NCBI GenBank assembly: GCA_018798825.1 | Contig: CP076355.1 | Span: forward strand, 898,001 to 962,000 | Length of the DNA stretch: 64,000 bases | Reading direction: 5' to 3' | Origin: Ochrobactrum sp. BTU1 | GTDB taxonomy: Bacteria > Pseudomonadota > Alphaproteobacteria > Rhizobiales > Rhizobiaceae | Shown here: piece by piece, positions 1 through 64,000 of the stretch | How positions within the stretch are numbered: position 1 is the first letter of the stretch | How the letters are laid out: each line of letters opens with the position of its first letter | The notes under the pieces: generated by a model | Databases searched by the model: none | Seen by the model: the letters and a program-made list of their open reading frames with translations, nothing else | Told to the model about the DNA's origin: nothing | Program-made: the position numbers and the translations under genes

Positions 1-161
1 ACCGCAAGCGCCACGAGATAGGCCGTCAATGCTAGTTTTAATGCGATGGGGCTGGTGCCGATATCAGCGGCAATAGCAGGAAGCGATGTTGAAATAACAT
101 TCGAATCCATCTGCTCCATGAAAAGAGCAATTGCCAGTACGAGAGGAACGATCCGGTTCAC
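1..161 (-). CDS. MFS drug-efflux transporter, N-terminal fragment (runs off window)
   Basis: Only the first 53 or so codons are present; the gene continues beyond base 1. The start is read as GTG at 161. The visible protein begins VNRIVPLVLAIALFMEQMDS and goes on through a TSLPAIAADIG stretch. This is the typical first transmembrane helix and following loop of DHA2 (EmrB/QacA-type) proton-driven multidrug exporters. An acidic Asp in the first helix region (MEQMDS) is characteristic of that family. Nothing can be said of the substrate. Family assignment rests on this short stretch only. Confidence 0.6.
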   Translation of the reverse strand, partial: MNRIVPLVLAIALFMEQMDSNVISTSLPAIAADIGTSPIALKLALTAYLVALA

Positions 162-330
162 AGTGAAAATCCGAATAAAAGCAGAGAATTAAACACGACT
201 TTGCCAGTCGATTATAGCTCCCGCTTTATGTAGCGTCCGTCCGAATTTTTCCAGTTAATTCGCCGTCACAATACGGTGACTGTCTTGAGATTTGAGAGTT
301 GCCGACCCATCTCATGACATCTCACGCAGC

Positions 331-416
331 GTTACATTCGTTCACATTTACGTAAAATGGGTTGCGTTACCCGTAACAGGCTGTTACATTTCGTTACAGT
401 TCTCGAGCTTTAGAAT
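331..416 (+). promoter_or_regulatory. Cluster of GTTAC half-sites upstream of a small gene
   Basis: At least five GTTAC-type half-sites lie between 331 and 399. They are GTTACA at 331, GTTCACA at 340, the palindrome TTTACGTAAA at 347-356, the palindrome GTTACCCGTAAC at 366-377, and the direct repeat GTTACATTTCGTTACA at 383-398. A possible -10 element, TAGAAT, follows at 411-416. Tandem half-sites about 10 bp apart are the usual target of OmpR/PhoB-type response regulators. The regulator is not identifiable here. The site most likely controls the 33-codon gene at 453. Confidence 0.45.
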
Positions 417-452
417 CCGATGTGGAGGCGTCGTGGTTCAAGGAGGTAGAAA

Positions 453-554
453 ATGAATGACATTACTAGAACAGCGCTCGTTTATGGAATGATGATCATT
501 TCACTAAACACCGCACTGGCAATTGGTCTTCTTGGGCTGGACTTCCTGCGCTAG
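453..554 (+). CDS. 33-residue predicted membrane peptide
   Basis: The frame starts at ATG 453 behind a near-perfect ribosome binding site (AGGAGG at 441-446) and encodes MNDITRTALVYG followed by a hydrophobic stretch to the end (MMIISLNTALAIGLLGL), so one membrane helix is expected. A strong rho-independent terminator follows at 600-633, and a repeat-rich promoter region precedes it. Together these make a self-contained one-gene unit. I do not recognise a family. The RBS, hydrophobic profile and terminator support translation, but no function can be assigned. Confidence 0.6.
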   Translation: MNDITRTALVYGMMIISLNTALAIGLLGLDFLR

Positions 555-599
555 ACGCGGCATCCGCAAAATAGAATTTTGCCCTCCAGGCAAGCATGA

Positions 600-633
600 A
601 AAAGGGTGTTCCCGAGTTTGGGAGCACCCTTTT
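600..633 (+). terminator. Rho-independent terminator after the 33-codon gene
   Basis: A 14-bp stem pairs 600-613 with 620-633 (AAAAGGGTG...CACCCTTTT), with one G-T wobble and a loop of about 6 bases. It is A-rich on one flank and T-rich on the other, so it can also stop minus-strand transcripts that run past the gene at 666-1124. Confidence 0.75.
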
Positions 634-665
634 CATTTGAGCCTCAATGATCGAAGTCCGATCTT

Positions 666-1124
666 TTACCAACGCCAATTGCTTGGCTGATAAGCAAAAC
701 TTAGTCCCTCACCTAATTCGCACTTGAACGTTTCACCTTTGCCGATTTCTTCATGCGTTTTGGCTGAGAAGATCTTCATCGAGACAGTAGCCGTTTTATC
801 CGGCAGCACTCGATAACGAATAAATTCGAAAATCGGTTTCCCGTCCATGGCGACGGTTTGATGTGTGTTGGAATAAACAATCGCCTGTTGGGGTTCACGC
901 AAGCTCATGAATGCATCGATAACAAAACCACCGTCGATATTTTTGGATTTAATCGTCTCGCCCGAAATCTGCTCGCATTTATCCAATCGTAAGACAGACG
1001 TTGTTCTTTTTCCTGCGAATAGGTTGTGTTTCAATTCATCGAACGGGTTCATCTCCTCGGCATGGCCGACGTCACCTCCTCCAACGATCAGTGCCATGAC
1101 TAGCAAGCTCGACTTCCAGCGCAT
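666..1124 (-). CDS. Small secreted protein of unknown function
   Basis: This is a 152-residue protein with a signal peptide (about residues 1-22, ending GHA) and no further membrane segment, so it is probably periplasmic. The mature part is mixed charged/hydrophobic, with two cysteines (CEQISGE near the start and KCELGEG near the end) that could form one disulfide. The start at 1124 has a good RBS (AGAGGT about 8 bases upstream). It stands alone between the terminator at 600-633 and the palindromic repeat at 1220-1263. I do not recognise the family. Confidence 0.65.
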   Translation of the reverse strand: MRWKSSLLVMALIVGGGDVGHAEEMNPFDELKHNLFAGKRTTSVLRLDKCEQISGETIKSKNIDGGFVIDAFMSLREPQQAIVYSNTHQTVAMDGKPIFEFIRYRVLPDKTATVSMKIFSAKTHEEIGKGETFKCELGEGLSFAYQPSNWRW

Positions 1125-1219
1125 ATTTTGACCTCTGGTTCAAAAACATGCACTGGAAAGTAAACCTATAATCATTCGAGGCTATTCCAATAGATTGCTA
1201 ACTATCCACTCGGCTTCAA

Positions 1220-1318
1220 GCGCATCCCGAAAAGTGCGAAGCAGTTTTCGGAATAAGATGCGCGTAAAACGAATAGATAGAGCGGTTCCTATGGTTCAGT
1301 ATTGGCTAAAACCGCTCT
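1220..1318. repeat. Intergenic palindromic repeat (GCGCATCCCGAAAA type) plus adjacent hairpin
   Basis: GCGCATC at 1220-1226 pairs with GATGCGC at 1257-1263, and the inner CCGAAAA pairs with TTTTCGG. A second inverted repeat, AGAGCGGTT (1279-1287) with AACCGCTCT (1310-1318), follows directly and overlaps the stop codon of the ABC ATPase gene. The same core recurs at 18952-18998, 42070-42101 and 45449-45490. This is a dispersed element, probably folded in RNA and perhaps acting as a transcript end. Confidence 0.7.
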
Positions 1319-2432
1319 AAAGAATACGCGCTTGTGTTTTCTGGTCGAAGAACACGGCCTTGTCGAGATTGAAAGCCAAGCGTGAACGCTGACCAGCCGC
1401 GATGCGTGCATCCGCACGAAGGCGCGCGACTACTTGCTTTCCACCAATCCGCGTCACCGCGAAAGTGTCGGAACCAGCCGGTTCAACCACATCAATAAGG
1501 CAATCCCCTTCCACAACCGAGCTTGCATTGCGATCAGCACCATCCGGATCTGTCAGCGCTTCCGGGCGGATACCGAAGATCACTTCCTGCCCTACAAAAT
1601 CGCCAAGGCTCCCGGGGGCAACCTTCAGCGGCAACTTCAGAGCCTCGCCCTCGCCCTGTGTGAGCGTAATCGCAAAATCCGAGCCATTCTTTTCGACATT
1701 GGCTTTGAGCAGGTTCATCGCAGGAGAGCCCATGAAGTCAGCAACGAACATATTGGCCGGATTGTTGTAAATTTCGGCAGGCGTACCGAATTGCTGCAAA
1801 ATCCCGTCTTTGAGGACTGCAATCTTGGTTGCAAGCGTCATGGCCTCGATCTGGTCATGCGTCACATAAACAATTGTCGTCTTCATTCGGTGATGCAGAC
1901 GCTTGATTTCGGTACGCATATCCACGCGCAGCTTCGCGTCCAGATTGGACAATGGTTCATCGAACAGGAAGACCTGCGGATTGCGAACAAGCGCTCGCCC
2001 CATCGCAACGCGCTGACGCTGACCGCCGGAAAGCTGGCTCGGCTTCCGATCAAGAAGATGGCCGATCTGCAGAATATCGGCTACCTCCTGAATGGCCTTG
2101 TCGCGCTCAGGCTTTGGCACTTTACGAATTTCCATGCCGAAGGCGATATTACCACCAACTGTCATGTTTGGATAAAGCGCATAGGACTGAAATACCATCG
2201 CGATATCGCGCTGCGATGGATGCAGGCCTGATACCGAGCGGCCATTGATCGAAATATCGCCCGACGTAATTGGCTCAAGACCGGCAATCGTGTTGAGCAA
2301 CGTAGACTTGCCGCAACCTGAAGGACCGACGAGGACCAGAAAGCCGCCTTCTTCGATTTCGATATTGATGTCCTTCAAGACCGAAACACTGCCGTATGAT
2401 TTGTAGAGATCGCTAATTTTCAGAAATGACAT
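1317..2432 (-). CDS. Sugar ABC transporter ATP-binding protein (MalK/UgpC type)
   Basis: This 371-residue ATPase powers the importer encoded by the three upstream genes. Walker A is GPSGCGKST (about residues 37-45), the signature is LSGGQRQRVAMGRA and Walker B is VFLFDEPLSNLDA. A C-terminal TOBE-like region follows, as in the MalK/UgpC class. The start is placed at 2432 (MSFLKISDLYKSYG), not at the open frame's first ATG at 2456, because alignment with the family begins there. It starts 7 bases past the permease stop and is the last gene of the operon. The stop overlaps a palindromic repeat. Confidence 0.9.
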   Translation of the reverse strand: MSFLKISDLYKSYGSVSVLKDINIEIEEGGFLVLVGPSGCGKSTLLNTIAGLEPITSGDISINGRSVSGLHPSQRDIAMVFQSYALYPNMTVGGNIAFGMEIRKVPKPERDKAIQEVADILQIGHLLDRKPSQLSGGQRQRVAMGRALVRNPQVFLFDEPLSNLDAKLRVDMRTEIKRLHHRMKTTIVYVTHDQIEAMTLATKIAVLKDGILQQFGTPAEIYNNPANMFVADFMGSPAMNLLKANVEKNGSDFAITLTQGEGEALKLPLKVAPGSLGDFVGQEVIFGIRPEALTDPDGADRNASSVVEGDCLIDVVEPAGSDTFAVTRIGGKQVVARLRADARIAAGQRSRLAFNLDKAVFFDQKTQARIL

Positions 2433-2439
2433 ATGAGAC

Positions 2440-3321
2440 TTATCCCTTAACGGCACCGGACATCAGGCCGCGCACGAAGTAGCGCCCGGAAACGATGTAA
2501 ACGATCAACGTCGGAAAAGCGGCCAGAATAGCGGCTGCGAAATGGACGTTATATTCCTTGACGCCTGTGGAGGAGGAAACGAGGTTGTTCAATGCCACCG
2601 TCATCGGCGTTGAATTTGCACCGGAGAAGGAAGCACCGAAAAGGAAGTCGTTCCAGATATTGGTGAACTGCCAGATGACCGACACAACGATGATCGGGCC
2701 TGACGACGGCAGGAGAATGCGCCAGAAAATCTGGAAGAAGCTCGCGCCATCGATCTGTGCTGCGCGCACCAGTTCAGTCGGGAACGCCTCGTAATAATTG
2801 CGGAAGTAGAGCGTCGTAAAGCCGATACCATAGACCACATGGACGAGGATCAGGCCCCAGATCGTACCAGCAATGCCGAGCATACCGAGCACACGCGCCA
2901 TCGGGATCAGCACAATCTGAAACGGAATGAAGCATGAAAGAAGCAGCAACCCGAAGAAGATGTTGGAGCCACGGAACCGCCATTTCGTCAGCACGTAACC
3001 ATTCAATGCGCCGACAATCGTTGAAATCGCAACCGCAGGCACGACCATCAGAATCGAGTTGATGAAGAACGGCTTGAGGCCGGTTGGCTGCACACCAATC
3101 TGTGCGGTTGACCAGGCCGAAAGCCACGGCTCAATCGTCCATTGCTGCGGCAGGCCTAGCATACCGCCCTGACGGATTTCATCCAGCGGCTTGAACGAGT
3201 TCACCAGCATCACATAGAGCGGCAACAGGTAGTAGATCGCAAACAGCAGCAGTGCGGAATAGATCAGGGCACGCGTGAGCTTGCCGCTGTTGATCGCATT
3301 TTCCTGGGTCTGAGCACTCAT
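2440..3321 (-). CDS. Sugar ABC transporter permease (MalG type)
   Basis: An inner-membrane permease of 293 residues with about six hydrophobic segments. The cytoplasmic EAA loop reads ELVRAAQIDGASFFQIFW, which docks the ATPase. It belongs to the MalG/CUT1 group. Its start overlaps the end of the MalF-type permease by 4 bases (ATGA), so the two are translationally coupled. It forms a heterodimer with that protein. Confidence 0.9.
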   Translation of the reverse strand: MSAQTQENAINSGKLTRALIYSALLLFAIYYLLPLYVMLVNSFKPLDEIRQGGMLGLPQQWTIEPWLSAWSTAQIGVQPTGLKPFFINSILMVVPAVAISTIVGALNGYVLTKWRFRGSNIFFGLLLLSCFIPFQIVLIPMARVLGMLGIAGTIWGLILVHVVYGIGFTTLYFRNYYEAFPTELVRAAQIDGASFFQIFWRILLPSSGPIIVVSVIWQFTNIWNDFLFGASFSGANSTPMTVALNNLVSSSTGVKEYNVHFAAAILAAFPTLIVYIVSGRYFVRGLMSGAVKG

Positions 3322-4199
3322 GAACGCGACCCTCCACGAATTTCAGAATAAAGATACGGAATGATGATTGAGAAGATCATCACCAGCATGATGATTGCCG
3401 ACGAGGCACCAATACCCATCTGATTTCGTGTAAATGTGTAGGAATACATGAAGGTCGCAGGCAACTCGGTCGCCTGCCCCGGCCCGCCGCCGGTGAGCGC
3501 AATCACAAGATCATAGGCCTTGATTGCAAGATGAGCCAATACCACGAAAGCCGACAAAAATACCGGACGCATCAAGGGGATGATAATGCGACGATAAATC
3601 GTGCTGGTCGAAGCACCGTCGATTTGAGCAGCTTTGATGATTTCATTATCGACGCCGCGCAGACCTGCCAAGAACATTGCCATGACGAAGCCGGACGACT
3701 GCCACACAGCCGCTATCACAAGGCAGTAGATCGCCATCGTGTTGCTTTTGATCCAGTTAAAGGTGAAGCCTTCCCAGCCCCATAGCCTCATCGTGTGTTC
3801 AAGCCCAATGCCCGGATCGAGGAACCATTTCCATGCCGTGCCCGTCACGATGAATGAAAGCGCCATCGGATAAAGATAGATCGGGCGCAGGAAGCCTTCG
3901 CCGCGGATCTTCTGATCGAGCAGAATGGCCAGAAACAGGCCTATAACCGAACAAATGATGATGTAGAGCGATGCGAAGATCGCGAGATTGGTGACAGCAC
4001 GCCACCAGTGCGGCAAGGCCCACAGTTTTTCGTAATTCGTCAGACCGACAAAGCCATAGGAAGGCAGCATTCGGCTGTTGGTGACGGAAAGAACGCCCGT
4101 GTAAATGATGAATCCATAGACAAAGACGAGGACGATGAGAAAGCTCGGTGCCAATACCAGCTTGGGCACGAGTTCCTGTAGTCGTCTGTTACGCTGCAT
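3318..4199 (-). CDS. Sugar ABC transporter permease (MalF type)
   Basis: A CUT1-family inner-membrane permease of about 293 residues with the EAA loop EIIKAAQIDGASTSTIYRR. The start is set at 4199 (MQRNRRLQELVPKL), which has a GGGTGG motif upstream. An in-frame ATG at 4229 would add ten residues with no good RBS. The gene follows the binding-protein gene after about 200 bases that include a strong hairpin. Its 3' end overlaps the second permease. Confidence 0.88.
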   Translation of the reverse strand: MQRNRRLQELVPKLVLAPSFLIVLVFVYGFIIYTGVLSVTNSRMLPSYGFVGLTNYEKLWALPHWWRAVTNLAIFASLYIIICSVIGLFLAILLDQKIRGEGFLRPIYLYPMALSFIVTGTAWKWFLDPGIGLEHTMRLWGWEGFTFNWIKSNTMAIYCLVIAAVWQSSGFVMAMFLAGLRGVDNEIIKAAQIDGASTSTIYRRIIIPLMRPVFLSAFVVLAHLAIKAYDLVIALTGGGPGQATELPATFMYSYTFTRNQMGIGASSAIIMLVMIFSIIIPYLYSEIRGGSRS

Positions 4200-4362
4200 A
4201 TTTGCGCCACCCATTTCTGCGCTGCGCACCCGGTGCCGTTCAATTGCGGCGCTGTTGATGCGGGCTATTGTTTCAACGGCTGTATTGTCTGCCGTTCATT
4301 GCAATGAATTGTTCAGGCGAAAAATCCGCCGATAGTTCAATGAATTGTCATGCTTGAAAGGA

Positions 4363-4387
4363 GAGCGCCCGGAAGTGCCGGGCGCTC
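4363..4387 (-). terminator. Strong hairpin just after the sugar-binding-protein gene
   Basis: A perfect 10-bp GC-rich stem (GAGCGCCCGG with CCGGGCGCTC, loop 5 bases) lies 8 bases beyond the stop of the binding-protein gene. On the minus strand it is not followed by a long U-tract (TCTCCTTTC). It is therefore more likely a 3'-end stabiliser or partial attenuator that keeps the binding protein in excess over the permeases than a full stop. Confidence 0.6.
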
Positions 4388-4395
4388 GCTTTTGC

Positions 4396-5664
4396 TTACT
4401 TCGCGCCTTCAACCGCGGAGACCAGTTCCTTGACAGCGTCTTCAGAAGAAAGCTGGCCATTGAACTGTCGGGTCACAACGTCATATATCGCGTTCTTTAC
4501 GGAAGCCGGATTTGCATAGCCGTGAGCCATCGAGCCGAGCATTGTGCCCTTCCCTGCAGCTTCCTTCACGTCGGCGATGGCCTTTTTGCCGCAAGCGTCA
4601 AAATCGGTATCAGGCACGTCAGTACGTGCAGGAGCCGACCCCTTGACCACGTTAAAGGCCGACTGGAATGCCGGACTTTCAATGGCCGAAGCCATTTCGA
4701 GCTGCGCTGGCACCTTGTCTTCAGCAACCTTAAACATTGCGAACATGTCGGAGTTGAAGGTCACAGAGCCCTGTGTTTCAGGGTAACGCATGCATACAAA
4801 GTCTTCGCCTGGCTTCTTGCCAGCCTTGACGAACTCGCCCTTCGCCCAGTCACCCATGAACTGAACGCCAGCCTTACCTTCAATCACCATGGCCGAAGCA
4901 AGGTTCCAGTCACGACCGGAGAAGTTGTCGTCCACATAGGAACGCAGCTTGGTCATGCGGTCGAACGCCTGCTTCATCGTATCGCTGCCCAGAGTTTCTG
5001 GATCGAGATCAACGAAAGCTTTTTTGTAGAACTCAGGACCAAAAGAAAGCACAACAGCGTCGAAAATCGTAGCGTCCTGCCATGGCTGACCGCCGTGAGC
5101 AATCGGTGTTATGCCCTGTTCCTTGAACTTGTCGAGGAGGGCTACGAGTTCATCCCAGTTGGTTGGCTCTTTGCCGCCAGCCTTGTCGAGAGCAGCCTTG
5201 TTGATCCACATCCAGTTGGTGGAGTGAACGTTGACGGGTGCAGCAATCCAGTGACCGTCATACTTGGCGAATTCCTGCAAAGGTGCCGGAATTACCTTGT
5301 CCCAGCCTTCCTTGCCAGCAATCTCGTCGAGATTACCAAGCGCTCCCTGCTCTGCCCAATCGCGAATGTCGAAGCCGAGCATCTGCACAGCGGTTGGCGC
5401 ATTGCCTGCAGTAACGCGTGCGCGCAGGACGGTCATGGCTTCCGTACCGCCACCGCCTGCAACTGGCATATCCGTCCAGCTGATACCTTTACCTTCGAGG
5501 TCTTTCTTCAGAACATCAAGAGCCGCAGCTTCACCACCGGCTGTCCACCAATGCAGAACTTCAACGTTCTGCTTGTCCTGAGCGCTGGCTGTAACAGGCG
5601 CCATTGCTGCAAGCATTGCACAGGCAGCTGTGCCCATTGCGGCCACTCTGAAAAATTTACGCAT
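4396..5664 (-). CDS. Sugar ABC transporter substrate-binding protein (glucose/mannose type)
   Basis: A periplasmic binding protein of 422 residues with a signal peptide (about residues 1-28, ending ASA before [12 protein letters not shown]). The [14 protein letters not shown] opening and the [14 protein letters not shown] region match the GtsA-like glucose/mannose-binding branch of family 1 solute-binding proteins. It is the first gene of the operon with the two permeases and the ATPase. The promoter region upstream carries a perfect 12-bp palindrome at 5803-5814. The exact sugar is inferred from family resemblance, not proven. Confidence 0.85.
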
Positions 5665-5802
5665 ATGTCTACCTCCCGTAGAACTCTACAAAACAAAATT
5701 TCGTCGGACGTTATGCGAGTCTCAGACCCGCACATCCAGAAGAGCATTCAATCTGCTTTGAGACCTCATCCCACTATGTTTCTCGCAGCTCCTCCTGCGA
5801 TT

Positions 5803-5814
5803 GACAACGTTGTC
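5803..5814. promoter_or_regulatory. LacI-type operator palindrome upstream of the sugar importer
   Basis: GACAACGTTGTC is a perfect 12-bp palindrome, 139 bases upstream of the binding-protein start. A central CG with flanking ACAA/TTGT is typical of LacI-family operators. No LacI-type gene lies next to it; the only one in the window is about 45 kb away at 50390. The regulator is therefore encoded elsewhere. The rest of 5665-6146 holds no gene I can support. Confidence 0.5.
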
Positions 5815-6146
5815 TTTTTTGAACGAAAGCCTTCGCCCAAGACAAGATGTTCCCCTAACATAGGCTCAGATACTGGATGTGTGTCAATATGGTTTGAACA
5901 GAGAAGAGCGAAATAACACGTAACATCGATATCTGAAGCAGAAATTTTTATCTAAATAATAGAGCAAAAATAGTGACTTAGTCCGATTAAAATATTTCTG
6001 GCGACAAACTTTCACCACCTTATGAGAATGAGCCAAAAATTGCTGCCAAGGCACGCTGGCGTCAGTATAAATTTCCTGTGAGCGCACTGGACATTGCACT
6101 CTGAAATGCATATTTTTCGGCTGCTCGCACAATGGTGTGCGGGTTT

Positions 6147-6302
6147 GTTCTCGGGGCGGGGTGAAACTCCCCACCGGCGGTATGAAGAGCGATCTTCGAG
6201 CCCGCGAGCGCCTGCAGCAAACGCCTTTTGAGGTATAGTTTCAGGGTCAGCAGATCCGGTGAGATGCCGGAGCCGACGGTTAAAGTCCGGATGGAAGAGA
6301 GC
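6147..6302 (+). ncRNA. FMN riboswitch (RFN element)
   Basis: The conserved RFN blocks are present in order: GGGGCGGGGTGAAACTCCCC (6153-6172), ACCGGCGGTA, AGCCCGCGAGCG, then GATCCGGTGAGATGCCGGAG, CCGACGGTTAAAGTCCGGAT and the closing GGAAGAGAG. It binds flavin mononucleotide and lies about 75 bases upstream of ribH2, so this lumazine synthase should be repressed when flavin is plentiful. Upstream of ribH2 the region also holds a small CCCGG...GGG hairpin and a candidate Shine-Dalgarno-masking sequence. Confidence 0.95.
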
Positions 6303-6338
6303 GAAAGAGCGTTAAACCCGGCTATTGCGCGGGATTGC

Positions 6339-6855
<517 letters not shown>

Positions 6856-6873
6856 GCCAGCGTATAAACGACA

Positions 6874-6903
6874 TAGCCGGCCTTGCATTTTCGAGGTCGG
6901 CTA
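6874..6903. terminator. Hairpin between convergent ribH2 and fdhD
   Basis: TAGCCGGCCT (6874-6883) pairs with AGGTCGGCTA (6894-6903) with one mismatch. It sits 19 bases past the ribH2 stop and overlaps the fdhD stop codon. No clear T-tract is present, so its use as a terminator for both genes is only likely. Confidence 0.5.
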
Positions 6904-7710
6904 CCCGTATATAATTCGCTCGGGATGCGAATAGACGTCGAAGTCGTCGCCCCGAACAAGCGCCACAAGCGTCAGATTGGCTTCATCTGCGGTGCGGATT
7001 GCCAATGCGGTCGGTGCCGAAATTGCGGCCAACAATGGCACGCCAAGAATAACGGCTTTTTGCACCATTTCGACAGATACGCGGCTGGTAATCGCCACCA
7101 AACCCTGTTCCGCAGGCAGGTCAGCACGCGCCATTGCGCCAATGAGCTTATCCAAAGCATTGTGTCGTCCGACATCCTCGCGAACGGCAAAAAGCCCCTC
7201 GCCCGGAACATAGAACCCCGCACCATGCACGGCGCGCGTTTCTGCATTCAAAGTCTGAGCGCCGCCCAAAGCGCCCATAGCAGCAACAATCGATCCGGAT
7301 TTGAACCGTAAACTGTCGGCAGACAACGCCGATAATGGCCGCAGAGCCTGGTCGATGGAATCGATCCCGCATAAGCCACAGCCAACAGGTCCGGCCATAA
7401 ACCTGCGCCGCGCGGTAAGCGCATCGCCCGGCTCAACAGCCAGTCGCATCTGAACGTCGATACCTTTTTCAAAGATCTCAATGCTCAGATCTTCGATTTC
7501 GAAAATGTTGGATATGATACCTTCGGTAAGACTGAACCCGACCGCAAAGTCTTCGAGATTGACGGGCGTTGCCAGCATGACAGCATGGGTTGTGCCATTG
7601 TAGCTCATGGCGACCGGCACCTCTTCTGGAACCTCGCGAGAACTTTCATGAAAGCCTGCCTCGCGACGCGCAAGACACGGCATATTCTGGCTGATCTTCG
7701 GTATCCTCAT
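6901..7710 (-). CDS. fdhD: Formate dehydrogenase accessory sulfurtransferase FdhD
   Basis: A cytoplasmic protein of 269 residues that passes sulfur from a cysteine desulfurase to the molybdenum cofactor of formate dehydrogenase. The essential CxxC appears in GPVGCGLCGIDS (Cys111 and Cys114). The GDALTARRRF and VREDVGRHNALDKLIG stretches are family hallmarks. No formate dehydrogenase gene lies nearby, so its partner enzyme is elsewhere. It is convergent with ribH2. The first ATG at 7710 was kept; a start 9 codons later is possible. Confidence 0.92.
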   Translation of the reverse strand: MRIPKISQNMPCLARREAGFHESSREVPEEVPVAMSYNGTTHAVMLATPVNLEDFAVGFSLTEGIISNIFEIEDLSIEIFEKGIDVQMRLAVEPGDALTARRRFMAGPVGCGLCGIDSIDQALRPLSALSADSLRFKSGSIVAAMGALGGAQTLNAETRAVHGAGFYVPGEGLFAVREDVGRHNALDKLIGAMARADLPAEQGLVAITSRVSVEMVQKAVILGVPLLAAISAPTALAIRTADEANLTLVALVRGDDFDVYSHPERIIYG

Positions 7711-8043
7711 AGCATTCCGTCAATGGTCGTTAAGACTTCCGATTTGTCTTATCATTTACCGTCAGCTACTCAATGTCTTTGAAGCGACAGAAGGATTAAT
7801 CCTACTGAAACAAATGAGCTCAAATATTGGATAATCTTGTTATTGAGAAAGCCGGTCTGATTTCCATCATTTCAAGCGTAATCTTATCGATCCTCGTTTC
7901 ACTCCACTAGGACCTAAACTCTAAGCGTCGGCATCATGCCCTTGCGGCAAGCATTGCGAACAAGCTATACCTGCAAGCCTCAAACCGTCTGAACAAGACG
8001 ATGAGCTCCCGCTTCCGACAGCTAATCTTTTAGGTGCAAAACG

Positions 8044-8388
8044 ATGGATATTCGCCAGATCGACGACAATTACTCAGTCACCGGACAAATTTCGCCGGAT
8101 GACGTGCGCGATATTGCGGCTGAAGGCTTTCAGACGATCATCTGCAATCGTCCAGACGGCGAAGAAGGACCAGACCAACCAACTTTTGCGGAAGTTGCAA
8201 AGGTAGCGGAAAAGGCTGGTATCAAGACCTATTACATCCCGGTCATTGGTGGACAATTGACGCAGGAGAATGTCGATGAAATGGCCTCGGCACTTGCCGA
8301 AGCCGAAGGTCCCATTCTGGGCTATTGCCGTTCAGGCACGCGCTCTACGAATATTTACGGTATCGTGCAGAACCAAAAGCGCGGATAA
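8044..8388 (+). CDS. TIGR01244/DUF442 sulfur-transferase or phosphatase-like protein
   Basis: A small cytoplasmic protein of 114 residues in the beta-lactamase-hydrolase-like (BLH/DUF442) family, which has a cysteine-phosphatase fold. The P-loop-like motif GYCRSGTRS has its nucleophile at Cys95, and the FQTIICNRPDGEEGPDQP stretch is typical. In other bacteria such domains are linked to persulfide metabolism. No persulfide dioxygenase gene is adjacent here, so the role is unclear. The 333 bases upstream (7711-8043) hold no recognisable gene or RNA. Confidence 0.85.
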   Translation: MDIRQIDDNYSVTGQISPDDVRDIAAEGFQTIICNRPDGEEGPDQPTFAEVAKVAEKAGIKTYYIPVIGGQLTQENVDEMASALAEAEGPILGYCRSGTRSTNIYGIVQNQKRG

Positions 8389-8457
8389 AGAAAGAGCGCA
8401 AGCTATAGGGGCGGTGTTGCCGCAAAGGCATTTGAACGGTCTTTGCAAACATGGTGA

Positions 8458-8829
8458 TCACCGTCCAGTAGCGCGCGGGCCGGAGAAGCGCGGATTTGTG
8501 AACTTTGTGCGGCGAACATTATGCGCGGAATACTGGCGATAATAGCTCATTCCCATACGGGTAGCCGTTGCGATCACGCCGCCAGCAACCATCACCCAGC
8601 CAACGATCTGAGGCCAGTTAAAGCTTTCAATACCGGTGCTCAAGGCAACTATAACAACGCCCACCCAAAGAAAAGCGGCGGTACGGCGCCAGAAAACCGG
8701 GTTGAGTTCGTCAAAAACTGCCTTCCACAGCGAAAGCACAAGACAGGCGAAGAAAACGGCTGCTGCCAAACCGATGTTCAGCAACTCGACCGGAAGCCAT
8801 TGTTGCGTATTCAGCATAGTTTCCATCAT
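8458..8829 (-). CDS. Small three-helix membrane protein, unknown
   Basis: The 123-residue protein has three hydrophobic segments (about residues 17-35, 48-64 and 73-87) and a basic, Arg-rich C-terminal tail (RRTKFTNPRFSGPRATGR). The start at 8829 follows a good RBS (GGAAGGA). It converges on the DUF442 gene. I do not recognise the family. The region 8830-9162 upstream holds no further gene, and no clear terminator is seen. Confidence 0.6.
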   Translation of the reverse strand: MMETMLNTQQWLPVELLNIGLAAAVFFACLVLSLWKAVFDELNPVFWRRTAAFLWVGVVIVALSTGIESFNWPQIVGWVMVAGGVIATATRMGMSYYRQYSAHNVRRTKFTNPRFSGPRATGR

Positions 8830-9162
8830 CTCATTCCTTCCGCGATCCTGACATCGACCTTCATGGCCATTGGCATTTCAGATTGCGCGGTCTTGTTTCA
8901 ATTGTGACCATTGAGCTTTCGCTTTGTGGTAGAAGCATGAAAACGACTTCATAATACAGTCACATATTATTGCGTTCACGCGAAATATCGTGTTGAAAAC
9001 ATTCACCTATCTCCGCTGAGAGCGAGGCTGCAGAAGCCTAAAAGCCCTTGATAGATCAGCATTTTTTGAATTTATGGAACTTCGTCAACCATGCCGAGTA
9101 TCACGTTAAAGTCGCGAACCATAACGACATTGTAACAATTTGATATTGCAGAACTTCTGCAA

Positions 9163-10848
9163 CTAGCCGCGAGCGCCACCCAAACGACGCCCTACACGCG
9201 AAAGCAGAATGACCGGCAATATTCCGACGGCCACAATTGCAAGTGCAGCAACCGAAGCCTCTTCATAGGTTCCGCGTGCGGCCTCGCCGTAAAGATGTGT
9301 GGCAAAAGTCTCGATATTAAGCGGGCGCAATAAAAGCGTGGCAGGCAGCTCCTTAACGCAATCGACAAAAACCAGCAGACCAGCGGCAACAATGGCCGTC
9401 TTTGATAGCGGCAGATGCACCTGGCAGAATGTAGCAGTCACGCCACGACCAAGGGTACGAGAGGCTTGATCGAGCGATTGCGGGATGCGCTCAAGACCGG
9501 CATCGATGCCGCCCGCAGATATAGCCAGAAAGCGTGCTACATAAGCATAGACGATAGCGGCGCCGGTACTGATCAGCAGTATTCCCGTGGAGAGGCCGAA
9601 AAACGTGCTGAACACCTGATCGAAAAAACGGTCAACCGCACCGGACACAATCATGATGCCAATGGCAATCACTGTTCCGGGGGCAGCGTAGCCCATGGTC
9701 GACAAGCGATAGAACCAACGTGAAGCCGTGCCCGGAAACAGCCGCATCGCATAGGCCACCATCATGCCAAACAGAAGCACTAGAATGGTTGCGACAGATG
9801 CCAGCATGACGGTGTTGAATGCTTCACCCGCCAGACGAGGTGAGATACCGGCAAAGCGCATCCGCTTGACTGCTTCAATGAGGAGATAGGTCGCGGGCAT
9901 GATGAAGCCGATAATGATCGGCACGGCACAGATAATGAACAGCCAAATGCCCTTTACGCCGCTGACCTTCAGCGGTTCAAAGCCGCGCGAGTGGCGGATA
10001 TTGGAAGAGAAGCGCTGTTTCCGCCTCGCCCATCGCTCAATTGATACAATGGCGACAACCAGCAATAATAGCGCCAAGGCGAGTTGTGCTGCTCCCGGAA
10101 GATCAAAGCGCGTGACCCATGTTGTGTAGATCGAAACTGTCAGCGTCCGCACGCCGAGAAACTCGGCAGCGCCAACATCGTTGAGCGTTTCCATCAATGC
10201 AAGGCTCACGCCGACAGCTACAGCTGGACGTGCGAGTGGCAGGGCCACACGCCAGAATATTCCTCTGCGGCTGACGCCCAATGTCCGTGCTGCTTCAATC
10301 AGGCTCGCTGACTGCGTGAGGAACATGGCGCGTGTTGGTATATAAACATAAGGATAAAGTACAAAACCGAGCAGGATTATGCAGCCCGTCATTGATCTTA
10401 TATCCGGCAAGCGAAACTGACGAGGCGTTTCATAACCCAGCACAAAGCGGATCGCGCTTTGTATCGGGCCGATCGGATGCAAAATATCAAGATATGCGTA
10501 GGCGATGATATAGGTCGGCACCGCTAAGGGCAGCAAAAGCGCCCATTCCAGTACACCGCGTCCACGGAAATCATAAGCCGTCACCAGCCATGCTGCAGAC
10601 GTGCCGACAAATGCAGTGATAAGCCCAACGCCTGCCAGAAGAATGATCGTATCAGTAAAAGCTGTCGCGAAGATCGTCGAAAAAAGATGGCTCCACAGGC
10701 CGGATGAGCCGCGAACCGCTTCGGTAACCAGTGCAAGCACCGGCAGGCAGACCAGCAGCGCAATCAATCCTGAAAGCCACAACCAGCCACGCCCCGAACG
10801 GGTACGAAAACGTATGGATGATGACGCGGCTTGCACAGGTTCCGGCAC
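9163..10848 (-). CDS. fbpB: Iron(III) ABC transporter permease (FbpB/SfuB type)
   Basis: An inner-membrane permease of 561 residues made of two fused BPD_transp_1 halves, as usual for the Fbp/Sfu iron family. Two EAA-type loops are visible: SLIEAARTLGVSRRGIFWRV in the first half and QSLDQASRTLGRGVTATF in the second. It is the last gene of the ATPase-binding protein-permease cluster and lies behind a strong hairpin at 10868-10902. Confidence 0.88.
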   Translation of the reverse strand: MPEPVQAASSSIRFRTRSGRGWLWLSGLIALLVCLPVLALVTEAVRGSSGLWSHLFSTIFATAFTDTIILLAGVGLITAFVGTSAAWLVTAYDFRGRGVLEWALLLPLAVPTYIIAYAYLDILHPIGPIQSAIRFVLGYETPRQFRLPDIRSMTGCIILLGFVLYPYVYIPTRAMFLTQSASLIEAARTLGVSRRGIFWRVALPLARPAVAVGVSLALMETLNDVGAAEFLGVRTLTVSIYTTWVTRFDLPGAAQLALALLLLVVAIVSIERWARRKQRFSSNIRHSRGFEPLKVSGVKGIWLFIICAVPIIIGFIMPATYLLIEAVKRMRFAGISPRLAGEAFNTVMLASVATILVLLFGMMVAYAMRLFPGTASRWFYRLSTMGYAAPGTVIAIGIMIVSGAVDRFFDQVFSTFFGLSTGILLISTGAAIVYAYVARFLAISAGGIDAGLERIPQSLDQASRTLGRGVTATFCQVHLPLSKTAIVAAGLLVFVDCVKELPATLLLRPLNIETFATHLYGEAARGTYEEASVAALAIVAVGILPVILLSRVGRRLGGARG

Positions 10849-10867
10849 TCTGGTCGACCTTCATATT

Positions 10868-10902
10868 ATAACGCCGGCGCAATAGTTTTGCACCGGCGTT
10901 AT
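10868..10902 (-). terminator. Hairpin between fbpA and fbpB
   Basis: ATAACGCCGGCGCAA pairs with TTGCACCGGCGTTAT with one mismatch. It is placed 22 bases past the fbpA stop and 20 bases before fbpB. The T-run (ATTTTT at 10901-10906) lies on the plus-strand side, so on the minus strand it probably works as a 3' stabiliser or partial attenuator, setting the binding-protein to permease ratio. Confidence 0.6.
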
Positions 10903-10923
10903 TTTTACAGGGATAATCCGCTT

Positions 10924-11940
10924 TTAGTTATCAAAGCCGACTTTGTCGACCAGCTCGCTGGCCTGCTTGCGATGCTTGACGATTTCCGAAAGCGGAACAG
11001 TATCGATCTTCAGTTCGCCGAAGGATTCAACAATTGGATCAACCGGTGCGCCTGCCTTGACCGGGTATTCGTAGTTGGCCTTTGCATAGAGCTGCTGGGC
11101 TTCGTCCGAAGCAAGATATTCGAGAAGCTTGACGGCTTCGTCCTTGTTCGGAGCGTTCTTGGCAACAGATGCGCCGCTGATATTCACCTGGGTGCCGCCA
11201 TCAGCAAAGGTTGGGAGAATGACCTTGATGCCGTCGCCCCATGCCTTCTGTTCGTCACCGCTCTTACCCGAGCGCATCAAACCAACATAATAAGAGTTGG
11301 CAACTGCAATATCGCAGATACCACCGACAATGTCCTTGGCGCCATCACGATCACCACCGGCTGCCTTGCGTGCCAGATTGGCTTTGAGGCCAGTCAGCCA
11401 CTCTTCGGTCTTTTCTGCGCCGTGATGAGCGATGTAATCGGCGATCAGGGCCGTATTATATGGATGCTGACCAGCGCGAATGCAGATCTTGCCCTTCCAC
11501 TTCGGATCCGCCAGTTCCTCATAGGTGATCTTGTCGAGTTCCAGATCCTTGGCGGCATAAACAACGCGCGCGCGCATCGAAAGACCAAACCAGTTGCCAT
11601 TTGCATCGCGGAGCTGCTCAGGGATTGCGTCCTTCAGAGCTTGGGAATCGATCGGCTGGGTAAGGCCCTTGTCCACGAGGTCAACCAGATTGCCTGCATC
11701 GACCGTCATCAGAATATCGGCGGGAGATTTTTCGCCCTCGGAAGCTACACGCTCAGCAAGACCATCCTTAAGGAAAACGGTATTGACGGTGGTGCCCGTC
11801 TTTTCCTTATAGGCGTCAAGCAAAGGCTGAATCAGGCCTGGCTCACGCGTCGTGTAAATATTAATCTCATTTGCATTTGCAGCACCTGAGAGAAACGTCG
11901 CAGCCATGAGTGCAAGTCCAGCACGCGCGATCTTGGGCAT
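10924..11940 (-). CDS. fbpA: Iron(III) ABC transporter substrate-binding protein (FbpA/FutA type)
   Basis: A periplasmic ferric-iron-binding protein of 338 residues with a signal peptide (about residues 1-23, ANA before NEINIYTTREP). The adjacent tyrosines in CDIAVANSYYVGLM match the iron-ligand pair of FbpA/FutA proteins, and the NEINIYTTREPGLI opening is characteristic. It is followed by its permease and preceded by its ATPase. In the 114 bases upstream, TTGGAA occurs at 11967 and again at 11988, 21 bp apart. No clear Fur or Irr box was recognised there. Confidence 0.9.
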   Translation of the reverse strand: MPKIARAGLALMAATFLSGAANANEINIYTTREPGLIQPLLDAYKEKTGTTVNTVFLKDGLAERVASEGEKSPADILMTVDAGNLVDLVDKGLTQPIDSQALKDAIPEQLRDANGNWFGLSMRARVVYAAKDLELDKITYEELADPKWKGKICIRAGQHPYNTALIADYIAHHGAEKTEEWLTGLKANLARKAAGGDRDGAKDIVGGICDIAVANSYYVGLMRSGKSGDEQKAWGDGIKVILPTFADGGTQVNISGASVAKNAPNKDEAVKLLEYLASDEAQQLYAKANYEYPVKAGAPVDPIVESFGELKIDTVPLSEIVKHRKQASELVDKVGFDN

Positions 11941-12054
11941 TTTACCTCCGAAAAAATATGGTTCATTTGGAACTATATGGTATGCAATTGGAATATAATA
12001 ACTCGGTTTTGCAGGGTCAATTGCGCGGCACTCTAAATATGACCTGTTTACTCA

Positions 12055-13113
12055 TTATTTTGCAAAAACCAGCGCTCTGCTCCAATTTATTCGAAGGAAA
12101 ACCGAATTAACGCTTACCGGAACATGATGGTCGGTTCGCACACGCAGACACTGCTCGCTTCCGTCAAGGCGGATTAGCAACTCTTCGGTTTCACCTAGAT
12201 AGATCCGTGTTTCGATCTGTCCGCTTAAAGCGCCCGCAGTAGCATCAGGCAGAATCTCAATGTCGCGCAGTCTGATATAAATGAGAACTTCGCCGGTACT
12301 TGCGAAGTCGGCCGGAGCATTAAAGACACCCTGCACCGTTTCAATCATTTCGCCGCGAACACTACCTTCAACCGCATTGAAGTCGCAGAAGAAATCGGCT
12401 GCATAGCGAGAGTTCGGACAATTATGGAGATCACGGGCAGAGCCTTGCTGCACGATTTCGCCAGAGCGCATCAGGACAACACGGTCGCCCGTTGAAAGCG
12501 CTTCTTCCGCCTCATGCGTAACGATAATGACCGGCGTGCCGAGTGCGCGCAACAGTGCCATCGTCTCACTACGCACGCGCGCGCGCAAGCCGCGATCGAG
12601 ATTGGAGAACGGCTCATCCATCAACAAAAGGTCAGGCTTCGGTGCCAAAGCCCGAATAAGTGCCACGCGCTGCTGCTCCCCACCCGACAACATATGCGGG
12701 TAACGATCCGCCATCGAAGTGAGACCGACAAGTTGGAGTAACTCATCAACACGGCTGAGCGCTTGTTCCTTGCGAACCTTGCGCAGACCAAACAGCACAT
12801 TTTCGCGCACGGTCAGATGTGGGAACAGCGCGTAGTCCTGGAAGACCACACCAATGTTTCGCTTTTCCGGTTCAACGAAGATCGATGGACCGACGAGCGC
12901 GCGCCCGCCCATTGTAAGCTGGCCTTCATCCGGTGCATCAATGCCCGCAATAATCCGCAAAAGGGAAGTCTTGCCGCAACCTGAATGCCCAACCAGACAG
13001 ATGATCTCACCGGGCTGCACATCCAGCGATATGTTGTTCAGTGCCCGCACGGTTCCAAATTGCCGACCAATTCCCGAGAGGGTCAGTGCCGGAGCCGTTT
13101 CGTTATCGAGCAT
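12055..13113 (-). CDS. fbpC: Iron(III) ABC transporter ATP-binding protein (FbpC type)
   Basis: A 352-residue ATPase with Walker A GHSGCGKTS, signature MLSGGEQQRVALIRAL and Walker B LLLMDEPFSNLD, followed by a C-terminal TOBE-like region typical of FbpC. The start is set at 13113 (MLDNETAPALTLSG), which has CAGGA at a good distance. The open frame extends further upstream, with a second candidate ATG at 13140 but a poorer RBS. It is unusual in preceding the binding-protein gene instead of ending the operon. It is divergent from the FAD oxidoreductase gene. Confidence 0.87.
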   Translation of the reverse strand: MLDNETAPALTLSGIGRQFGTVRALNNISLDVQPGEIICLVGHSGCGKTSLLRIIAGIDAPDEGQLTMGGRALVGPSIFVEPEKRNIGVVFQDYALFPHLTVRENVLFGLRKVRKEQALSRVDELLQLVGLTSMADRYPHMLSGGEQQRVALIRALAPKPDLLLMDEPFSNLDRGLRARVRSETMALLRALGTPVIIVTHEAEEALSTGDRVVLMRSGEIVQQGSARDLHNCPNSRYAADFFCDFNAVEGSVRGEMIETVQGVFNAPADFASTGEVLIYIRLRDIEILPDATAGALSGQIETRIYLGETEELLIRLDGSEQCLRVRTDHHVPVSVNSVFLRINWSRALVFAK

Positions 13114-13347
13114 CGTATCCTGCAGAGTGCGTGCATCCATAGATGAGGCCGAGAGTCCTGTTACTAACAATCTGCATATAAATGCACTTGGACTACTTTG
13201 CCAATAAAACACGACCAAGCGCGTCAGGAATTTGTCGAGCCCCCGTTTAAAGCGCAATAGATTACTGCACTATCCAGTTGAACTGGCTTGCAAATCACGC
13301 AATTCTGCTCACAAATCATTTCATATTCGTATTGCAGGAGTCTGATC

Positions 13348-14676
13348 ATGGGGCCGATCACCGACAAGGTGGCAACAGCCGAACATTTGCCGCCGGAATC
13401 GAGGGTCGCTATCATCGGCGGTGGCGTGATCGGTGTATCGACAGCGCTTTTTCTGGCAGAGCGCGGCATTCCAGTTGCCTTGTTTGAAAAAGGGGAAATC
13501 GCAGGAGAACAATCAAGCCGTAACTGGGGCTGGTGCCGCCGAACCGGACGCGACAGTCGCGAAATGCCGTTGATTGTCGAGAGCATGCGGCTTTGGGAAG
13601 GCATGAATGAACGTGTTGGTCGCGAAACCGGATTTCGCGTCACCGGCATTGCCTACACTGCTGAAAAGGAAGAGGAAGTCGAGCGATACGCAGAGTGGAT
13701 CAAAATTGCCAGCGAACACGGCATCGAAACACACCTGCTAAACAGTCAGCAGGCAGCAAGTCTCGCACCGGGATTAACCCGGTCGCTCAAAGGTGGCATG
13801 ACCACACCGCTCGATGGCCGTGCAGAACCGCAAAAAGCAGTCCCTGCTTTGGCGGCCAAGGCGCAGGAACTCGGCGCAGTTATTCTGCAAAACTGTGCCG
13901 TGCGTGGGATCGAAACCACCAATAGACGTGTGTCAGCCGTCTTGACTGAAAAAGGCCGCGTGGCTTGCGAAGCGATTGTCGTTGCTGGTGGCGCCTGGTC
14001 ACGACTGATCATATCGTCGTTTGATGCCCATCTACCGCAGCTCAAAGTGCGCTCGTCCGTCTTCCGTACGTCGTCTATCGAGAGTGGCGTTGAACCGGCA
14101 ATCGCATTTTCGGACTTCGCACTGCGCAAGCGACTTGATGGTGGCTATACGGTTGCGAGCCTTGGGGGCTCTATTGCCGACATTGTGCCTGACAGTTTTC
14201 GTTTCTTCCGTGACTTCCTTCCGTCGCTCTCAACAGAATGGAAATCCCTGCGTTTCCGTTTCGGTCAACGCTTTTTTGAAGAATGTTTCCAATGGAAGCT
14301 CCGTCCGGCAGATCAGGTCTCGGTGTTTGAAAAAATCCGCACGCTTGATCCAGAACCACACCGGGCAGCGAATGCAGCAGTACTGTCCAAACTTAAAGCT
14401 GCCATACCATCTTTTGCATCGGCAACGATCGCACAGGAATGGGCCGGTCTGATCGATACGATGCCAGATGTTATTCCGGTAATCTCACCCATGCCCGGCA
14501 TCGACGGGTTAATTGTCGCCACAGGATTTTCAGGACATGGTTTTGGCATCGGCCCCGGTGCAGGACGATTGGTCGCCGATATGGTCAGCGGCGAAACGCC
14601 GGTTGTCGATCCGTCGCCGTTCCATATCTCTCGTTTCTCGGACGGCTCAAAAATCCGTATCGAGAACTGGGGTTAG
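13348..14676 (+). CDS. DadA-like FAD-dependent oxidoreductase
   Basis: A 442-residue flavoenzyme of the DAO/DadA family. The dinucleotide-binding GxGxxG motif is VAIIGGGVIGVSTALFLAER near the N-terminus. The SSRNWGWCRRTGRDSREMPL region is shared with a rhizobial subgroup of D-amino-acid dehydrogenase-like enzymes, and a C-terminal FAD-contact motif reads ATGFSGHGFGIGPG. The start at 13348 (MGPITDK) has GGAG upstream and is preferred to an earlier in-frame ATG at 13288. The substrate, probably an amino acid or amine, cannot be read from sequence. Confidence 0.85.
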   Translation: MGPITDKVATAEHLPPESRVAIIGGGVIGVSTALFLAERGIPVALFEKGEIAGEQSSRNWGWCRRTGRDSREMPLIVESMRLWEGMNERVGRETGFRVTGIAYTAEKEEEVERYAEWIKIASEHGIETHLLNSQQAASLAPGLTRSLKGGMTTPLDGRAEPQKAVPALAAKAQELGAVILQNCAVRGIETTNRRVSAVLTEKGRVACEAIVVAGGAWSRLIISSFDAHLPQLKVRSSVFRTSSIESGVEPAIAFSDFALRKRLDGGYTVASLGGSIADIVPDSFRFFRDFLPSLSTEWKSLRFRFGQRFFEECFQWKLRPADQVSVFEKIRTLDPEPHRAANAAVLSKLKAAIPSFASATIAQEWAGLIDTMPDVIPVISPMPGIDGLIVATGFSGHGFGIGPGAGRLVADMVSGETPVVDPSPFHISRFSDGSKIRIENWG

Positions 14677-14713
14677 GGCAGAGCCGGTAAAAGCGCGCAA
14701 AATCAGATCGAGT

Positions 14714-15235
14714 TTATTCAATCACACCACAGGCGAAGCGGGCACCGCCGCCACCGAGCGGCTTAGGCTTGTCGGAATAGTTATCACCACCAACGTGAAC
14801 CATTAATGCGCGACCTTTGACTTCATCCAGTGATTTCAAACGAGGTGCGACAACGGTTTCACTAACTTTGCCATCCGCACTGGCTTTCAGAAGCGGCAAG
14901 TCACCCATATGACCATGTCCTTCTGGACCCATGTGGTGTTTTGAGCCATCCGGATCGAAGTGGCCGCCAGCAGCTTGCGCCGGCGTCATTTTTCCATCTT
15001 GTTCAGCGGGTGCGCAACTTCCCTTCTCGTGAACATGAAAACCATGCTCGCCTGCAGGCAAACCACTCAAATCTGCTTTGAAAGAAAGACCATCGGCGCT
15101 CTGGGAAACTTTAACAGTACCCATTTCCTTACCTTGGCCGGATTCCAGTGCCTCAAACATTTTGACGGTTACGCCCTCCGCCAAAGTCGGACCAGCGACA
15201 AGAACAATAGTCGAAGCTAAAATCAGAGACCGCAT
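14714..15235 (-). CDS. sodC: Periplasmic Cu/Zn superoxide dismutase
   Basis: A 173-residue enzyme exported through a signal peptide (about residues 1-19, TLA before EGVTVKMFE). It converts superoxide to peroxide and oxygen. Copper and zinc ligands are visible in GEHGFHVHEKGSC, AAGGHFDPDGSKHH and GHGHMGDLP, and the disulfide pair is Cys in KGSCAP and in ARFACGV. The RBS is strong (GGAGGAGA). It lies next to the multicopper oxidase, so extracytoplasmic oxidant and copper defence genes are clustered here. Confidence 0.96.
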   Translation of the reverse strand: MRSLILASTIVLVAGPTLAEGVTVKMFEALESGQGKEMGTVKVSQSADGLSFKADLSGLPAGEHGFHVHEKGSCAPAEQDGKMTPAQAAGGHFDPDGSKHHMGPEGHGHMGDLPLLKASADGKVSETVVAPRLKSLDEVKGRALMVHVGGDNYSDKPKPLGGGGARFACGVIE

Positions 15236-15308
15236 TATCTCCTCCTATAATTTGGTGTGGGATAAGCGGTAAACGCGTAGAGGCGCGAATTGTTCGAAAT
15301 TTAAAGAA

Positions 15309-15335
15309 CTGCGCGCCAGTCTGGCCGGCGCGCAG
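15309..15335 (-). terminator. Terminator of the multicopper oxidase unit
   Basis: CTGCGCGCC (15309-15317) pairs with GGCGCGCAG (15327-15335). It lies 12 bases past the oxidase stop, and on the minus strand it is followed by a T-rich stretch (TTCTTTAAATTT). Confidence 0.7.
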
Positions 15336-15347
15336 CACATTTGAAAC

Positions 15348-16931
15348 TTAAACCGTAACGAATTGCGCCATCATGCCAACATCCTCATGTTCCAGCACAT
15401 GGCAATGGAACATGAAAGGATGATCGCGTTTCGCTTCACGATCAAAATGTACAAGAACTTCTGCCTTGCCGTTAATCAGCGCCGTGTCTTTCCAGCCTGA
15501 TTGGTGCAGTGGCGGCGTTTCGCCGTTCAATGTCAGGATGCGAAACGATGCTCCGTGAATATGAAATGGATGCGCCATTTCTTTCGTTGACAACTCCCAG
15601 ATCTCCCACGATCCAAGCTTAACTTCTGCGTCGATGCGGTTCATGTCGAAAGGCTTCTCCGCAATCGCCATCTGAATGCCTGATGTTAAAGCCTGCAACG
15701 CAGGTCCGGTGTCGGCATTGCTCCGCCCACCATGCATATCATGGTCGCTCATGGTCGCCATGTTGTGACCAGCATGAGCATCGCTCGACTTGCCGCCCAT
15801 CATAAGCTTCATATTATTCGACATACGTTCATCAAATAAGTATGAGCGTCTGCGAACAGAAAGTTTTTCGTCGGGCTGTTCTGGACCATCCAGCTTTGTC
15901 GGCAAGGTTTTGATCGCGCCTTCAATTTTATCATCGATGATGAACTGCATCAAAGGCTGGTCATCGCCACCGCTGTCATCACTGGCTGTCAGAAGGTCGA
16001 GGATATCTTTCGACTTAGAAAAATCGACCAACACCTCGTAGCGCTCGCCCGGACTGATTGTCAGGCGTTTAACCGGATCAAGCGTACTTATAAAGCCGCC
16101 ATCTGATGCAATGACTTGCAACGGCTGGTCGTCGCTAAGACGGATGTGGAAGTTGCGAGCATTTGCTCCGTTCAAAATACGCAACCGAACCACTGAAGCA
16201 GGAACACGCGCTTGCGGCGCGATAACGCCATTCACAATAAGCTTGTCGCCGCGAAAGCCATGCATCAGATCCATAATGTCAGGCTGATAAACCTTATCGC
16301 CTTCGATCACCCTGCGATCCTGCAAGACGAGCGGAATATCATCAACACCATAGGTTTGAGGCAAGCCGCGGTCCCCGTCCTTGCCGTCGCTGACAATCAT
16401 CAACCCGGCAATTCCCATATGCGCCTGCCGCGCAGTGTCCCCATGCATATGCGGGTGGAACCAGTTGAACGAAGCAGGCTGTTTGACCGTAACCTTTGGC
16501 TCCCAGCTAGTGCCTGCCTCAATCACGTTATGCGGCCCGCCATCGAGAACCGACGGAACAAAAAGACCATGCCAATGAAGTGTTGTGTCTTCATCCATCT
16601 CGTTATTTACCGAAAGCGTAACAGCTTCGCCGTTTTTGAGGCGGACGATCGGCCCGAGATATGTGCCGTTTATCCCGGCAGAGGTTGCATCGCTGCCTTG
16701 GGTGAAAGCATGGCGTCCCTTCTGGACAGTCAGCTTCACCACGCCTGCAGCATCGGGCTCAATCAAAGCCGGAATAGGCAGCGCCGGCGCCTTTGCCTGT
16801 GTGTTGGCTGTACCGTGCTGTATGTGCTGCTGATGGGGATCCAGCGCAAAGGCTTCAAATGGCCGGACGATGGATAAGCCAGCAGCACTTGCTCCAAGCG
16901 TCAAAAGACGACGGCGAGTCATACTCGTCAT
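15348..16931 (-). CDS. Tat-exported multicopper oxidase (CueO-like)
   Basis: A 527-residue periplasmic cuprous or metal oxidase. The twin-arginine signal is MTRRRLLTLGASAAGL. The four copper-binding blocks are in order: LHWHGLFVP, WFHPHMHG, HPFHIHGASF and FHCHVLEHEDVGMM. A Met/His-rich insert (MKLMMGG, HAGHNMATMSDHDMHGG) near residues 375-405 resembles the copper-binding loop of CueO. Brucella has a multicopper oxidase (BmcO) of this general kind. It is probably co-transcribed with the small secreted protein upstream (17022-17432). Confidence 0.92.
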   Translation of the reverse strand: MTSMTRRRLLTLGASAAGLSIVRPFEAFALDPHQQHIQHGTANTQAKAPALPIPALIEPDAAGVVKLTVQKGRHAFTQGSDATSAGINGTYLGPIVRLKNGEAVTLSVNNEMDEDTTLHWHGLFVPSVLDGGPHNVIEAGTSWEPKVTVKQPASFNWFHPHMHGDTARQAHMGIAGLMIVSDGKDGDRGLPQTYGVDDIPLVLQDRRVIEGDKVYQPDIMDLMHGFRGDKLIVNGVIAPQARVPASVVRLRILNGANARNFHIRLSDDQPLQVIASDGGFISTLDPVKRLTISPGERYEVLVDFSKSKDILDLLTASDDSGGDDQPLMQFIIDDKIEGAIKTLPTKLDGPEQPDEKLSVRRRSYLFDERMSNNMKLMMGGKSSDAHAGHNMATMSDHDMHGGRSNADTGPALQALTSGIQMAIAEKPFDMNRIDAEVKLGSWEIWELSTKEMAHPFHIHGASFRILTLNGETPPLHQSGWKDTALINGKAEVLVHFDREAKRDHPFMFHCHVLEHEDVGMMAQFVTV

Positions 16932-17021
16932 GATAATTCTCCAGATAAATCTCTATCAACGCGCATCGAAACCTTCGAAATGCGCTTATTGCCGCCGAAA
17001 AACCGGCAGCGTTTCAGAAGA

Positions 17022-17432
17022 TCAGAACTGGCTGAGTATTGGAGGTCGTAGCACGCCGAAGGGGTCGTTGCTGTTCAATGCTGCGACGCGTGGCGGCAGG
17101 CCGAATTCGTGATCTGGAGTGAACAGCGCAACGCTGGAGCTAAGCTGTATGATGCCGCCACAGCTCATCATTACACAGGCGGCAGATGCCTTCTTGCTAT
17201 GATCCGTCGGCATTGAATGCCCGACGTCATGTTTTGCAACCTGCGCAATCGTATGACAGTCAATAACTGCTGACGTCAGTGGCAGCTCATGCGCCATCGC
17301 ATAACAAAATTGCGTCGAAACCAGAAACAGCAACGAGAACAGCGCAATCAGCATACGGGAAGGCATTCCCAAAACAGAATGTTTGCGAAAACGCATCCCA
17401 ATATTGCTGTTTCTGAAAACCCGCGCAGTCAT
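17022..17432 (-). CDS. Small secreted Cys/His-containing protein beside the multicopper oxidase
   Basis: A 136-residue protein with a hydrophobic export segment (about residues 28-45) and an Ala-X-Ala-like cleavage region. The mature part has scattered Cys, His and Met (DCHTIAQVAKHD, GHSMPTDHSKK, CVMMSCGG), which suggests metal or copper binding, as in short copper-resistance accessory proteins. It ends 90 bases before the oxidase gene on the same strand. The start may instead be the ATG at 17366 (MPSRMLIALF), which gives a standard-length signal peptide. I cannot name a family. Confidence 0.55.
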   Translation of the reverse strand: MTARVFRNSNIGMRFRKHSVLGMPSRMLIALFSLLFLVSTQFCYAMAHELPLTSAVIDCHTIAQVAKHDVGHSMPTDHSKKASAACVMMSCGGIIQLSSSVALFTPDHEFGLPPRVAALNSNDPFGVLRPPILSQF

Positions 17433-17668
17433 TGTGATTCCATGTTCTAAATTTCAGCTTAAGGCTGCCTTAAGGCAAATGAAAGGCCTCGATCCTTTTC
17501 CTTGAAACAACCTCAAACATTCATTTTGTTTCGAAAACAGCACATTCGAAATTATAAAATTACGTGATAGCCCTTTTAAGCTTGCGGTTTCGTATTTTGT
17601 GGCACTAAGAAGGCAATATCTCGGGCTTTCCCCCCAAACGTACAGCCCACAAATATGGATATGAAACA

Positions 17669-18949
17669 ATGACTGTAGCTCAAGCAGTTGTTCCGAAGAA
17701 AAATTCTGCGCGCCGCGTTTTGGCCGCGAGCATGATCGGCACAACAATCGAATTCTTTGACTTTTATATTTATGCTACCGCCGCGGTAATCGTTTTCCCG
17801 CACCTCTTTTTTCCGGCAAGTGACGGTAACTCGGCGCTGCTCCAGTCTTTGGCAACTTTCGCTATTGCCTTCTTTGCGCGCCCGATTGGCGGCGCGTTGT
17901 TCGGCCACTTCGGCGATAAGGTTGGCCGTAAGGCAACCCTCGTTGCAGCGCTTATGACCATGGGTATTTCCACAGTCGCAATCGGCTTCCTGCCAACTTA
18001 TGAATCCATCGGCGTCTGGGCGGCTCTCCTGCTCGCACTCTGCCGTCTGGGTCAGGGCCTTGGCCTTGGTGGCGAATGGGGCGGCGCAGTTCTGCTGGCT
18101 ACCGAAAATGCGCCGGAAGGCAAGCGTACCTGGTACGGCATGTTCCCGCAGCTCGGCGCACCTGTTGGCTTCATCCTTGCGACGGGTATTTTCTTAGTCT
18201 TGGCTGAACTCCTGACCGAAGAACAGTTCATGTCGTTCGGCTGGCGTATTCCTTTCATCGCGAGTGCCCTGTTGGTTGGCGTCGGCCTCTTCATTCGCTT
18301 GAAGATTGCTGAGACACCAGAGTTCCAGAAGGCTATCGACAAGGCTGAACGCGTTGAAGTTCCAGTCGCAACGCTTTTCAAGAAGCATAAGGCGAGCCTG
18401 TTTCTCGGCACCATCGGCGCTGTTGCAACCTTCGTTCTGTTCTATCTCATGACCGTGTTCTCGCTCGGTTGGGGTACCCGTGCGCTCGGCTATAGCCGTG
18501 AGCAGTTCCTCATTCTGCAGATGATCGGCGTGATCTTCTTCGGCCTCACCATCCCGGTCGCAGCGCTGCTTTCCGATAAATACGGAATGCGTCCTGTAAT
18601 GATCATCGTCACTGTTCTGATTGGTATCTATGGCTTCCTCATGGCTCCGCTCTTCCTCAGCGGAACAGCTGGCGTCCTCGCCTTCCTCATCCTCGGTTTC
18701 GGCCTGATGGGTCTGACCTATGGTCCGATTGGTGCGGCTCTTGCTGAACCATTCCCGACTTCGGTTCGCTATACTGGCGCTTCGCTTACCTTCAATTTGG
18801 CAGGAATTCTCGGCGCATCAGTTGCACCTTACATCGCAACATGGCTCGCAACTCATTATAGCTTCGCTTATGTTGGGTACTACATGACTGCTGCCGCCGT
18901 GATTTCTCTGATCGGCTTTGCATTCATCTCGTTCAAGCGCGGCGAATAA
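17669..18949 (+). CDS. MFS transporter, metabolite:H+ symporter (MHS) family
   Basis: A 12-helix inner-membrane symporter of 426 residues. MHS features are visible: GTTIEFFDFYIYATAA in helix 1, GHFGDKVGRKATL after helix 2, LGQGLGLGGEWGGAVLLATE in helix 4 and RWRIPF-like GWRIPFIASALL. Relatives move dicarboxylates, shikimate, betaine or other organic acids. The substrate here is unknown, and no catabolic neighbour helps. A palindromic repeat and a terminator follow directly. Confidence 0.88.
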   Translation: MTVAQAVVPKKNSARRVLAASMIGTTIEFFDFYIYATAAVIVFPHLFFPASDGNSALLQSLATFAIAFFARPIGGALFGHFGDKVGRKATLVAALMTMGISTVAIGFLPTYESIGVWAALLLALCRLGQGLGLGGEWGGAVLLATENAPEGKRTWYGMFPQLGAPVGFILATGIFLVLAELLTEEQFMSFGWRIPFIASALLVGVGLFIRLKIAETPEFQKAIDKAERVEVPVATLFKKHKASLFLGTIGAVATFVLFYLMTVFSLGWGTRALGYSREQFLILQMIGVIFFGLTIPVAALLSDKYGMRPVMIIVTVLIGIYGFLMAPLFLSGTAGVLAFLILGFGLMGLTYGPIGAALAEPFPTSVRYTGASLTFNLAGILGASVAPYIATWLATHYSFAYVGYYMTAAAVISLIGFAFISFKRGE

Positions 18950-18951
18950 AA

Positions 18952-18998
18952 GAGCGCATCCCGAAAAGTGGGAACCGGTTTTCGGATAAGATGCGCTC
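18952..18998. repeat. Intergenic palindromic repeat (GCGCATCCCGAAAA type)
   Basis: GAGCGCATC (18952-18960) pairs with GATGCGCTC (18990-18998), and the inner CCGAAAAGTGGG-AACCGGTTTTCGG halves also pair. This is the cleanest copy of the element, placed 2 bases after the MFS stop codon. Confidence 0.8.
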
Positions 18999-19025
18999 GC
19001 AATAAAATATTTAAAACGCAATTAA

Positions 19026-19059
19026 AAAAGCCCGCGTGGAGCGATCCACGCGGGCTTTT
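19026..19059. terminator. Bidirectional terminator between the MFS gene and ahpD
   Basis: A perfect 14-bp stem AAAAGCCCGCGTGG / CCACGCGGGCTTTT with a 6-base loop. T-runs lie on both exits, so it can end both the plus-strand MFS transcript and the minus-strand ahpCD transcript. Confidence 0.9.
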
Positions 19060-19084
19060 CTTTTAAGTGTAAGCTCGACTAACC

Positions 19085-19612
19085 TTATTCGGTGTCAGCA
19101 GCTTCCAGAGCAATCGCAACAGACTGAATGATCGAGGCGAAGCGTGCAGCGGTCTGGATTGCTTCCGTTGAGACGCCAGCCTTACGCAGCACATCTTCGT
19201 GGGCGTCGATGCACATCCCGCAGCCATTGATTGCCGAAACGGCCAGTGACCACAGTTCGAAGTCGACCTTGTCAACGCCTGGGTTGCCAATCACGTTCAT
19301 GCGCAGCTTGGCAGGAAGCGTGCGATACTCCTTGTTCGTGGCCAGGTGCACGAAGCGATAATAAACGTTGTTCATACCCATGATGGATGCTGCAGATTTT
19401 GCAGCCTGCACAACTGTAGCATCAACCTTACCTGCTGCTTCGGCAGTGAGCGCCTTGCGCACATCGGCGTTACGCGAGGCAATACCGCAGGCGACGAACA
19501 GGCCATATTTCTGCTGTGGCGTAAGTGTTTCATCGCTCCCCATGGACGAAAGGTTAAGACGAACATCCTTGGCGAAATCTGGGATTTTTGACTTCAGATC
19601 ATCGATGGACAT
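19085..19612 (-). CDS. ahpD: Alkyl hydroperoxide reductase AhpD
   Basis: A 175-residue reductase that recycles AhpC, drawing electrons from a lipoyl-dependent system. The active-site motif CGMCIDAHE gives Cys131, Cys134 and His138, with Glu upstream in the helix as in Mycobacterium AhpD. The start at 19612 (MSIDDLKSK) has AGAGGG 5 bases upstream and is preferred to the ATG at 19633. It follows ahpC on the same strand, separated by a hairpin. Confidence 0.95.
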
Positions 19613-19647
19613 GGAACCCTCTTCAAATGTCATTTCTGGATAAACAA

Positions 19648-19669
19648 AAGGCGGGCCTTAACCCGCCTT
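19648..19669 (-). terminator. Hairpin between ahpC and ahpD
   Basis: AAGGCGGG (19648-19655) and CCCGCCTT (19662-19669) form a perfect 8-bp stem with a 6-base loop, 22 bases after the ahpC stop. On the minus strand the exit (TTGTTTATCC) is only moderately T-rich, so it may be a partial terminator that makes more ahpC than ahpD message. Confidence 0.55.
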
Positions 19670-19691
19670 GTCTCATGCAATTTTACGCTGA

Positions 19692-20246
19692 TTAAGCAGC
19701 CTTGAGCGTTTCGCCACCGACTTCGCGGTTGCATGGGCAAAGCTCATCTGTCTGCAGAGCGTCGAGAACGCGCAGCGTGTCCTTAGGAGCACGGCCAACG
19801 TTAAGGTTCGTTGCGTAAACGTGCTGGATTGTGTTGTCTGGATCGACAACGAAGGTGTAGCGGTAAGCAACGCCATCAGGTGAACGAACGCCGAGGCCAT
19901 CAACAAGCGAACCATTGGTGTCAGCAAACGACCAGATTGGTAGCTTGTCCAGATCCTTGTGGTCGCGGCGCCATGCAAGCTTCACGAATTCATTGTCGGT
20001 TGAACCGCCGAGAACAACCGCATCACGGTCATCAAAATCCGAGGCCAGACGTGCGAATTCTGCGATTTCTGTTGGGCAAACGAAAGTGAAGTCCTTAGGG
20101 TAGAAGAAGATAACCTTCCACTTGCCTTCGAAGCTTGCTTCAGTGACTTCTTCAAAAGCCGAAACGCCGTTTTCCTCATGGAAGTTGAAGCCTGGCTTTA
20201 CGCCGGTTACTTTGAAAGAAGGGAGCTTGTCACCGATACCGAGCAT
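19692..20246 (-). CDS. ahpC: Peroxiredoxin AhpC
   Basis: A 184-residue cytoplasmic peroxidase for hydrogen peroxide and organic peroxides. The peroxidatic Cys57 is in KDFTFVCPTE, and two C-terminal cysteines (Cys170, Cys172 in ELCPCNREVGG) match the three-cysteine mycobacterial AhpC that works with AhpD. The start at 20246 (MLGIGDKLPSF) is preferred over the longer frame from 20318 because homology begins there and AGGT precedes it. It is divergent from oxyR with a matching operator in the 160-base gap. Confidence 0.95.
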   Translation of the reverse strand: MLGIGDKLPSFKVTGVKPGFNFHEENGVSAFEEVTEASFEGKWKVIFFYPKDFTFVCPTEIAEFARLASDFDDRDAVVLGGSTDNEFVKLAWRRDHKDLDKLPIWSFADTNGSLVDGLGVRSPDGVAYRYTFVVDPDNTIQHVYATNLNVGRAPKDTLRVLDALQTDELCPCNREVGGETLKAA

Positions 20247-20346
20247 CTCATACCTGCCTGTAAATTCGTTGTTATGCAGAAAATTCAGAAGTTTCAGAAC
20301 TCTCCGCTTGCGAGTCATATATAGGCACTCTAGATCAATCGGTCAA

Positions 20347-20383
20347 AGCGATTAAAACGATCAATTCCATCGATTTTAACGAT
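20347..20383. promoter_or_regulatory. OxyR operator between ahpC and oxyR
   Basis: The spacing fits the OxyR consensus of four half-sites: AGCG (20347) N7 CGAT (20358), N7, ATCG (20369) N7 CGAT (20380). The family consensus is ATxG-N7-CxAT-N7-ATxG-N7-CxAT. The site is 24 bases before the oxyR start and about 100 bases upstream of the ahpC start, fitting autoregulation plus ahpCD activation. Confidence 0.7.
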
Positions 20384-20406
20384 GGGGATAAGTTCGGCCC
20401 AACACT

Positions 20407-21309
20407 ATGCTCAATATCAGCGTTCGCCAGCTCCACTACTTTATCGCCCTCGTGAAAGCAGGCTCTTTTTCTCGCGCCGCTGAAGCCGTCGGCGTGACCC
20501 AATCCACGTTAAGCGCGGCCATTCAAGCGCTAGAAGCGGAGATCGGCGTTACTCTGATCGACCGCACAGGGCGGCGCATGCAACTGCTGCCACCTGGAGA
20601 AGACTTTCTCAGTCGCGCGCAGGAAATTGTTGCCTCGATCGAAGAACTTCCTGAACATGCACGTCAGGCAGAGCGGCCTTTGACTACGCGTTTGCGGCTC
20701 GGTGTCATTCCGTCGATAGCACCGTTTCTTCTGCCCAAAGTGCTGCCCACGACAGCCAAGGCCTTTCCAGAACTGAAACTGAGCGTACGTGAAGGCCTTA
20801 CACGCACTCTCCTCGATAGTCTGCGTTCAGGTTCGCTTGATGTGGCGCTCGTCGCCCACCCATATGATCTTGATGACTTTGAAGTCTCCGAAATCGGTCA
20901 GGACCCGTTTTTTCTTGCCGTGCGCCGCGATCATGCATTGGCCAATCGTGATCTTATCGATGCAAGTGATCTTCAAGATCAACCTTTTCTTCTGCTAGAA
21001 ACTGGCCACTGTCTGCGTGAACACGTTATGGCGGCAATCGGTTCAAAACCAACGCAGACAGGCGGCGATGTTCATGCAACCAGCATTATGACGCTGGTGC
21101 AGCTTGTGGAGTTCGGCATGGGCGTGACACTGCTGCCCGAAGTCGCTATCAAGGCTGGCGTCACGCGCGGCAGCGAAATCAGCATCGTACCCTATGAAGG
21201 TCAGCACAATTACCGTTCGCTGGCTTTGGTATGGCGCGCCAATGCTGCCCGCCGCAACGAGTATCAGCTTTTTGCGGCCCATCTGCGCAATCACTGCATG
21301 AAGAAATAA
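20407..21309 (+). CDS. oxyR: LysR-family peroxide regulator OxyR
   Basis: A 300-residue regulator with an N-terminal winged helix (GSFSRAAEAVGVTQSTLSAA) and a periplasmic-binding-like sensor domain. The peroxide-sensing cysteine is Cys202 in ETGHCLREHVM, matching E. coli Cys199. The partner cysteine expected nine residues later (E. coli Cys208) is Ile211 here; the only other late cysteine is near the C-terminus (RNHCMKK). Sensing may therefore use Cys202 alone or a different partner. The divergent ahpC gene and the operator support the OxyR call. Confidence 0.85.
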   Translation: MLNISVRQLHYFIALVKAGSFSRAAEAVGVTQSTLSAAIQALEAEIGVTLIDRTGRRMQLLPPGEDFLSRAQEIVASIEELPEHARQAERPLTTRLRLGVIPSIAPFLLPKVLPTTAKAFPELKLSVREGLTRTLLDSLRSGSLDVALVAHPYDLDDFEVSEIGQDPFFLAVRRDHALANRDLIDASDLQDQPFLLLETGHCLREHVMAAIGSKPTQTGGDVHATSIMTLVQLVEFGMGVTLLPEVAIKAGVTRGSEISIVPYEGQHNYRSLALVWRANAARRNEYQLFAAHLRNHCMKK

Positions 21310-21310
21310 A

Positions 21311-22378
21311 TCACAAAACGCCCCAGGCGCGGAACCTGCCGCGTCCGGTAATTTCCCGCAAATTGAGATCGGATATCAGCTTCAACGCACCCTGTTGCGT
21401 GACTTCAAGCTCTTTCTCAACCATCTGGCTTGAAACCAGAGGGCTGCGCATCATCATATCAACCAATTGCGGAAGACGTGAATTTGATCGCCGTCCTCTG
21501 AGCTTGCGTTGCATTTGTTCACGCGCAAGCATCAGGCGGTCATGTTCTTTCATGCCTGCGTCGGCCGCGTCCTCAATTGCCGACAAAAATGTCTTCAACC
21601 GTATCAACCGGTTTGACGAGCGGCGCTCATCTGGCCTTTTCGTCCGTAGCCCTATACTGATTGCGGGCAGGTGGTTAGCCGCAATGTCCGACTGACGCAG
21701 ATAGGCAGATGTCAGCAAACGACCGATCCAGTTTGAACGCTGAACCACTTCAAGAGAATACCAGGCATCATGCATAATTGCAGCGCGTAACATTGAAGGC
21801 AAATGTGCCGTTTTGGCAAACAGGTCGCGCCATTGCTGCAAACGCGCATCTTCATCCCAGTCATCGTCATAAAGCAGAGCCTCCGCCTCGACAGGCTTCG
21901 GCTTCTCCTTGACAACGCCTTTTAGCAGAGCGTCCGTGCGAGCGAGAAGCGCGTCGATATCGTCCAGTAACGGATCAGCTTCGCCGTCCGCCACTTCGCT
22001 ATAATCACGCTTCTCTTCCTCACGCACCTCGATATTTCGACCGAGTAATTGCTGAATGCCTGTCGTAGTAAAAGCCCAGCCCGGCGCACGACCGACAATC
22101 TGCCGACGCAGTCGTAACACAGAATGCGCAATCGTCAGAGCGTGACTGGGCGTACGTGTATCCATAAGCGCATCATGCAGAACAAGGTCTTCCAGATGCA
22201 CTAGCTCCCCCTCAAGCCACATGGATGCGACAGCGTCTTGCATATGCATACGCTCCAGCATTCCATCGCGGATTGGAGAACGGGCGAGCCGCTCGTCAAG
22301 CCTTGTTAATGCAACCGTGGCATTCGTCACGGGCACAAAAAGCTCATCGAGCGGCAATTTATCGAATTCATAAGCCAT
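21311..22378 (-). CDS. RHE_PE00001-family protein (DUF1612 with C-terminal helix-turn-helix)
   Basis: A protein of about 355 residues found mostly in Rhizobiales, often on plasmids and islands. The N-terminal part (MAYEFDKLPLDELFVP, then MQDAVASMWLEGELVHLEDL) is the DUF1612-like region. The last 70 residues (LPQLVDMMMRSPLVSSQMVE, then the recognition stretch around TQQGALKLISDLN) look like a winged helix. An acidic, Glu/Asp-rich linker lies mid-protein. It is convergent with oxyR with one base between the stops. Biological role unknown. A start at 22387 is also possible. Confidence 0.75.
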   Translation of the reverse strand: MAYEFDKLPLDELFVPVTNATVALTRLDERLARSPIRDGMLERMHMQDAVASMWLEGELVHLEDLVLHDALMDTRTPSHALTIAHSVLRLRRQIVGRAPGWAFTTTGIQQLLGRNIEVREEEKRDYSEVADGEADPLLDDIDALLARTDALLKGVVKEKPKPVEAEALLYDDDWDEDARLQQWRDLFAKTAHLPSMLRAAIMHDAWYSLEVVQRSNWIGRLLTSAYLRQSDIAANHLPAISIGLRTKRPDERRSSNRLIRLKTFLSAIEDAADAGMKEHDRLMLAREQMQRKLRGRRSNSRLPQLVDMMMRSPLVSSQMVEKELEVTQQGALKLISDLNLREITGRGRFRAWGVL

Positions 22379-22434
22379 GTTCCGCATATCGCAACCGAAT
22401 GTTGAATAATCAGTTAAGCAGTATTTTCAATTGG

Positions 22435-23165
22435 TTATCGCACCTGTGCGGCCCGCTTTGGCTGGTGCGGCCCAAACGCCTCGGAACTAACCGTTCGAAA
22501 CGAGTTGCAATGGGGCTTAAGCATCTTGTCCATTGCCGACTTCGCAAGGACTTTTTGGCGAGCGGACTTAGCATATCGGTCGACTTCCTTCGAAGTAGTG
22601 TGGCCCGTAATAGCCATAATTTCACGCTCCGTACAGCCGAACTGAGCGAGCCTTGATGCGGCAGCCTTCCGCAAACCGTGAGGTGTGCCTGGCACGCCCG
22701 CTTCCTTACAACCATCCTTAAACCAACGCGAAAAATAGTCCCCTTCAAACGGCTGGTTTGTTGCCGAAACAAGCCATGTTTCCTTTCCCGCGCCGGTGTC
22801 TGTTCGATCAGTTTCTTAAGAGGCTCGACGAATGGACGCGCCATTTCGACAGGCTTTCTATTTCTGTTCTTATGTTGAGTGAACACAAGCCAATCGTTTT
22901 TTACAATAGCAGGGCAGAAGCGCACGACGTCTGAACGACGTTGCCCGGTGTAGAGTAAGATGCCGAGCGCAAGGCGTTCCGTTGTCCCGATTGCAAAACT
23001 TTGCTTCAAATTTCAGGACTTATTCTTCTGTCCAAGAATGATGGCCCTCCGTCATAAAAGCATCAGCTTTGCTTGGAGTGCTCTCCGTATGAGGTTGTTC
23101 AACAAAATTCGTAGCCCCCTGCGCTTCCGCGTGGGGCCGCGAATTCAGATACCGGAATTTGATTA
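22435..23165 (-). pseudogene. Decayed tyrosine recombinase (integrase) remnant
   Basis: Two reading frames together give a phage-type integrase catalytic domain. One frame (from about 23009) has RLALGILLYTGQRRSDVVRF, with the first catalytic Arg. After a shift near 22790-22800 the other frame (ending 22435) has GTPHGLRKAAASRLAQFG and ITGHTTSKEVDRYAK, with the HxxR box and the catalytic Tyr. Upstream, a WTEE remnant is followed by a stop and a further shift. The N-terminal core-binding part is missing. It cannot be functional as it stands. Confidence 0.8.
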
Positions 23166-23168
23166 ATT

Positions 23169-23591
23169 TCACCCCCTGTTTAGGTGCTCCATTAGAATAA
23201 CTATGTGCTCCTCGGTTGACCGTTTCGAGTATCCGAGCAACATGCCGTCAATTCTTTCTCGATCGACACGGTCACAAACTCCGTTCAATTTTCCTTCGCA
23301 CGACAATTGAAAGATTAGGTTGCTTAGTTTGCCTCGCCATTCCTCAGTGGGAAGACAATAACAACGCATTTCGAAAGCGAGCTCATCATTTCGATAGACC
23401 ATCTTTTTAATGGACCCGTTCTCAACGTACGGCGCGAATTCGTGGTCGCCAATCAATTCGGGCGGAACTGTATCCTCGGCGACGAAACTAGCCATCGGTT
23501 TGAGGCCAGCGAGCATAAGCTGCAATTCACACCCATTATGTGAACCGGGTTTTTCGAGATCAATGTTTTCCAATGCACTAATTTTTGTCAT
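23169..23591 (-). CDS. Unknown 140-residue accessory protein
   Basis: A cytoplasmic protein without signal or membrane segment, fairly acidic, starting MTKISALENIDLEKPG at 23591 behind AGGT. It begins 4 bases after the stop of the 85-codon gene, so the two form a translationally linked pair. It lies directly behind the integrase remnant and is AT-richer than its core neighbours, which suggests acquired DNA. I do not recognise the family, and nothing in the sequence gives a function. Confidence 0.5.
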   Translation of the reverse strand: MTKISALENIDLEKPGSHNGCELQLMLAGLKPMASFVAEDTVPPELIGDHEFAPYVENGSIKKMVYRNDELAFEMRCYCLPTEEWRGKLSNLIFQLSCEGKLNGVCDRVDRERIDGMLLGYSKRSTEEHIVILMEHLNRG

Positions 23592-23595
23592 TAAA

Positions 23596-23853
23596 CTACC
23601 TATGGCAACCTGCCCCACATGATGGAGCGCCTCCGCCCCCTGGAGGGACGTAAGCTCCAGCGCCATTATCCCAAACGCGATTATCTGTCCCGAACTGCTT
23701 ATGGAAGCACTGTGGGCAAATCGTGTTGCCATATTGATCCATGTATGTTCCTCCTGTGGGTGCGCCACCCGGGCGTGGTGCAATTCCAAGTCGGAGCGCG
23801 TTTGTCGTCCGCTGCATAGGCGTGCCACAGTGCAGGTCCAAATGATAATGCAA
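23596..23853 (-). CDS. Unknown 85-residue protein with a CxxC motif
   Basis: A short protein rich in Gly and Pro with a CPQC pair (NTICPQCFHKQFG) followed by a second Cys-containing tail (GGAPSCGAGCHR). This could form a small zinc-binding knuckle. It is the first gene of a two-gene unit with the 140-residue protein. The first ATG is at 23853; a later start at 23817 (MQRTTNALRLG) is possible. No family recognised. It belongs to the accessory patch between the RHE_PE00001 gene and iolG. Confidence 0.45.
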   Translation of the reverse strand: MHYHLDLHCGTPMQRTTNALRLGIAPRPGGAPTGGTYMDQYGNTICPQCFHKQFGTDNRVWDNGAGAYVPPGGGGAPSCGAGCHR

Positions 23854-24017
23854 AGATCAAAAAAAATTATAATATTTCCTGAATGTTCTCCTCATGTTTA
23901 AACTAGGAGATATTCATCCGATATCAATGCCCTCAACATATGCGGTGGCAAGCGTCCGGCCGTAACGATCTTTCATCCAGCCGGACTTCGGGTCGCCCCG
24001 CCCTGACGTGCACCGGT

Positions 24018-24149
24018 ATGCCTCAAGAGGCTGCCACCGATGCGACAAATAACGCCGCTGCCTTTATCATTGGCGTAATCGCAATGTGGATAATTGATAT
24101 CGTGGTCGGTCGTCTTATGATGCTGGTCAAAAGCCTTGACAAAGAATGA
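24018..24149 (+). CDS. Possible small membrane protein in the accessory patch
   Basis: A 43-residue frame beginning MPQEAATDATNNAAAF has one long hydrophobic helix (FIIGVIAMWIIDIVVGRL) and a charged tail (KSLDKE). Its stop abuts a strong terminator. The size and layout resemble a small phage holin-like protein, but no clear RBS precedes it and part of it overlaps a thermonuclease-like reading on the other strand (see findings). Reality of the gene is uncertain. Confidence 0.35.
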   Translation: MPQEAATDATNNAAAFIIGVIAMWIIDIVVGRLMMLVKSLDKE

Positions 24150-24187
24150 AAAAAGCCCACCCGGTTAACGCCGGGCGGGGCCTTTTT
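24150..24187. terminator. Bidirectional terminator at the edge of the accessory patch
   Basis: GCCCaCCCGG (24155-24164) pairs with CCGGGcGGGGC with one mismatch, flanked by an A-run before (24149-24154) and a T-run after (24183-24187). It serves the small plus-strand frame and could also end iolG transcription from the other side. Between it and iolG (24188-24343) are inverted sequence blocks but no gene. Confidence 0.75.
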
Positions 24188-24343
24188 CTTGCTTTGTGGG
24201 CTTCAAAAGTGCGACCCGTTTGGTCGTGAAACCTCGGAAAACCAGGGTGGCTATTTGGGCCGCACTTTTCTCTAACCAATTGAATTTTGGTAATCTCCGC
24301 TACTCGCAAGCGATTGCGAAGAAAGGCAAACAAAAATGAGCGG

Positions 24344-25348
24344 TTAGGCCAGAACTTCCGCAACTTTCACAGTACGGCCTTCTTTGACTGAAAGGAGCGC
24401 CGCTTCCGCAAGCGCCAAAGCCTGCAACCCATCTTCAGCCGAAGGTGTTGGTGCCTTGCCGCCATCAATCGCATCGATAAACGAACCAATTTCAGCCGCA
24501 TAAGCATCCGTGTAGCGGGTCATGAAGAAATCATGCAGTGGCGGGCGGGTATAGCCGTCCTTCGATGCTACTTCGATAGAAACCGGGCGCTGGTTTTCAG
24601 CCGATACTGCCCCGTCCGATCCGTGCACTTCGATGCGTTGGTCGTAACCGTAAGAAGCCCGACGTGAATTGGAAATCACACATTGACGACCGGAATCTGT
24701 GGTCAAGATTACGCTTGCACTGTCAAAATCACCAAGTTCGCCGATCTTCGGATCAACAAGAACCGACGCCGATGCAGAAACCGTTGCAATTTCTTCGCCC
24801 AGCAGAAAACGCGCCATATCAAAATCATGGATGGTCATATCGCGGAAGATGCCGCCGGAAACTTTGATATATTCTGCAGGCGGCGCGCCCGGATCACGAC
24901 TGGTGATCGTGACCATTTCAACCTTGCCAATCCGATCGTCATCGATCGCCTTGCGAACAGCTGCAAAATGCGGATCAAACCGGCGATTGAAGCCGAGCAT
25001 AACCTTGCCGCTGGTTTCCTTGATAACATCAAGACACGCACGCACGCGCGCAATGTTGAGATCGATCGGCTTTTCGCAGAACACCGCTTTGCCTGCGCGG
25101 GAAAAACGCTCGATCAGATCGGCATGCGTGTTGGTTGGCGTACAGATCAGCACCGCATCCACATCAGACGACTTTTCAATTTCGTCGATGGTGCGCACTT
25201 CCGCGCTTGCTGCATCGGCAATGGCGCGTGCTGCGTCCTGATTGGCATCCGCCACTGCTATAAGCTTCGCGCGTTTGTCGGAAGCGATCGCGCCTGCATG
25301 AACCTTACCGATACGGCCAGCACCGAGCAGAGCAAGACGTGTAACCAT
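24344..25348 (-). CDS. iolG: myo-Inositol 2-dehydrogenase
   Basis: NAD-dependent oxidation of myo-inositol to 2-keto-myo-inositol (scyllo-inosose), the first step of inositol breakdown. The 334-residue Gfo/Idh/MocA enzyme has the nucleotide-binding start LALLGAGRIGKVHAGAI, the catalytic-lysine box AVFCEKPIDLN and the GGIFRDMTIHDFDMARFLLG stretch with the substrate His/Asp. The start at 25348 is chosen because GGGAGG lies 9 bases upstream; the ATG at 25357 sits too close to it. It is divergent from iolR, with IolR-type sites between. Confidence 0.93.
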   Translation of the reverse strand: MVTRLALLGAGRIGKVHAGAIASDKRAKLIAVADANQDAARAIADAASAEVRTIDEIEKSSDVDAVLICTPTNTHADLIERFSRAGKAVFCEKPIDLNIARVRACLDVIKETSGKVMLGFNRRFDPHFAAVRKAIDDDRIGKVEMVTITSRDPGAPPAEYIKVSGGIFRDMTIHDFDMARFLLGEEIATVSASASVLVDPKIGELGDFDSASVILTTDSGRQCVISNSRRASYGYDQRIEVHGSDGAVSAENQRPVSIEVASKDGYTRPPLHDFFMTRYTDAYAAEIGSFIDAIDGGKAPTPSAEDGLQALALAEAALLSVKEGRTVKVAEVLA

Positions 25349-25452
25349 TGCCTTCATCCTCCCAAAACGGTCATCCTCGATTGACCGGCAAAACAGTTCC
25401 GCTATTCCGTTTTGCGCGATTCCCGATTATTCGGGAGATACAAAGCGCAATG

Positions 25453-25464
25453 GAATATTTATTC
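25453..25464. promoter_or_regulatory. Candidate IolR operator between iolG and iolR
   Basis: GAATATTTATTC is a near-perfect palindrome 58 bases before the iolR start. It lies among further TTCC/GGAA elements (CAGTTCCGCTATTCCG at 25395-25410, GATTCCCGATTATTCGG at 25419-25435). The same type of GGAA/TTCC palindrome sits before iolC, which suggests one regulator for both promoters. Confidence 0.5.
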
Positions 25465-25521
25465 TATTTTGCTAGATTGTGATATACAGGAAGTCAAGAG
25501 ACCGTTTCTGAAAGGATGGCA

Positions 25522-26376
25522 ATGCACACCGAACAAGCTGTTGCAGCACAAGCCAATACTCCCACCAGTGTGCCAGCCCCAACGAATGTCAAAGAATTTG
25601 AGGCGAGACTGCTCGAAGTGGCAGACCGGTTGCCAAAACGCCTCAAACAATGCGCTGATTTTGTTGCTGCCAATCAGGACCGTATCGCTGTTTCCACCGT
25701 CGCGGAAATGGCAGAAGGTGCAGGCGTTCAAAGTTCGGCCTTCATGCGCTTTTGTCAGATATTGGGCTTTTCCGGCTTTTCGGAAATGCAAAAACTTTTT
25801 CGCGATTCCTATGCTGGCGGTTGGCCCGATTATTCCACACGGCTTGAACATTTGCGTGAAACGGCGGCAGGAAGCGCCCCGGCCCTTCTGGCAGAGTTTG
25901 CCGAGGCAGGCCGCACTTCACTGGAAAGCCTGTTGAAGACCATCGAGCCGGAGGCACTTGAGAAAGCCGTCAAGCTGCTGGCAACAGCAGAAACAATTCA
26001 CATCATTGGCGTTCGTCGCGCATTTCCGGTTGCGAGCTATCTGGCCTATGCTCTTGAAAAGATGCAGGTTCCAGCGATGCTTCACAGCACTGTCGGCAAA
26101 CTGGAGAACCAGCACGCCATCCGCAAAGGCGATGTGCTTCTTGGCATTTCCTTTTCGCCATACTCGCCTGAAACCATAGCAATGGCGGAAAATGCGAGCG
26201 AGCGCGGCATCGATGTTGTTGCGATTACCGACACGATTGTCAGCCCAATGAGCAAGTTTGCTCAGCAATCGCTGCTAGTTTCAGAAGTGGACTTCGGCGC
26301 ATTCAGGTCGCTTTCGGCCACACTCTGCCTCGCTATTACCCTCGCCGTTGCCGTCGGCACGGAACGTCAATCGTAA
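25522..26376 (+). CDS. iolR: RpiR-family inositol catabolism repressor IolR
   Basis: A 284-residue regulator with an N-terminal RpiR helix-turn-helix (about residues 20-95: QDRIAVSTVAEMAEGAGVQS, then AFMRFCQILGFSGFSEM) and a C-terminal SIS sugar-phosphate-binding domain (IHIIGVRRAFPVASYLAYAL, GISFSPYSPETI). In Sinorhizobium the IolR of this type represses iol genes until a phosphorylated inositol breakdown product binds. It lies between iolG and iolCDEB. The start at 25522 has AAAGG at proper distance; an ATG at 25516 is too near it. Confidence 0.88.
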   Translation: MHTEQAVAAQANTPTSVPAPTNVKEFEARLLEVADRLPKRLKQCADFVAANQDRIAVSTVAEMAEGAGVQSSAFMRFCQILGFSGFSEMQKLFRDSYAGGWPDYSTRLEHLRETAAGSAPALLAEFAEAGRTSLESLLKTIEPEALEKAVKLLATAETIHIIGVRRAFPVASYLAYALEKMQVPAMLHSTVGKLENQHAIRKGDVLLGISFSPYSPETIAMAENASERGIDVVAITDTIVSPMSKFAQQSLLVSEVDFGAFRSLSATLCLAITLAVAVGTERQS

Positions 26377-26406
26377 AATGATACAACATTCTATTTTTCG
26401 GTTGAA

Positions 26407-26424
26407 ATGGAATAATAAATCCAT
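26407..26424. promoter_or_regulatory. Candidate IolR operator before iolC
   Basis: ATGGA (26407-26411) and TCCAT (26420-26424) form an inverted repeat around ATAATAAA. Related halves ATTCTATTTTT and AATAGAATGG flank it on both sides. It lies about 93 bases before the iolC start and resembles the palindrome between iolG and iolR. Confidence 0.5.
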
Positions 26425-26516
26425 TTTAATCAGAAATAGAATGGCTGCTGCGTAATGTGAGTCACACACAGCCTTCCCAAGCTAAAAAAAGACGCACGTG
26501 CCGAGGGAGGAACAAG

Positions 26517-28418
26517 ATGAAGCGGCTGGATTTGATTACGATTGGCCGATCTTCGGTAGATCTTTACGGCGCACAGGTCGGCGGTCTTCTCGAAGATATG
26601 TCGTCCTTCAACAAATATGTTGGTGGTTCTCCCACAAATATTGCAACCGGCACCGCAAGGCTTGGTCTCAAATCTGCTCTCATAACCCGCGTTGGTGACG
26701 AGCATATGGGACGCTTTTTGTTGCGCGAACTCGCGCGCGAAGGCGTGGATACACGCGGCGTTGTCACCGATCCGCAGCGTCTGACAGCACTTGTCATCCT
26801 GGGCATCCGGGATCAGCAACATTTCCCGCTGATCTTCTATCGTGAGAACTGTGCCGACATGGCGCTTTGCGAAGATGATATTGATCCCGACTTCATCGCC
26901 GAGGCCGGATGTGTGCTCGCCACTGGGACGCATCTTTCGCATCCGAACACCGAAGCGGCTGTCATCAAGGCGCTCAGGCTTACGCGCGAAAACAAAAGCA
27001 GAACAGTACTCGACATTGATTACCGCCCCAACCTCTGGGGGCTTTCCGGCCATGGTGATGGCGAGAACCGTTTCATTGAATCCCTTGCAGTAACAAAGAA
27101 GTTGCAATCGACGCTGCATCTCTTTGATCTTATTGTCGGAACGGAAGAAGAGTTTCATATCGCTGGTGGCTCAATCGATACGATTGAGGCACTCAAAACC
27201 GTCCGCAAAGTCACCAATGCGGCACTGGTTTGCAAGCGCGGCCCAATGGGCGCTGTGGTCTTTGAAGGCGACATTCCCGACACTCTTGAGAAGGGGCAGT
27301 CAGGACAAGGTTTTCCGATTGAAGTTTTCAATGTGCTGGGAGCGGGCGATGGCTTCATGTCTGGCCTTTTGCGCGGCTGGCTCAAGGGTGAAGATTGGCC
27401 GACTAGCCTGAAATTCGCAAATGCCTGCGGTGCCTTTGCTGTATCGCGTCATGGCTGCACACCCGCTTATCCAAGCTGGGAAGAGCTGCAGTATTTCTTC
27501 ACAACCGGCATTCGCGACAAGGCATTGCGCAAGGATCAGGCGCTTGAACAGGTGCATTGGTCAACCAACCGCAATGGCGACTGGCCGCATATGCGGGTCT
27601 TCGCTTTTGACCACCGTATCCAGTTGGAAGAAATGGCTCAGGAAACTGGCGCCACAGATGAAAAAATCGGTGAATTCAAGGAACTATGCTTGAATGCTGC
27701 ATTAGAGGTTTCGGGCGGTGAAAACGGCTATGGCATCCTGTGCGATGGACGGCTTGGCCGCGATGCACTCCACCGCGCTGCTGGCAGTGGCCTGTGGATC
27801 GGACGCCCGACAGAATGGCCCGGGTCACGCCCCCTGGAGCTTGAACCAGAACTCGGCCCCGATTGCGGCGGCCTTGTGGAATGGCCCGTCGAAAATGTTG
27901 TGAAGCTTCTTTGCTTCTACCACCCCGACGACGGCGACGACGTGAAGGCGCAGCAGGAAGCCACCGTAAAGCGGCTTTTCACCGCTGCTCGGCGTAATCG
28001 TCTGGAGTTTCTGCTGGAAATCATCCCATCAAAGGTCGCCCCCGTCGATGATATGAGCACGGCAAAAGTCATTGAGCGCTTCTATGAGATTGATGTCTAT
28101 CCGGACTGGTGGAAGCTTGAGCCACTGAAGACCACAGAGGCATGGCGCAATGCTTGTGAGGCGATCAACCGTAATGATCCGCATACGCGTGGCATTGTTG
28201 TGCTTGGGCTTGATGCGCCTGCGGAAGAGTTGGAAGCAAGCCTGAAAGTTGCTGCCGATTTTGATCTGGTGAAAGGCTTTGCTATTGGTCGAACCATTCT
28301 GGGCGATGTTGCGCGCCAGTGGCTTGCGAACAAGATAAGCGACGCAGAAGCCATTGCAGAAATGGCAAAACGCTATCGCGGTTTCTGCGATCTTTGGGAT
28401 AGGTTGCGACAGAAATAA
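26517..28418 (+). CDS. iolC: 5-Dehydro-2-deoxygluconokinase fused to a DUF2090 domain
   Basis: A 633-residue two-domain protein. The first half is a PfkB/ribokinase-type sugar kinase (GRSSVDLYG at the start, VGGSPTNIATGTARLGL, and the catalytic-base motif NVLGAGDGFMSGLLRG near residue 280) that phosphorylates 2-deoxy-5-keto-gluconate. The second half (from about residue 330, HMRVFAFDHRIQLEEMA) is the DUF2090 domain, an aldolase-like barrel that may catalyse the next step in place of a separate IolJ. The start at 26517 has the perfect RBS GGGAGGA; an earlier in-frame ATG at 26457 lacks one. It heads the iolCDEB operon. Confidence 0.93.
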   Translation: MKRLDLITIGRSSVDLYGAQVGGLLEDMSSFNKYVGGSPTNIATGTARLGLKSALITRVGDEHMGRFLLRELAREGVDTRGVVTDPQRLTALVILGIRDQQHFPLIFYRENCADMALCEDDIDPDFIAEAGCVLATGTHLSHPNTEAAVIKALRLTRENKSRTVLDIDYRPNLWGLSGHGDGENRFIESLAVTKKLQSTLHLFDLIVGTEEEFHIAGGSIDTIEALKTVRKVTNAALVCKRGPMGAVVFEGDIPDTLEKGQSGQGFPIEVFNVLGAGDGFMSGLLRGWLKGEDWPTSLKFANACGAFAVSRHGCTPAYPSWEELQYFFTTGIRDKALRKDQALEQVHWSTNRNGDWPHMRVFAFDHRIQLEEMAQETGATDEKIGEFKELCLNAALEVSGGENGYGILCDGRLGRDALHRAAGSGLWIGRPTEWPGSRPLELEPELGPDCGGLVEWPVENVVKLLCFYHPDDGDDVKAQQEATVKRLFTAARRNRLEFLLEIIPSKVAPVDDMSTAKVIERFYEIDVYPDWWKLEPLKTTEAWRNACEAINRNDPHTRGIVVLGLDAPAEELEASLKVAADFDLVKGFAIGRTILGDVARQWLANKISDAEAIAEMAKRYRGFCDLWDRLRQK

Positions 28419-28488
28419 ACGCATCTCAGAAACAGGTGGAGGCCTGAATCTGAAATAGCGAGAAAGCGGATTTCCGCTGGGAGGATAA

Positions 28489-30312
28489 ATGAAGACCGTT
28501 CGACTGACAGCGGCGCAGGCTCTTGTGCGCTTTATTGCCAATCAGATGACATCCGATGGTGAACCGTTTATCGCTGGTGTCTGGGCGATTTTTGGCCATG
28601 GCAATGTGGCTGGGCTTGGCGAGGCGCTGCATGGCATCCGCGACAAGCTCGTGACATGGCGCGGTCATAATGAGCAAACCATGGCTCATGCGGCGATTGC
28701 CTATACCAAGCAGCTTGGCCGCAAACGCGCTTGCGCTGTCACCTCCTCCATCGGCCCCGGCGCAACCAATATGGTCACAGCTGCGGCACTCGCCCATGTG
28801 AACCGACTGCCGGTCCTGTTCATTCCTGGCGATGTCTTCGCCAATCGCGGTCCCGATCCAGTGCTGCAGCAGATTGAGGATTTCAATGACGGCACCATGA
28901 CCGTTAATGACTGTTTCCGCCCCGTAAGCCGCTATTTTGATCGCATCACCCGCCCCGAGCAGCTTCTCACTGCTCTGCCGCGCGCCTTCCGCACAATGAC
29001 CGATCCCGCGGATTGCGGGCCTGTAACGCTGTCTTTCTGTCAGGACGTGCAGGCCGAAGCCTATGACTGGCCGGAGGAGTTCTTCGCGCCAAAAGTTTGG
29101 CATTGGCGGCGACCGCCAGCCGATGAACACGAGCTGGAAACTGCAATTGCCGCGATCAAATCTGCCGAGACCCCTGTTATCGTTGCAGGCGGCGGCATAC
29201 ACTATTCAGGTGCCCATGAAGCGCTGAAAAACTTTGCAGAAACCCACAGCATTCCGGTTATCGAAACACAGGCAGGCAAATCCGCTTTGCCGTGGGATCA
29301 CGCGCTCAATTTCGGCCCGGTCGGCGTCACTGGTGCAGACAGTGCAAACGCAATTGCAGCAAACGCCGATTTGGTTATTGGGGTGGGAACACGCTTTCAG
29401 GATTTCACCACAGGCTCGTGGGCATTGTTCAAACATCCGAGCCGAAAGCTTCTCTCGGTCAATGTTCAGCCATATGACAGCCACAAGAATGCCGCAATTT
29501 CACTCGTTGCAGATGCACAAATTGCGCTAAAAACGCTGTCAAATGGCCTAAAAGACTATAAACGCAGCGCACTCGACGCCACGCTTAAAGCACGTTGGTT
29601 CGAAGCAGCGGACCGTTTCACTGCTGCACCCGGCGACGCTAACCAGCTGCCCACAGACATGCAGGTGATCGGCGCGGTCCAGCGTCAGTCGAAAGAGAAT
29701 ACTGTCGTCATGTGTGCGGCTGGCACCATGCCGGGTGAATTGCACCAGCTCTGGAAAGCTAGTCGTCCGATGTCCTATCACATGGAGTATGGCTTCTCCT
29801 GCATGGGCTATGAGATTGCAGGTGGGCTTGGCATCAAGATGGCGGAACCGGATCGCGATGTGATCGTGATGGTCGGTGACGGCTCCTATATGATGGCCAA
29901 TTCAGAACTTGCGACCTGTGTAATGATGGGCATTAAGATTACAGTCGTGCTTACAGACAATCGCGGTTATGGCTGCATCAACCGTTTGCAAATGGCGACC
30001 GGCGGTGCCGAGTTCAACAATCTCCTCGACCACACGACCCACGTGAATGCATCCAATATCGACTTCGCAGCCCATGCCGGTGCGATGGGTGCCGACAGTA
30101 GAAAAGTCGCTTCTATCCGCGAACTTGAAGATGCGCTGGCGGAAGCGCGTAACAGCCCACGCACAACAGTTATCGTCGTCGATACCGATCCTTACCCGAC
30201 GCCTGAAACCGGCGGCTGGTGGTGGGACGTGGCTGTGCCGGAAGTCTCGGTCCGCAGCCAAGTACGCGCCGCACGCGAAAATTATGAAGCTCAGATCAAA
30301 GAAAGAAACTGA
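28489..30312 (+). CDS. iolD: 3D-(3,5/4)-Trihydroxycyclohexane-1,2-dione hydrolase
   Basis: A 607-residue thiamine-diphosphate enzyme that opens the inositol-derived ring to 5-deoxy-glucuronate. The ThDP-activating Glu is in RGHNEQTMAHAAIAY, and the Mg-ThDP motif is VMVGDGSYMMANSELAT with TDNRGYG. Overall architecture is that of acetolactate synthase relatives: N-terminal Pyr, central and C-terminal PP domains. It follows iolC after 70 bases with its own RBS (GGGAGGA) and precedes iolE by 3 bases. Confidence 0.95.
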   Translation: MKTVRLTAAQALVRFIANQMTSDGEPFIAGVWAIFGHGNVAGLGEALHGIRDKLVTWRGHNEQTMAHAAIAYTKQLGRKRACAVTSSIGPGATNMVTAAALAHVNRLPVLFIPGDVFANRGPDPVLQQIEDFNDGTMTVNDCFRPVSRYFDRITRPEQLLTALPRAFRTMTDPADCGPVTLSFCQDVQAEAYDWPEEFFAPKVWHWRRPPADEHELETAIAAIKSAETPVIVAGGGIHYSGAHEALKNFAETHSIPVIETQAGKSALPWDHALNFGPVGVTGADSANAIAANADLVIGVGTRFQDFTTGSWALFKHPSRKLLSVNVQPYDSHKNAAISLVADAQIALKTLSNGLKDYKRSALDATLKARWFEAADRFTAAPGDANQLPTDMQVIGAVQRQSKENTVVMCAAGTMPGELHQLWKASRPMSYHMEYGFSCMGYEIAGGLGIKMAEPDRDVIVMVGDGSYMMANSELATCVMMGIKITVVLTDNRGYGCINRLQMATGGAEFNNLLDHTTHVNASNIDFAAHAGAMGADSRKVASIRELEDALAEARNSPRTTVIVVDTDPYPTPETGGWWWDVAVPEVSVRSQVRAARENYEAQIKERN

Positions 30313-30315
30313 CCG

Positions 30316-31218
30316 ATGATCCTCTATGGCACCAACCCGATTGCCTGGTCGAACGATGATGATCGCAGCCTTGGCGCGCATATAAGCCTTGATCAATGTC
30401 TTGATGAGACTTCAAGAATCGGCTTCGACGGAATCGAAAAAGGTCATAAATTTCCGCAAGTTGCAGCGGAACTTAAAGCAGTACTCGAACCCCGCAATCT
30501 GCGTTACGTTTCTGGCTGGCATTCGCTGAACCTTCTTACCAATTCCATTGAGGATGAGAAGGCTGCAATGCAGCCAGCACTTGATCTTCTGAACGCCATG
30601 GGCTGCAAGGTCATCATCGTTTGCGAAACGTCGAACGCCATTCACGGCGAGGATATCAAGTCTCTATCCGAACGTCCTGTGCTGGAAGAAGCACGCTGGG
30701 CTGAGTTCGGTGCAGGCGTTGAAGCACTGGCTGAATATGCGAGCGCGCAGGGTATTGCACTCGTCTATCACCATCACATGGGCACGATCGTTCAGAGCGA
30801 AGACGAGATCGACCTTCTGATGAAACATACCGGCCCACATGCGAAATTGCTGCTTGATACAGGCCATTGTCTGTTTGCCGGCGGTGATCCTGAACGCGTT
30901 GCAAAAAACCATATGAAACGCGTCCAGCATATCCATGCCAAGAATGTCCGCCGAACGATTGCGGCACAGGTGAGCGACCAGAGCCTGTCCTTTCTTGAAG
31001 GTGTGCGCCGCGGCGTATTTACGGTTCCCGGTGATCAGGAAGGCGATGTCGATTTTGTGCAAGTGCTTACGGTCGCAGCCCAGCATGGCTATCAGGGCTG
31101 GCTGGTGATTGAAGCCGAACAGGACCCTGATGTGCGCAATCCATTTGAGTATCAGTCACTGGGGCTTAAATCGCTCAAAGCATTTGCACGCGAAGCAGGG
31201 TTAGACAAAGGAGACTGA
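30316..31218 (+). CDS. iolE: myo-Inosose-2 dehydratase
   Basis: A 300-residue TIM-barrel enzyme of the xylose-isomerase-like family that dehydrates 2-keto-myo-inositol to the dione used by IolD. Family marks are [16 protein letters not shown] at the start, [15 protein letters not shown] and [14 protein letters not shown] with metal-binding His/Asp residues, and [10 protein letters not shown] near the end. The start lies 3 bases after the iolD stop, so the genes are tightly coupled. Confidence 0.95.
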
Positions 31219-31221
31219 GTT

Positions 31222-32037
31222 ATGGCCAATCTGTTACGCAAACCCAGCGGCACGCATGGCAAGGTGCACGACATCACGCCGGAAAGCGCCAATTGGGGCT
31301 ATGTTGGCTTTGGCCTCTATCGTCTGAAAGCAGGTGAAACTGCAACCGAGAAAACCGGCGACCGGGAAGTCATTCTGGTGCTGGTCGAAGGCAAAGCAAA
31401 GCTCAAAGCCTCTGGAGAGGATTTCGGCGAAATGGGCGAGCGAATGAGCGTGTTTGAAAAACTCGCTCCGCATTGTCTTTATGTGCCTGCTGAAAGCGGC
31501 TGGGATGCAGAGGCGACAACTGACTGCGTGCTTGCTGTCTGCGCAGCACCTGGCAAACCGGGCCGCACGGCGCAAAAACTCGGACCGGAAGGCCTGACAT
31601 TCGATACGCGCGGACAAGGTGCGAATACCCGCAACATCTTCAACATTGCCATGGAAGGCCGCGATGTCGCCGATAGTCTGCTGGTGACGGAAGTTTTTAC
31701 GCCACAGGGCAACTGGTCATCCTACCCGCCGCACCGACATGATGAAGATAACTTCCCGGATATGACCTATCTGGAAGAAACCTATTATCATCGCCTAAAC
31801 CCATCGCAGGGCTATGGTATTCAGCGGGTCTTCACCGAAGATGGCAGTCTCGATGAAACGATGGCCGTTTCTGACGGCGATGTCATTCTTGTACCAAAGG
31901 GGCATCACCCATGCGGCGTACCATATGGTTATGAGATGTATTATCTCAACGTTATGGCCGGACCTATCCGCAAATGGAGATTTAAAAACCATCCTGATCA
32001 CGACTGGATTTATAAGCGCGATAATCCATCGACATAA
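31222..32037 (+). CDS. iolB: 5-Deoxy-glucuronate isomerase
   Basis: A 271-residue double-cupin enzyme that converts 5-deoxy-glucuronate to 2-deoxy-5-keto-gluconate, the IolC substrate. The metal site is seen in YPPHRHDEDNFPDMTYLEE, with paired His and Glu, and the C-terminal cupin in VPKGHHPCGVPYGYEMYYLN. It is the last gene of iolCDEB and ends 4 bases before a strong terminator. No iolA (methylmalonate-semialdehyde dehydrogenase) or inositol permease gene follows. Confidence 0.95.
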   Translation: MANLLRKPSGTHGKVHDITPESANWGYVGFGLYRLKAGETATEKTGDREVILVLVEGKAKLKASGEDFGEMGERMSVFEKLAPHCLYVPAESGWDAEATTDCVLAVCAAPGKPGRTAQKLGPEGLTFDTRGQGANTRNIFNIAMEGRDVADSLLVTEVFTPQGNWSSYPPHRHDEDNFPDMTYLEETYYHRLNPSQGYGIQRVFTEDGSLDETMAVSDGDVILVPKGHHPCGVPYGYEMYYLNVMAGPIRKWRFKNHPDHDWIYKRDNPST

Positions 32038-32041
32038 AACG

Positions 32042-32068
32042 AAAGCCCCGGATTTCCGGGGCTTTTTT
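32042..32068. terminator. Terminator shared by iolB and the convergent phosphatase gene
   Basis: A perfect 10-bp stem AAAGCCCCGG / CCGGGGCTTT with a 4-base loop and a run of six T (32063-32068). It lies between two convergent stops (32037 and 32070). Confidence 0.92.
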
Positions 32069-32069
32069 C

Positions 32070-32870
32070 TTACAGATTTGCCACTTTTTTCAAATCGTCC
32101 ACCGCGCCGGGTGCAGCAACGAAAACGTGACTACCTTTAGTTAGCTTTTCGCCATCCGTTGGAAATGGATGTGTATACCCGCCTGCTTCGCGGACGAGGC
32201 AAAAACCCGCCATGCAATCCCAAGCGTGCATATATGGCTCGTAATAGCCCACCAGACGCCCTGCTGCCACATAGGCAATCATCAGCGCGCCAGAGCCATT
32301 GCGAATGAATGTGCCGCCTGCTTCAAGCAAATCTTCAACAATCTTCGCAACAACCTGCGGCGTTACGTAATTATTGGCTCCAATTCCCGTCACCGCGTTG
32401 CGAATTGTGCGCGTTTCATCAAGCAAAAGCTTTTTGCCATTAAGCGTTGCACCCTGTCCCTTGGCGGATGCGTAAAGCTCATCAAAGCAAGGTGCCTGAA
32501 TAACACCGATCACCGGCTCGCCATCTTTAACCACGGCAATGGAAACGCACCAGTTCGGCATTCCGTTGACAAAGGGGCTGGTGCCATCAATGGGATCAAC
32601 CACCCATGTATAGCCTGAGCTACCCGCATTCAGTCCATATTCTTCACCCAGAAAGCCATCATCGCTGAAAGCAGCCGATACGCGCTCATTGATCAGGTGT
32701 TCGACATTGCGGTCAGCAATGGACACCACATCCTGCGGATCGCGCTTGGTTTCAATCACCAGCGTCTCCCGGCGATTGAAGTAATCGAGTGCCAGCGCAC
32801 CAGCCTCGCGCGCAATGTCCTGCGCAAGCTTAAACCGTGCTTCAAGCTCTTTTGAAATGTCTGATGTCAT
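32070..32870 (-). CDS. Inositol monophosphatase-family phosphatase
   Basis: A 266-residue Mg-dependent, lithium-sensitive-type phosphatase. The metal motif is VVDPIDGTSPFVNGMPNW, with a Glu pair (GFLGEEYG) upstream and a C-terminal MHAWDCMAGFCLVREAGG. Family members hydrolyse inositol-1-phosphate, fructose-1,6-bisphosphate, histidinol-phosphate or other small phosphates. It is the last gene of an operon with an AfuABC-like importer and converges on the iol genes, which makes a sugar- or inositol-phosphate substrate attractive. That is inference. Confidence 0.88.
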   Translation of the reverse strand: MTSDISKELEARFKLAQDIAREAGALALDYFNRRETLVIETKRDPQDVVSIADRNVEHLINERVSAAFSDDGFLGEEYGLNAGSSGYTWVVDPIDGTSPFVNGMPNWCVSIAVVKDGEPVIGVIQAPCFDELYASAKGQGATLNGKKLLLDETRTIRNAVTGIGANNYVTPQVVAKIVEDLLEAGGTFIRNGSGALMIAYVAAGRLVGYYEPYMHAWDCMAGFCLVREAGGYTHPFPTDGEKLTKGSHVFVAAPGAVDDLKKVANL

Positions 32871-32915
32871 GCGTGGTTTCCAGTCAGAGGTAATAAAGGC
32901 GCATGGTTCATGCGC

Positions 32916-33977
32916 TCAATTGTTGATGATGGCAAGGCCGCGCGGCTTGAAATGGATAGCCACATCCGTTTGTGGCGGAAGTGCTTCTTCCACAGCCGGA
33001 TCGACAATGAAAAGCTTGCCGTGTTCGGTCTCGATTTCATATTCGATGTGATCACCGAGATAGGCGGAGTGGGCCACGCGCCCTGGAAAGTCTCCGCCAA
33101 CCTTGGCTTGCAGGATCACCGCATTTGGGCGCACCGCCAGCTGTGCGGGTCCCGTTCTTGCATGTGATGATGCCAGCCGATGACTGAGCTTCCCAATACG
33201 AATGACAGCTTCTCCATTTTCTGCGCTGACGACTTCACAGGACACGACATTGGCCTCTCCCATGAAGTCTGCAATGAAGGCAGATGCGGGAGAATCATAA
33301 AGGTCACGCGGACTGCCTTGCTGCGCTATATCGCCGTCTTTCATGACAATAATTGTATCAGAAACAGCCAGAGCTTCGTCCTGATCATGGGTGACATATA
33401 CTGCAGTAAAACCAAGCCTTTGCTGGAGTTCCCTAATTTCCGTTCTCACACGGCGGCGCAGACGAGCATCAAGATTGGAAAGCGGCTCATCAAGCAGCAG
33501 AACCTGTGGTTCCAGGACCAGCGCGCGGGCCACGGCCACACGCTGTTGCTGACCACCTGAAAGCTCGGCCGGAAGGCGATGTCCCATACCGGCAAGGCCA
33601 ACAAGCTTCAGCCCTTCCTCCGCCCGATCACGCGCTTCCTTCTTCTTTAATCCAGAAGATTCAAGACCATAAGCCACGTTGTCGAGCGAACTCATATGTG
33701 GAAACAACGCATAGGACTGAAATACCATGGACACATCGCGCTCATTGGCAGGCAGCATGGTCACATCCTTGCCACCGATCAGAATGCGGCCCGATGTCGG
33801 ATGTTCAAGCCCAGCCAAAAGGCGCAGGGTTGTGGTTTTGCCGCAACCCGATGGACCAAGCAGCGTGACAAGCGTGCCGGGTTCCACTGTCAGTGACAGA
33901 TCGGGAAGAGCGGTGAAATTGCCGAATTTTTTGGTGACGTTTTGAAAGGTAACGGAGCCCGGACGGATCGTGGTCAT
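32916..33977 (-). CDS. ABC transporter ATP-binding protein (AfuC/FbpC-like)
   Basis: A 353-residue ATPase with Walker A GPSGCGKTTTLRLLAGLE, signature ELSGGQQQRVAVARALV and Walker B VLLLDEPLSNLDARL, plus a C-terminal TOBE region. Its start overlaps the permease gene by 4 bases (ATGA). It is third in the binding protein-permease-ATPase-phosphatase operon. Confidence 0.88.
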   Translation of the reverse strand: MTTIRPGSVTFQNVTKKFGNFTALPDLSLTVEPGTLVTLLGPSGCGKTTTLRLLAGLEHPTSGRILIGGKDVTMLPANERDVSMVFQSYALFPHMSSLDNVAYGLESSGLKKKEARDRAEEGLKLVGLAGMGHRLPAELSGGQQQRVAVARALVLEPQVLLLDEPLSNLDARLRRRVRTEIRELQQRLGFTAVYVTHDQDEALAVSDTIIVMKDGDIAQQGSPRDLYDSPASAFIADFMGEANVVSCEVVSAENGEAVIRIGKLSHRLASSHARTGPAQLAVRPNAVILQAKVGGDFPGRVAHSAYLGDHIEYEIETEHGKLFIVDPAVEEALPPQTDVAIHFKPRGLAIINN

Positions 33978-36199
33978 ACGGCTTTCTCCTGTTGAACAGT
34001 TTTGATCGGCGTGAGCGTGGCAACGCGGTTTTCACGCCGCAACCGGCGCTCGCCGACAAGAAGCTGGAATGTGACAATCACAACCACCATCACGAGAATG
34101 AGTGCCGACGAATAGGCGATCGCCACACCGAATTCGCCATTCTCGACGAGGCCGACGATATAAGAGGTGGCCATGTTGTATTCCGCTGAAACAAGGAAGA
34201 TTACAGCACTGATCGATGTGATCGCCCGCACAAAGGAATAGACCAGAGCCGCAGTAATCGCCGGTCGAAGAAGCGGAAGGATCACTTTGCGGATCGTGCG
34301 GAAACTGCCTGCACGCAGCGTGAGCGATGCTTCATCAAGACTTTTGTCAAGCTGGCTCATGGCGGCGATACCACCGCGCACGCCAACCGGCATATTGCGG
34401 AACACGAAGCAGGCAATCAGGATGAGCGCCGTGCCGGTCATTTCAAGCGGAGGCAGATTGAAAGCCATGATATAGCTGACACCAATGACCGTACCCGGAA
34501 TGGCAAAACTCAGCATCAGTGCAAATTCGAACACGTTGCGTCCGAAGAAACGCTGCCGCACGATCAGATAGGCGGTGAGCAATCCGACTGCAGCAGTGAG
34601 CGGTGCCGAGATCAGCGATATTTCCATCGTCGTCCAGAACGAGTTCCACGCAACCCCCGTCCATGCGAAGCCGCTATCCGTCCATGCCACCGAGAAAGCA
34701 CGGCGATAATGGTCAAGTGTCAGCGAATTATCGAGACCCCATGTGCGCACGAACCCGCCAATCAGGATCATGACATAGACGACAACAGTGAAGCCCATCC
34801 AAGGAATAACAAGGGCATACACGCCGATCTTCAATCCTTTTGGCAGACCCGCATGAATGCCGGAATCGCCCTTGCCGGTGACGGTTGCAAAGTTTTTGCC
34901 AGATAGCCACAGGCGCTGGATGAGAAAGGCTGACAGCGTGAAGCAGAGCAGAACAATCGCCAGAACTGCAGCGCGTGACGGATCATTTTGCGCTCCCACA
35001 ACGGCAAAAAATATCTCGGTCGAAAGCACACCATGGCTACCGCCAAGCACCATCGGATTGCCGAAATCAGCCATGCTTTCAATGAAGGCAATCAGGAATG
35101 CATTGGCCAGCCCCGGCGCCATAAGCGGCAATGAAACACGGTTGAACGTCCGCCAGCGGTTGGCACGAAGAGTTTGCGATGCTTCTTCCATGGAAGGTGA
35201 AACACCTTCGACGACACCGATTAGCACAAGAAAAGTGATCGGCGTGAAGGATAGCACCTGCGCAATCCAGATACCCGTAAGACCGTAAAGCCAGCGACCA
35301 GGTTCAACGCCGAAGAGATTGGAAATCTGTTCTGTCACAACACCTGCACGACCAAACAGCAATGTCAGCGCCAGACCAATCACGAATGGTGGCGTGATGA
35401 TCGGCAGCACTGTGAGAATACGTAAGCCTTTCTTGAATGGAAAGCCTGTGCGGGTTGCAACGAGTGCGAAGGAAAGCCCAAGCACTGTCGAGCCGGTTGC
35501 CGTCATCAGCGCCAGCCAGAGCGTGCGCCATGCAACACCACAACGCCCCTCGCCGATCACACAGGCAAGGCTCCATATCGAAGAATCCTGAATATTGCCG
35601 ATAAAGCCATCTGGCTTGAATGAACCGTCAAAATCCTGAACCGAACCGGCAAACATGCTGAAGATCGGATAGAACACAAAAACACTGACGAGCGCGACCA
35701 ACAACGTGATCGAAGAAACCACAAAGGCATCGCCTTTCATCACTCCGCGTTCGGCAAGCCCGAAAGAAAAGATCAGCAGAAAACAAAGACCTGTCAGGAC
35801 GGCACCTGCGCCGAAGGCCGGCTGTCCATCGGCAAGCTGACCGAAGAGGGTTTCGCTTACCATCCAGTTCCAGCCCGTGAAACCGACTGCCAGTCCTTGC
35901 AGCACAAGGAAGCCTGCGCCCAGAAGACTAGCACCAATCAGAACGGATGTTCGCTTTCCCGGCGTCATCGCAAAACGTGCGAAGCCGCAAATGAGCATCA
36001 GCACCGTAACAACAGCCAGCCATGGGCGGCCATAAGCGAATATTTGCAGAATACCGGGACCGTTTTCGGCCTGACTGAAAAACCCTTCAAGCCAGCTGAA
36101 ACGGAAGAAGCCTTGCTCGATGCGATACCAGGGCAGGATCAGGAACGCGACCAAAGCCAGCGCCAGAACCAGATCAAGCCGTCGATTGTGTTGTTTCAT
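33974..36199 (-). CDS. ABC transporter permease, fused two-domain (AfuB/FbpB-like)
   Basis: A large inner-membrane permease of 741 residues with about 15 hydrophobic segments. Both halves carry EAA-type loops: SMEEASQTLRANRWRTFNRV in the first and KSLDEASLTLRAGSFRTIRK in the second. The extra N-terminal 200 residues add several helices beyond the usual 12, making it longer than classic FbpB (about 500-560). It follows the binding-protein gene after 128 bases with a hairpin and overlaps the ATPase gene. Confidence 0.87.
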   Translation of the reverse strand: MKQHNRRLDLVLALALVAFLILPWYRIEQGFFRFSWLEGFFSQAENGPGILQIFAYGRPWLAVVTVLMLICGFARFAMTPGKRTSVLIGASLLGAGFLVLQGLAVGFTGWNWMVSETLFGQLADGQPAFGAGAVLTGLCFLLIFSFGLAERGVMKGDAFVVSSITLLVALVSVFVFYPIFSMFAGSVQDFDGSFKPDGFIGNIQDSSIWSLACVIGEGRCGVAWRTLWLALMTATGSTVLGLSFALVATRTGFPFKKGLRILTVLPIITPPFVIGLALTLLFGRAGVVTEQISNLFGVEPGRWLYGLTGIWIAQVLSFTPITFLVLIGVVEGVSPSMEEASQTLRANRWRTFNRVSLPLMAPGLANAFLIAFIESMADFGNPMVLGGSHGVLSTEIFFAVVGAQNDPSRAAVLAIVLLCFTLSAFLIQRLWLSGKNFATVTGKGDSGIHAGLPKGLKIGVYALVIPWMGFTVVVYVMILIGGFVRTWGLDNSLTLDHYRRAFSVAWTDSGFAWTGVAWNSFWTTMEISLISAPLTAAVGLLTAYLIVRQRFFGRNVFEFALMLSFAIPGTVIGVSYIMAFNLPPLEMTGTALILIACFVFRNMPVGVRGGIAAMSQLDKSLDEASLTLRAGSFRTIRKVILPLLRPAITAALVYSFVRAITSISAVIFLVSAEYNMATSYIVGLVENGEFGVAIAYSSALILVMVVVIVTFQLLVGERRLRRENRVATLTPIKTVQQEKAV

Positions 36200-36259
36200 A
36201 CCTATCCGCTTTTCTGCTCATTTTTGCTCATGGCGGGCAAAGTGGACGCAATTATCCGT

Positions 36260-36282
36260 CTCCCGCCGAATGCCGGCGGGAG
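36260..36282 (-). terminator. Hairpin between the AfuA-like binding-protein gene and the permease gene
   Basis: CTCCCGCCG pairs with CGGCGGGAG (9 bp, 5-base loop), 46 bases past the binding-protein stop. No U-tract follows on the minus strand. Likely a message stabiliser or partial attenuator, as in the sugar importer operon at 4363-4387. Confidence 0.6.
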
Positions 36283-36327
36283 GATCAGTAACGAAATTGG
36301 ATTGCTAACCGCAGCGGCTGTTAAGGT

Positions 36328-37356
36328 TTAATTCGCCTTAGCACCGATTTCTTTGTCCCAGCGCTCAAGGATTTCCTTGCGCTTGGTCGGTTCGCCATAG
36401 GTCTTGAAGTCGTAGTCGATCAGCTTGATATCCTCAAAGCGTGGCGACTCTTTCGGCACTTCGGCGTTCTTGTTGGATGGCAGCTGGAAGGATTTTGCAT
36501 CCTTCATCTTCGACTGGACTTCTGCTGTCAGCGCCCAATCATACCACTTTTTGGCGTTTTCAAGGTTACGCGCGCCCTTGATGATCGACATGGAGCCGAT
36601 TTCATAACCGGTACCTTCGCAAGGCGCAATCGACTTAATTGGGAAGCCTTCGGCAGTCATCGCAACCGCATCATGCATGAACACAATGCCGATGCCGTTT
36701 TCACCGCGGGCAGCTGACTTTACAGGTGCCGAACCCGACTTGGTGTATTGGGCCACATTTGCATTCAGCTTTGCCAGATATTCAAACGCCTTCTCTTCGC
36801 CCATCAACTGGATAAGCGTTGCCAGCGCCGTATAGGCGGTGCCGGAAGAATTCGGATTAGCCATCTGGATTTCGCCCTTATAGGACGGATCGAGCAGATC
36901 AGCCCAGCAGGCTGGTTCTTTCAGGTTCTTCTTCTTGAAAATATCGGTGTTATAGCCCCATCCGAGCGCACCCGCATAGACGCCCACAGTGCGGAACTCC
37001 GAGCTTTCTGCCTGCTTTTTTGCCCAGTCCTGCAATTGGTCGAGGAGTGGCGATTTATATTCGAGCGTCAGGCCTTCGGAAGCAGCTTGCAAATGCGGAT
37101 CGCCTGTACCGGCCCACCAGATATCGGTCTTCGGATTACGCGCCTCGGCGCGAACCTTGGCATAGGTTTCGCCAGAAGACAGGCGTACCATATTGACCTT
37201 GATATCAGTTTCTTTCTCGAAATTGTTCTTCATCTGCTCGCAGATCACCACGTCAGCCGAACAAATAAGATTGAGATTACCAGAAGCCTGTGCCGAAACC
37301 GCAAATGATGAAACGCCAGCGGCAAGTGCCGCGGCTGTGAGTGCCCAACGCATCAT
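36328..37356 (-). CDS. ABC transporter substrate-binding protein (AfuA-like; iron or hexose-phosphate family)
   Basis: A periplasmic binding protein of 342 residues with a signal peptide (about 1-24, ending QASG before NLNLICSADV). It belongs to the extracellular solute-binding family that includes FbpA, but lacks the paired iron tyrosines. Instead it has a GIVFMHDAVAMTAEG motif with adjacent His-Asp and a following CEGTGYEIG with Glu. These resemble the sugar-phosphate ligands of AfuA of Actinobacillus. It may bind a phosphorylated sugar or polyol. The phosphatase gene in the same operon supports this reading but does not prove it. Confidence 0.75.
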   Translation of the reverse strand: MMRWALTAAALAAGVSSFAVSAQASGNLNLICSADVVICEQMKNNFEKETDIKVNMVRLSSGETYAKVRAEARNPKTDIWWAGTGDPHLQAASEGLTLEYKSPLLDQLQDWAKKQAESSEFRTVGVYAGALGWGYNTDIFKKKNLKEPACWADLLDPSYKGEIQMANPNSSGTAYTALATLIQLMGEEKAFEYLAKLNANVAQYTKSGSAPVKSAARGENGIGIVFMHDAVAMTAEGFPIKSIAPCEGTGYEIGSMSIIKGARNLENAKKWYDWALTAEVQSKMKDAKSFQLPSNKNAEVPKESPRFEDIKLIDYDFKTYGEPTKRKEILERWDKEIGAKAN

Positions 37357-37577
37357 TATTCCTCCCTTTAGAGCACGGTTTGATCGGCTGAAAGCCTATC
37401 GCCCCCACCTCCACTTGTTTTACAGCGCCTCCACGCTGCGGCTTTTTGCAAGCCTGTGCACAGTCTTTGCCTTTTAAGCCTATGTGTCAATCTGCTTTTG
37501 TAAATTTCATTCTGAAAATTCTAGAAACGGTCTAATAATTCTGTTTCTGCACAGCCTTGCAACAATGTGCAAAAGCA

Positions 37578-37605
37578 AAAGAGGCGACCTGAAGACCGCC
37601 TCTTT
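37578..37605 (-). terminator. Terminator downstream of putA
   Basis: AAAGAGGCG (37578-37586) pairs with CGCCTCTTT (37597-37605). On the minus strand the exit is TTTTGCTTTTGC, a fair T-tract. It lies about 120 bases past the putA stop, beyond a palindromic repeat. Confidence 0.7.
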
Positions 37606-37615
37606 CTAAGTGATT

Positions 37616-37716
37616 TAGAGCTTGATCCAACCGATTTGAAACGCGGATCGATAAGATTTCGCTTCAAATAGAAACCATTAGAGGGCCAATCGGATTCATT
37701 GAGATTGGCGCTCTAA
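37616..37716. repeat. Second type of intergenic palindromic repeat
   Basis: A 100-base element between putA and its terminator. It opens TAGAGCTTGATCC and closes GGCGCTCTAA, with an internal inverted repeat CCAATC/GATTGG (37686-37708). It differs in sequence from the GCGCATCCCGAAAA family but sits in the same kind of place, just after a coding region. Similar elements are common in Rhizobiales genomes. Confidence 0.55.
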
Positions 37717-37723
37717 AGACCAA

Positions 37724-40700
37724 TCAGCCGATTGCCATCAGGCTGGCATTGCCGCCTGCAGCAGTTGTGTTGATGGAGGTTGAAACCTCTTCAAGCAACC
37801 AGCTCAGGCAATAGCAATCAGCGCTCTCAGCAAGCTGTGCCGAAGTCGCTGCCTGTGTCAGCACGAGCGGGCCTGGAAGAGCTGCCAGCTTCTTGTTGAT
37901 GTCGGTCAGGCGTTCGCCCTCTCCTTCGACAAGCGCACCAGCGAAAGGCGCATCTGCCTGCCAGTCCTTGGTCCAGACAACACGCCCAGCGACGCTTGAA
38001 GGCAAGTCCTTCAGAACATTTCGCAAGCCTGAAGCCTCGTCGACTACAGCTTCGTTGCCTGTAGCGAGTGCCGCTGTCAGCTGGCGATAGAGCCCGGTTT
38101 CACTCTGTGGAACCAGAAGAATACGACCACGCGCATGAAGCGCATACAGGTTGCGCTCACCAACAGGACCCGGAAGCTCGATATTCAAACCAAGTGCAGA
38201 AGCACTGCCGGTTTCACGAGCAGCCAGTGCCAGTTCGTTCATGCCACGATTGCCAAGCCACTTTGCGAAATCGTTGAGCGCGGCATCGGTGTGAACCGAA
38301 GCCATGCGCGGCGGGATTGGCGCTGTTTCAACAAGGCGGCCGAGATAGAGCGGACCGCCAGCCTTCGGGCCCGTGCCGGACAGACCACGGCCACCGAAAG
38401 GCTGGACGCCCACAATCGCACCGATAACGTTGCGATTAATATAGACGTTGCCAACGCGGATGCGATCAGCAACGTGAGCGATAGTTTCATCAAGACGCGT
38501 ATGCAGGCCGAAAGTCAGGCCATAGCCGGTTGCATTAATGTCATCGATCAGGCGGTCCATGTCGTTACGCTTGTAGCGCACAACATGCAGAACCGGACCA
38601 AACACCTCACGCTTCAAATCGCGCAGACTGTCGATCTCAACGATGGTTGGCGCAACGAAAGTGCCCTTCCCGGTTTCAGGTCCAAGCGGAAGCTGCTCCA
38701 CCTTACGACCCAAATCGCGCATCGTCTGAACGTGCTTCTCGATGATATCCTTGGCTTCAGCAGTAATTACGGCGCCAATATCAACTTTCAGCGTGTCAGT
38801 ACGGCCAATGGACAGTTCCTTGAGCGCGCCCTTGAGCATGGTCAGAATGCGATCAGCAACATCTTCCTGCAGGCACAGAACGCGCAGAGCCGAACAACGC
38901 TGACCGGCGCTGTCGAAAGCTGAACCGATCACGTCGAATACGACTTGCTCGGCAAGAGCGGACGAATCCACGATCATGGCGTTCTGGCCACCGGTTTCAG
39001 CAATCAGCGGGATCGGCTTGCCATTAGGCAGCAGACGCGACGCAAGCTGTTTCTGAATAAGACGTGCAACTTCGGTTGACCCGGTGAACATCACGCCACA
39101 GGTTTCCTGTGCTGCAACGAGAGCTGCACCAATGCGGCCATCGCCGGGCAGTAGCTGCAATGCATCGGCGGGAATGCCAGCTTCATGCAGAATGCGAACG
39201 CCCTGCGCTGCGATGAGCGGGGTTTCTTCGGCAGGCTTTGCCAGAACCGGATTGCCTGCAACAAGGGCTGCTGCAATCTGGCCGGTGAAGATCGCCAGCG
39301 GGAAGTTCCATGGGCTGATACAGACAATCGGACCGAGCGGCTTGTGCGCAACGCCCAGCGTGCGGCGGGTCTGTTCGGCATAATAGCGCAGGAAGTCGAT
39401 AGCTTCGCGCACTTCTGCAATCGCGTTTGGCATGGACTTGCCTGCTTCACGCATGATGAGACCGAGAAGTTCTGCCATTTCACGCTGCATGATGTCGGCA
39501 GCACGATCAAGGCAGGCTGCACGATCGGCAGGCGAAACCTGAGACCAGCTTGCAACAGCCTTCTCAGCCGCTTTCATTGCTTGTGCAACATCGTCGGCGG
39601 CGATTTCCGTAACCGTACCCACGACATCGGAATGATCACCGGGGTTCAGGACCGGGCGGCTTTCACCCTTAACCTTGGCACCGGCAACCTGCGGCTCCGC
39701 AGTCCAGGCGCGCGAAGCATTGGCCTTAAGCGTTTCGCTCAGTTCTGCCAGCTGCTCTTCATTAGAAAGGTCAAACCCTGCCGAGTTTTTGCGAATGCCA
39801 TAAAGACCTTCAGGCAGGTTGATCTGGTCGTGACGCGCACCGACAACGGCCATCGAACGAACGACTTCCGCAGGATCGGCAATCAGTTCATCAACCGACA
39901 CGCTTTTGTCGCCAATGCGATTGACGAAGGAAGAGTTCGCACCGTTTTCAAGCAGACGACGGACCAGATAGGCCAGCAGCGTTTCATGCGTACCAACCGG
40001 CGCATAAATGCGAGCTGGACGACCCAGCTTTGATGGACCGACTACTTCGTCATAAAGCGGCTCGCCCATGCCATGCAGGCACTGGAATTCGTAAGAGCCG
40101 GTTTTGAAGTCCGGGCCTGCCAGATGATAGATCGTGGCAAGCGTCTGCGCATTATGCGTTGCAAACTGCGGGAAGATCACATCGCGGGCGCCAAGCAACT
40201 TTCGGGCGCAAGCAATGTAGGAAACGTCGGTATGAACCTTACGGGTGTAAACAGGGAAATCTTCAAGGCCATCAACTTGCGCACGCTTGATTTCGGCATC
40301 CCAGTAAGCGCCCTTGACGAGACGAACCATCACGCGACGATTGTTGCGGCGGGCAAGATCAATAATGAAATCAAGCACAAACGGGCAGCGCTTGCCATAG
40401 GCCTGCACCACGAAGCCGATGCCTTCCCAATCGCTAAGATCAGGATCTTCAATCAAGCTCTGCAGAAGATCGAGCGAAAGCTCAAGACGGTCTGCTTCTT
40501 CGGCATCGATGTTGAGGCCGATATTATACTTCTTGGAAAGGGCTGCGAGCGCCTTCACCTTTGGCAGAAGTTCGCCCATGACGCGTTCGCTCTGCGCGCG
40601 AACATAGCGCGGATGCAGCGCCGAAAGCTTGATCGAAATGCCCGGACCATCATAGATGCCGCGGCCGGCGGAAGCGCGACCGATCGCGTGAATCGCAGTC

Positions 40701-41407
40701 TCGTAATCCTTGTAATAACGTTCTGCGTCAGCAGCAGTCGTGGCAGCTTCACCGAGCATGTCGTAGGAATAACGGAATCCGCGCTCTTCAAGCGATTTTG
40801 CGCGCTTCAGTGCTTCATCGATACTTTCGCCGGTCACGAACTGCTCACCCATCATGCGCATGGCCATATCCACGCCGCGGCGGATGACCGGCTCACCACA
40901 ACGGGCGATCAGACGAGTAAGTGCTGCCGAAAGACCGCTGTCATTCACGGTGTTGGTGAGCTTGCCGGTGACAACAAGCCCCCAGGTTGCAGCATTGACG
41001 AACAGCGAACGACCGCCGCCGACATGCGACTTCCAATCGCCATTGGAAATTTTGTCACGGATCAGCGCATCACGCGTTGCCATATCCGGAATACGCAGCA
41101 GAGCTTCGGCAAGGCACATCAGCGCCACGCCTTCCTGGCTCGACAGCGAATATTCATGCACCAGACCTTCAACGCCCGTTCCCTTGTGCTTGGCACGCAG
41201 GGCTTCGATCAGCTTGCGAGCGGTCGCTCTGATCTTCTTAGTCGTTTCTTCAGGCAGGGTCGCCTGCTGAACCAGTGCGGTCACGCATTCAGCTTCTGGC
41301 CGACGATAGGCATCGGTGATCGCCTTGCGCAGAGGTGTCTTCTCGCGGATTGGCGGCGCGAAGCTCTGGAAAACAGGTGTGGTGTGAGCGGATACTTTAT
41401 CAGTCAT
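37724..41407 (-). CDS. putA: Bifunctional proline dehydrogenase / delta-1-pyrroline-5-carboxylate dehydrogenase PutA
   Basis: A 1227-residue enzyme that oxidises proline to glutamate in two steps. The FAD-dependent proline dehydrogenase barrel (about residues 190-480) includes MVRLVKGAYWDAEIKRAQ and YEFQCLHGMGEPLYD. The NAD-dependent aldehyde dehydrogenase (about 560-1010) has PWNFPLAIFTGQIAAALVAG, the catalytic Cys in FDSAGQRCSALRVL and ETGGQNAMIVD. The N-terminus has no ribbon-helix-helix, so it does not repress itself, unlike E. coli PutA. The divergent Lrp-type gene takes over regulation. Confidence 0.96.
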   Translation of the reverse strand: MTDKVSAHTTPVFQSFAPPIREKTPLRKAITDAYRRPEAECVTALVQQATLPEETTKKIRATARKLIEALRAKHKGTGVEGLVHEYSLSSQEGVALMCLAEALLRIPDMATRDALIRDKISNGDWKSHVGGGRSLFVNAATWGLVVTGKLTNTVNDSGLSAALTRLIARCGEPVIRRGVDMAMRMMGEQFVTGESIDEALKRAKSLEERGFRYSYDMLGEAATTAADAERYYKDYETAIHAIGRASAGRGIYDGPGISIKLSALHPRYVRAQSERVMGELLPKVKALAALSKKYNIGLNIDAEEADRLELSLDLLQSLIEDPDLSDWEGIGFVVQAYGKRCPFVLDFIIDLARRNNRRVMVRLVKGAYWDAEIKRAQVDGLEDFPVYTRKVHTDVSYIACARKLLGARDVIFPQFATHNAQTLATIYHLAGPDFKTGSYEFQCLHGMGEPLYDEVVGPSKLGRPARIYAPVGTHETLLAYLVRRLLENGANSSFVNRIGDKSVSVDELIADPAEVVRSMAVVGARHDQINLPEGLYGIRKNSAGFDLSNEEQLAELSETLKANASRAWTAEPQVAGAKVKGESRPVLNPGDHSDVVGTVTEIAADDVAQAMKAAEKAVASWSQVSPADRAACLDRAADIMQREMAELLGLIMREAGKSMPNAIAEVREAIDFLRYYAEQTRRTLGVAHKPLGPIVCISPWNFPLAIFTGQIAAALVAGNPVLAKPAEETPLIAAQGVRILHEAGIPADALQLLPGDGRIGAALVAAQETCGVMFTGSTEVARLIQKQLASRLLPNGKPIPLIAETGGQNAMIVDSSALAEQVVFDVIGSAFDSAGQRCSALRVLCLQEDVADRILTMLKGALKELSIGRTDTLKVDIGAVITAEAKDIIEKHVQTMRDLGRKVEQLPLGPETGKGTFVAPTIVEIDSLRDLKREVFGPVLHVVRYKRNDMDRLIDDINATGYGLTFGLHTRLDETIAHVADRIRVGNVYINRNVIGAIVGVQPFGGRGLSGTGPKAGGPLYLGRLVETAPIPPRMASVHTDAALNDFAKWLGNRGMNELALAARETGSASALGLNIELPGPVGERNLYALHARGRILLVPQSETGLYRQLTAALATGNEAVVDEASGLRNVLKDLPSSVAGRVVWTKDWQADAPFAGALVEGEGERLTDINKKLAALPGPLVLTQAATSAQLAESADCYCLSWLLEEVSTSINTTAAGGNASLMAIG

Positions 41408-41558
41408 GGTGCAATGCTCGCAAAAACAGGCTTAAGCCCAATTCAACTATGCTTATATGTGGTCGCACACTATCATCGACGCAAATTGCATTCTGTCTTC
41501 ATTTGATCCATATAAAGGCAAATCGATCTTATTAAAGCGACTTCAAGAGGCAGTTTGA

Positions 41559-42053
41559 ATGCGAAAGATAGACTCCGTAGACGATCTGGATCAGTTCGAT
41601 CGTCGCATTCTTGAAGTGCTGAGCGATGATGGTCGCATTGCCATGACGGAGTTGTCAAAAAAAGTCGGTCTTTCCAAGACGCCGTGTCAGGCACGCGTCA
41701 AAAGATTGGTCGATGAAGGCTATATTATCGGCTTTCGCGCAGCGATTGATCCCGAAAAGCTTGGCCTTGATCATATCGCTTTTACGACCGTGAAATTATC
41801 CGACACGCGCGAAGCGGCCCTCACCGCCTTTAACGTTGCGGTGCGCAAGATACGCGAAGTCGAAGAATGCCACATGATTGCAAGCTCTTTCGACTATCTG
41901 CTGAAAGTGCGGACGCCCAACATCCGGCGTTACCGCGAGGTGCTGGGCGAGAAAATCTCCAGTCTGCCGAATGTGGCAAGCACCTCCACTTTTGTGGTGA
42001 TGGAGTCTGTCAAAGACAACCGCCCGGTCAGAGTTTATCCGGGCGCATTGTAA
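41559..42053 (+). CDS. putR: Lrp-family activator of putA (PutR)
   Basis: A 164-residue Lrp/AsnC regulator with an N-terminal helix-turn-helix (LDQFDRRILEVLSDDGR, then MTELSKKVGLSKTPCQARVK) and a C-terminal RAM ligand-binding domain (HIAFTTVKLSD, VEECHMIASSFDYLLKV). It is divergent from putA with 151 bases between. In Agrobacterium and Brucella relatives PutR in this position activates putA in response to proline. A palindromic repeat follows 17 bases after the stop. Confidence 0.93.
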   Translation: MRKIDSVDDLDQFDRRILEVLSDDGRIAMTELSKKVGLSKTPCQARVKRLVDEGYIIGFRAAIDPEKLGLDHIAFTTVKLSDTREAALTAFNVAVRKIREVEECHMIASSFDYLLKVRTPNIRRYREVLGEKISSLPNVASTSTFVVMESVKDNRPVRVYPGAL

Positions 42054-42069
42054 GTGTTCACTTCACACT

Positions 42070-42101
42070 TATCCCGAAAACTGGTTCCACTTTTCGGGAT
42101 A
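42070..42101. repeat. Short palindromic repeat between putR and mtlK
   Basis: TATCCCGAAAA (42070-42080) pairs with TTTTCGGGATA (42091-42101), an 11-bp perfect stem. The loop contains the GGTTCCAC core of the GCGCATCCCGAAAA family in reverse orientation. It lies between convergent genes and could serve as their transcript end. Confidence 0.75.
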
Positions 42102-42105
42102 GATT

Positions 42106-43590
42106 TTATAGAGGCTGATCTGCCAGATAACGTTCGAGCGTTTTGGCTGTACCATCCTGCCAGATACGCTTGAGCGCCGCCGAGAAGGCATCGATATAGG
42201 CAGGATTGGTGGCTAATGCGCCGAAAATGTCGGGCATTTCGAGCCAGCGCGCCGGTTCGTCCTTGGCAAGCACCGCCTGCTTCACCAGACGATCCCATGA
42301 CGGATCATTGGGTTCGATCACCGTACCGCTGTCCGTCGTTCCATAGCAGTAGCGGCACCAAAGAGCGGATACCAGTGCAAGGCCCGTGACCGAATGGCCT
42401 TTGGCCAGGCGATCTGAAACTGTAGGCAGAATAAATTTCGGCTGACGGTTGGAACCGTCAAGACACAAACGGCGGATTGTGTCGCCGATCTTTGGATTGG
42501 CAAAACGCTTGTCGATAAGCAGGCGGTAGTCTTCAAGAACCGTATTTGGAACTGGAGGCACTTCGGGAATGATTTCTTCCTTGGTGAGTTTTTCCAGATA
42601 CTGCCGGATGATCGGATTTTCCATTGCTTCATGCACGAAATGGATATCGAGAAGCCCACCCGGATAAGCAATCGCCGCATGTCCGCCATTGAGGATACGG
42701 ATTTTCATCAGCTCATAAGCGTCGACTTGATCGGAGAAGATCACACCGACTTTATGCAACCGTGGACGCCCAGTCGGGAACTTGTCCTCAATCACCCACT
42801 GCTTGAAACCTTCGCAAAACACCGGCCAGCCATCTTCTACTTCAAAACCTTTCAGGGCAATATCGCGTTCGCGTGAACCGGTTGCAGGCGTAATACGGTC
42901 GACCATTGAATTCGGAAAGGCCACATTAGCGGCGATCCAATCAGCAAATTCCGGATCGCTGAGCTTGGCAACACCTACGACAGCATCTTCGGTAACGTGG
43001 CCATTGCCGGGAATATTATCGCAGGACATGACGGTAAACGGCTCAACTTCAGCATCTTTGCGCAGTTTAAGCGCCTGCACAATGAGGCCGAAGACCGTAT
43101 TCGGCTTATTGGTATGAACGCTGTCATAGACAATATCTGGATGCGCCGGATCAAAATGCTGGCTTGCTGGATCGATGTAGTAGCCACCTTCGGTGATCGT
43201 CATCGAAACGATGCGGATATCCGGAGAAGTCAGGTAGGCCATTAGGGCTTTCCGGCCCTCATCCGTGGATATGGTTACGTAATCAATCATCGATGCTGTA
43301 ATGCGTGCGCTGGAATTATCGGCTTCCTGCTCGACAACCGTGGTAAGCCAGTCCTGCGCTTTCAGCGTGTCACACATGACACCATCGCTCGCACGAACGC
43401 CCGCACCAACCAAAGCCCAGTCGTGATCAAGCCCCAGACCAAACAAGTCATCGAGATAAACGGCCTGATGTGCTCGATGGAAATTACCAACGCCGAAATG
43501 CACGATCCCGGGCTTTAATACCGCAAGATCGTAGCCCGGTTTTTGAACCTTGGTGAAGCCAGGCAAAGTGGCGCGCGTCAGTTTGGTCAT
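42106..43590 (-). CDS. mtlK: Mannitol 2-dehydrogenase-family polyol dehydrogenase
   Basis: A 494-residue long-chain polyol dehydrogenase that oxidises D-mannitol (or a related polyol) to the 2-keto sugar with NAD. Family marks are VHFGVGNFHRAHQAVYLDDL at the start, SCDNIPGNGHVTED mid-protein and the catalytic KIRILNGGHAAIAYPGG (Lys...Asn...His). It is the last gene of the polyol operon, 18 bases after the alcohol dehydrogenase. Arabinitol or other hexitols are possible substrates. Confidence 0.9.
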   Translation of the reverse strand: MTKLTRATLPGFTKVQKPGYDLAVLKPGIVHFGVGNFHRAHQAVYLDDLFGLGLDHDWALVGAGVRASDGVMCDTLKAQDWLTTVVEQEADNSSARITASMIDYVTISTDEGRKALMAYLTSPDIRIVSMTITEGGYYIDPASQHFDPAHPDIVYDSVHTNKPNTVFGLIVQALKLRKDAEVEPFTVMSCDNIPGNGHVTEDAVVGVAKLSDPEFADWIAANVAFPNSMVDRITPATGSRERDIALKGFEVEDGWPVFCEGFKQWVIEDKFPTGRPRLHKVGVIFSDQVDAYELMKIRILNGGHAAIAYPGGLLDIHFVHEAMENPIIRQYLEKLTKEEIIPEVPPVPNTVLEDYRLLIDKRFANPKIGDTIRRLCLDGSNRQPKFILPTVSDRLAKGHSVTGLALVSALWCRYCYGTTDSGTVIEPNDPSWDRLVKQAVLAKDEPARWLEMPDIFGALATNPAYIDAFSAALKRIWQDGTAKTLERYLADQPL

Positions 43591-43608
43591 GAAAACTTCC
43601 TCCTGAAA

Positions 43609-44619
43609 TCAAGCCGGAATGAACTGAACTTTCATCGTAGCAGGATCCCCCCCCTGCTTTGAAAAGAAAGGCAGCATTTCTTCAATCGGTAGGCGATGCG
43701 AAACAAGACGAGCCATTTCGCCATTATCTTTATGAAGAATTTCGAGCGCTTGCGGAATATTGAGATTGAGTGAATGTGAACCAGCAATGCGGATCTGGCG
43801 GCGGAAGATTTCAAATGGCGCCACCGACATGCGTGCATCGGGTGCGCAAACACCGAACACCAACGCCGTACCACCATCAGCAGTAAAGCCGACCATTCCT
43901 TCGGCGACTTTCGCAATGCCGGTAGCGTCAGCCACGAAATCAAAACTCTTCTTGCGCGCATCAAGCTCTGCTGAACCCGAGACAACAGGCTCCAGTCCGA
44001 GACTTTCGGTAAAAGCCAGACGATGTTCGTTGATGTCTGCAACCGCGATTTTTTCAACGCCTTGCGCTTTGAGAGACAGCGCAAGCAAAAGGCCGATCGG
44101 TCCAGCCCCGAACACCAGAGCCGTTTCAGACCCTTGCGGGCCTGCCTTCAGCTCAGCTGCACCAAGTCCATTGAGGACGCACGCCAGGGGCTCTGCAAGC
44201 GCCGCCACATGGAAAGGCAAGGTGCCAATCCCGTGAAGATGCTGCGCATTCACAACGCTTCTATCGGCAAAGCCCCCATTGTGCGTAACACCATAGGCTT
44301 TAAGATCAGCACACAGATTGGTCAGTCCCTTCCTACAGGCACGACAGTGGCCGCAGGCAATATTGGGGTCGACGGCCACCCGATCGCCAGTCTTCACGTT
44401 CGTCACGTCGTCCGCGACTGCAATCACGACACCCGAATATTCATGCCCCGGCACAAGTGGAAATGAACTTGTGCCGTAACGGCCATGCAGCACGTCAATA
44501 TCCGTGTGACATAGCCCTGAAGCCTTGACTTCAATCAAGGCGTGTCCGGGTTGGAGCTCAGGGTCGGGGAGTTCGGCAAGCGCCGCTACGCCACGCTCTG
44601 TAAAGTAAATGGCCTTCAT
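43609..44619 (-). CDS. Zinc-dependent polyol/alcohol dehydrogenase (medium-chain)
   Basis: A 336-residue MDR enzyme. The catalytic zinc ligands are in GLCHTDIDVLHG and PGHEYSGVV, the structural zinc in CGHCRACRKGLTNLC, and the nucleotide fold in ALVFGAGPIGLLLALSL. It resembles sorbitol/L-iditol or galactitol dehydrogenases. The start at 44619 (MKAIYFTERG) has GAAGAG upstream; the longer open frame from 44757 would overlap the short-chain dehydrogenase gene. It sits between that gene and mtlK. Confidence 0.88.
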   Translation of the reverse strand: MKAIYFTERGVAALAELPDPELQPGHALIEVKASGLCHTDIDVLHGRYGTSSFPLVPGHEYSGVVIAVADDVTNVKTGDRVAVDPNIACGHCRACRKGLTNLCADLKAYGVTHNGGFADRSVVNAQHLHGIGTLPFHVAALAEPLACVLNGLGAAELKAGPQGSETALVFGAGPIGLLLALSLKAQGVEKIAVADINEHRLAFTESLGLEPVVSGSAELDARKKSFDFVADATGIAKVAEGMVGFTADGGTALVFGVCAPDARMSVAPFEIFRRQIRIAGSHSLNLNIPQALEILHKDNGEMARLVSHRLPIEEMLPFFSKQGGDPATMKVQFIPA

Positions 44620-44638
44620 CTCTTCACCCAAAAATGGC

Positions 44639-45409
44639 TCAAGCCATCCAGTTTCCACCATCAACACCAAATGTCTGGGCGAGGATATAATCACTTTCGG
44701 ACGAAGCCAAGAAAATCGCCATGCCTGTAATATCTTGCGGGTTTGCGAAGCGGCCAATCGGGACTGATTTCGCGACGGAGGCTTTCTTTTCCCCCGGTTT
44801 CAGGCCTTCCCACTTAGCAAAATTCGCATCGACCACGTCCCAATGCTCGCCGTCAACAACGCCTGGAGCAATGGCGTTGACCTGAATATTGTGTTTGACG
44901 AGTGCAAGTGCGGCAGACTGTGTGGCCGAGATTATTGCTGCTTTTGACAGACAATAAAGAGTAACAAGTCCTTCACCGCGGCGACCTGCCTGGCTTGCCA
45001 TATTGATAATTTTGCCACCACGACCACGCTCGATCATGACATTCGATACAGCTTTCATCATGAAAAGCGGACCTTTGAGGTTGATCCCCAGAACACGTTC
45101 ATAACTGTCTTCGGTGATGGCGTTGATAGGCGCCATGTCGAAGATTGCGGCATTATTGACCAGAATATCGATGCCGTCATGTTTCTTGTCGATCTCGGCC
45201 ACGACTGCTTCGATATCTGCGAGGTCGGTCACATCCAGCTTCACCGCTGTCACCGCACCGCCGAGGCCGCGCGCCGCTTTCGTTGCACGTTCGATGTTAA
45301 TGTCTGCGATGATGACCTTGGCACCCTCACGCGCATAGGCTTCTGCGAAGCCAAGGCCAATACCGCGTGCAGCTCCAGTGATGAGGGCAACTTTATCTTT
45401 CAGTCTCAT
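44639..45409 (-). CDS. smoS: Short-chain sorbitol/galactitol dehydrogenase (SmoS-like)
   Basis: A 256-residue SDR enzyme with TGAARGIGLGFAEAYAREGA (nucleotide site), NMASQAGRRGEG with the catalytic Ser, and YCLSKAAIISATQSAAL with Tyr and Lys. It is closest in pattern to Rhodobacter SmoS, which oxidises D-sorbitol to fructose. The start at 45409 (MRLKDKVALITG) has GGAG 8 bases upstream; the frame's earlier ATG at 45454 falls in the repeat region. It follows the ABC ATPase gene with a palindromic repeat between. Confidence 0.88.
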   Translation of the reverse strand: MRLKDKVALITGAARGIGLGFAEAYAREGAKVIIADINIERATKAARGLGGAVTAVKLDVTDLADIEAVVAEIDKKHDGIDILVNNAAIFDMAPINAITEDSYERVLGINLKGPLFMMKAVSNVMIERGRGGKIINMASQAGRRGEGLVTLYCLSKAAIISATQSAALALVKHNIQVNAIAPGVVDGEHWDVVDANFAKWEGLKPGEKKASVAKSVPIGRFANPQDITGMAIFLASSESDYILAQTFGVDGGNWMA

Positions 45410-45448
45410 AGGAATTCTCCGGGAGAGTTCTTCATCAGTGCAGTGGAA

Positions 45449-45490
45449 GCGCATCCCGAAAATTCCAATAGGCCTTCGGACACGATGCGC
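45449..45490. repeat. Degenerate palindromic repeat inside the polyol operon
   Basis: GCGCATC (45449-45455) pairs with GATGCGC (45484-45490); the interior (CCGAAAATTCC...GGCCTTCGG) is a diverged copy of the GCGCATCCCGAAAA element. It lies between smoK and smoS, that is, inside an operon, where it could affect message processing. Confidence 0.65.
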
Positions 45491-45517
45491 GTTATGAAAA
45501 TCAGCTCATCAGGCGCT

Positions 45518-46645
45518 CTAACGATGCGTTTTCTTTTCAGACAACAAAAGCGGATGCCGCTCGCGACGCTCCAGCGCCAGACCATCCGATTTAAAGAGAT
45601 GTGCGTCTGCGGGGTTAAAGCCCAGATTGGCAGTCTCATGCGTGCGCGCCGTGCTGCTACCACCGGCCTCAGCAACAATCAGATCCTTGGCCGCAGAGTT
45701 CTGCACATAAAGATAGGTCTCACCGCCGAGGCGCTCGACTACCATGATTTCTCCGTCCAAAATACCATCAATCGCCGGATGAAGATGTTCAGGACGAACA
45801 CCAAGAACCAACGAGCCACCGGTATCGACACCTTCTGACTTCACCGGAACAATTATGCTTTTACCATTGCTGAGTTCGACCGTCACACCATCGCTACCTG
45901 CGGACTTGACCTTCACGTCGATGAAATTCATCGTCGGAGAGCCAATAAACCCGGCCACAAAACGATTGTTCGGATGATGGTAGAGTTCAAGTGGGGAGCC
46001 AACTTGCTCAACCCGGCCGTCCCGAAGCACGACGATCTTATCAGCAAGTGTCATCGCTTCAACCTGATCATGCGTCACATAGATCATGGTTGCGTTCAAA
46101 CGATCATGCAAGCGCGCAAGCTCGATACGCATCTGCACACGCAATGCTGCATCGAGGTTTGACAAAGGCTCGTCAAAGAGAAAGATTTTCGGTTCACGAA
46201 CCATGGCGCGGCCGATTGCGACGCGCTGGCGTTGACCACCAGAAAGCTGGCGCGGCTTGCGGTCAAGTAGCTTATCAAGCTGGAGCGTCTTGGCTATCTC
46301 CTCAACCTTACGGTCGCGTTCCGTTTTGGACACCCCTGCGAGCTTGAGTGCGAAACCCATATTGTCCCGCACATTCATATGCGGATAGAGAGCGTAGGTC
46401 TGGAAAACCATCGCCAGACCGCGTTCGTCGGGTGGCACATCGTTGCACTGTTGCCCGTCAATGGTCAGATCACCACCAGTGATTTCTTCCAATCCTGCAA
46501 TCATTCGCAGAAGTGTTGATTTTCCTGAGCCGGACGGGCCGACAAAAACAACAAACTCACGGTCTTTGATATTCAGATCAACGCCCTGAATTACATCGAC
46601 ATTGCCGTAAGACTTGGTTGCGTTATGAAAAGAAAGCGTAGCCAT
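45518..46645 (-). CDS. smoK: Polyol ABC transporter ATP-binding protein (SmoK-like)
   Basis: A 375-residue MalK-class ATPase with GPSGSGKSTLLRMIAGLE, LSGGQRQRVAIGRAMV and IFLFDEPLSNLDAALR, then a regulatory TOBE domain. The C-terminal end (ERRERHPLLLSEKKTHR) is longer and more basic than usual. It follows the second permease by 10 bases and precedes the polyol dehydrogenases, as in the sorbitol/mannitol smo operons. Confidence 0.9.
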   Translation of the reverse strand: MATLSFHNATKSYGNVDVIQGVDLNIKDREFVVFVGPSGSGKSTLLRMIAGLEEITGGDLTIDGQQCNDVPPDERGLAMVFQTYALYPHMNVRDNMGFALKLAGVSKTERDRKVEEIAKTLQLDKLLDRKPRQLSGGQRQRVAIGRAMVREPKIFLFDEPLSNLDAALRVQMRIELARLHDRLNATMIYVTHDQVEAMTLADKIVVLRDGRVEQVGSPLELYHHPNNRFVAGFIGSPTMNFIDVKVKSAGSDGVTVELSNGKSIIVPVKSEGVDTGGSLVLGVRPEHLHPAIDGILDGEIMVVERLGGETYLYVQNSAAKDLIVAEAGGSSTARTHETANLGFNPADAHLFKSDGLALERRERHPLLLSEKKTHR

Positions 46646-46655
46646 GGGGTTCCCT

Positions 46656-47483
46656 TTACTTCACGGCGCCGAAGGTAAGACCGCGCACCAATTGGCGCTG
46701 CGTAATCCAACCAAAGACAAGAATTGGCGCGATGGCGAGCGTGGAAGCCGCCGAGAGTTTTGCCCAGAAAAGACCTTCAGGCGATGAGAACGACGCAATG
46801 AAAGCCGTCAAAGGCCCCGCCTGAGAAGCGGTTAGATTGAGACTCCAGAAGGCTTCATTCCAGCACAGAATAATTGAAAGCAGTGCCGTTGACGCAATCC
46901 CGGGCAGGCTGAGAGGCAGCAGCAGATAACGGATCTGCTGTCCCACCTTCGCACCATCCATACGGCTTGCCTCAAGGATTTCATGCGGAACTTCCTTGAA
47001 GAAGGAATAAAGCATCCAGACAACAATCGGCAGATTGGAAAGCGTGAAGATGATGATTAGCCCGGTGCGGGTGTCAAGCATTCCGCTATCGCGCGCGAGA
47101 AGATAAATTGGCACAAGCACACCGACAGCCGGAAGCATCTTGGTTGAAAGCATCCAGAGCAGCAGATCCTTGGTTCGCTTTCCCGGAAAAAACGCCGCCG
47201 CATAAGCCGCTGGCACGGCGATGATCAGCGAAAGAATGGTCGCACCGAGGCTTTCAATTACGCTGTTCATTGCGTAGCGGAAGTAATCGGCGCGCTGATT
47301 GACTGCCACAAAGTTCTCAAGTGTTGGCGAAAAGAACAGTTTTGGTGGAGCCACTGCATCGATCTCGGTTTTGAATGCGGCCAAGAGCATCCAAAGGATC
47401 GGAAAAAACATCAGGAGCGCAACAATCCAGCCAATTATGCCGGCGGAGACTGTGGCTTTGTTAAATTTACGTTTTCTAGCCAT
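46656..47483 (-). CDS. smoG: Polyol ABC transporter permease (SmoG-like)
   Basis: A CUT1 MalG-type inner-membrane permease of 275 residues. The EAA loop reads EILEASRMDGAKVGQQIRYL, and the basic N-terminus is followed by six hydrophobic segments. The start lies 9 bases after the end of the other permease gene. Its role is inferred from its place between smoF and smoK. Confidence 0.88.
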   Translation of the reverse strand: MARKRKFNKATVSAGIIGWIVALLMFFPILWMLLAAFKTEIDAVAPPKLFFSPTLENFVAVNQRADYFRYAMNSVIESLGATILSLIIAVPAAYAAAFFPGKRTKDLLLWMLSTKMLPAVGVLVPIYLLARDSGMLDTRTGLIIIFTLSNLPIVVWMLYSFFKEVPHEILEASRMDGAKVGQQIRYLLLPLSLPGIASTALLSIILCWNEAFWSLNLTASQAGPLTAFIASFSSPEGLFWAKLSAASTLAIAPILVFGWITQRQLVRGLTFGAVK

Positions 47484-47492
47484 GCCAGCCTC

Positions 47493-48410
47493 TTAGTTAT
47501 CCAGATTACGCGCAACGGTGCGAATGAGGAAAAAGGCAACTACATTAGCAAGGACAATGGCGATAACGCCAGCGGCCGATGCTCCGCCGATGTCCCATTG
47601 CAGAAGCGCTTTAAGATAGATGAAGTAGGTGAGCGTCGTGGTGGCAGTGCCCGGACCGCCAGAGGTTGTGACGAGAATTTCGGCGAAAATCGATAGGAGG
47701 AAAATCGTCTCGATCATGATGACAACGGAGATCGGACGCAAAAGATGCGGCAGGATGATGTAATAGAACATCGCTGGGCCTTTCGCGCCGTCAAGACGGG
47801 CTGCTTCCATTTGCTCGCGATCAAGAGACTGCATCGCAGTCATCAGAATTAACGTCGCAAAAGGCACCCACTGCCAGGACACGATCATGATTATTGAGGC
47901 CATCGGGAACTGCGAAAACCAATCGACAACCGGCAGGCCAAAGCTGCGCGAGATGAAGGCGAAGAAGCCATTCACCGGATGCATCAGAAGGTTTTTCCAG
48001 ATCAAAGCCGATACGGTCGGCATAACAAAGAACGGCGCGATGACAAGAAGGCGCGCAACGTTCTTGCCGAGAAAATCCTGATCAAAAACAACTGCAAATA
48101 GGACACCGAATATAATGGATATAGCCAAAACAGACCCAAGGAGGATCAATGTGTTGGCAATGGCAGACCATAGGCCGGGATCGGAAAGAAGAAACGAGTA
48201 ATTCGATACACCTGCAAAGCCGGTCACGAACGGATTGATGAGATTGTAATATTGGAACGAGAACCACAGCGTCATTGCCAGTGGAACAATCATCCATAAA
48301 AGCAGCACGATAACAGCTGGCGCAAGCAGAGGGCGGGTACGAATACTGCGGCGCGATCTGGATGCAAAACGAGATTTGATACCGACCACGGCGGCATTGT
48401 TAGATGGCAT
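47493..48410 (-). CDS. smoF: Polyol ABC transporter permease (SmoF-like)
   Basis: A MalF-type inner-membrane permease of 305 residues with the EAA loop EQMEAARLDGAKGPAMFYYI and a basic N-terminal tail (SRFASRSRRSIRTRP). It has a strong RBS (GGGAGGA). The 212 bases between it and the binding-protein gene contain an AAGCGGC/GCCGCTT hairpin (48467-48488) and no further gene. Confidence 0.88.
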   Translation of the reverse strand: MPSNNAAVVGIKSRFASRSRRSIRTRPLLAPAVIVLLLWMIVPLAMTLWFSFQYYNLINPFVTGFAGVSNYSFLLSDPGLWSAIANTLILLGSVLAISIIFGVLFAVVFDQDFLGKNVARLLVIAPFFVMPTVSALIWKNLLMHPVNGFFAFISRSFGLPVVDWFSQFPMASIIMIVSWQWVPFATLILMTAMQSLDREQMEAARLDGAKGPAMFYYIILPHLLRPISVVIMIETIFLLSIFAEILVTTSGGPGTATTTLTYFIYLKALLQWDIGGASAAGVIAIVLANVVAFFLIRTVARNLDN

Positions 48411-48622
48411 AGAATGCTCCTCCCTTCCCGCTCATGCTCTCACTCCACCAAGAGCGGTTACGGTTGAAGCGGCATCGTCAGGCCGCTTTTGTTCTTCCCT
48501 CTTGAGAATTTTAGGACGCAGAAGCGCTTCACAATCCTGCTCCAAATGCTCGTGAGCCTGCGAAGATTAGACCTGCTGAATGTTTTGAAGCCAAGCAGCA
48601 GGCCCTTTGGTCTGGTATCGGG

Positions 48623-49942
48623 TTACTTGATGTAACCGGCCTGTGTCATGATCTGCTCTGCTTGACGCTGAGCGCCATCAAGAGCTGCATCAACACTTTG
48701 CTGGCCAGCAACCGCCGAGGAAACAGCCTGACCGACAATTGTGCCGATTGCCTGGAATTCAGGGATCGCTACAAACTGGATACCAGTGTAGGGAACCGGG
48801 TCCTTGGTCGGCTTTGTCGGATCAGCAGACTCGATTGCCTTGAGAACTGTTTCAGCAAAAGGCGCTGCCTTTTTGTAGTTCTCGTTGGAATAGGTCGACT
48901 GACGTGTGCCCGGAGGAACAGCAACCCAGCCTTCCTTCTCGCCAACCAACTCAACATACTTCTTTGAAGTGGCCCACTTGAGGAACGACTTTGCGGCTTC
49001 CGCTTTACTAGTCGATGCAGGGATTGCAAGGTTCCAGGACCATGCCCAGGCAGAACCGTTCGGCGTTACGTCAATTGGTGCCTTGGTGAAGGCGACCTTA
49101 TCCGCAACCTGGCTCTGCGTCTTATCATAGATCCGTCCAGCCGCAGACGTTGCATCAATCCACATTGCGCAATGGCCGGTAGAGAACAATGCCTGATTTT
49201 CGTTGAAGCCGTTCGAGGTAATTCCGGGAGGGCCTGCTTCCTTCATCAGATCGACGTAGAAGTTGATTGCCTTCTTCCACTCGTCCGAATTGATCTGCGG
49301 TTTCCACTGCTCATCGAACCAGCGACCACCAGAGGTGTTCACAAGCGTACCGAGATAGGCCATGTTCTCGCCCCAGCCCGGCTTGCCGCGCAGGCACAGA
49401 CCGTACTGTTCTTTCGACTTGTCAGTCAGCTTAGTCGCAAATTCCTTGATCTGTGCATAGGTCGGCTCGTCCGGCATGGTAAGCCCAGCGGCCTCAAACA
49501 AATCTTTGCGATAAAGGGTAAACGAGCTTTCTGCGTAGAAAGGCACAGCGTAGAGCTTGTCTTCGACTGTTAGGCCGGCGCGGACAGGCTTGATCAGATC
49601 GTCGTAGTCGTAATCGTCGCCCAGATCGCCGACTTCAAGCAGCCATCCGGCCTTGCCCCAGATCGGTGCTTCATAGCCACCGATGGTCATGATGTCGAAT
49701 TGCCCGCTCTTTGTAGCAATGTCAGTTGTGACGCGTTGGCGAAGAACGTTTTCTTCCAGAACCACCCAGTTTAGCTTGTTGCCGGTTTCCTTTTCCCATT
49801 CCGACGAAAGCTTCTGCATTATGATCATGTCGGCATTGTTGACCGTTGCGATGGTCAATTCTTCGGCCGATGCACTGCCTGCAATGATGACGCCACCTGC
49901 AACCGATGCAATAAGCCCGGCTATATAAGATTTGTTTCGCAT
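48623..49942 (-). CDS. smoE: Polyol ABC transporter substrate-binding protein (SmoE-like)
   Basis: A periplasmic binding protein of 439 residues with a signal peptide (about 1-26, ASA before EELTIATVNNADM). The ATVNNADMIIMQKLSSEWEK opening and CLRGKPGWGENMAYLGT are typical of sorbitol/mannitol-binding proteins. The start at 49942 has an excellent RBS (AGGAGG). It heads the polyol operon and is divergent from a LacI regulator. Confidence 0.9.
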   Translation of the reverse strand: MRNKSYIAGLIASVAGGVIIAGSASAEELTIATVNNADMIIMQKLSSEWEKETGNKLNWVVLEENVLRQRVTTDIATKSGQFDIMTIGGYEAPIWGKAGWLLEVGDLGDDYDYDDLIKPVRAGLTVEDKLYAVPFYAESSFTLYRKDLFEAAGLTMPDEPTYAQIKEFATKLTDKSKEQYGLCLRGKPGWGENMAYLGTLVNTSGGRWFDEQWKPQINSDEWKKAINFYVDLMKEAGPPGITSNGFNENQALFSTGHCAMWIDATSAAGRIYDKTQSQVADKVAFTKAPIDVTPNGSAWAWSWNLAIPASTSKAEAAKSFLKWATSKKYVELVGEKEGWVAVPPGTRQSTYSNENYKKAAPFAETVLKAIESADPTKPTKDPVPYTGIQFVAIPEFQAIGTIVGQAVSSAVAGQQSVDAALDGAQRQAEQIMTQAGYIK

Positions 49943-49977
49943 CTCGTCTCCTCCTTTACGAATGCATAGCAAAATTC

Positions 49978-50143
49978 TTACATGTGTAAAATTTATCGCG
50001 CGGGGATCCGTGGCTTGTCAAGCACGGTTTTGGAATTGTGATTTGAAGTGCAAATTTTCCTCTTTTTGAATAATCTTGCTGCAGATTTTTTGACGACCCC
50101 CGCCGCCAAATTCCTCCCACATAAATTCTAGCACATCTGTAAA
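49978..50143. promoter_or_regulatory. Candidate operators between smoE and the LacI gene
   Basis: Two matching sites are visible: TTACATGTGTAAA (49978-49990, palindromic around ATGT) and GCACATCTGTAAA (50131-50143). They are spaced 153 bp, centre to centre, in the divergent promoter region, compatible with a looping repressor. The rest of 49943-50389 has no gene. Confidence 0.4.
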
Positions 50144-50389
50144 TTCACTGCATCTCACAGTGTTAAATCATTTGTTTGCTTGACCTTTCCGTCCACGTTT
50201 GACACTTTGAGCCTATCTTGCAGGCAGGAGGACCAATGCAAGATGCCTTAAACTAACTTCTTGATTTTTCTTATCTTTATGCATCATATCCGGCGGTATC
50301 ATGCGTAGGTGGATGCACTTGATAACGCTTCATTTGGCAAAATGCAGTCCAGTTTGGCATGTAAAAGCTGAATGAGCGCAGGACCGGGA

Positions 50390-51451
50390 ATGATAGACAG
50401 GACAAAAGACGTGCGCAAAAATATTCGCACAATGGAGGATTTCTCTGAGTTCGTAGGGCTGTCCCGCCCGACGGTTTCCAAGTATTTCAATGACCCAGGC
50501 TCCGTTCGCCCGAAGTCCCGCACACTCATTGAGGCGGCGATTGAGAAGTCTGGTTTCAAGCCAAATCTTTTCGCGATCAACTTAAATAGGCGACGCACGA
50601 CAATTCTGGGAGTTATCATTCCTAACCAGCTTGATCACTTCTACATGGCCATGACAAAGCGTCTGCAGACGCTTGCGGAACGCCATGGCTATTTTGCAAT
50701 TGTACTATCGTCCGATGGCAACCCGGAGCTTGAAAAAGCAGCAATTGAGACATTGCGCTCCCTCAATGTCGCTGGAGCCATCATCGCACCTCTCGGCGAA
50801 AAATCGCAGCATTCCGCACTTACACGCCTAGCGGAAGATGTGCCGATTGTTTACGTCGACTCTCCGCTCGACAGCACCTCTCCTTTCGTCGGCACTGACA
50901 ATTCCAAATCGTTTCATCTGATTGTCGACTATCTCTGTCGCTCAGGAAGCGAGCCTTGTTACTTCTCCATGCCAGACGTCAACAACAATGCGATCAAGCG
51001 GCAGAAGGCTTATTGCACAGCTATGGAAACACTCGGCTACGATCCTCGGATTGTAGAGCTTGAACAAAGCTGTAGCTGGGATTTCGAGCAATATGCCTTT
51101 CAACAGGCTGCGCGTATTTTGCGCGAAAAGGGTCGTTTTCCAACGAGCACAATCCTATGCTCGAATGACCGCATTGCGTTTGGAGTGACATCCGCTCTTT
51201 GGCAAGCCGGCCTTAAGGTCGGCCGACTGAATGACTGCGATATTCGAGTTGCCGGTCATGACAACAATCCGCTCTCTGAGTACACCTGTCCGCCCCTCAC
51301 CACCGTCGCGCAGGATTACAATGAAATCGGGCGTCTGGCGATAGAGCTGTTGTTCCGTACGCTCGGAGAAACAACGGAAAGTGGACATAGCCTGCCGAAA
51401 GAAAATCACATTCTGCTCAATGCTGAAATCAAGCTACGTTTGTCGGCCTAA
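50390..51451 (+). CDS. LacI-family regulator of the polyol operon
   Basis: A regulator of about 353 residues with a LacI helix-turn-helix (MEDFSEFVGLSRPTVSKYFN and the hinge region NLNRRRTTILGVIIPNQ) and a periplasmic-binding-like effector domain (ILCSNDRIAFGVTSAL, VAGHDNNPLSEY). It is divergent from smoE, so it probably represses the polyol genes and responds to a polyol or its keto sugar. The start is placed at 50390, where AGGA lies upstream; 50372 is an alternative. No recognisable gene lies in 51452-52001 downstream. Confidence 0.85.
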   Translation: MIDRTKDVRKNIRTMEDFSEFVGLSRPTVSKYFNDPGSVRPKSRTLIEAAIEKSGFKPNLFAINLNRRRTTILGVIIPNQLDHFYMAMTKRLQTLAERHGYFAIVLSSDGNPELEKAAIETLRSLNVAGAIIAPLGEKSQHSALTRLAEDVPIVYVDSPLDSTSPFVGTDNSKSFHLIVDYLCRSGSEPCYFSMPDVNNNAIKRQKAYCTAMETLGYDPRIVELEQSCSWDFEQYAFQQAARILREKGRFPTSTILCSNDRIAFGVTSALWQAGLKVGRLNDCDIRVAGHDNNPLSEYTCPPLTTVAQDYNEIGRLAIELLFRTLGETTESGHSLPKENHILLNAEIKLRLSA

Positions 51452-52001
51452 ACGTCTGATTTAATTCCAAATTGGAGCGTGAGGTCAAATGCTCGAGCCA
51501 AGGCTCAACTCGTATAGTGCTCTTATCCAATCATTACTTGTATGCGACTAACCGAACTTCCTCTATCTTGAACTTGTTTTCTTCGGCAAATGTAGAAAGT
51601 TCGGTTGAAAAGAACACCTTCACTTTAACGATACTCAAGCGGAGCGATAAGATCATTCGTTGCTACGAAATCCAGGTCAGCACCGATGGTCGACCTCGTT
51701 AGCTTCCTTGTGTCTGCACATGAAAATCTTCAAAATCAAAACATTAAAATAAGTCGAATTCATTGCCTTGCCAAAGGCAGCACCAGCAGCGTGGTAAGGC
51801 AGGAATTGGCTCACTGTAATGCCTGCACTCACGAAGACAACGTAATCTGCAACTACATTCCAATGGGCATGCCATTAAATCTTCAGGTTCTCCATCTTAC
51901 AGGTTGTTCTGACTTACGCTCATCTGAAAGGTCCGAATTCAGAAGCAATCATGGAGAGATGAGTTCATGCTTTGTCGCTGCTAAAGCCAGATTCAGTTCA
52001 A

Positions 52002-52030
52002 AAAAATGGTGGGCAAAGCCCACCATTTTT
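52002..52030. terminator. Bidirectional terminator between the LacI gene and the efe operon
   Basis: A perfect 13-bp stem AAAAATGGTGGGC / GCCCACCATTTTT with a 3-base loop. It ends the minus-strand efe transcript (stop at 52048) and any plus-strand read-through from the regulator. Confidence 0.9.
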
Positions 52031-52047
52031 CATGCAGTCTAAAAGCC

Positions 52048-52875
52048 TTAATTCAGGCCCAACGTACCACGTAGTGTCGAAAGATCTTCGGCCAGCGTGG
52101 TAATCGCGCCAGCCATAACCTTGCGATCTTCCTCAGTCAGCTTGTCGTATAATTCATAACCATCGCCCTTCTTGTATTTCACAAGAATGTCGTTGACGGT
52201 TTTGAAATTGGCATCCGACTTCTTCAGAAGCTCAGGATTTTCCTTTTCGATCAGCGGACGGAAGAGTTCGACGATCTTCTGCGAGCCGTCAACATTAGCC
52301 TGGAAGTCCCAGATATCTGTGTGGCTGTAGCGATCTTCTTCGCCAGAAATCTTGGTTGCTGCAACTTCTTCCATAAGTGCTGCTGCGCCGCCAACAACCT
52401 TTTCAGGTGGGAACGTCATGTCCTTGATGCGCTTTTGTAGCTCGACAACATCTGCGTAGAGCTTGTCAGCATATTTATCGAGTCCTTCGGTCGAATTCTG
52501 GGCGAACAAGCCGTATTCGAGGCGATGGAAGCCGGTAAAATCTTCGGACTTTTCGGCATCTTCGTGATCGTCAGCGCGGCTATCGATCGACGCATCGAGG
52601 TCCGCAAAAAGCTCTGCGATTGGCTCAATCTTCTCATAGGAAACCCGTGAAGACGGATAAAGCTCTTTCGCCTTATCCAGTTCGCCAGCCTTGATCGCAT
52701 CGGTGAACGCCTTGGTGTCTTTCACGAGCGTATCGAGATTTTCCTGCACGTAAATCTTGTAATCAGCAATTGGCTGAACGAGATCGAGTGGGGACACTTC
52801 GGCTTTTGCGGCACCGAAGCTTAGAGACAGTGCGACGACACAAGCCGACGCGAGCAATGGCAGACGATATTTCAT
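52048..52875 (-). CDS. Short EfeO-like imelysin (M75) iron-uptake protein
   Basis: A periplasmic protein of 275 residues with a signal peptide (about 1-25, AKA before EVSPLDLVQPIADYK). It consists only of the M75/EfeM domain, with the metal motif GFHRLEYGLF (HxxE) and a second ISGEEDRYSHTDIWDF region. It has no cupredoxin domain, unlike the 395-residue EfeO two genes upstream, so the operon has two EfeO/EfeM paralogues. It follows efeB by 27 bases, then a terminator. Confidence 0.88.
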   Translation of the reverse strand: MKYRLPLLASACVVALSLSFGAAKAEVSPLDLVQPIADYKIYVQENLDTLVKDTKAFTDAIKAGELDKAKELYPSSRVSYEKIEPIAELFADLDASIDSRADDHEDAEKSEDFTGFHRLEYGLFAQNSTEGLDKYADKLYADVVELQKRIKDMTFPPEKVVGGAAALMEEVAATKISGEEDRYSHTDIWDFQANVDGSQKIVELFRPLIEKENPELLKKSDANFKTVNDILVKYKKGDGYELYDKLTEEDRKVMAGAITTLAEDLSTLRGTLGLN

Positions 52876-52902
52876 GTTTACCTCTCCGTGGTGATAAGAC
52901 CT

Positions 52903-54240
52903 TCACCCACGCGCATTCTGCGGCCCACTCGCCTGCAAAAGAGCGCTTGCGTAAAAGTCATCCTGATCTTTCACGCCGGGTAGCGTGAAGAAATAACCGC
53001 CGCCGATTGGCTTGATATACTCTTCCAGAGGCTCGCCATCGAGGCGCTTCTGAACAGTGATAAAGCCCTTTTCCAGATCGGCCTGATAAGCGATGAACAG
53101 CAACCCCATGTCGAGCTGGCCGGACTTCGTGACCCCATTGGAATAGTTGAACGGACGGCGCAAAATCAGATGTTGTTCGGCATTGGCATCGCGCGGATTG
53201 GCCAGCCGAATATGAGAATCCATTGGCGTAACCTTGCCTTCCGGATCTTTTGAATAGTCAGGTACATCAGCTTCGGTTTTGCCATCGAATGGCGCACCGC
53301 TATCCTTGTGACGGCCGAAAATTGTCTGCTGTTCCTGCAGCGGCGTGCGATCCCATCGCTCAACAAAATTTCGGATGATACGCACGGCCATATAATTGCC
53401 TTGAGAAGCCCATTCCGGCTCGTCCTTGCCGGGCTGGATCCAGACGATGCGATCCATCAAGGCTTTATCAGCGGCATCAGGATTGGCAGAGCCATCGCGG
53501 AAACCGAGGAAGTTACGTGCGCTTTCTTTGGCTTTCGGCGAATGCGGCGGCTGCACCGGCACAGAACCTTCCTGCTTCCAGCGGACCATCAGAAGATCAG
53601 GCATGTTCTTCATGATATCGCGCAGTGCATGAATATTCGTGTCTGCGGTATTCGAGCAGATCTGGATTACCAGATCGCCATGGCAGAGATCTTTTTGCAA
53701 TGCATCATTGGGAAAGCCCGTCATGCGCTGCAATTGCTTTGGCTTGAACGGCTTGAGCCCAAAACGATCATCAAAGAGCGAGCTACCCAGACCCACGGTG
53801 ATCGTCAGGTTGTCAGGCGTTACAGTCGGCCCAAGAATGCCGGAATCGGATGGCGGAAACTTGGGATCAAGGGCTGGCGGCTCGCCACCCTTCATTAGAA
53901 AGGCTGCGCGCTCTGTTAGAATTCTGAACATGCGTTCGAGACCCGCGCGATCCCGCGCCAGAACATCGAAAGAGGCCACGAGACCAGTGGCAGGGCGCGG
54001 CGTCACAATGCCGGGCTGATGCACGCCATAAAATGGCTGACTCTCCTGCAGCTTGTCGCTTTCAGGTGCATTGGTCACGCTTTCCGACGAGAGCGCGTTG
54101 TTAGACGCGCGCGCGTTGGCCGCCTGCGATACAAGCACGCTCGCGACGCCTGTCGCACCAGCACCGAGCAATAGGGCGCGTCGCGTTGGCGTTGGGTTGC
54201 CCGTTACAGAACTATCGTCTTTGAAAAATTTCTTGGTCAC
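52903..54240 (-). CDS. efeB: Tat-exported Dyp-type haem peroxidase EfeB
   Basis: A 445-residue periplasmic peroxidase that works with EfeU/EfeO in iron uptake. The twin-arginine signal is PTRRALLLGAGATGVAS. The Dyp motif NFLGFRDGSANPD (GxxDG) and the haem-ligand region MDSHIRLANPRD are present. The start is GTG at 54240, sharing one base with the efeO stop (TAGTG), so translation is coupled. The frame opens MTKKFFKDDSSVTGNPTP. Confidence 0.93.
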   Translation of the reverse strand: MTKKFFKDDSSVTGNPTPTRRALLLGAGATGVASVLVSQAANARASNNALSSESVTNAPESDKLQESQPFYGVHQPGIVTPRPATGLVASFDVLARDRAGLERMFRILTERAAFLMKGGEPPALDPKFPPSDSGILGPTVTPDNLTITVGLGSSLFDDRFGLKPFKPKQLQRMTGFPNDALQKDLCHGDLVIQICSNTADTNIHALRDIMKNMPDLLMVRWKQEGSVPVQPPHSPKAKESARNFLGFRDGSANPDAADKALMDRIVWIQPGKDEPEWASQGNYMAVRIIRNFVERWDRTPLQEQQTIFGRHKDSGAPFDGKTEADVPDYSKDPEGKVTPMDSHIRLANPRDANAEQHLILRRPFNYSNGVTKSGQLDMGLLFIAYQADLEKGFITVQKRLDGEPLEEYIKPIGGGYFFTLPGVKDQDDFYASALLQASGPQNARG

Positions 54241-55427
54241 TAATCCACTCCAAGTTGATCGCGGAGTTTTGAATACTGTTCGGCGAGAGCAGTGGCGCCG
54301 TCCTTGATCTTCGCCTTCTCGTCAGCAGAAAGCGTATCATATGCCTTGCCATTCTGAGCATTTAGCAGCGCCTTTACGACAGACACCTGAGCATCAATCC
54401 CTTCAAATGCATCGGGATCGACTTTAACAACGATCGGACGCAATACGTCCGCCGTCTTTGCGGAGCCTTCAACAAGGCCTGCAAATACCTGCAAATCTGT
54501 GTGTGCGTAACGATCGTCGCCCACATCAGCGGCGGTAGACGCAAAGCGATTGAGCGCTGACGATGTACCTGCCAGCATCCGGTCAGGCGAAATACGCAAC
54601 GCGCGGATACGATCTTTCAGACCAGCCGCGTCTAGAACAAGCTTTGTGGCGACCGGCTGCAAGCCATCCAGCGACTTTTGTTCAAACAGCCCATACTCAA
54701 TGCGATGCAGACCACCGAAGGCAGGGTCCTGCTCACGCTTTTCAAAGAAATCGGCGCGTGCGTTGATCGCTGTATCAAGATCAGAGAAAGCTTCTGAAAC
54801 GGGGGCAATACGCGCATAAGCTTCGCGCGCCGGTGCATAAGCAGCCTGTGCAGCTGCGATATTGCCGCTTGAAACGGCATCCGAAAGTGTTGCAACAGCC
54901 TTCTGGAACTCAGCGACTTCGGTCGCGAGATAAATCTGATATTCAGCCAACGCGCCAAGGAAAGCGGTCAGCGGCATCTTACCCTTTTCGGCTTCACTGC
55001 TTGCCGATGCCGTCACAATCAGCTTTCCGCGCGGGTTGGAAAGAAGGCCGCAAGTAATCTGGTATTCGCCCGGCGAAAGCTTGGCGGAAAGTGTCTGCTT
55101 GAAGCCCGGTGCGATATTCTCGCGCTCTTCGAGAACCATCACGCCGTCGAGAATTTCCCACTCAACCGAGCGGTCAGAATTGTTGACGATTTCAAAAACC
55201 GTGCGCCCAGCCGGAACAGTCAGTTCATTTGGATCGCAGCTTTTCGCGTTGACCACAATCTGCACTTTGCCATCACCATCTGCATGGCGCGATTTATCTG
55301 AAACGCGCGAGGCGTAATAGAAAGCAGCGCCTGCCGCCAGCACCAGCAGAATGGCCAGCACCAGAACCCCTCGCACGAGATTGCGGGAGAATGGTGCAAC
55401 AGGTTTTGGGCTTTGCGGCTTAGTCAT
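54240..55427 (-). CDS. efeO: Iron-uptake protein EfeO (cupredoxin plus M75 imelysin domain)
   Basis: A 395-residue periplasmic protein anchored by an N-terminal hydrophobic segment (about 17-36). A cupredoxin-like domain (about 45-135: VQIVVNAKSCDPNELTVPAG, CGLLSNPRG) precedes the M75 domain with GGLHRIEYGLFEQ (HxxE). It receives iron for the EfeU permease. It is placed between efeU (15-base gap) and efeB (1-base overlap). Confidence 0.93.
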   Translation of the reverse strand: MTKPQSPKPVAPFSRNLVRGVLVLAILLVLAAGAAFYYASRVSDKSRHADGDGKVQIVVNAKSCDPNELTVPAGRTVFEIVNNSDRSVEWEILDGVMVLEERENIAPGFKQTLSAKLSPGEYQITCGLLSNPRGKLIVTASASSEAEKGKMPLTAFLGALAEYQIYLATEVAEFQKAVATLSDAVSSGNIAAAQAAYAPAREAYARIAPVSEAFSDLDTAINARADFFEKREQDPAFGGLHRIEYGLFEQKSLDGLQPVATKLVLDAAGLKDRIRALRISPDRMLAGTSSALNRFASTAADVGDDRYAHTDLQVFAGLVEGSAKTADVLRPIVVKVDPDAFEGIDAQVSVVKALLNAQNGKAYDTLSADEKAKIKDGATALAEQYSKLRDQLGVD

Positions 55428-55442
55428 GGAAAATCTCTTCGA

Positions 55443-56282
55443 TTAAACTGTGTGCTTCGCGGCTGCGCTCTGCGCAGGTGCGGAAGACGGCATCAGGAAA
55501 ATAATGAGCGCAGGCACGAGGAAGCCGAGATAGGCGACTACTTCACTGATCGTGGGCGTCGCGATATAGCCGAAGATACCAGCCAGAACCGAGCCAAGCG
55601 TGCTGTCGAGCGGCAGGATTTCGCTTGTGTCGAACACGACCGTCTGGAAGTGATTCCAGACGCCAGCCTCATGCAGCGCCATCACCGAATTTGCGAGAAT
55701 GCCCGCTGCGATAATTAGGATGAAAACACCCGTCCAGCGGAAGAAGCGGCGCAGATTGAGTTTCAGGCCACCACGATAGATGCCGTAACCAACCAAAGCG
55801 GCAAGCAGAACACCCAGCAATGCACCAAGCGGTGCAGCGCCACCCTCGCTCTGCTGGAATGCGGCGAGCAGGAAGAAGACCGACTCAAGCCCCTCACGGG
55901 CCACAGCAAAGAACACCATCAAGATGAGGCCGAAGCCCTTATGCGTGGGCGTTTCAAATGCCGCATCGATGGAATGATGCAGTTCCGCTTTGATGGAACG
56001 GGCAGCCTTACGCATCCAGAAAACCATGGACGTCAGCACGAAAACGGCTATGAGCCCGATAATGGCCTCGAAAAGCTCCTGCGCCTTTTGCGGGAATTCT
56101 GCGCTTACGAGCTGAAGGATTGCGCCAACTGCCAGCGACATCGCCAAGGCCAGCAGAACACCGATCCAAACAACCGGCATCCAGGCGCTGCGTCCGGTCT
56201 GGTGCAGATAGCTCGCGATAATGCCAACGATTAGCGCAGCTTCCACGCCTTCGCGGAACATGATGAGAAATGGTACGAGCAT
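55443..56282 (-). CDS. efeU: Iron permease EfeU (Ftr1 family)
   Basis: An inner-membrane iron permease of 279 residues with seven hydrophobic segments. Both REGxE iron-passage motifs are visible: MFREGVEAALIVGII near the start and AREGLESVFFLLAAF in the middle. It heads the efeU-efeO-efeB-efeM-like operon. An Irr-type palindrome lies 148 bases upstream. Confidence 0.94.
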   Translation of the reverse strand: MLVPFLIMFREGVEAALIVGIIASYLHQTGRSAWMPVVWIGVLLALAMSLAVGAILQLVSAEFPQKAQELFEAIIGLIAVFVLTSMVFWMRKAARSIKAELHHSIDAAFETPTHKGFGLILMVFFAVAREGLESVFFLLAAFQQSEGGAAPLGALLGVLLAALVGYGIYRGGLKLNLRRFFRWTGVFILIIAAGILANSVMALHEAGVWNHFQTVVFDTSEILPLDSTLGSVLAGIFGYIATPTISEVVAYLGFLVPALIIFLMPSSAPAQSAAAKHTV

Positions 56283-56429
56283 TCGATTTCATCCAAAAGG
56301 CGGAGTGATCAATCCGCCCCTTGATTGACACTCTTCACAACCGGCGCAAGCCTTCGTCTATTGGTCATCTTTCTATATCTACGCGCGCACCACTGCAAGC
56401 CAAATGAAGTTGACCACCATGGGAATGTT

Positions 56430-56444
56430 TTAGAATTATTCTAA
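56430..56444. promoter_or_regulatory. Irr-type iron control element upstream of efeU
   Basis: TTAGAATTATTCTAA is a perfect 15-bp palindrome with a single central base, the form of the ICE box bound by the iron regulator Irr in Rhizobiales (TTTAGAA-N-TTCTAAA class). It lies 148 bases before efeU. The region 56283-56602 holds no gene. Confidence 0.7.
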
Positions 56445-56602
56445 CTATTTCAGAAACTTACAACGATGCAAATTGGCTATCCCTGATGAGTCGCAAGTTT
56501 TATGGAGGTGCAGTAAGCCTTTGAAAAGGCTTCATAGTGAAGCCTCTTCACGTATTGAATTGCGGCTATCAAGCCTCGGCTGCCGTCCGAAATGCCATCG
56601 AA

Positions 56603-57547
56603 TTACCGTTCAATGTTTCCGGGCAATCCCGCTTTGCCTGCTTCCGAGGGGTTTAGCCTCACATAGTCAGCCTTCAAATCTTCAGAGGTTTTGCGGCTTC
56701 CATCGTGGCTCCAGCCGGGCGGCGCAATCATATACATCAGCCGCTGACGAAAACTGAGACCGGATGAGAACACGTCTTTGAACATGCCAACCCATTCATG
56801 GAACGCCACGCGCACAGGATTGAATGTGCCGACATTCTTAACAATGCCGTATCGCGGCATATCTTCGGGCAATTCTTCAACAAAAGTGCCGAACATGCGA
56901 TCCCAGATAATCAGCGTGCCTGCATAATTGGCATCGAGATAACGCGGATTGGTCGCGTGATGGACACGGTGATGCGAAGGCGTATTGAAGATAAACTCGA
57001 TAGGCTTCGGCAGTTTGTCGATGGCTTCGGTGTGAATCCAGAACTGATAAATCAGATTGAAGCCATAAACGAAGGCAATCACCGCCGGATGAAATCCGAG
57101 CAAAACCAACGGCACCTGCAGCACGAACATCCCGGTCATCTGGCCGGTCCATGACTGCCGCAAAGCGGTTGTGAGGTTATAGTGCTGGCTGGAATGATGG
57201 TTGACGTGCTCCGCCCAAACCCAGCGAACGCGATGCGCAATCCGGTGATACCAATAATAGCGCAGATCATCGAAGATGAAGGCTATTACAAACACCCACC
57301 AATGCAGCCCAAGATCGAAAAAGCGGAACTGCCAAATCCAAAGCAGCGCCGTCACTGAAACGAAGCCGAGCAGCAGCCCCGCCGCGACATTGCCTGCTCC
57401 CATCAGCAGACTTGTGAAAGCATCACGCGTTTCAAATTCGCCTTTGCGCTGCCAGTAGCGGATTGCCACCAGTTCAATCAAAATTCCCAGCACATAAAGC
57501 GGAATTGCAACACGCGTCACATCGAAGAATACCGGATTACTGCCCAT
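56603..57547 (-). CDS. Sterol desaturase / fatty-acid hydroxylase family protein
   Basis: A di-iron membrane oxygenase of 314 residues with the three His boxes in order: HRIAH, HVNHHSSQHYN and SHHRVHHATN. Four to five hydrophobic segments (about residues 7-30, 45-70, 75-95, 145-170) frame them. Relatives hydroxylate or desaturate lipids. The substrate is unknown. The start at 57547 has GAGAGGGG upstream and lies 11 bases inside the preceding gene, so the two are coupled. Confidence 0.88.
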   Translation of the reverse strand: MGSNPVFFDVTRVAIPLYVLGILIELVAIRYWQRKGEFETRDAFTSLLMGAGNVAAGLLLGFVSVTALLWIWQFRFFDLGLHWWVFVIAFIFDDLRYYWYHRIAHRVRWVWAEHVNHHSSQHYNLTTALRQSWTGQMTGMFVLQVPLVLLGFHPAVIAFVYGFNLIYQFWIHTEAIDKLPKPIEFIFNTPSHHRVHHATNPRYLDANYAGTLIIWDRMFGTFVEELPEDMPRYGIVKNVGTFNPVRVAFHEWVGMFKDVFSSGLSFRQRLMYMIAPPGWSHDGSRKTSEDLKADYVRLNPSEAGKAGLPGNIER

Positions 57548-57974
57548 TTCGGCCCCTCTCCCCATCTGAGCCTGAAAGCCAGTCTATCACTCTTTGTCGA
57601 TCTGCGGCATCGCTGAAAAGAAGCCTTGCCTTGGGCCAGGTAAAGTCCTTCATGTGCAATATCAGTTCGGCGCTACCCTTCTCCTCAAGGGCAAGCACAT
57701 CTGATGCTGCCACACATCGCGTAAGAAACCGATCGCCAACACCGTGAACTATCCCCGTTTCGACCTCCCTCAGCGGGAAAAACGCTGTGCGACGATCGTC
57801 CGTATAACAGATCTCACTGATTGGGATTTCCGGATAGTCGATATGAAAGCGCGCTTTGACGATTTCGTCGCTCGCAAGAATGCTGCGCTTTAAACCTCCA
57901 CCCAGAAAATGAATTGCCAATACGCCGAAGCCTATCCCGGCGATAACCATAAGTAGAAGCACCCGCAAATCCAT
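57537..57974 (-). CDS. Membrane-anchored protein of unknown function
   Basis: A 145-residue protein with one N-terminal membrane helix (about residues 5-25: LLLMVIAGIGFGVLAIHFLGG) and an extracytoplasmic or cytoplasmic domain of about 115 residues with two cysteines (EICYTDD, LTRCVAA). The C-terminal stretch is charged (WLSGSDGERGRNGQ). The RBS GGGAGAG is good. It overlaps the sterol-desaturase-family gene, which suggests a linked role in the membrane. No family recognised. Confidence 0.6.
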   Translation of the reverse strand: MDLRVLLLMVIAGIGFGVLAIHFLGGGLKRSILASDEIVKARFHIDYPEIPISEICYTDDRRTAFFPLREVETGIVHGVGDRFLTRCVAASDVLALEEKGSAELILHMKDFTWPKARLLFSDAADRQRVIDWLSGSDGERGRNGQ

Positions 57975-58269
57975 GAACTCTCCCGTTCGCAGCGATGCCA
58001 GTATGTTCCCACAAACATCCTAGCCATCAGCCAGAGCGAATACATCCCAAAACTTTGGGGGACCGATTTACGAGTCGCACCTGACCCGGCATTGCAACAA
58101 GAGATTGTTTCGATTTGGAGCACTCTGAATACTCGGACGGAAACAAATATTGACCAATAAGCTTCCGGAAGCAGTCAAAATTCCGAAAAGTTTCAGAATT
58201 TTCCGAAATGGTCAAAAATTTCGCGTTTCAGGGGTTGAAGAATGGTTGCAACCGGTCCATATGACAGGT

Positions 58270-58380
58270 GCTTACCGCTTGCGCCTCCTCCCATTGCGCG
58301 CGGTAAGTGTTCCCCTCTGGAGGTTTGCCTTTATGGCACCTTCATAACTTAGCCGGACTTTTTAGTCCGGCTCTTTTTTT
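58270..58380 (+). ncRNA. Predicted small RNA with an anti-Shine-Dalgarno loop (cuckoo/alpha-r14-like)
   Basis: CTTACCGC (58271-58278) pairs with GCGGTAAG (58300-58307), and GCGC inside pairs with GCGC, presenting CCTCCTCCC (58284-58292) in the loop. A perfect 9-bp terminator stem (AGCCGGACT / AGTCCGGCT, 58351-58372) and a run of T (58374-58380) close the transcript. A plausible promoter, TTGAAG (58235) - 17 bp - CATATG (58258), places the 5' end near 58270. No protein-coding frame of merit spans it. Anti-SD loop RNAs are known in Rhizobiales. The family call is inference. Confidence 0.65.
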
Positions 58381-58413
58381 GCCTAAATTTCAGGAAGTTA
58401 GAACTAAAATAAA

Positions 58414-58437
58414 AAGCGCCGCGTTACCGCAGCGCTT
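58414..58437 (-). terminator. Terminator on the gcv side of the sRNA
   Basis: AAGCGC-c-GCG pairs with CGC-a-GCGCTT around TTAC. On the minus strand it is followed by TTTATTTTAG, so it could end the gcvTHP transcript about 210 bases after gcvP. A nearer hairpin, GTCGGAGCG / CGCTCCGAC (58577-58603), lies 43 bases past gcvP but lacks a T-tract. The rest of 58438-58645 holds nothing else. Confidence 0.6.
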
Positions 58438-58645
58438 CCAAAAACAATGCCTTTTTTCTCGCCGGAAATGACTGTCAAAGAACATGGTTCTCATCCTCTT
58501 TCCGGCTGTAAAAACGCATTCCAAGTTCTTTCGCCGACAAACAAAATCTCCGTCCGAACGTGGTAATTTTATTTCTGTCGGAGCGATAGAGTACCGCTCC
58601 GACCTGTCGCTTTACAAAGCGTTAAAACACGACCGATGAGCGGTA

Positions 58646-61459
58646 TCAGCCGTAAGATGCAACCGGCGGGCAAGAACAGATGAGATTTCTGTCGCCACCC
58701 ACATTGTCGATGCGGCTGACAGGCGGCCAGTACTTCGCCGTCGTATCAAAATCACCACTCAACGCGCTTCCCGGAAACACTGCTTCCTCACGGGTGTAAG
58801 GATGTGTCCATTCCGTTGCCAGCGTATCGCCTGCCGTGTGCGGTGCATTGGCAAGCGGATTGTCATCCGCAGGCCAGACACCATCGGCAACCTTCTTTGC
58901 TTCGCCTGCAATGGCAATCATTGCATCGCAAAGACGATCGATTTCCGACTTCGGCTCAGACTCGGTTGGCTCAATCATCAGCGTTCCGGCAACCGGCCAT
59001 GACATGGTCGGTGCATGGAAACCATAGTCGATGAGGCGCTTGGCCACATCTTCCACGGTGATGCCTGCGCTATCCTTGAGAACACGCGTATCCACGATGC
59101 ACTCATGCGCCACACGATCATGTGCGCCGGTGTAAAGGATCGGATAAGCGTCCTTAAGGCGATGCGCGATGTAGTTGGCGTTGAGGATTGCAGCCTCGGT
59201 TGCCTTCTTGAGACCCGCGCCGCCCATCATGCGGATATACATCCACGTAATGACCAGAATCGATGCACTGCCAAACGGTGCTGCGGAAACAGCATGCTTG
59301 GAACCGAGATCAACATGGCCTGGCAAGTAAGGCACCAGATGCTTGGCCACACCAATAGGACCAACACCCGGACCACCGCCGCCATGCGGAATGCAGAAGG
59401 TCTTGTGCAGGTTCATGTGGCAAACGTCAGCGCCAATATCGCAAGGACGAGCAAGGCCGACGAGCGCATTGAGGTTTGCGCCGTCGAAATAGACCTGACC
59501 GCCATTATCATGGACGATTTCGCAGAAAGCCTTGATGCCTTCTTCGAACACGCCATAGGTCGACGGATAGGTAATCATGAACGCCGCAAGATTGTCGCGA
59601 TGCTTCTCAGCTTTGGCTTTCAGATCATCAATGTCGATATCGCCATCCGGACGGCAATTGACGACGACAACGCTCATGCCAGCCATCGACGCACTGGCAG
59701 GATTGGTGCCATGTGCAGACGATGGGATCAGGCAGATGTTGCGATGACCTTCGCCGCGTGACTGGTGATAGTGACGGATTGCGAGAAGACCCGCATATTC
59801 GCCCTGACTACCAGCATTTGGCTGCAGCGATACGCCTGCAAAGCCGGTGATTTCGCAAAGCCATGCTTCGACGTCCGAGGTCATCTTGGCATAGCCGGTT
59901 GTCTGTGCGGCAGGCGCGAACGGATGCAGATTGGCAACCGTGTTCCAGCTCACCGGCATCATTTCTGCTGCCGCATTAAGCTTCATTGTGCACGAGCCAA
60001 GCGGGATCATCGCACGATCAAGCGCCAGATCCTTGTCCGCCAGACGACGCAGGAAGCGCATCATCTCGGTTTCCGAACGGTGCGAGTGGAACACATCCTG
60101 TGTCAGGAAGCCTTCACCACGTCCTTTGGATGGCGTCAGCAGATCGTCGTTACCGACTGGCTTTGCGCCAAACAGAACGGCGAGTGCTGCAAGATCGTCT
60201 TCGCTCGAGGTCTCGTCAAAGGTGACGCCAACCGTATCCGCGTCAATGATGCGGATGAGACGACCGCCCTTGTCAGCTTCGTCAGCAATGGCCTGCGCCT
60301 TGCCGGAAACCTTGACGCTTACGGTATCGAACAGGCTATCGCCCGCGATTTCGACGCCAGCAGCCTTGAGGCCCGTTGCGAAGCGAGACGCAAGACCGGC
60401 AACGCGCGTTGCAATGGCCTGAAGGCCAGCAGGACCATGCCAGATGGCAAAAGATGCAGCCATATTGGCAAGCAAGGCCTGCGCGGTACAGATATTGGAA
60501 GTCGCTTTGTCGCGGCGGATATGCTGCTCACGCGTCTGAAGCGCTAGACGATAAGCGGCACGGCCATGCGCATCGACCGACTGACCAACGATACGACCCG
60601 GAATGATACGCGTCAGAGGCTCAGATACTGCGAGATATGCAGCATGTGGACCACCAAAGCCCATTGGAACGCCATAGCGCTGCATAGAGCCGACAGCCAT
60701 GTCAGCGCCCCACTTGGCGGGCGCTTCCAGAATGGTCAGCGCCAGCGGATCGGCAACAGCGATAACCAAAGCGCCCTTGGCCTTGGCACTGGCGATGACA
60801 GCGGTGAAGTCGCCATAAACGCCGCGTGTATCCGGCCATGGAACGATGACGGCAGCTGTGTTGTCGTCAACCGCACTTCCGGCTTCAACCTGCCAGCCAA
60901 GCGGCTCTGCGCGGGTGTTGATCACATCCACGCTCTGCGGATGCAGATCGCCTGCAAGCAGAATGCGCGAGCGCTTGTCGCGGTGATGACGAACAGCAAC
61001 GCCCACAGCTTCAGCAACAGCGGTTGCTTCATCCAGCAGCGATGCGCAGGCAACCGGCAGACCGGAAAGCTCGGCAACGAGCGTCTGGAAATGGAACAGA
61101 AGCTCCAGACGGCCCTGGCTGATTTCCGACTGGTAAGGCGTGTAAGCGGTGTACCAAGCCGGATTTTCAAACAGGTTGCGCTGAATGACAGGTGGCGTCT
61201 GCACACCATGATAGCCCGCACCGATGAAGCTCTTCTTCACCACATTGCGGCCCATGATTTCATTGAGCTCGGCAAGGGCTGCGTGTTCGCTCAAAGCCGC
61301 TGGCAGATCAAGCGCGCGGTTCAAGCGGATGGATGCCGGAACAGCCTGCGTGATCAGTGTTTCCATGGAAGGAAGACCGAGCGCTGCAAGCATTGCGCGC
61401 TCGTCTTCTACGCGTGGCCCGATATGACGGGCAACAAAGGGGAGAACCTGTTGCGTCAT
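58646..61459 (-). CDS. gcvP: Glycine dehydrogenase (decarboxylating), P-protein
   Basis: A 937-residue PLP enzyme that decarboxylates glycine and passes the aminomethyl group to lipoylated GcvH. The PLP lysine motif is [19 protein letters not shown] in the C-terminal half, and the N-terminal half begins [17 protein letters not shown]. Length is that of fused homodimeric P-proteins. It lies 4 bases after gcvH, last in gcvT-gcvH-gcvP. Confidence 0.97.
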
Positions 61460-61463
61460 CTTT

Positions 61464-61832
61464 TTATCCTACAAGTTTGTCGTAACCAGCCTTGTCGAGA
61501 AGTCCCGAAAGCTGGCTTTCATCGGAAAGCTTGAGCTTGAACAGCCAGCCTTCGCCTTCTGCAGCCTGATTAATGAGAGCTGGATCGCTGGAAACGGCGT
61601 CGTTAACTTCAACCACTTCGCCATCGACTGGAGCATAAACGTCGGAAGCGGCTTTGACCGATTCAACAACGACGATGCCTTCGCCCTTGGAAACGGTGCG
61701 ACCGACTTCCGGCAGATCTACGAATACGAGGTCGCCCAGCTGCTCCTGTGCGTGGATCGTGATGCCGACAGTGGCAACGCCACCTTCGACGCTGATCCAC
61801 TCATGATCTTCGGTGAACAGGATATTGGCCAT
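61464..61832 (-). CDS. gcvH: Glycine cleavage system H protein
   Basis: A 122-residue lipoyl carrier that shuttles the aminomethyl group between GcvP, GcvT and dihydrolipoamide dehydrogenase. The lipoylation site is Lys60 in [20 protein letters not shown]. The start at 61832 ([12 protein letters not shown]) has AGGA 9 bases upstream; the ATG at 61841 overlaps the gcvT stop. It lies between gcvT and gcvP. Confidence 0.96.
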
Positions 61833-61837
61833 GGAAA

Positions 61838-62941
61838 TCATCCTTTGCGATAGCGATGCGGTGTGAAGGGAAGTGCATGAACATCAACGGGAACCTTGTT
61901 GCCGCGGACCTCTGCGAAAATGCGGGTGCCTGGGCTTGCGAGGCTTGCCTCGACATAACCCATTGCAACCGGGAAACCTGCGGACGGACCAAAACCGCCC
62001 GATGTGACGGTGCCGATCTGAAAACCGGATTCGTCGAAAAGTTCTGCGCCGCCACGCACTGGCTGCCGGCCTTCCGGCTTAAGGCCAACGCGCTTGGCGG
62101 TTGCACCCTTGGCAATCGCATCCAGAACGGCCTTGGCGCCATTGAAGGCAGCCTTTTCACGCACTGACTTGGTGATTGCCCATGTGAGACCGGCTGAGAC
62201 CGGATCGGTTTCCGGCGTAATATCCTGACCGTGCAGGCATAGACCCGCTTCAAGGCGCAGGCTATCGCGGGCAGCAAGACCGATCCATTCGACGCGTTCG
62301 TCGGCCAGAAGCTTGATTGCAAGCATGCGCGCCTCATCGGCAGGCAACCCAATTTCAAAACCATCTTCGCCGGTATAGCCCGAACGGGTCATAAACCAGT
62401 TGGGATTAGGTTCAAAGCCGCTCATAAAGCCGAGCTCTGCACCTTTAAGACCCGCATCGGTAATGACGCTTTCAGCTTCCGGCCCCTGAATGGCCAAGAA
62501 AACGCGGTCCAGTGGATTTACCGACGCATCCTTGCCAGATGCTGCTTCATTGAGGTGCTCAATATCGGCATCGGCGTTGCCCGCATTGGCAACGACCATG
62601 AAACGGTCTTCGCCAAGGCGCGTGACAATCAGATCATCAAGAACGCCGCCTTGGTCATTGAGAAAGAAAGTATATTTCGACTGGCCGGTTTTCAGAACTG
62701 AAGGATCAAGCGGACAGGTTTCGCTCAAAAGTGCGATTGCATCCGCTCCCGAAACTTCAATCAGCTTCATATGAGAAATATCGAAAAGGCCGACATGCTC
62801 GCGCGTGTGAAGATGTTCCTTCATAACGCCAAGCGGATAGGTAATCGGCATGTTCCAGCCAGCAAAACCGCCAAAGCGTGCGCCAGCTTCCTCATGCAGA
62901 TCCTGCAAAGGCAGGGTATTCAAGTGTGCGGTATCGCCCAT
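61838..62941 (-). CDS. gcvT: Aminomethyltransferase, glycine cleavage T protein
   Basis: A 367-residue tetrahydrofolate-dependent enzyme that releases ammonia and forms methylene-THF from the GcvH-bound intermediate. Family marks are [25 protein letters not shown] with the folate-site Asp, and [16 protein letters not shown]. It heads the operon, directly behind the glycine riboswitch. Confidence 0.96.
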
Positions 62942-62987
62942 AACAACTCCAGAGTCGCACGTATGCCTCCGCGAAATGCGGTTGCTT

Positions 62988-63168
62988 CGTGCCCCTCTGT
63001 CTCAAGCCTGAGAGACTCGCATAGCTATAATGCTATACTTACACCTTCGGCGCAGGGTTTCCCCCGACTTTCCAGAGTTGCCTTACCCGTCTGCGGTTCC
63101 TTGTACCTGAGAGATTTCGGGCGATTTCCCCTTCGGTGGCTAACTTGCGTCAGCTCTCTCCCGCAGAC
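62988..63168 (-). ncRNA. Tandem glycine riboswitch upstream of gcvT
   Basis: Read on the minus strand, two glycine aptamers follow each other. Aptamer 1 (about 63085-63168) has GCGGGAGAGAGC, CCACCGAAGGGGAAATCGCC, ATCTCTCAGGTAC and GGAACCGCAGAC. Aptamer 2 (about 62988-63082) has CTCTGGAAAGTCGGGGGAAA, GCGCCGAAGGTGTAAG, GTCTCTCAGGCTTGAGACAG and AGGGGC. It lies 47 bases before the gcvT start. Glycine binding should switch gcvTHP on. Confidence 0.95.
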
Positions 63169-63594
63169 AAACAGTGACAGAACATTCTCGTAAAACGCAA
63201 CGCTCCATCACACGACATAAGTCACTTAGCTTAAACCGCTTCTGGTGTCATGTATAATTATTGTCACGAGACGACAATTCCCGTGGTTTTTGCGACAAAA
63301 ATCGATCTTTCCCGCAAGCACAAAAGAACCCTCTAAGGAAGCCTCTTATATTAGTGAATACCGCTGGACGTTTACGATCCATTAAGGATTATGGCCATTA
63401 AAGGCGCTCAAACTGGTGATTTGGGCAGTCGGTATGATGATTGTGATTATAAAATGACCAAGCTGCGCAAAAGCCATGCAATCGACAAGCTAAATTGCAC
63501 AGCAGCTATGCAAATCTGTCTCTCCACTTCCGAAATCATCGAGCCTATATGCTGTTCGCAACACAGAGAGATAAGATTTTACTAGGTGAGAGAA

Positions 63595-63741
63595 ATGAAC
63601 CTGATCCGCTCGTACAACAACTGGCGCCGCTACCGTAACACGGTAAATGAACTGAGCCGCCTGAGCCCACGCGAACTGAACGACCTTGGCATTCTTGCTT
63701 CGGAAATCCCGTTCGTTGCACGCAAGGCAGCTGCTCGCTAA
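63595..63741 (+). CDS. DUF1127 small basic protein (CcaF1-like)
   Basis: A 48-residue protein, MNLIRSYNNWRRYRNTVNEL..., with the family's Arg-rich first helix and the core LSRLSPRELNDLGI. The start has AGGTGAG upstream. Small DUF1127 proteins in Rhodobacter bind RNA and assist maturation of sRNAs encoded downstream; in Agrobacterium related proteins act on phosphate signalling. Here it is followed by an array of anti-SD-loop hairpins, the same arrangement as in Rhodobacter. The 400 bases upstream (63187-63594) hold its promoter and that of gcvT, and no gene. Confidence 0.92.
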   Translation: MNLIRSYNNWRRYRNTVNELSRLSPRELNDLGILASEIPFVARKAAAR

Positions 63742-63771
63742 TAGCGCCTCGAAAGGCACCCGCCTTTTTCT

Positions 63772-63937
63772 GGACCGCGACCCTTTAAACCGCGCGGTCC
63801 TCACAGTTTCCAAGGTTTTTTCCGGGGCGTTTTCCTCCCATTCCCCCGGTGACCGCAAGACCGGAACTTCTCCTCCCAAGCCGGTCTTACCCTAAATGAC
63901 ACCCGCCGCTCCTCCCGCGGCGGGTGTTGTTTTTTTA
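63772..63937 (+). ncRNA. Array of hairpins with CTCCTCCC-type loops after DUF1127 (CcsR/cuckoo-like sRNAs)
   Basis: Four successive stems follow the DUF1127 stop. A: GGACCGCG/CGCGGTCC (63772-63800), without the motif. B: CCGGGG/CCCCGG (63822-63849), CCTCCC in the loop. C: AAGACCGG/CCGGTCTT (63857-63888), CTCCTCCC in the loop (63870-63877). D: an 11-bp perfect stem (63899-63927), loop CTCCTCCC (63909-63916), then a T-run. The loops can pair with Shine-Dalgarno sequences. In Rhodobacter such RNAs are processed from the 3' UTR of a DUF1127 message. The number of mature RNAs here is unknown. Confidence 0.75.
63899..63936 (+). terminator. Terminator of the DUF1127-sRNA unit
   Basis: An 11-bp perfect stem, ACACCCGCCGC (63899-63909) with GCGGCGGGTGT (63917-63927), followed by TGTTTTTTT. 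It doubles as the last anti-SD hairpin: the loop and closing base read CTCCTCCC. Confidence 0.9.
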
Positions 63938-64000
63938 ACAACGGCTCCTGTTAAGACTAAATCGTTGGAACCGCTGTAAGTATTTGTTTTTACGCATTAC

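What the first reader, a model, noticed from the sequence alone, without database searches (positions are those of the whole stretch)
63595..63937. DUF1127 gene followed by three anti-Shine-Dalgarno hairpins
Directly visible: a DUF1127 gene, then hairpins B, C and D with CCTCCC, CTCCTCCC and CTCCTCCC in their loops, the last being a terminator. This arrangement is known from Rhodobacter CcaF1-CcsR and from the rhizobial cuckoo RNAs, where the loops bind ribosome binding sites or titrate regulators. The copy here has an extra leading stem (A) and two or three motif-bearing loops in one 3' UTR, so one message may give a protein and several sRNAs.
Basis: partly seen in the sequence, partly recalled or inferred. 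Interest (0 to 1): 0.75.

Follow-up and report, generated by a model that had tools for sequence, protein, structure and literature searches.

The report
DUF1127 gene with anti-Shine-Dalgarno RNA tail
A tiny bacterial gene ends in an RNA tail whose three loops are complementary to ribosome-loading sites of other messages; it is a member of an already described family, with a shared promoter box and two extra stems as its new details.

Summary
Window 63595-63741 encodes a 48-aa DUF1127 protein, and 63814-63932 is an ar14 ("cuckoo") RNA above Rfam's cut-off (71.3 vs 58.8 bits). Three hairpins carry UCCUCCC loops; the last looks like a terminator. Added here: (1) an exact match to the published LsrB/VtlR consensus GCAT-N3-TG-N3-T lies upstream of this gene and of 67 of 80 DUF1127 relatives (control mean 2.5); in this genome it precedes three of four short DUF1127 genes, five of six ar14 loci and one of three ar15 RNAs. 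(2) Stems A0/A precede a linker with AGUUU in 15 of 21 rows. (3) This copy is the most eroded of six: 0 of 3 loops keep CCUCCUCCC, against 16 of 16 elsewhere in the genome. Most likely a LysR-type activator drives one message giving a small protein and a 3'-UTR-derived sRNA that blocks Shine-Dalgarno sites. No expression data were available.

The parts
63495..63511 (+). LysR-type box TTGCACAGCAGCTATGC; its minus strand (63499-63511) reads GCATAGCTGCTGT, an exact match to the published LsrB/VtlR consensus GCAT-N3-TG-N3-T
   Evidence: consensus from a passage of PMC8844928
63545..63550 (+). probable -10 element CTATAT; start of transcription inferred near 63557
   Evidence: read; CTATAT at -75 to -30 in 37 of 80 relatives, CTATAT or a near variant in 51 of 80, no control run; inference, not mapped
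63584..63589 (+). Shine-Dalgarno AGGTGA of the DUF1127 gene, weakly paired with its own loops
63595..63741 (+). DUF1127 gene, 48 aa, stop TAA followed by TAG
   Evidence: in 19 sequences (window and 18 relatives) 30 variable codons change synonymously only, 5 change an amino acid
63751..63768 (+). stem A0, small hairpin just after the stop codon
   Evidence: 97.5% of cells paired but no both-sided changes
63772..63800 (+). stem A, leading hairpin without the CCTCC motif
   Evidence: 2 of 7 pairs with changes on both sides
63801..63816 (+). linker TCACAGTTTCCAAGGT with AGTTT at 63805-63809, candidate RNase E site
   Evidence: AGTTT in 15 of 21 and GTTT in 18 of 21 aligned rows (alignment); processing role inferred
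63814..63932 (+). ar14 / cuckoo RNA (RF02344)
   Evidence: 71.3 bits, gathering score 58.8
63819..63852 (+). hairpin B, loop motif UCCUCCC 63833-63839
63857..63888 (+). hairpin C, loop motif CUCCUCCC 63870-63877
63896..63937 (+). hairpin D, loop motif CUCCUCCC 63909-63916, with U-run: terminator-like

Best explanation
One transcript of about 380 nt starts near 63557 under a LysR-type activator of the LsrB/VtlR kind, which binds 63495-63511. It is translated into a 48-aa short DUF1127 protein. Its 3' UTR ends in an ar14/cuckoo RNA of three hairpins. The UTR is most likely cut in the AGUUU linker after stems A0/A. The released RNA of about 120-130 nt silences mRNAs by pairing its UCCUCCC loops with GGGAGGA-type Shine-Dalgarno sequences, in the way reported for NfeR1; some ABC-transporter and sugar-catabolism messages are candidate targets. 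Shown: gene, hairpins, family membership, covariation, and a conserved box at a fixed place. Inferred: which regulator binds, cotranscription, cleavage, target silencing.
For: Rfam ar14 above cut-off. Five helices pair in 97.9% of cells over 21 UTRs, 13 of 40 pairs with both-sided changes. Exact LsrB/VtlR consensus in the 200 nt upstream of 67 of 80 relatives; 66 of 80 within -130 to -75 of the start codon, control mean 0.59. With at most one mismatch, TTGCANNGCNGCTATGC has three places in 5.88 Mb, all ar14/DUF1127 promoters (the pattern was written from two of them). S. meliloti precedent: LsrB activates NfeR1 (ar14), whose aSD seeds silence ntrB (section 5 and passages of PMC10746234). 106 GGGAGGA-N4-11-ATG sites in the genome against 47 for a permuted motif. 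The nearest long reading frames run divergently upstream and convergently downstream, so the UTR serves no other evident message.
Against: No RNA data at all. The box also precedes nine DUF1127 genes with no CCTCCC within 260 nt of the stop, so it marks DUF1127 genes rather than cuckoo RNAs, and a fourth short DUF1127 gene of this genome (L020, 45 or 54 aa) has neither box nor array. 13 of 80 relatives lack an exact box (11 of these have a one-mismatch box in place; control mean 1.1, maximum 5). Only 4 of 14 GCATAGCTGNNNT sites in the genome lie at ar14, ar15 or DUF1127 promoters, and that pattern is not above its reversed control (14 vs 18). No LsrB/VtlR gene was identified in this genome. 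The window loops are shorter than in the other copies. Excess GGGAGGA sites partly reflect ordinary strong ribosome sites, and the 106 include an antisense match to an ar14 loop (L152) and a site counted twice (L162/L163).
Confidence: 0.7

Rival explanations
1. The hairpins only stabilise and terminate the DUF1127 message; no separate sRNA acts in trans.
For: D is terminator-like. Nothing here shows a separate RNA. Stems B and C are the weaker ones in this copy.
Against: Loop letters are kept while stem letters differ: 16 of 16 loops of the five other ar14 loci carry the same 9-mer (stems compared by eye). A stabiliser needs no fixed loop. Four of the six ar14 copies of this genome have no DUF1127 gene directly upstream.
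Confidence: 0.13
2. This copy is decaying. The protein is the selected product and the RNA in this lineage is losing function to the five better ar14 copies.
For: 0 of 3 loops keep CCUCCUCCC; stem B has a U-U mismatch where most relatives have A-U or a standard pair; lowest score of the six copies.
Against: C and D keep the 8-mer and B the 7-mer. 97.9% of cells pair over the orthologs. The nearest relative L028 keeps the 9-mer in C, and many other relatives also have only the 8-mer in D.
Confidence: 0.2
3. The loops mainly hold the DUF1127 protein or another RNA-binding protein, giving feedback on the gene's own message.
For: CcaF1 of R. [quoted passage not shown]
Against: Short DUF1127 proteins of A. 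tumefaciens act through the sensor kinase PhoR, and no RNA binding was found for YjiS (title and passages of PMC12501420). In 9 of 30 ar14 loci fetched from other genomes no DUF1127 frame lies within about 1.5 kb.
Confidence: 0.1
4. The sRNA has its own promoter inside the DUF1127 gene or UTR and is not cut from the message.
For: Three stand-alone ar14 copies of this genome (L009, L011, L012) carry a box 54-55 nt before the RNA, so ar14 can be a primary transcript.
Against: No exact box lies between the gene and the RNA here, I see no CTATAT-like -10 in 63742-63814, and the scan found no promoter-like site (it also misses the likely real promoter, so it is weak).
Confidence: 0.1

Closest known systems
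Rfam RF02344 ar14 / cuckoo RNA family (S. meliloti NfeR1)
   Same: Three hairpins with anti-Shine-Dalgarno loops, the last with a U-run; LsrB-type box in the promoter region
   Different: Here behind a DUF1127 gene, loop motifs shortened to 7-8 letters, two extra leading stems
R. sphaeroides ccaF1-CcsR1-4 ('CIN1' type locus)
   Same: DUF1127 gene followed by sRNAs and a terminator in one transcript (passages of PMC10253847); that CcsR loops bear CCUCC-type motifs is recalled
   Different: CcaF1 has 71 aa and an RpoHI/RpoHII promoter (same passages); here 48 aa and a LysR-type box; one three-hairpin unit instead of four RNAs
ar15 / AbcR sRNAs
   Same: Anti-Shine-Dalgarno RNAs, one of them under LsrB/VtlR in relatives (passages of PMC8844928, PMC9751625); one of three ar15 copies of this genome carries the same box
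   Different: Different Rfam family; the ar15 copy in this window has no exact box in 600 nt upstream
Short DUF1127 proteins of A. tumefaciens (SDPs, 47 or 48 aa)
   Same: Same short DUF1127 type by length (passage of PMC12501420)
   Different: The passages seen do not mention a 3' cuckoo RNA for them ('cuckoo' 0 occurrences)
6C RNA (RF01066)
   Same: Stems with C-rich loops; weak match, 33.6 bits
   Different: Below the cut-off of 47; not a member

Membership tests
Rfam ar14 (RF02344) | covariance model score at or above the gathering score | tested here: met
   71.3 vs 58.8 bits, model positions 1-123 of 123
Rfam ar14 (RF02344) | three hairpins, each with an anti-Shine-Dalgarno motif unpaired | tested here: met
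alpha-r14 as described in PMC10746234 (a described trait, not part of Rfam's criterion) | identical CCUCCUCCC in all three loops | tested here: not met
   0 of 3 loops; 7-mer in B, 8-mers in C and D. I file the RNA as ar14 by Rfam's criterion, as a diverged member
CIN1-type DUF1127-cuckoo locus | short DUF1127 gene directly followed by CcsR/cuckoo-like hairpins | tested here: met
CIN1-type DUF1127-cuckoo locus | cotranscription and RNase E processing (reported for ccaF1-CcsR) | not testable with these tools
   no RNA data; the AGUUU linker is only a lead
LsrB/VtlR regulon | GCAT-N3-TG-N3-T box upstream of the -10 element | tested here: met
LsrB/VtlR regulon | binding by, and dependence on, LsrB/VtlR | not testable with these tools
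   no regulator orthologue identified; a LysR-type gene lies beside the ar15 copy on C3 but was not shown to be LsrB
ar15 / AbcR (RF02345) | covariance model match | tested here: not met
   no ar15 match up to E 1 in 63541-64000

The most novel reading that the evidence does not exclude
In Rhizobiales, most short DUF1127 genes, ar14/cuckoo RNAs and an AbcR RNA form one LsrB/VtlR circuit built around anti-Shine-Dalgarno loops, with the small protein and the sRNA often made from one message. Effects ascribed to short DUF1127 proteins may then in part be effects of the RNA in their 3' UTR. In the Brucella/Ochrobactrum/Falsochrobactrum relatives, a leading A0/A module sets how much of each product is made.
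Probability: 0.33. Interest if true: 0.6.

Novelty: new member of a known kind. Interest (0 to 1): 0.4.

Why it matters
If right, one activator drives a small protein and a broad translation-blocking RNA from one message, and the same box marks other anti-Shine-Dalgarno RNAs of the genome. It gives a concrete caution for genetics: a deletion of a short DUF1127 gene that takes the 3' UTR with it, or changes its processing, removes two products. It also gives a simple testable prediction about which promoters respond to LsrB.

Tried and rejected
6C RNA: weak match below cut-off. ar15: no match at the locus. Avoidance of the own ribosome site as a general rule: the window type AGGUGAGAG pairs weakly with the loops (-7.1 to -9.7 kcal/mol), but the group L047/L050/L053/L054 has GAGGAG (-10.3 to -14.8), so there is no general avoidance (window and 15 loci chosen from the 80). 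Stem A0 as an early terminator: not found by the scan, and by eye the U-run is not kept in most relatives. Target enrichment: 30 of the 106 sites were fetched, all on contig C1; after leaving out two frames of 5 and 11 aa, one antisense match to an ar14 loop and one duplicate, 26 frames were scanned, of which 4 are periplasmic binding proteins. Of 4 window sites, one is a binding protein and one an ABC permease. I have no background rate for this genome, so I do not claim enrichment. An LsrB/VtlR gene within the 12 kb around the C1 ar15 copy: no LysR-like frame seen among frames of 180 aa or more, read by eye. A clean split 'short DUF1127 genes have the box, long ones do not' was my first reading; one search showed that L020 can start at 45 or 54 aa and has no box, so I withdrew it and lowered two odds slightly (best explanation 0.72 to 0.70, novel case 0.35 to 0.33).

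Literature: three searches answered (listings only). PMC4615179 (cuckoo family) and PMC8034643 (CcaF1) are not held. Budnick 2018 and a VtlR paper by a recalled DOI could not be opened. That VtlR controls three small DUF1127 genes in B. abortus is recalled, not read here; passages seen say that VtlR activates abcR2 (PMC9751625) and that the three proteins are linked to fucose utilisation (PMC12501420). Passages only were seen of PMC3927594, PMC10253847, PMC8844928, PMC12772402, PMC9751625, PMC8625941, PMC6234868 and PMC12501420; of PMC12218461 outline and passages; of PMC10746234 passages and section 5. I make no claim that the box result is absent from print.

Full report
What is there. The window lies in a 5.88 Mb genome of four contigs. 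At 63595-63741 lies a 48-aa DUF1127 gene (PF06568, 55.8 bits), and at 63814-63932 an ar14 RNA (71.3 bits, gathering score 58.8). Upstream, frames that read like gcvT, gcvH and gcvP run the other way (named by reading), with a glycine riboswitch; downstream a frame that reads like a major-facilitator transporter points towards the locus.

Anatomy. After the stop codon come A0 (63751-63768), A (63772-63800), a linker with AGUUU (63805-63809), B, C and D, and a U-run. The loops hold UCCUCCC (B) and CUCCUCCC (C, D), with UCCUCCC unpaired in the MFE.

Is the structure real? I aligned the window 3' UTR with 20 of the 80 loci (L028-L046 and L055; paralogues and more distant loci left out). Over 40 pairs, 97.9% of cells pair (93.7% shuffled, 38-48% with slid partners) and 13 pairs have both-sided changes (4.8 shuffled; 0 of 500 shuffles reached it). 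The structure came from the same alignment with one pair added, which favours it against slid versions, and the tool warns that shuffles ignore relatedness. Changes on both sides occur in A (2 pairs), B (4), C (1) and D (6), none in A0. By eye, A0/A are present in the Brucella, Ochrobactrum and unassigned Rhizobiales rows and in Falsochrobactrum L055, altered in L029 and L045, and absent in Pseudochrobactrum L046. The linker has AGUUU in 15 of 21 rows and GUUU in 18.

How common is it? 68 of 81 loci (80 relatives plus the window) have at least two CCTCCC within 260 nt of the DUF1127 stop. The 13 others are L029 and three Bartonella MAGs with one motif each, and nine Neorhizobium/Rhizobium-type loci with none. 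Across 101 genomes of the family, 97 have an ar14 match and 91 one over the cut-off; none of 14 control genomes does. Of the 30 loci fetched from that search, chosen by score, 21 have a DUF1127 frame within about 1.5 kb, and in nine (one weak, L113) it ends within about 45 nt before the RNA.

Copies in this genome. Six ar14 loci exceed the cut-off (in that loose search nine of 14 control genomes gave weak matches, none over it). Six DUF1127 genes exceed theirs, plus one weaker match. Two carry the array: the window one and C1:892179-892286, which has four hairpins. All 16 loops of the other five loci carry CCUCCUCCC; none of the three window loops does. The window copy is the most diverged, and its stem B has a U-U mismatch.

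Promoter. A published consensus for LsrB/VtlR is GCAT-N3-TG-N3-T (passage of PMC8844928). The minus strand of 63499-63511 matches it exactly, 34-46 nt before the CTATAT at 63545-63550. The consensus occurs in the 200 nt upstream of 67 of 80 relatives (random stretches of the same loci: mean 2.5, maximum 8 in 200 draws), and 66 of 80 have it between -130 and -75 (mean 0.59, maximum 3). Of 13 without an exact box, 11 have a one-mismatch box (control mean 1.1, maximum 5); the other two, L078 and L079, lie behind another DUF1127 gene. These relatives are not independent; no tree control was run. In this genome three of the four DUF1127 genes that can be short (48, 48 and 49 aa) have the box; the fourth (L020, 45 or 54 aa) and the three longer ones (L022, L023, L024, the last below the family cut-off) do not. 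Five of six ar14 loci and one of three ar15 loci have it within 600 nt (the whole window has 14 matches in 64 kb). Among the 30 ar14 loci from other genomes, 9 have it within 150 nt (0.65 shuffled, maximum 4), among them 7 of the 9 without a DUF1127 frame nearby. TTGCANNGCNGCTATGC, a pattern I wrote from these promoters, has with at most one mismatch only three places in the genome, all ar14/DUF1127 promoters; with up to three mismatches it has 861 against 635 for its reversed form. Against this: GCATAGCTGNNNT has 14 places, four at such promoters, no more than its reversed control of 18, and nine DUF1127 genes have the box with no CCTCCC within 260 nt.

How it most likely works. S. meliloti NfeR1, an ar14 RNA, is activated by LsrB and silences ntrB through its loops; it is described as Hfq-independent (section 5 and passages of PMC10746234). 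In R. sphaeroides, RNase E is involved in making the CcsR RNAs from the ccaF1 message (passages of PMC10253847 and PMC8625941). By analogy the window message gives a DUF1127 protein and an sRNA. Candidate targets are genes with GGGAGGA ribosome sites: 106 places in the genome, 47 for a permuted motif. Those looked at include binding proteins and, in the window, a PfkB-DUF2090 gene, a GFO/IDH/MocA gene, a binding protein and an ABC permease. The protein is under constraint: 30 of 35 variable codons vary only synonymously in 19 sequences, the window included. Whether it binds RNA or a sensor kinase is open; both are reported for relatives.

Verdict. It is a new member of a known kind. The additions worth keeping are the shared LsrB/VtlR-type box, the A0/A module, and the erosion of the loops in this copy.

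Noticed in passing
window 58270-58378 (+): An ar15 (AbcR-type) RNA, 65.3 bits, about 5.2 kb from the finding; no exact LsrB/VtlR consensus in the 600 nt upstream, unlike the C1 ar15 copy.
   Followed up: partly
window 6143-6306 (+) and 63084-63173 (-): FMN riboswitch, and glycine riboswitch ahead of gcvT-like genes.
   Followed up: no
L176 1501-1517 (C1:1172938-1172954): An LsrB/VtlR-type box lies upstream of an E1 dehydrogenase gene that reads like pyruvate dehydrogenase.
   Followed up: partly
L063, L065, L068, L076, L090, L104: Aurantimonas and Nitratireductor loci carry nine or ten CCTCCC motifs within 450 nt after a DUF1127 gene, spaced like repeated triplets.
   Followed up: no
L081, L083, L084, L086-L089, L091, L092: Neorhizobium/Rhizobium-type short DUF1127 genes with the box but no CCTCCC within 260 nt of the stop.
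   Followed up: no
L160 and L161 (C1:1385433-1385683): Two divergent genes, a periplasmic binding protein and a GFO/IDH/MocA oxidoreductase, both have GGGAGGAG ribosome sites.
   Followed up: no
L181 3496-4437: A LysR-type regulator gene lies about 100 nt from the ar15 copy on C3.
   Followed up: partly
L020 (C2:863909-864019, minus strand): A short DUF1127 gene (45 or 54 aa) with neither the box nor a CCTCC array.
   Followed up: partly
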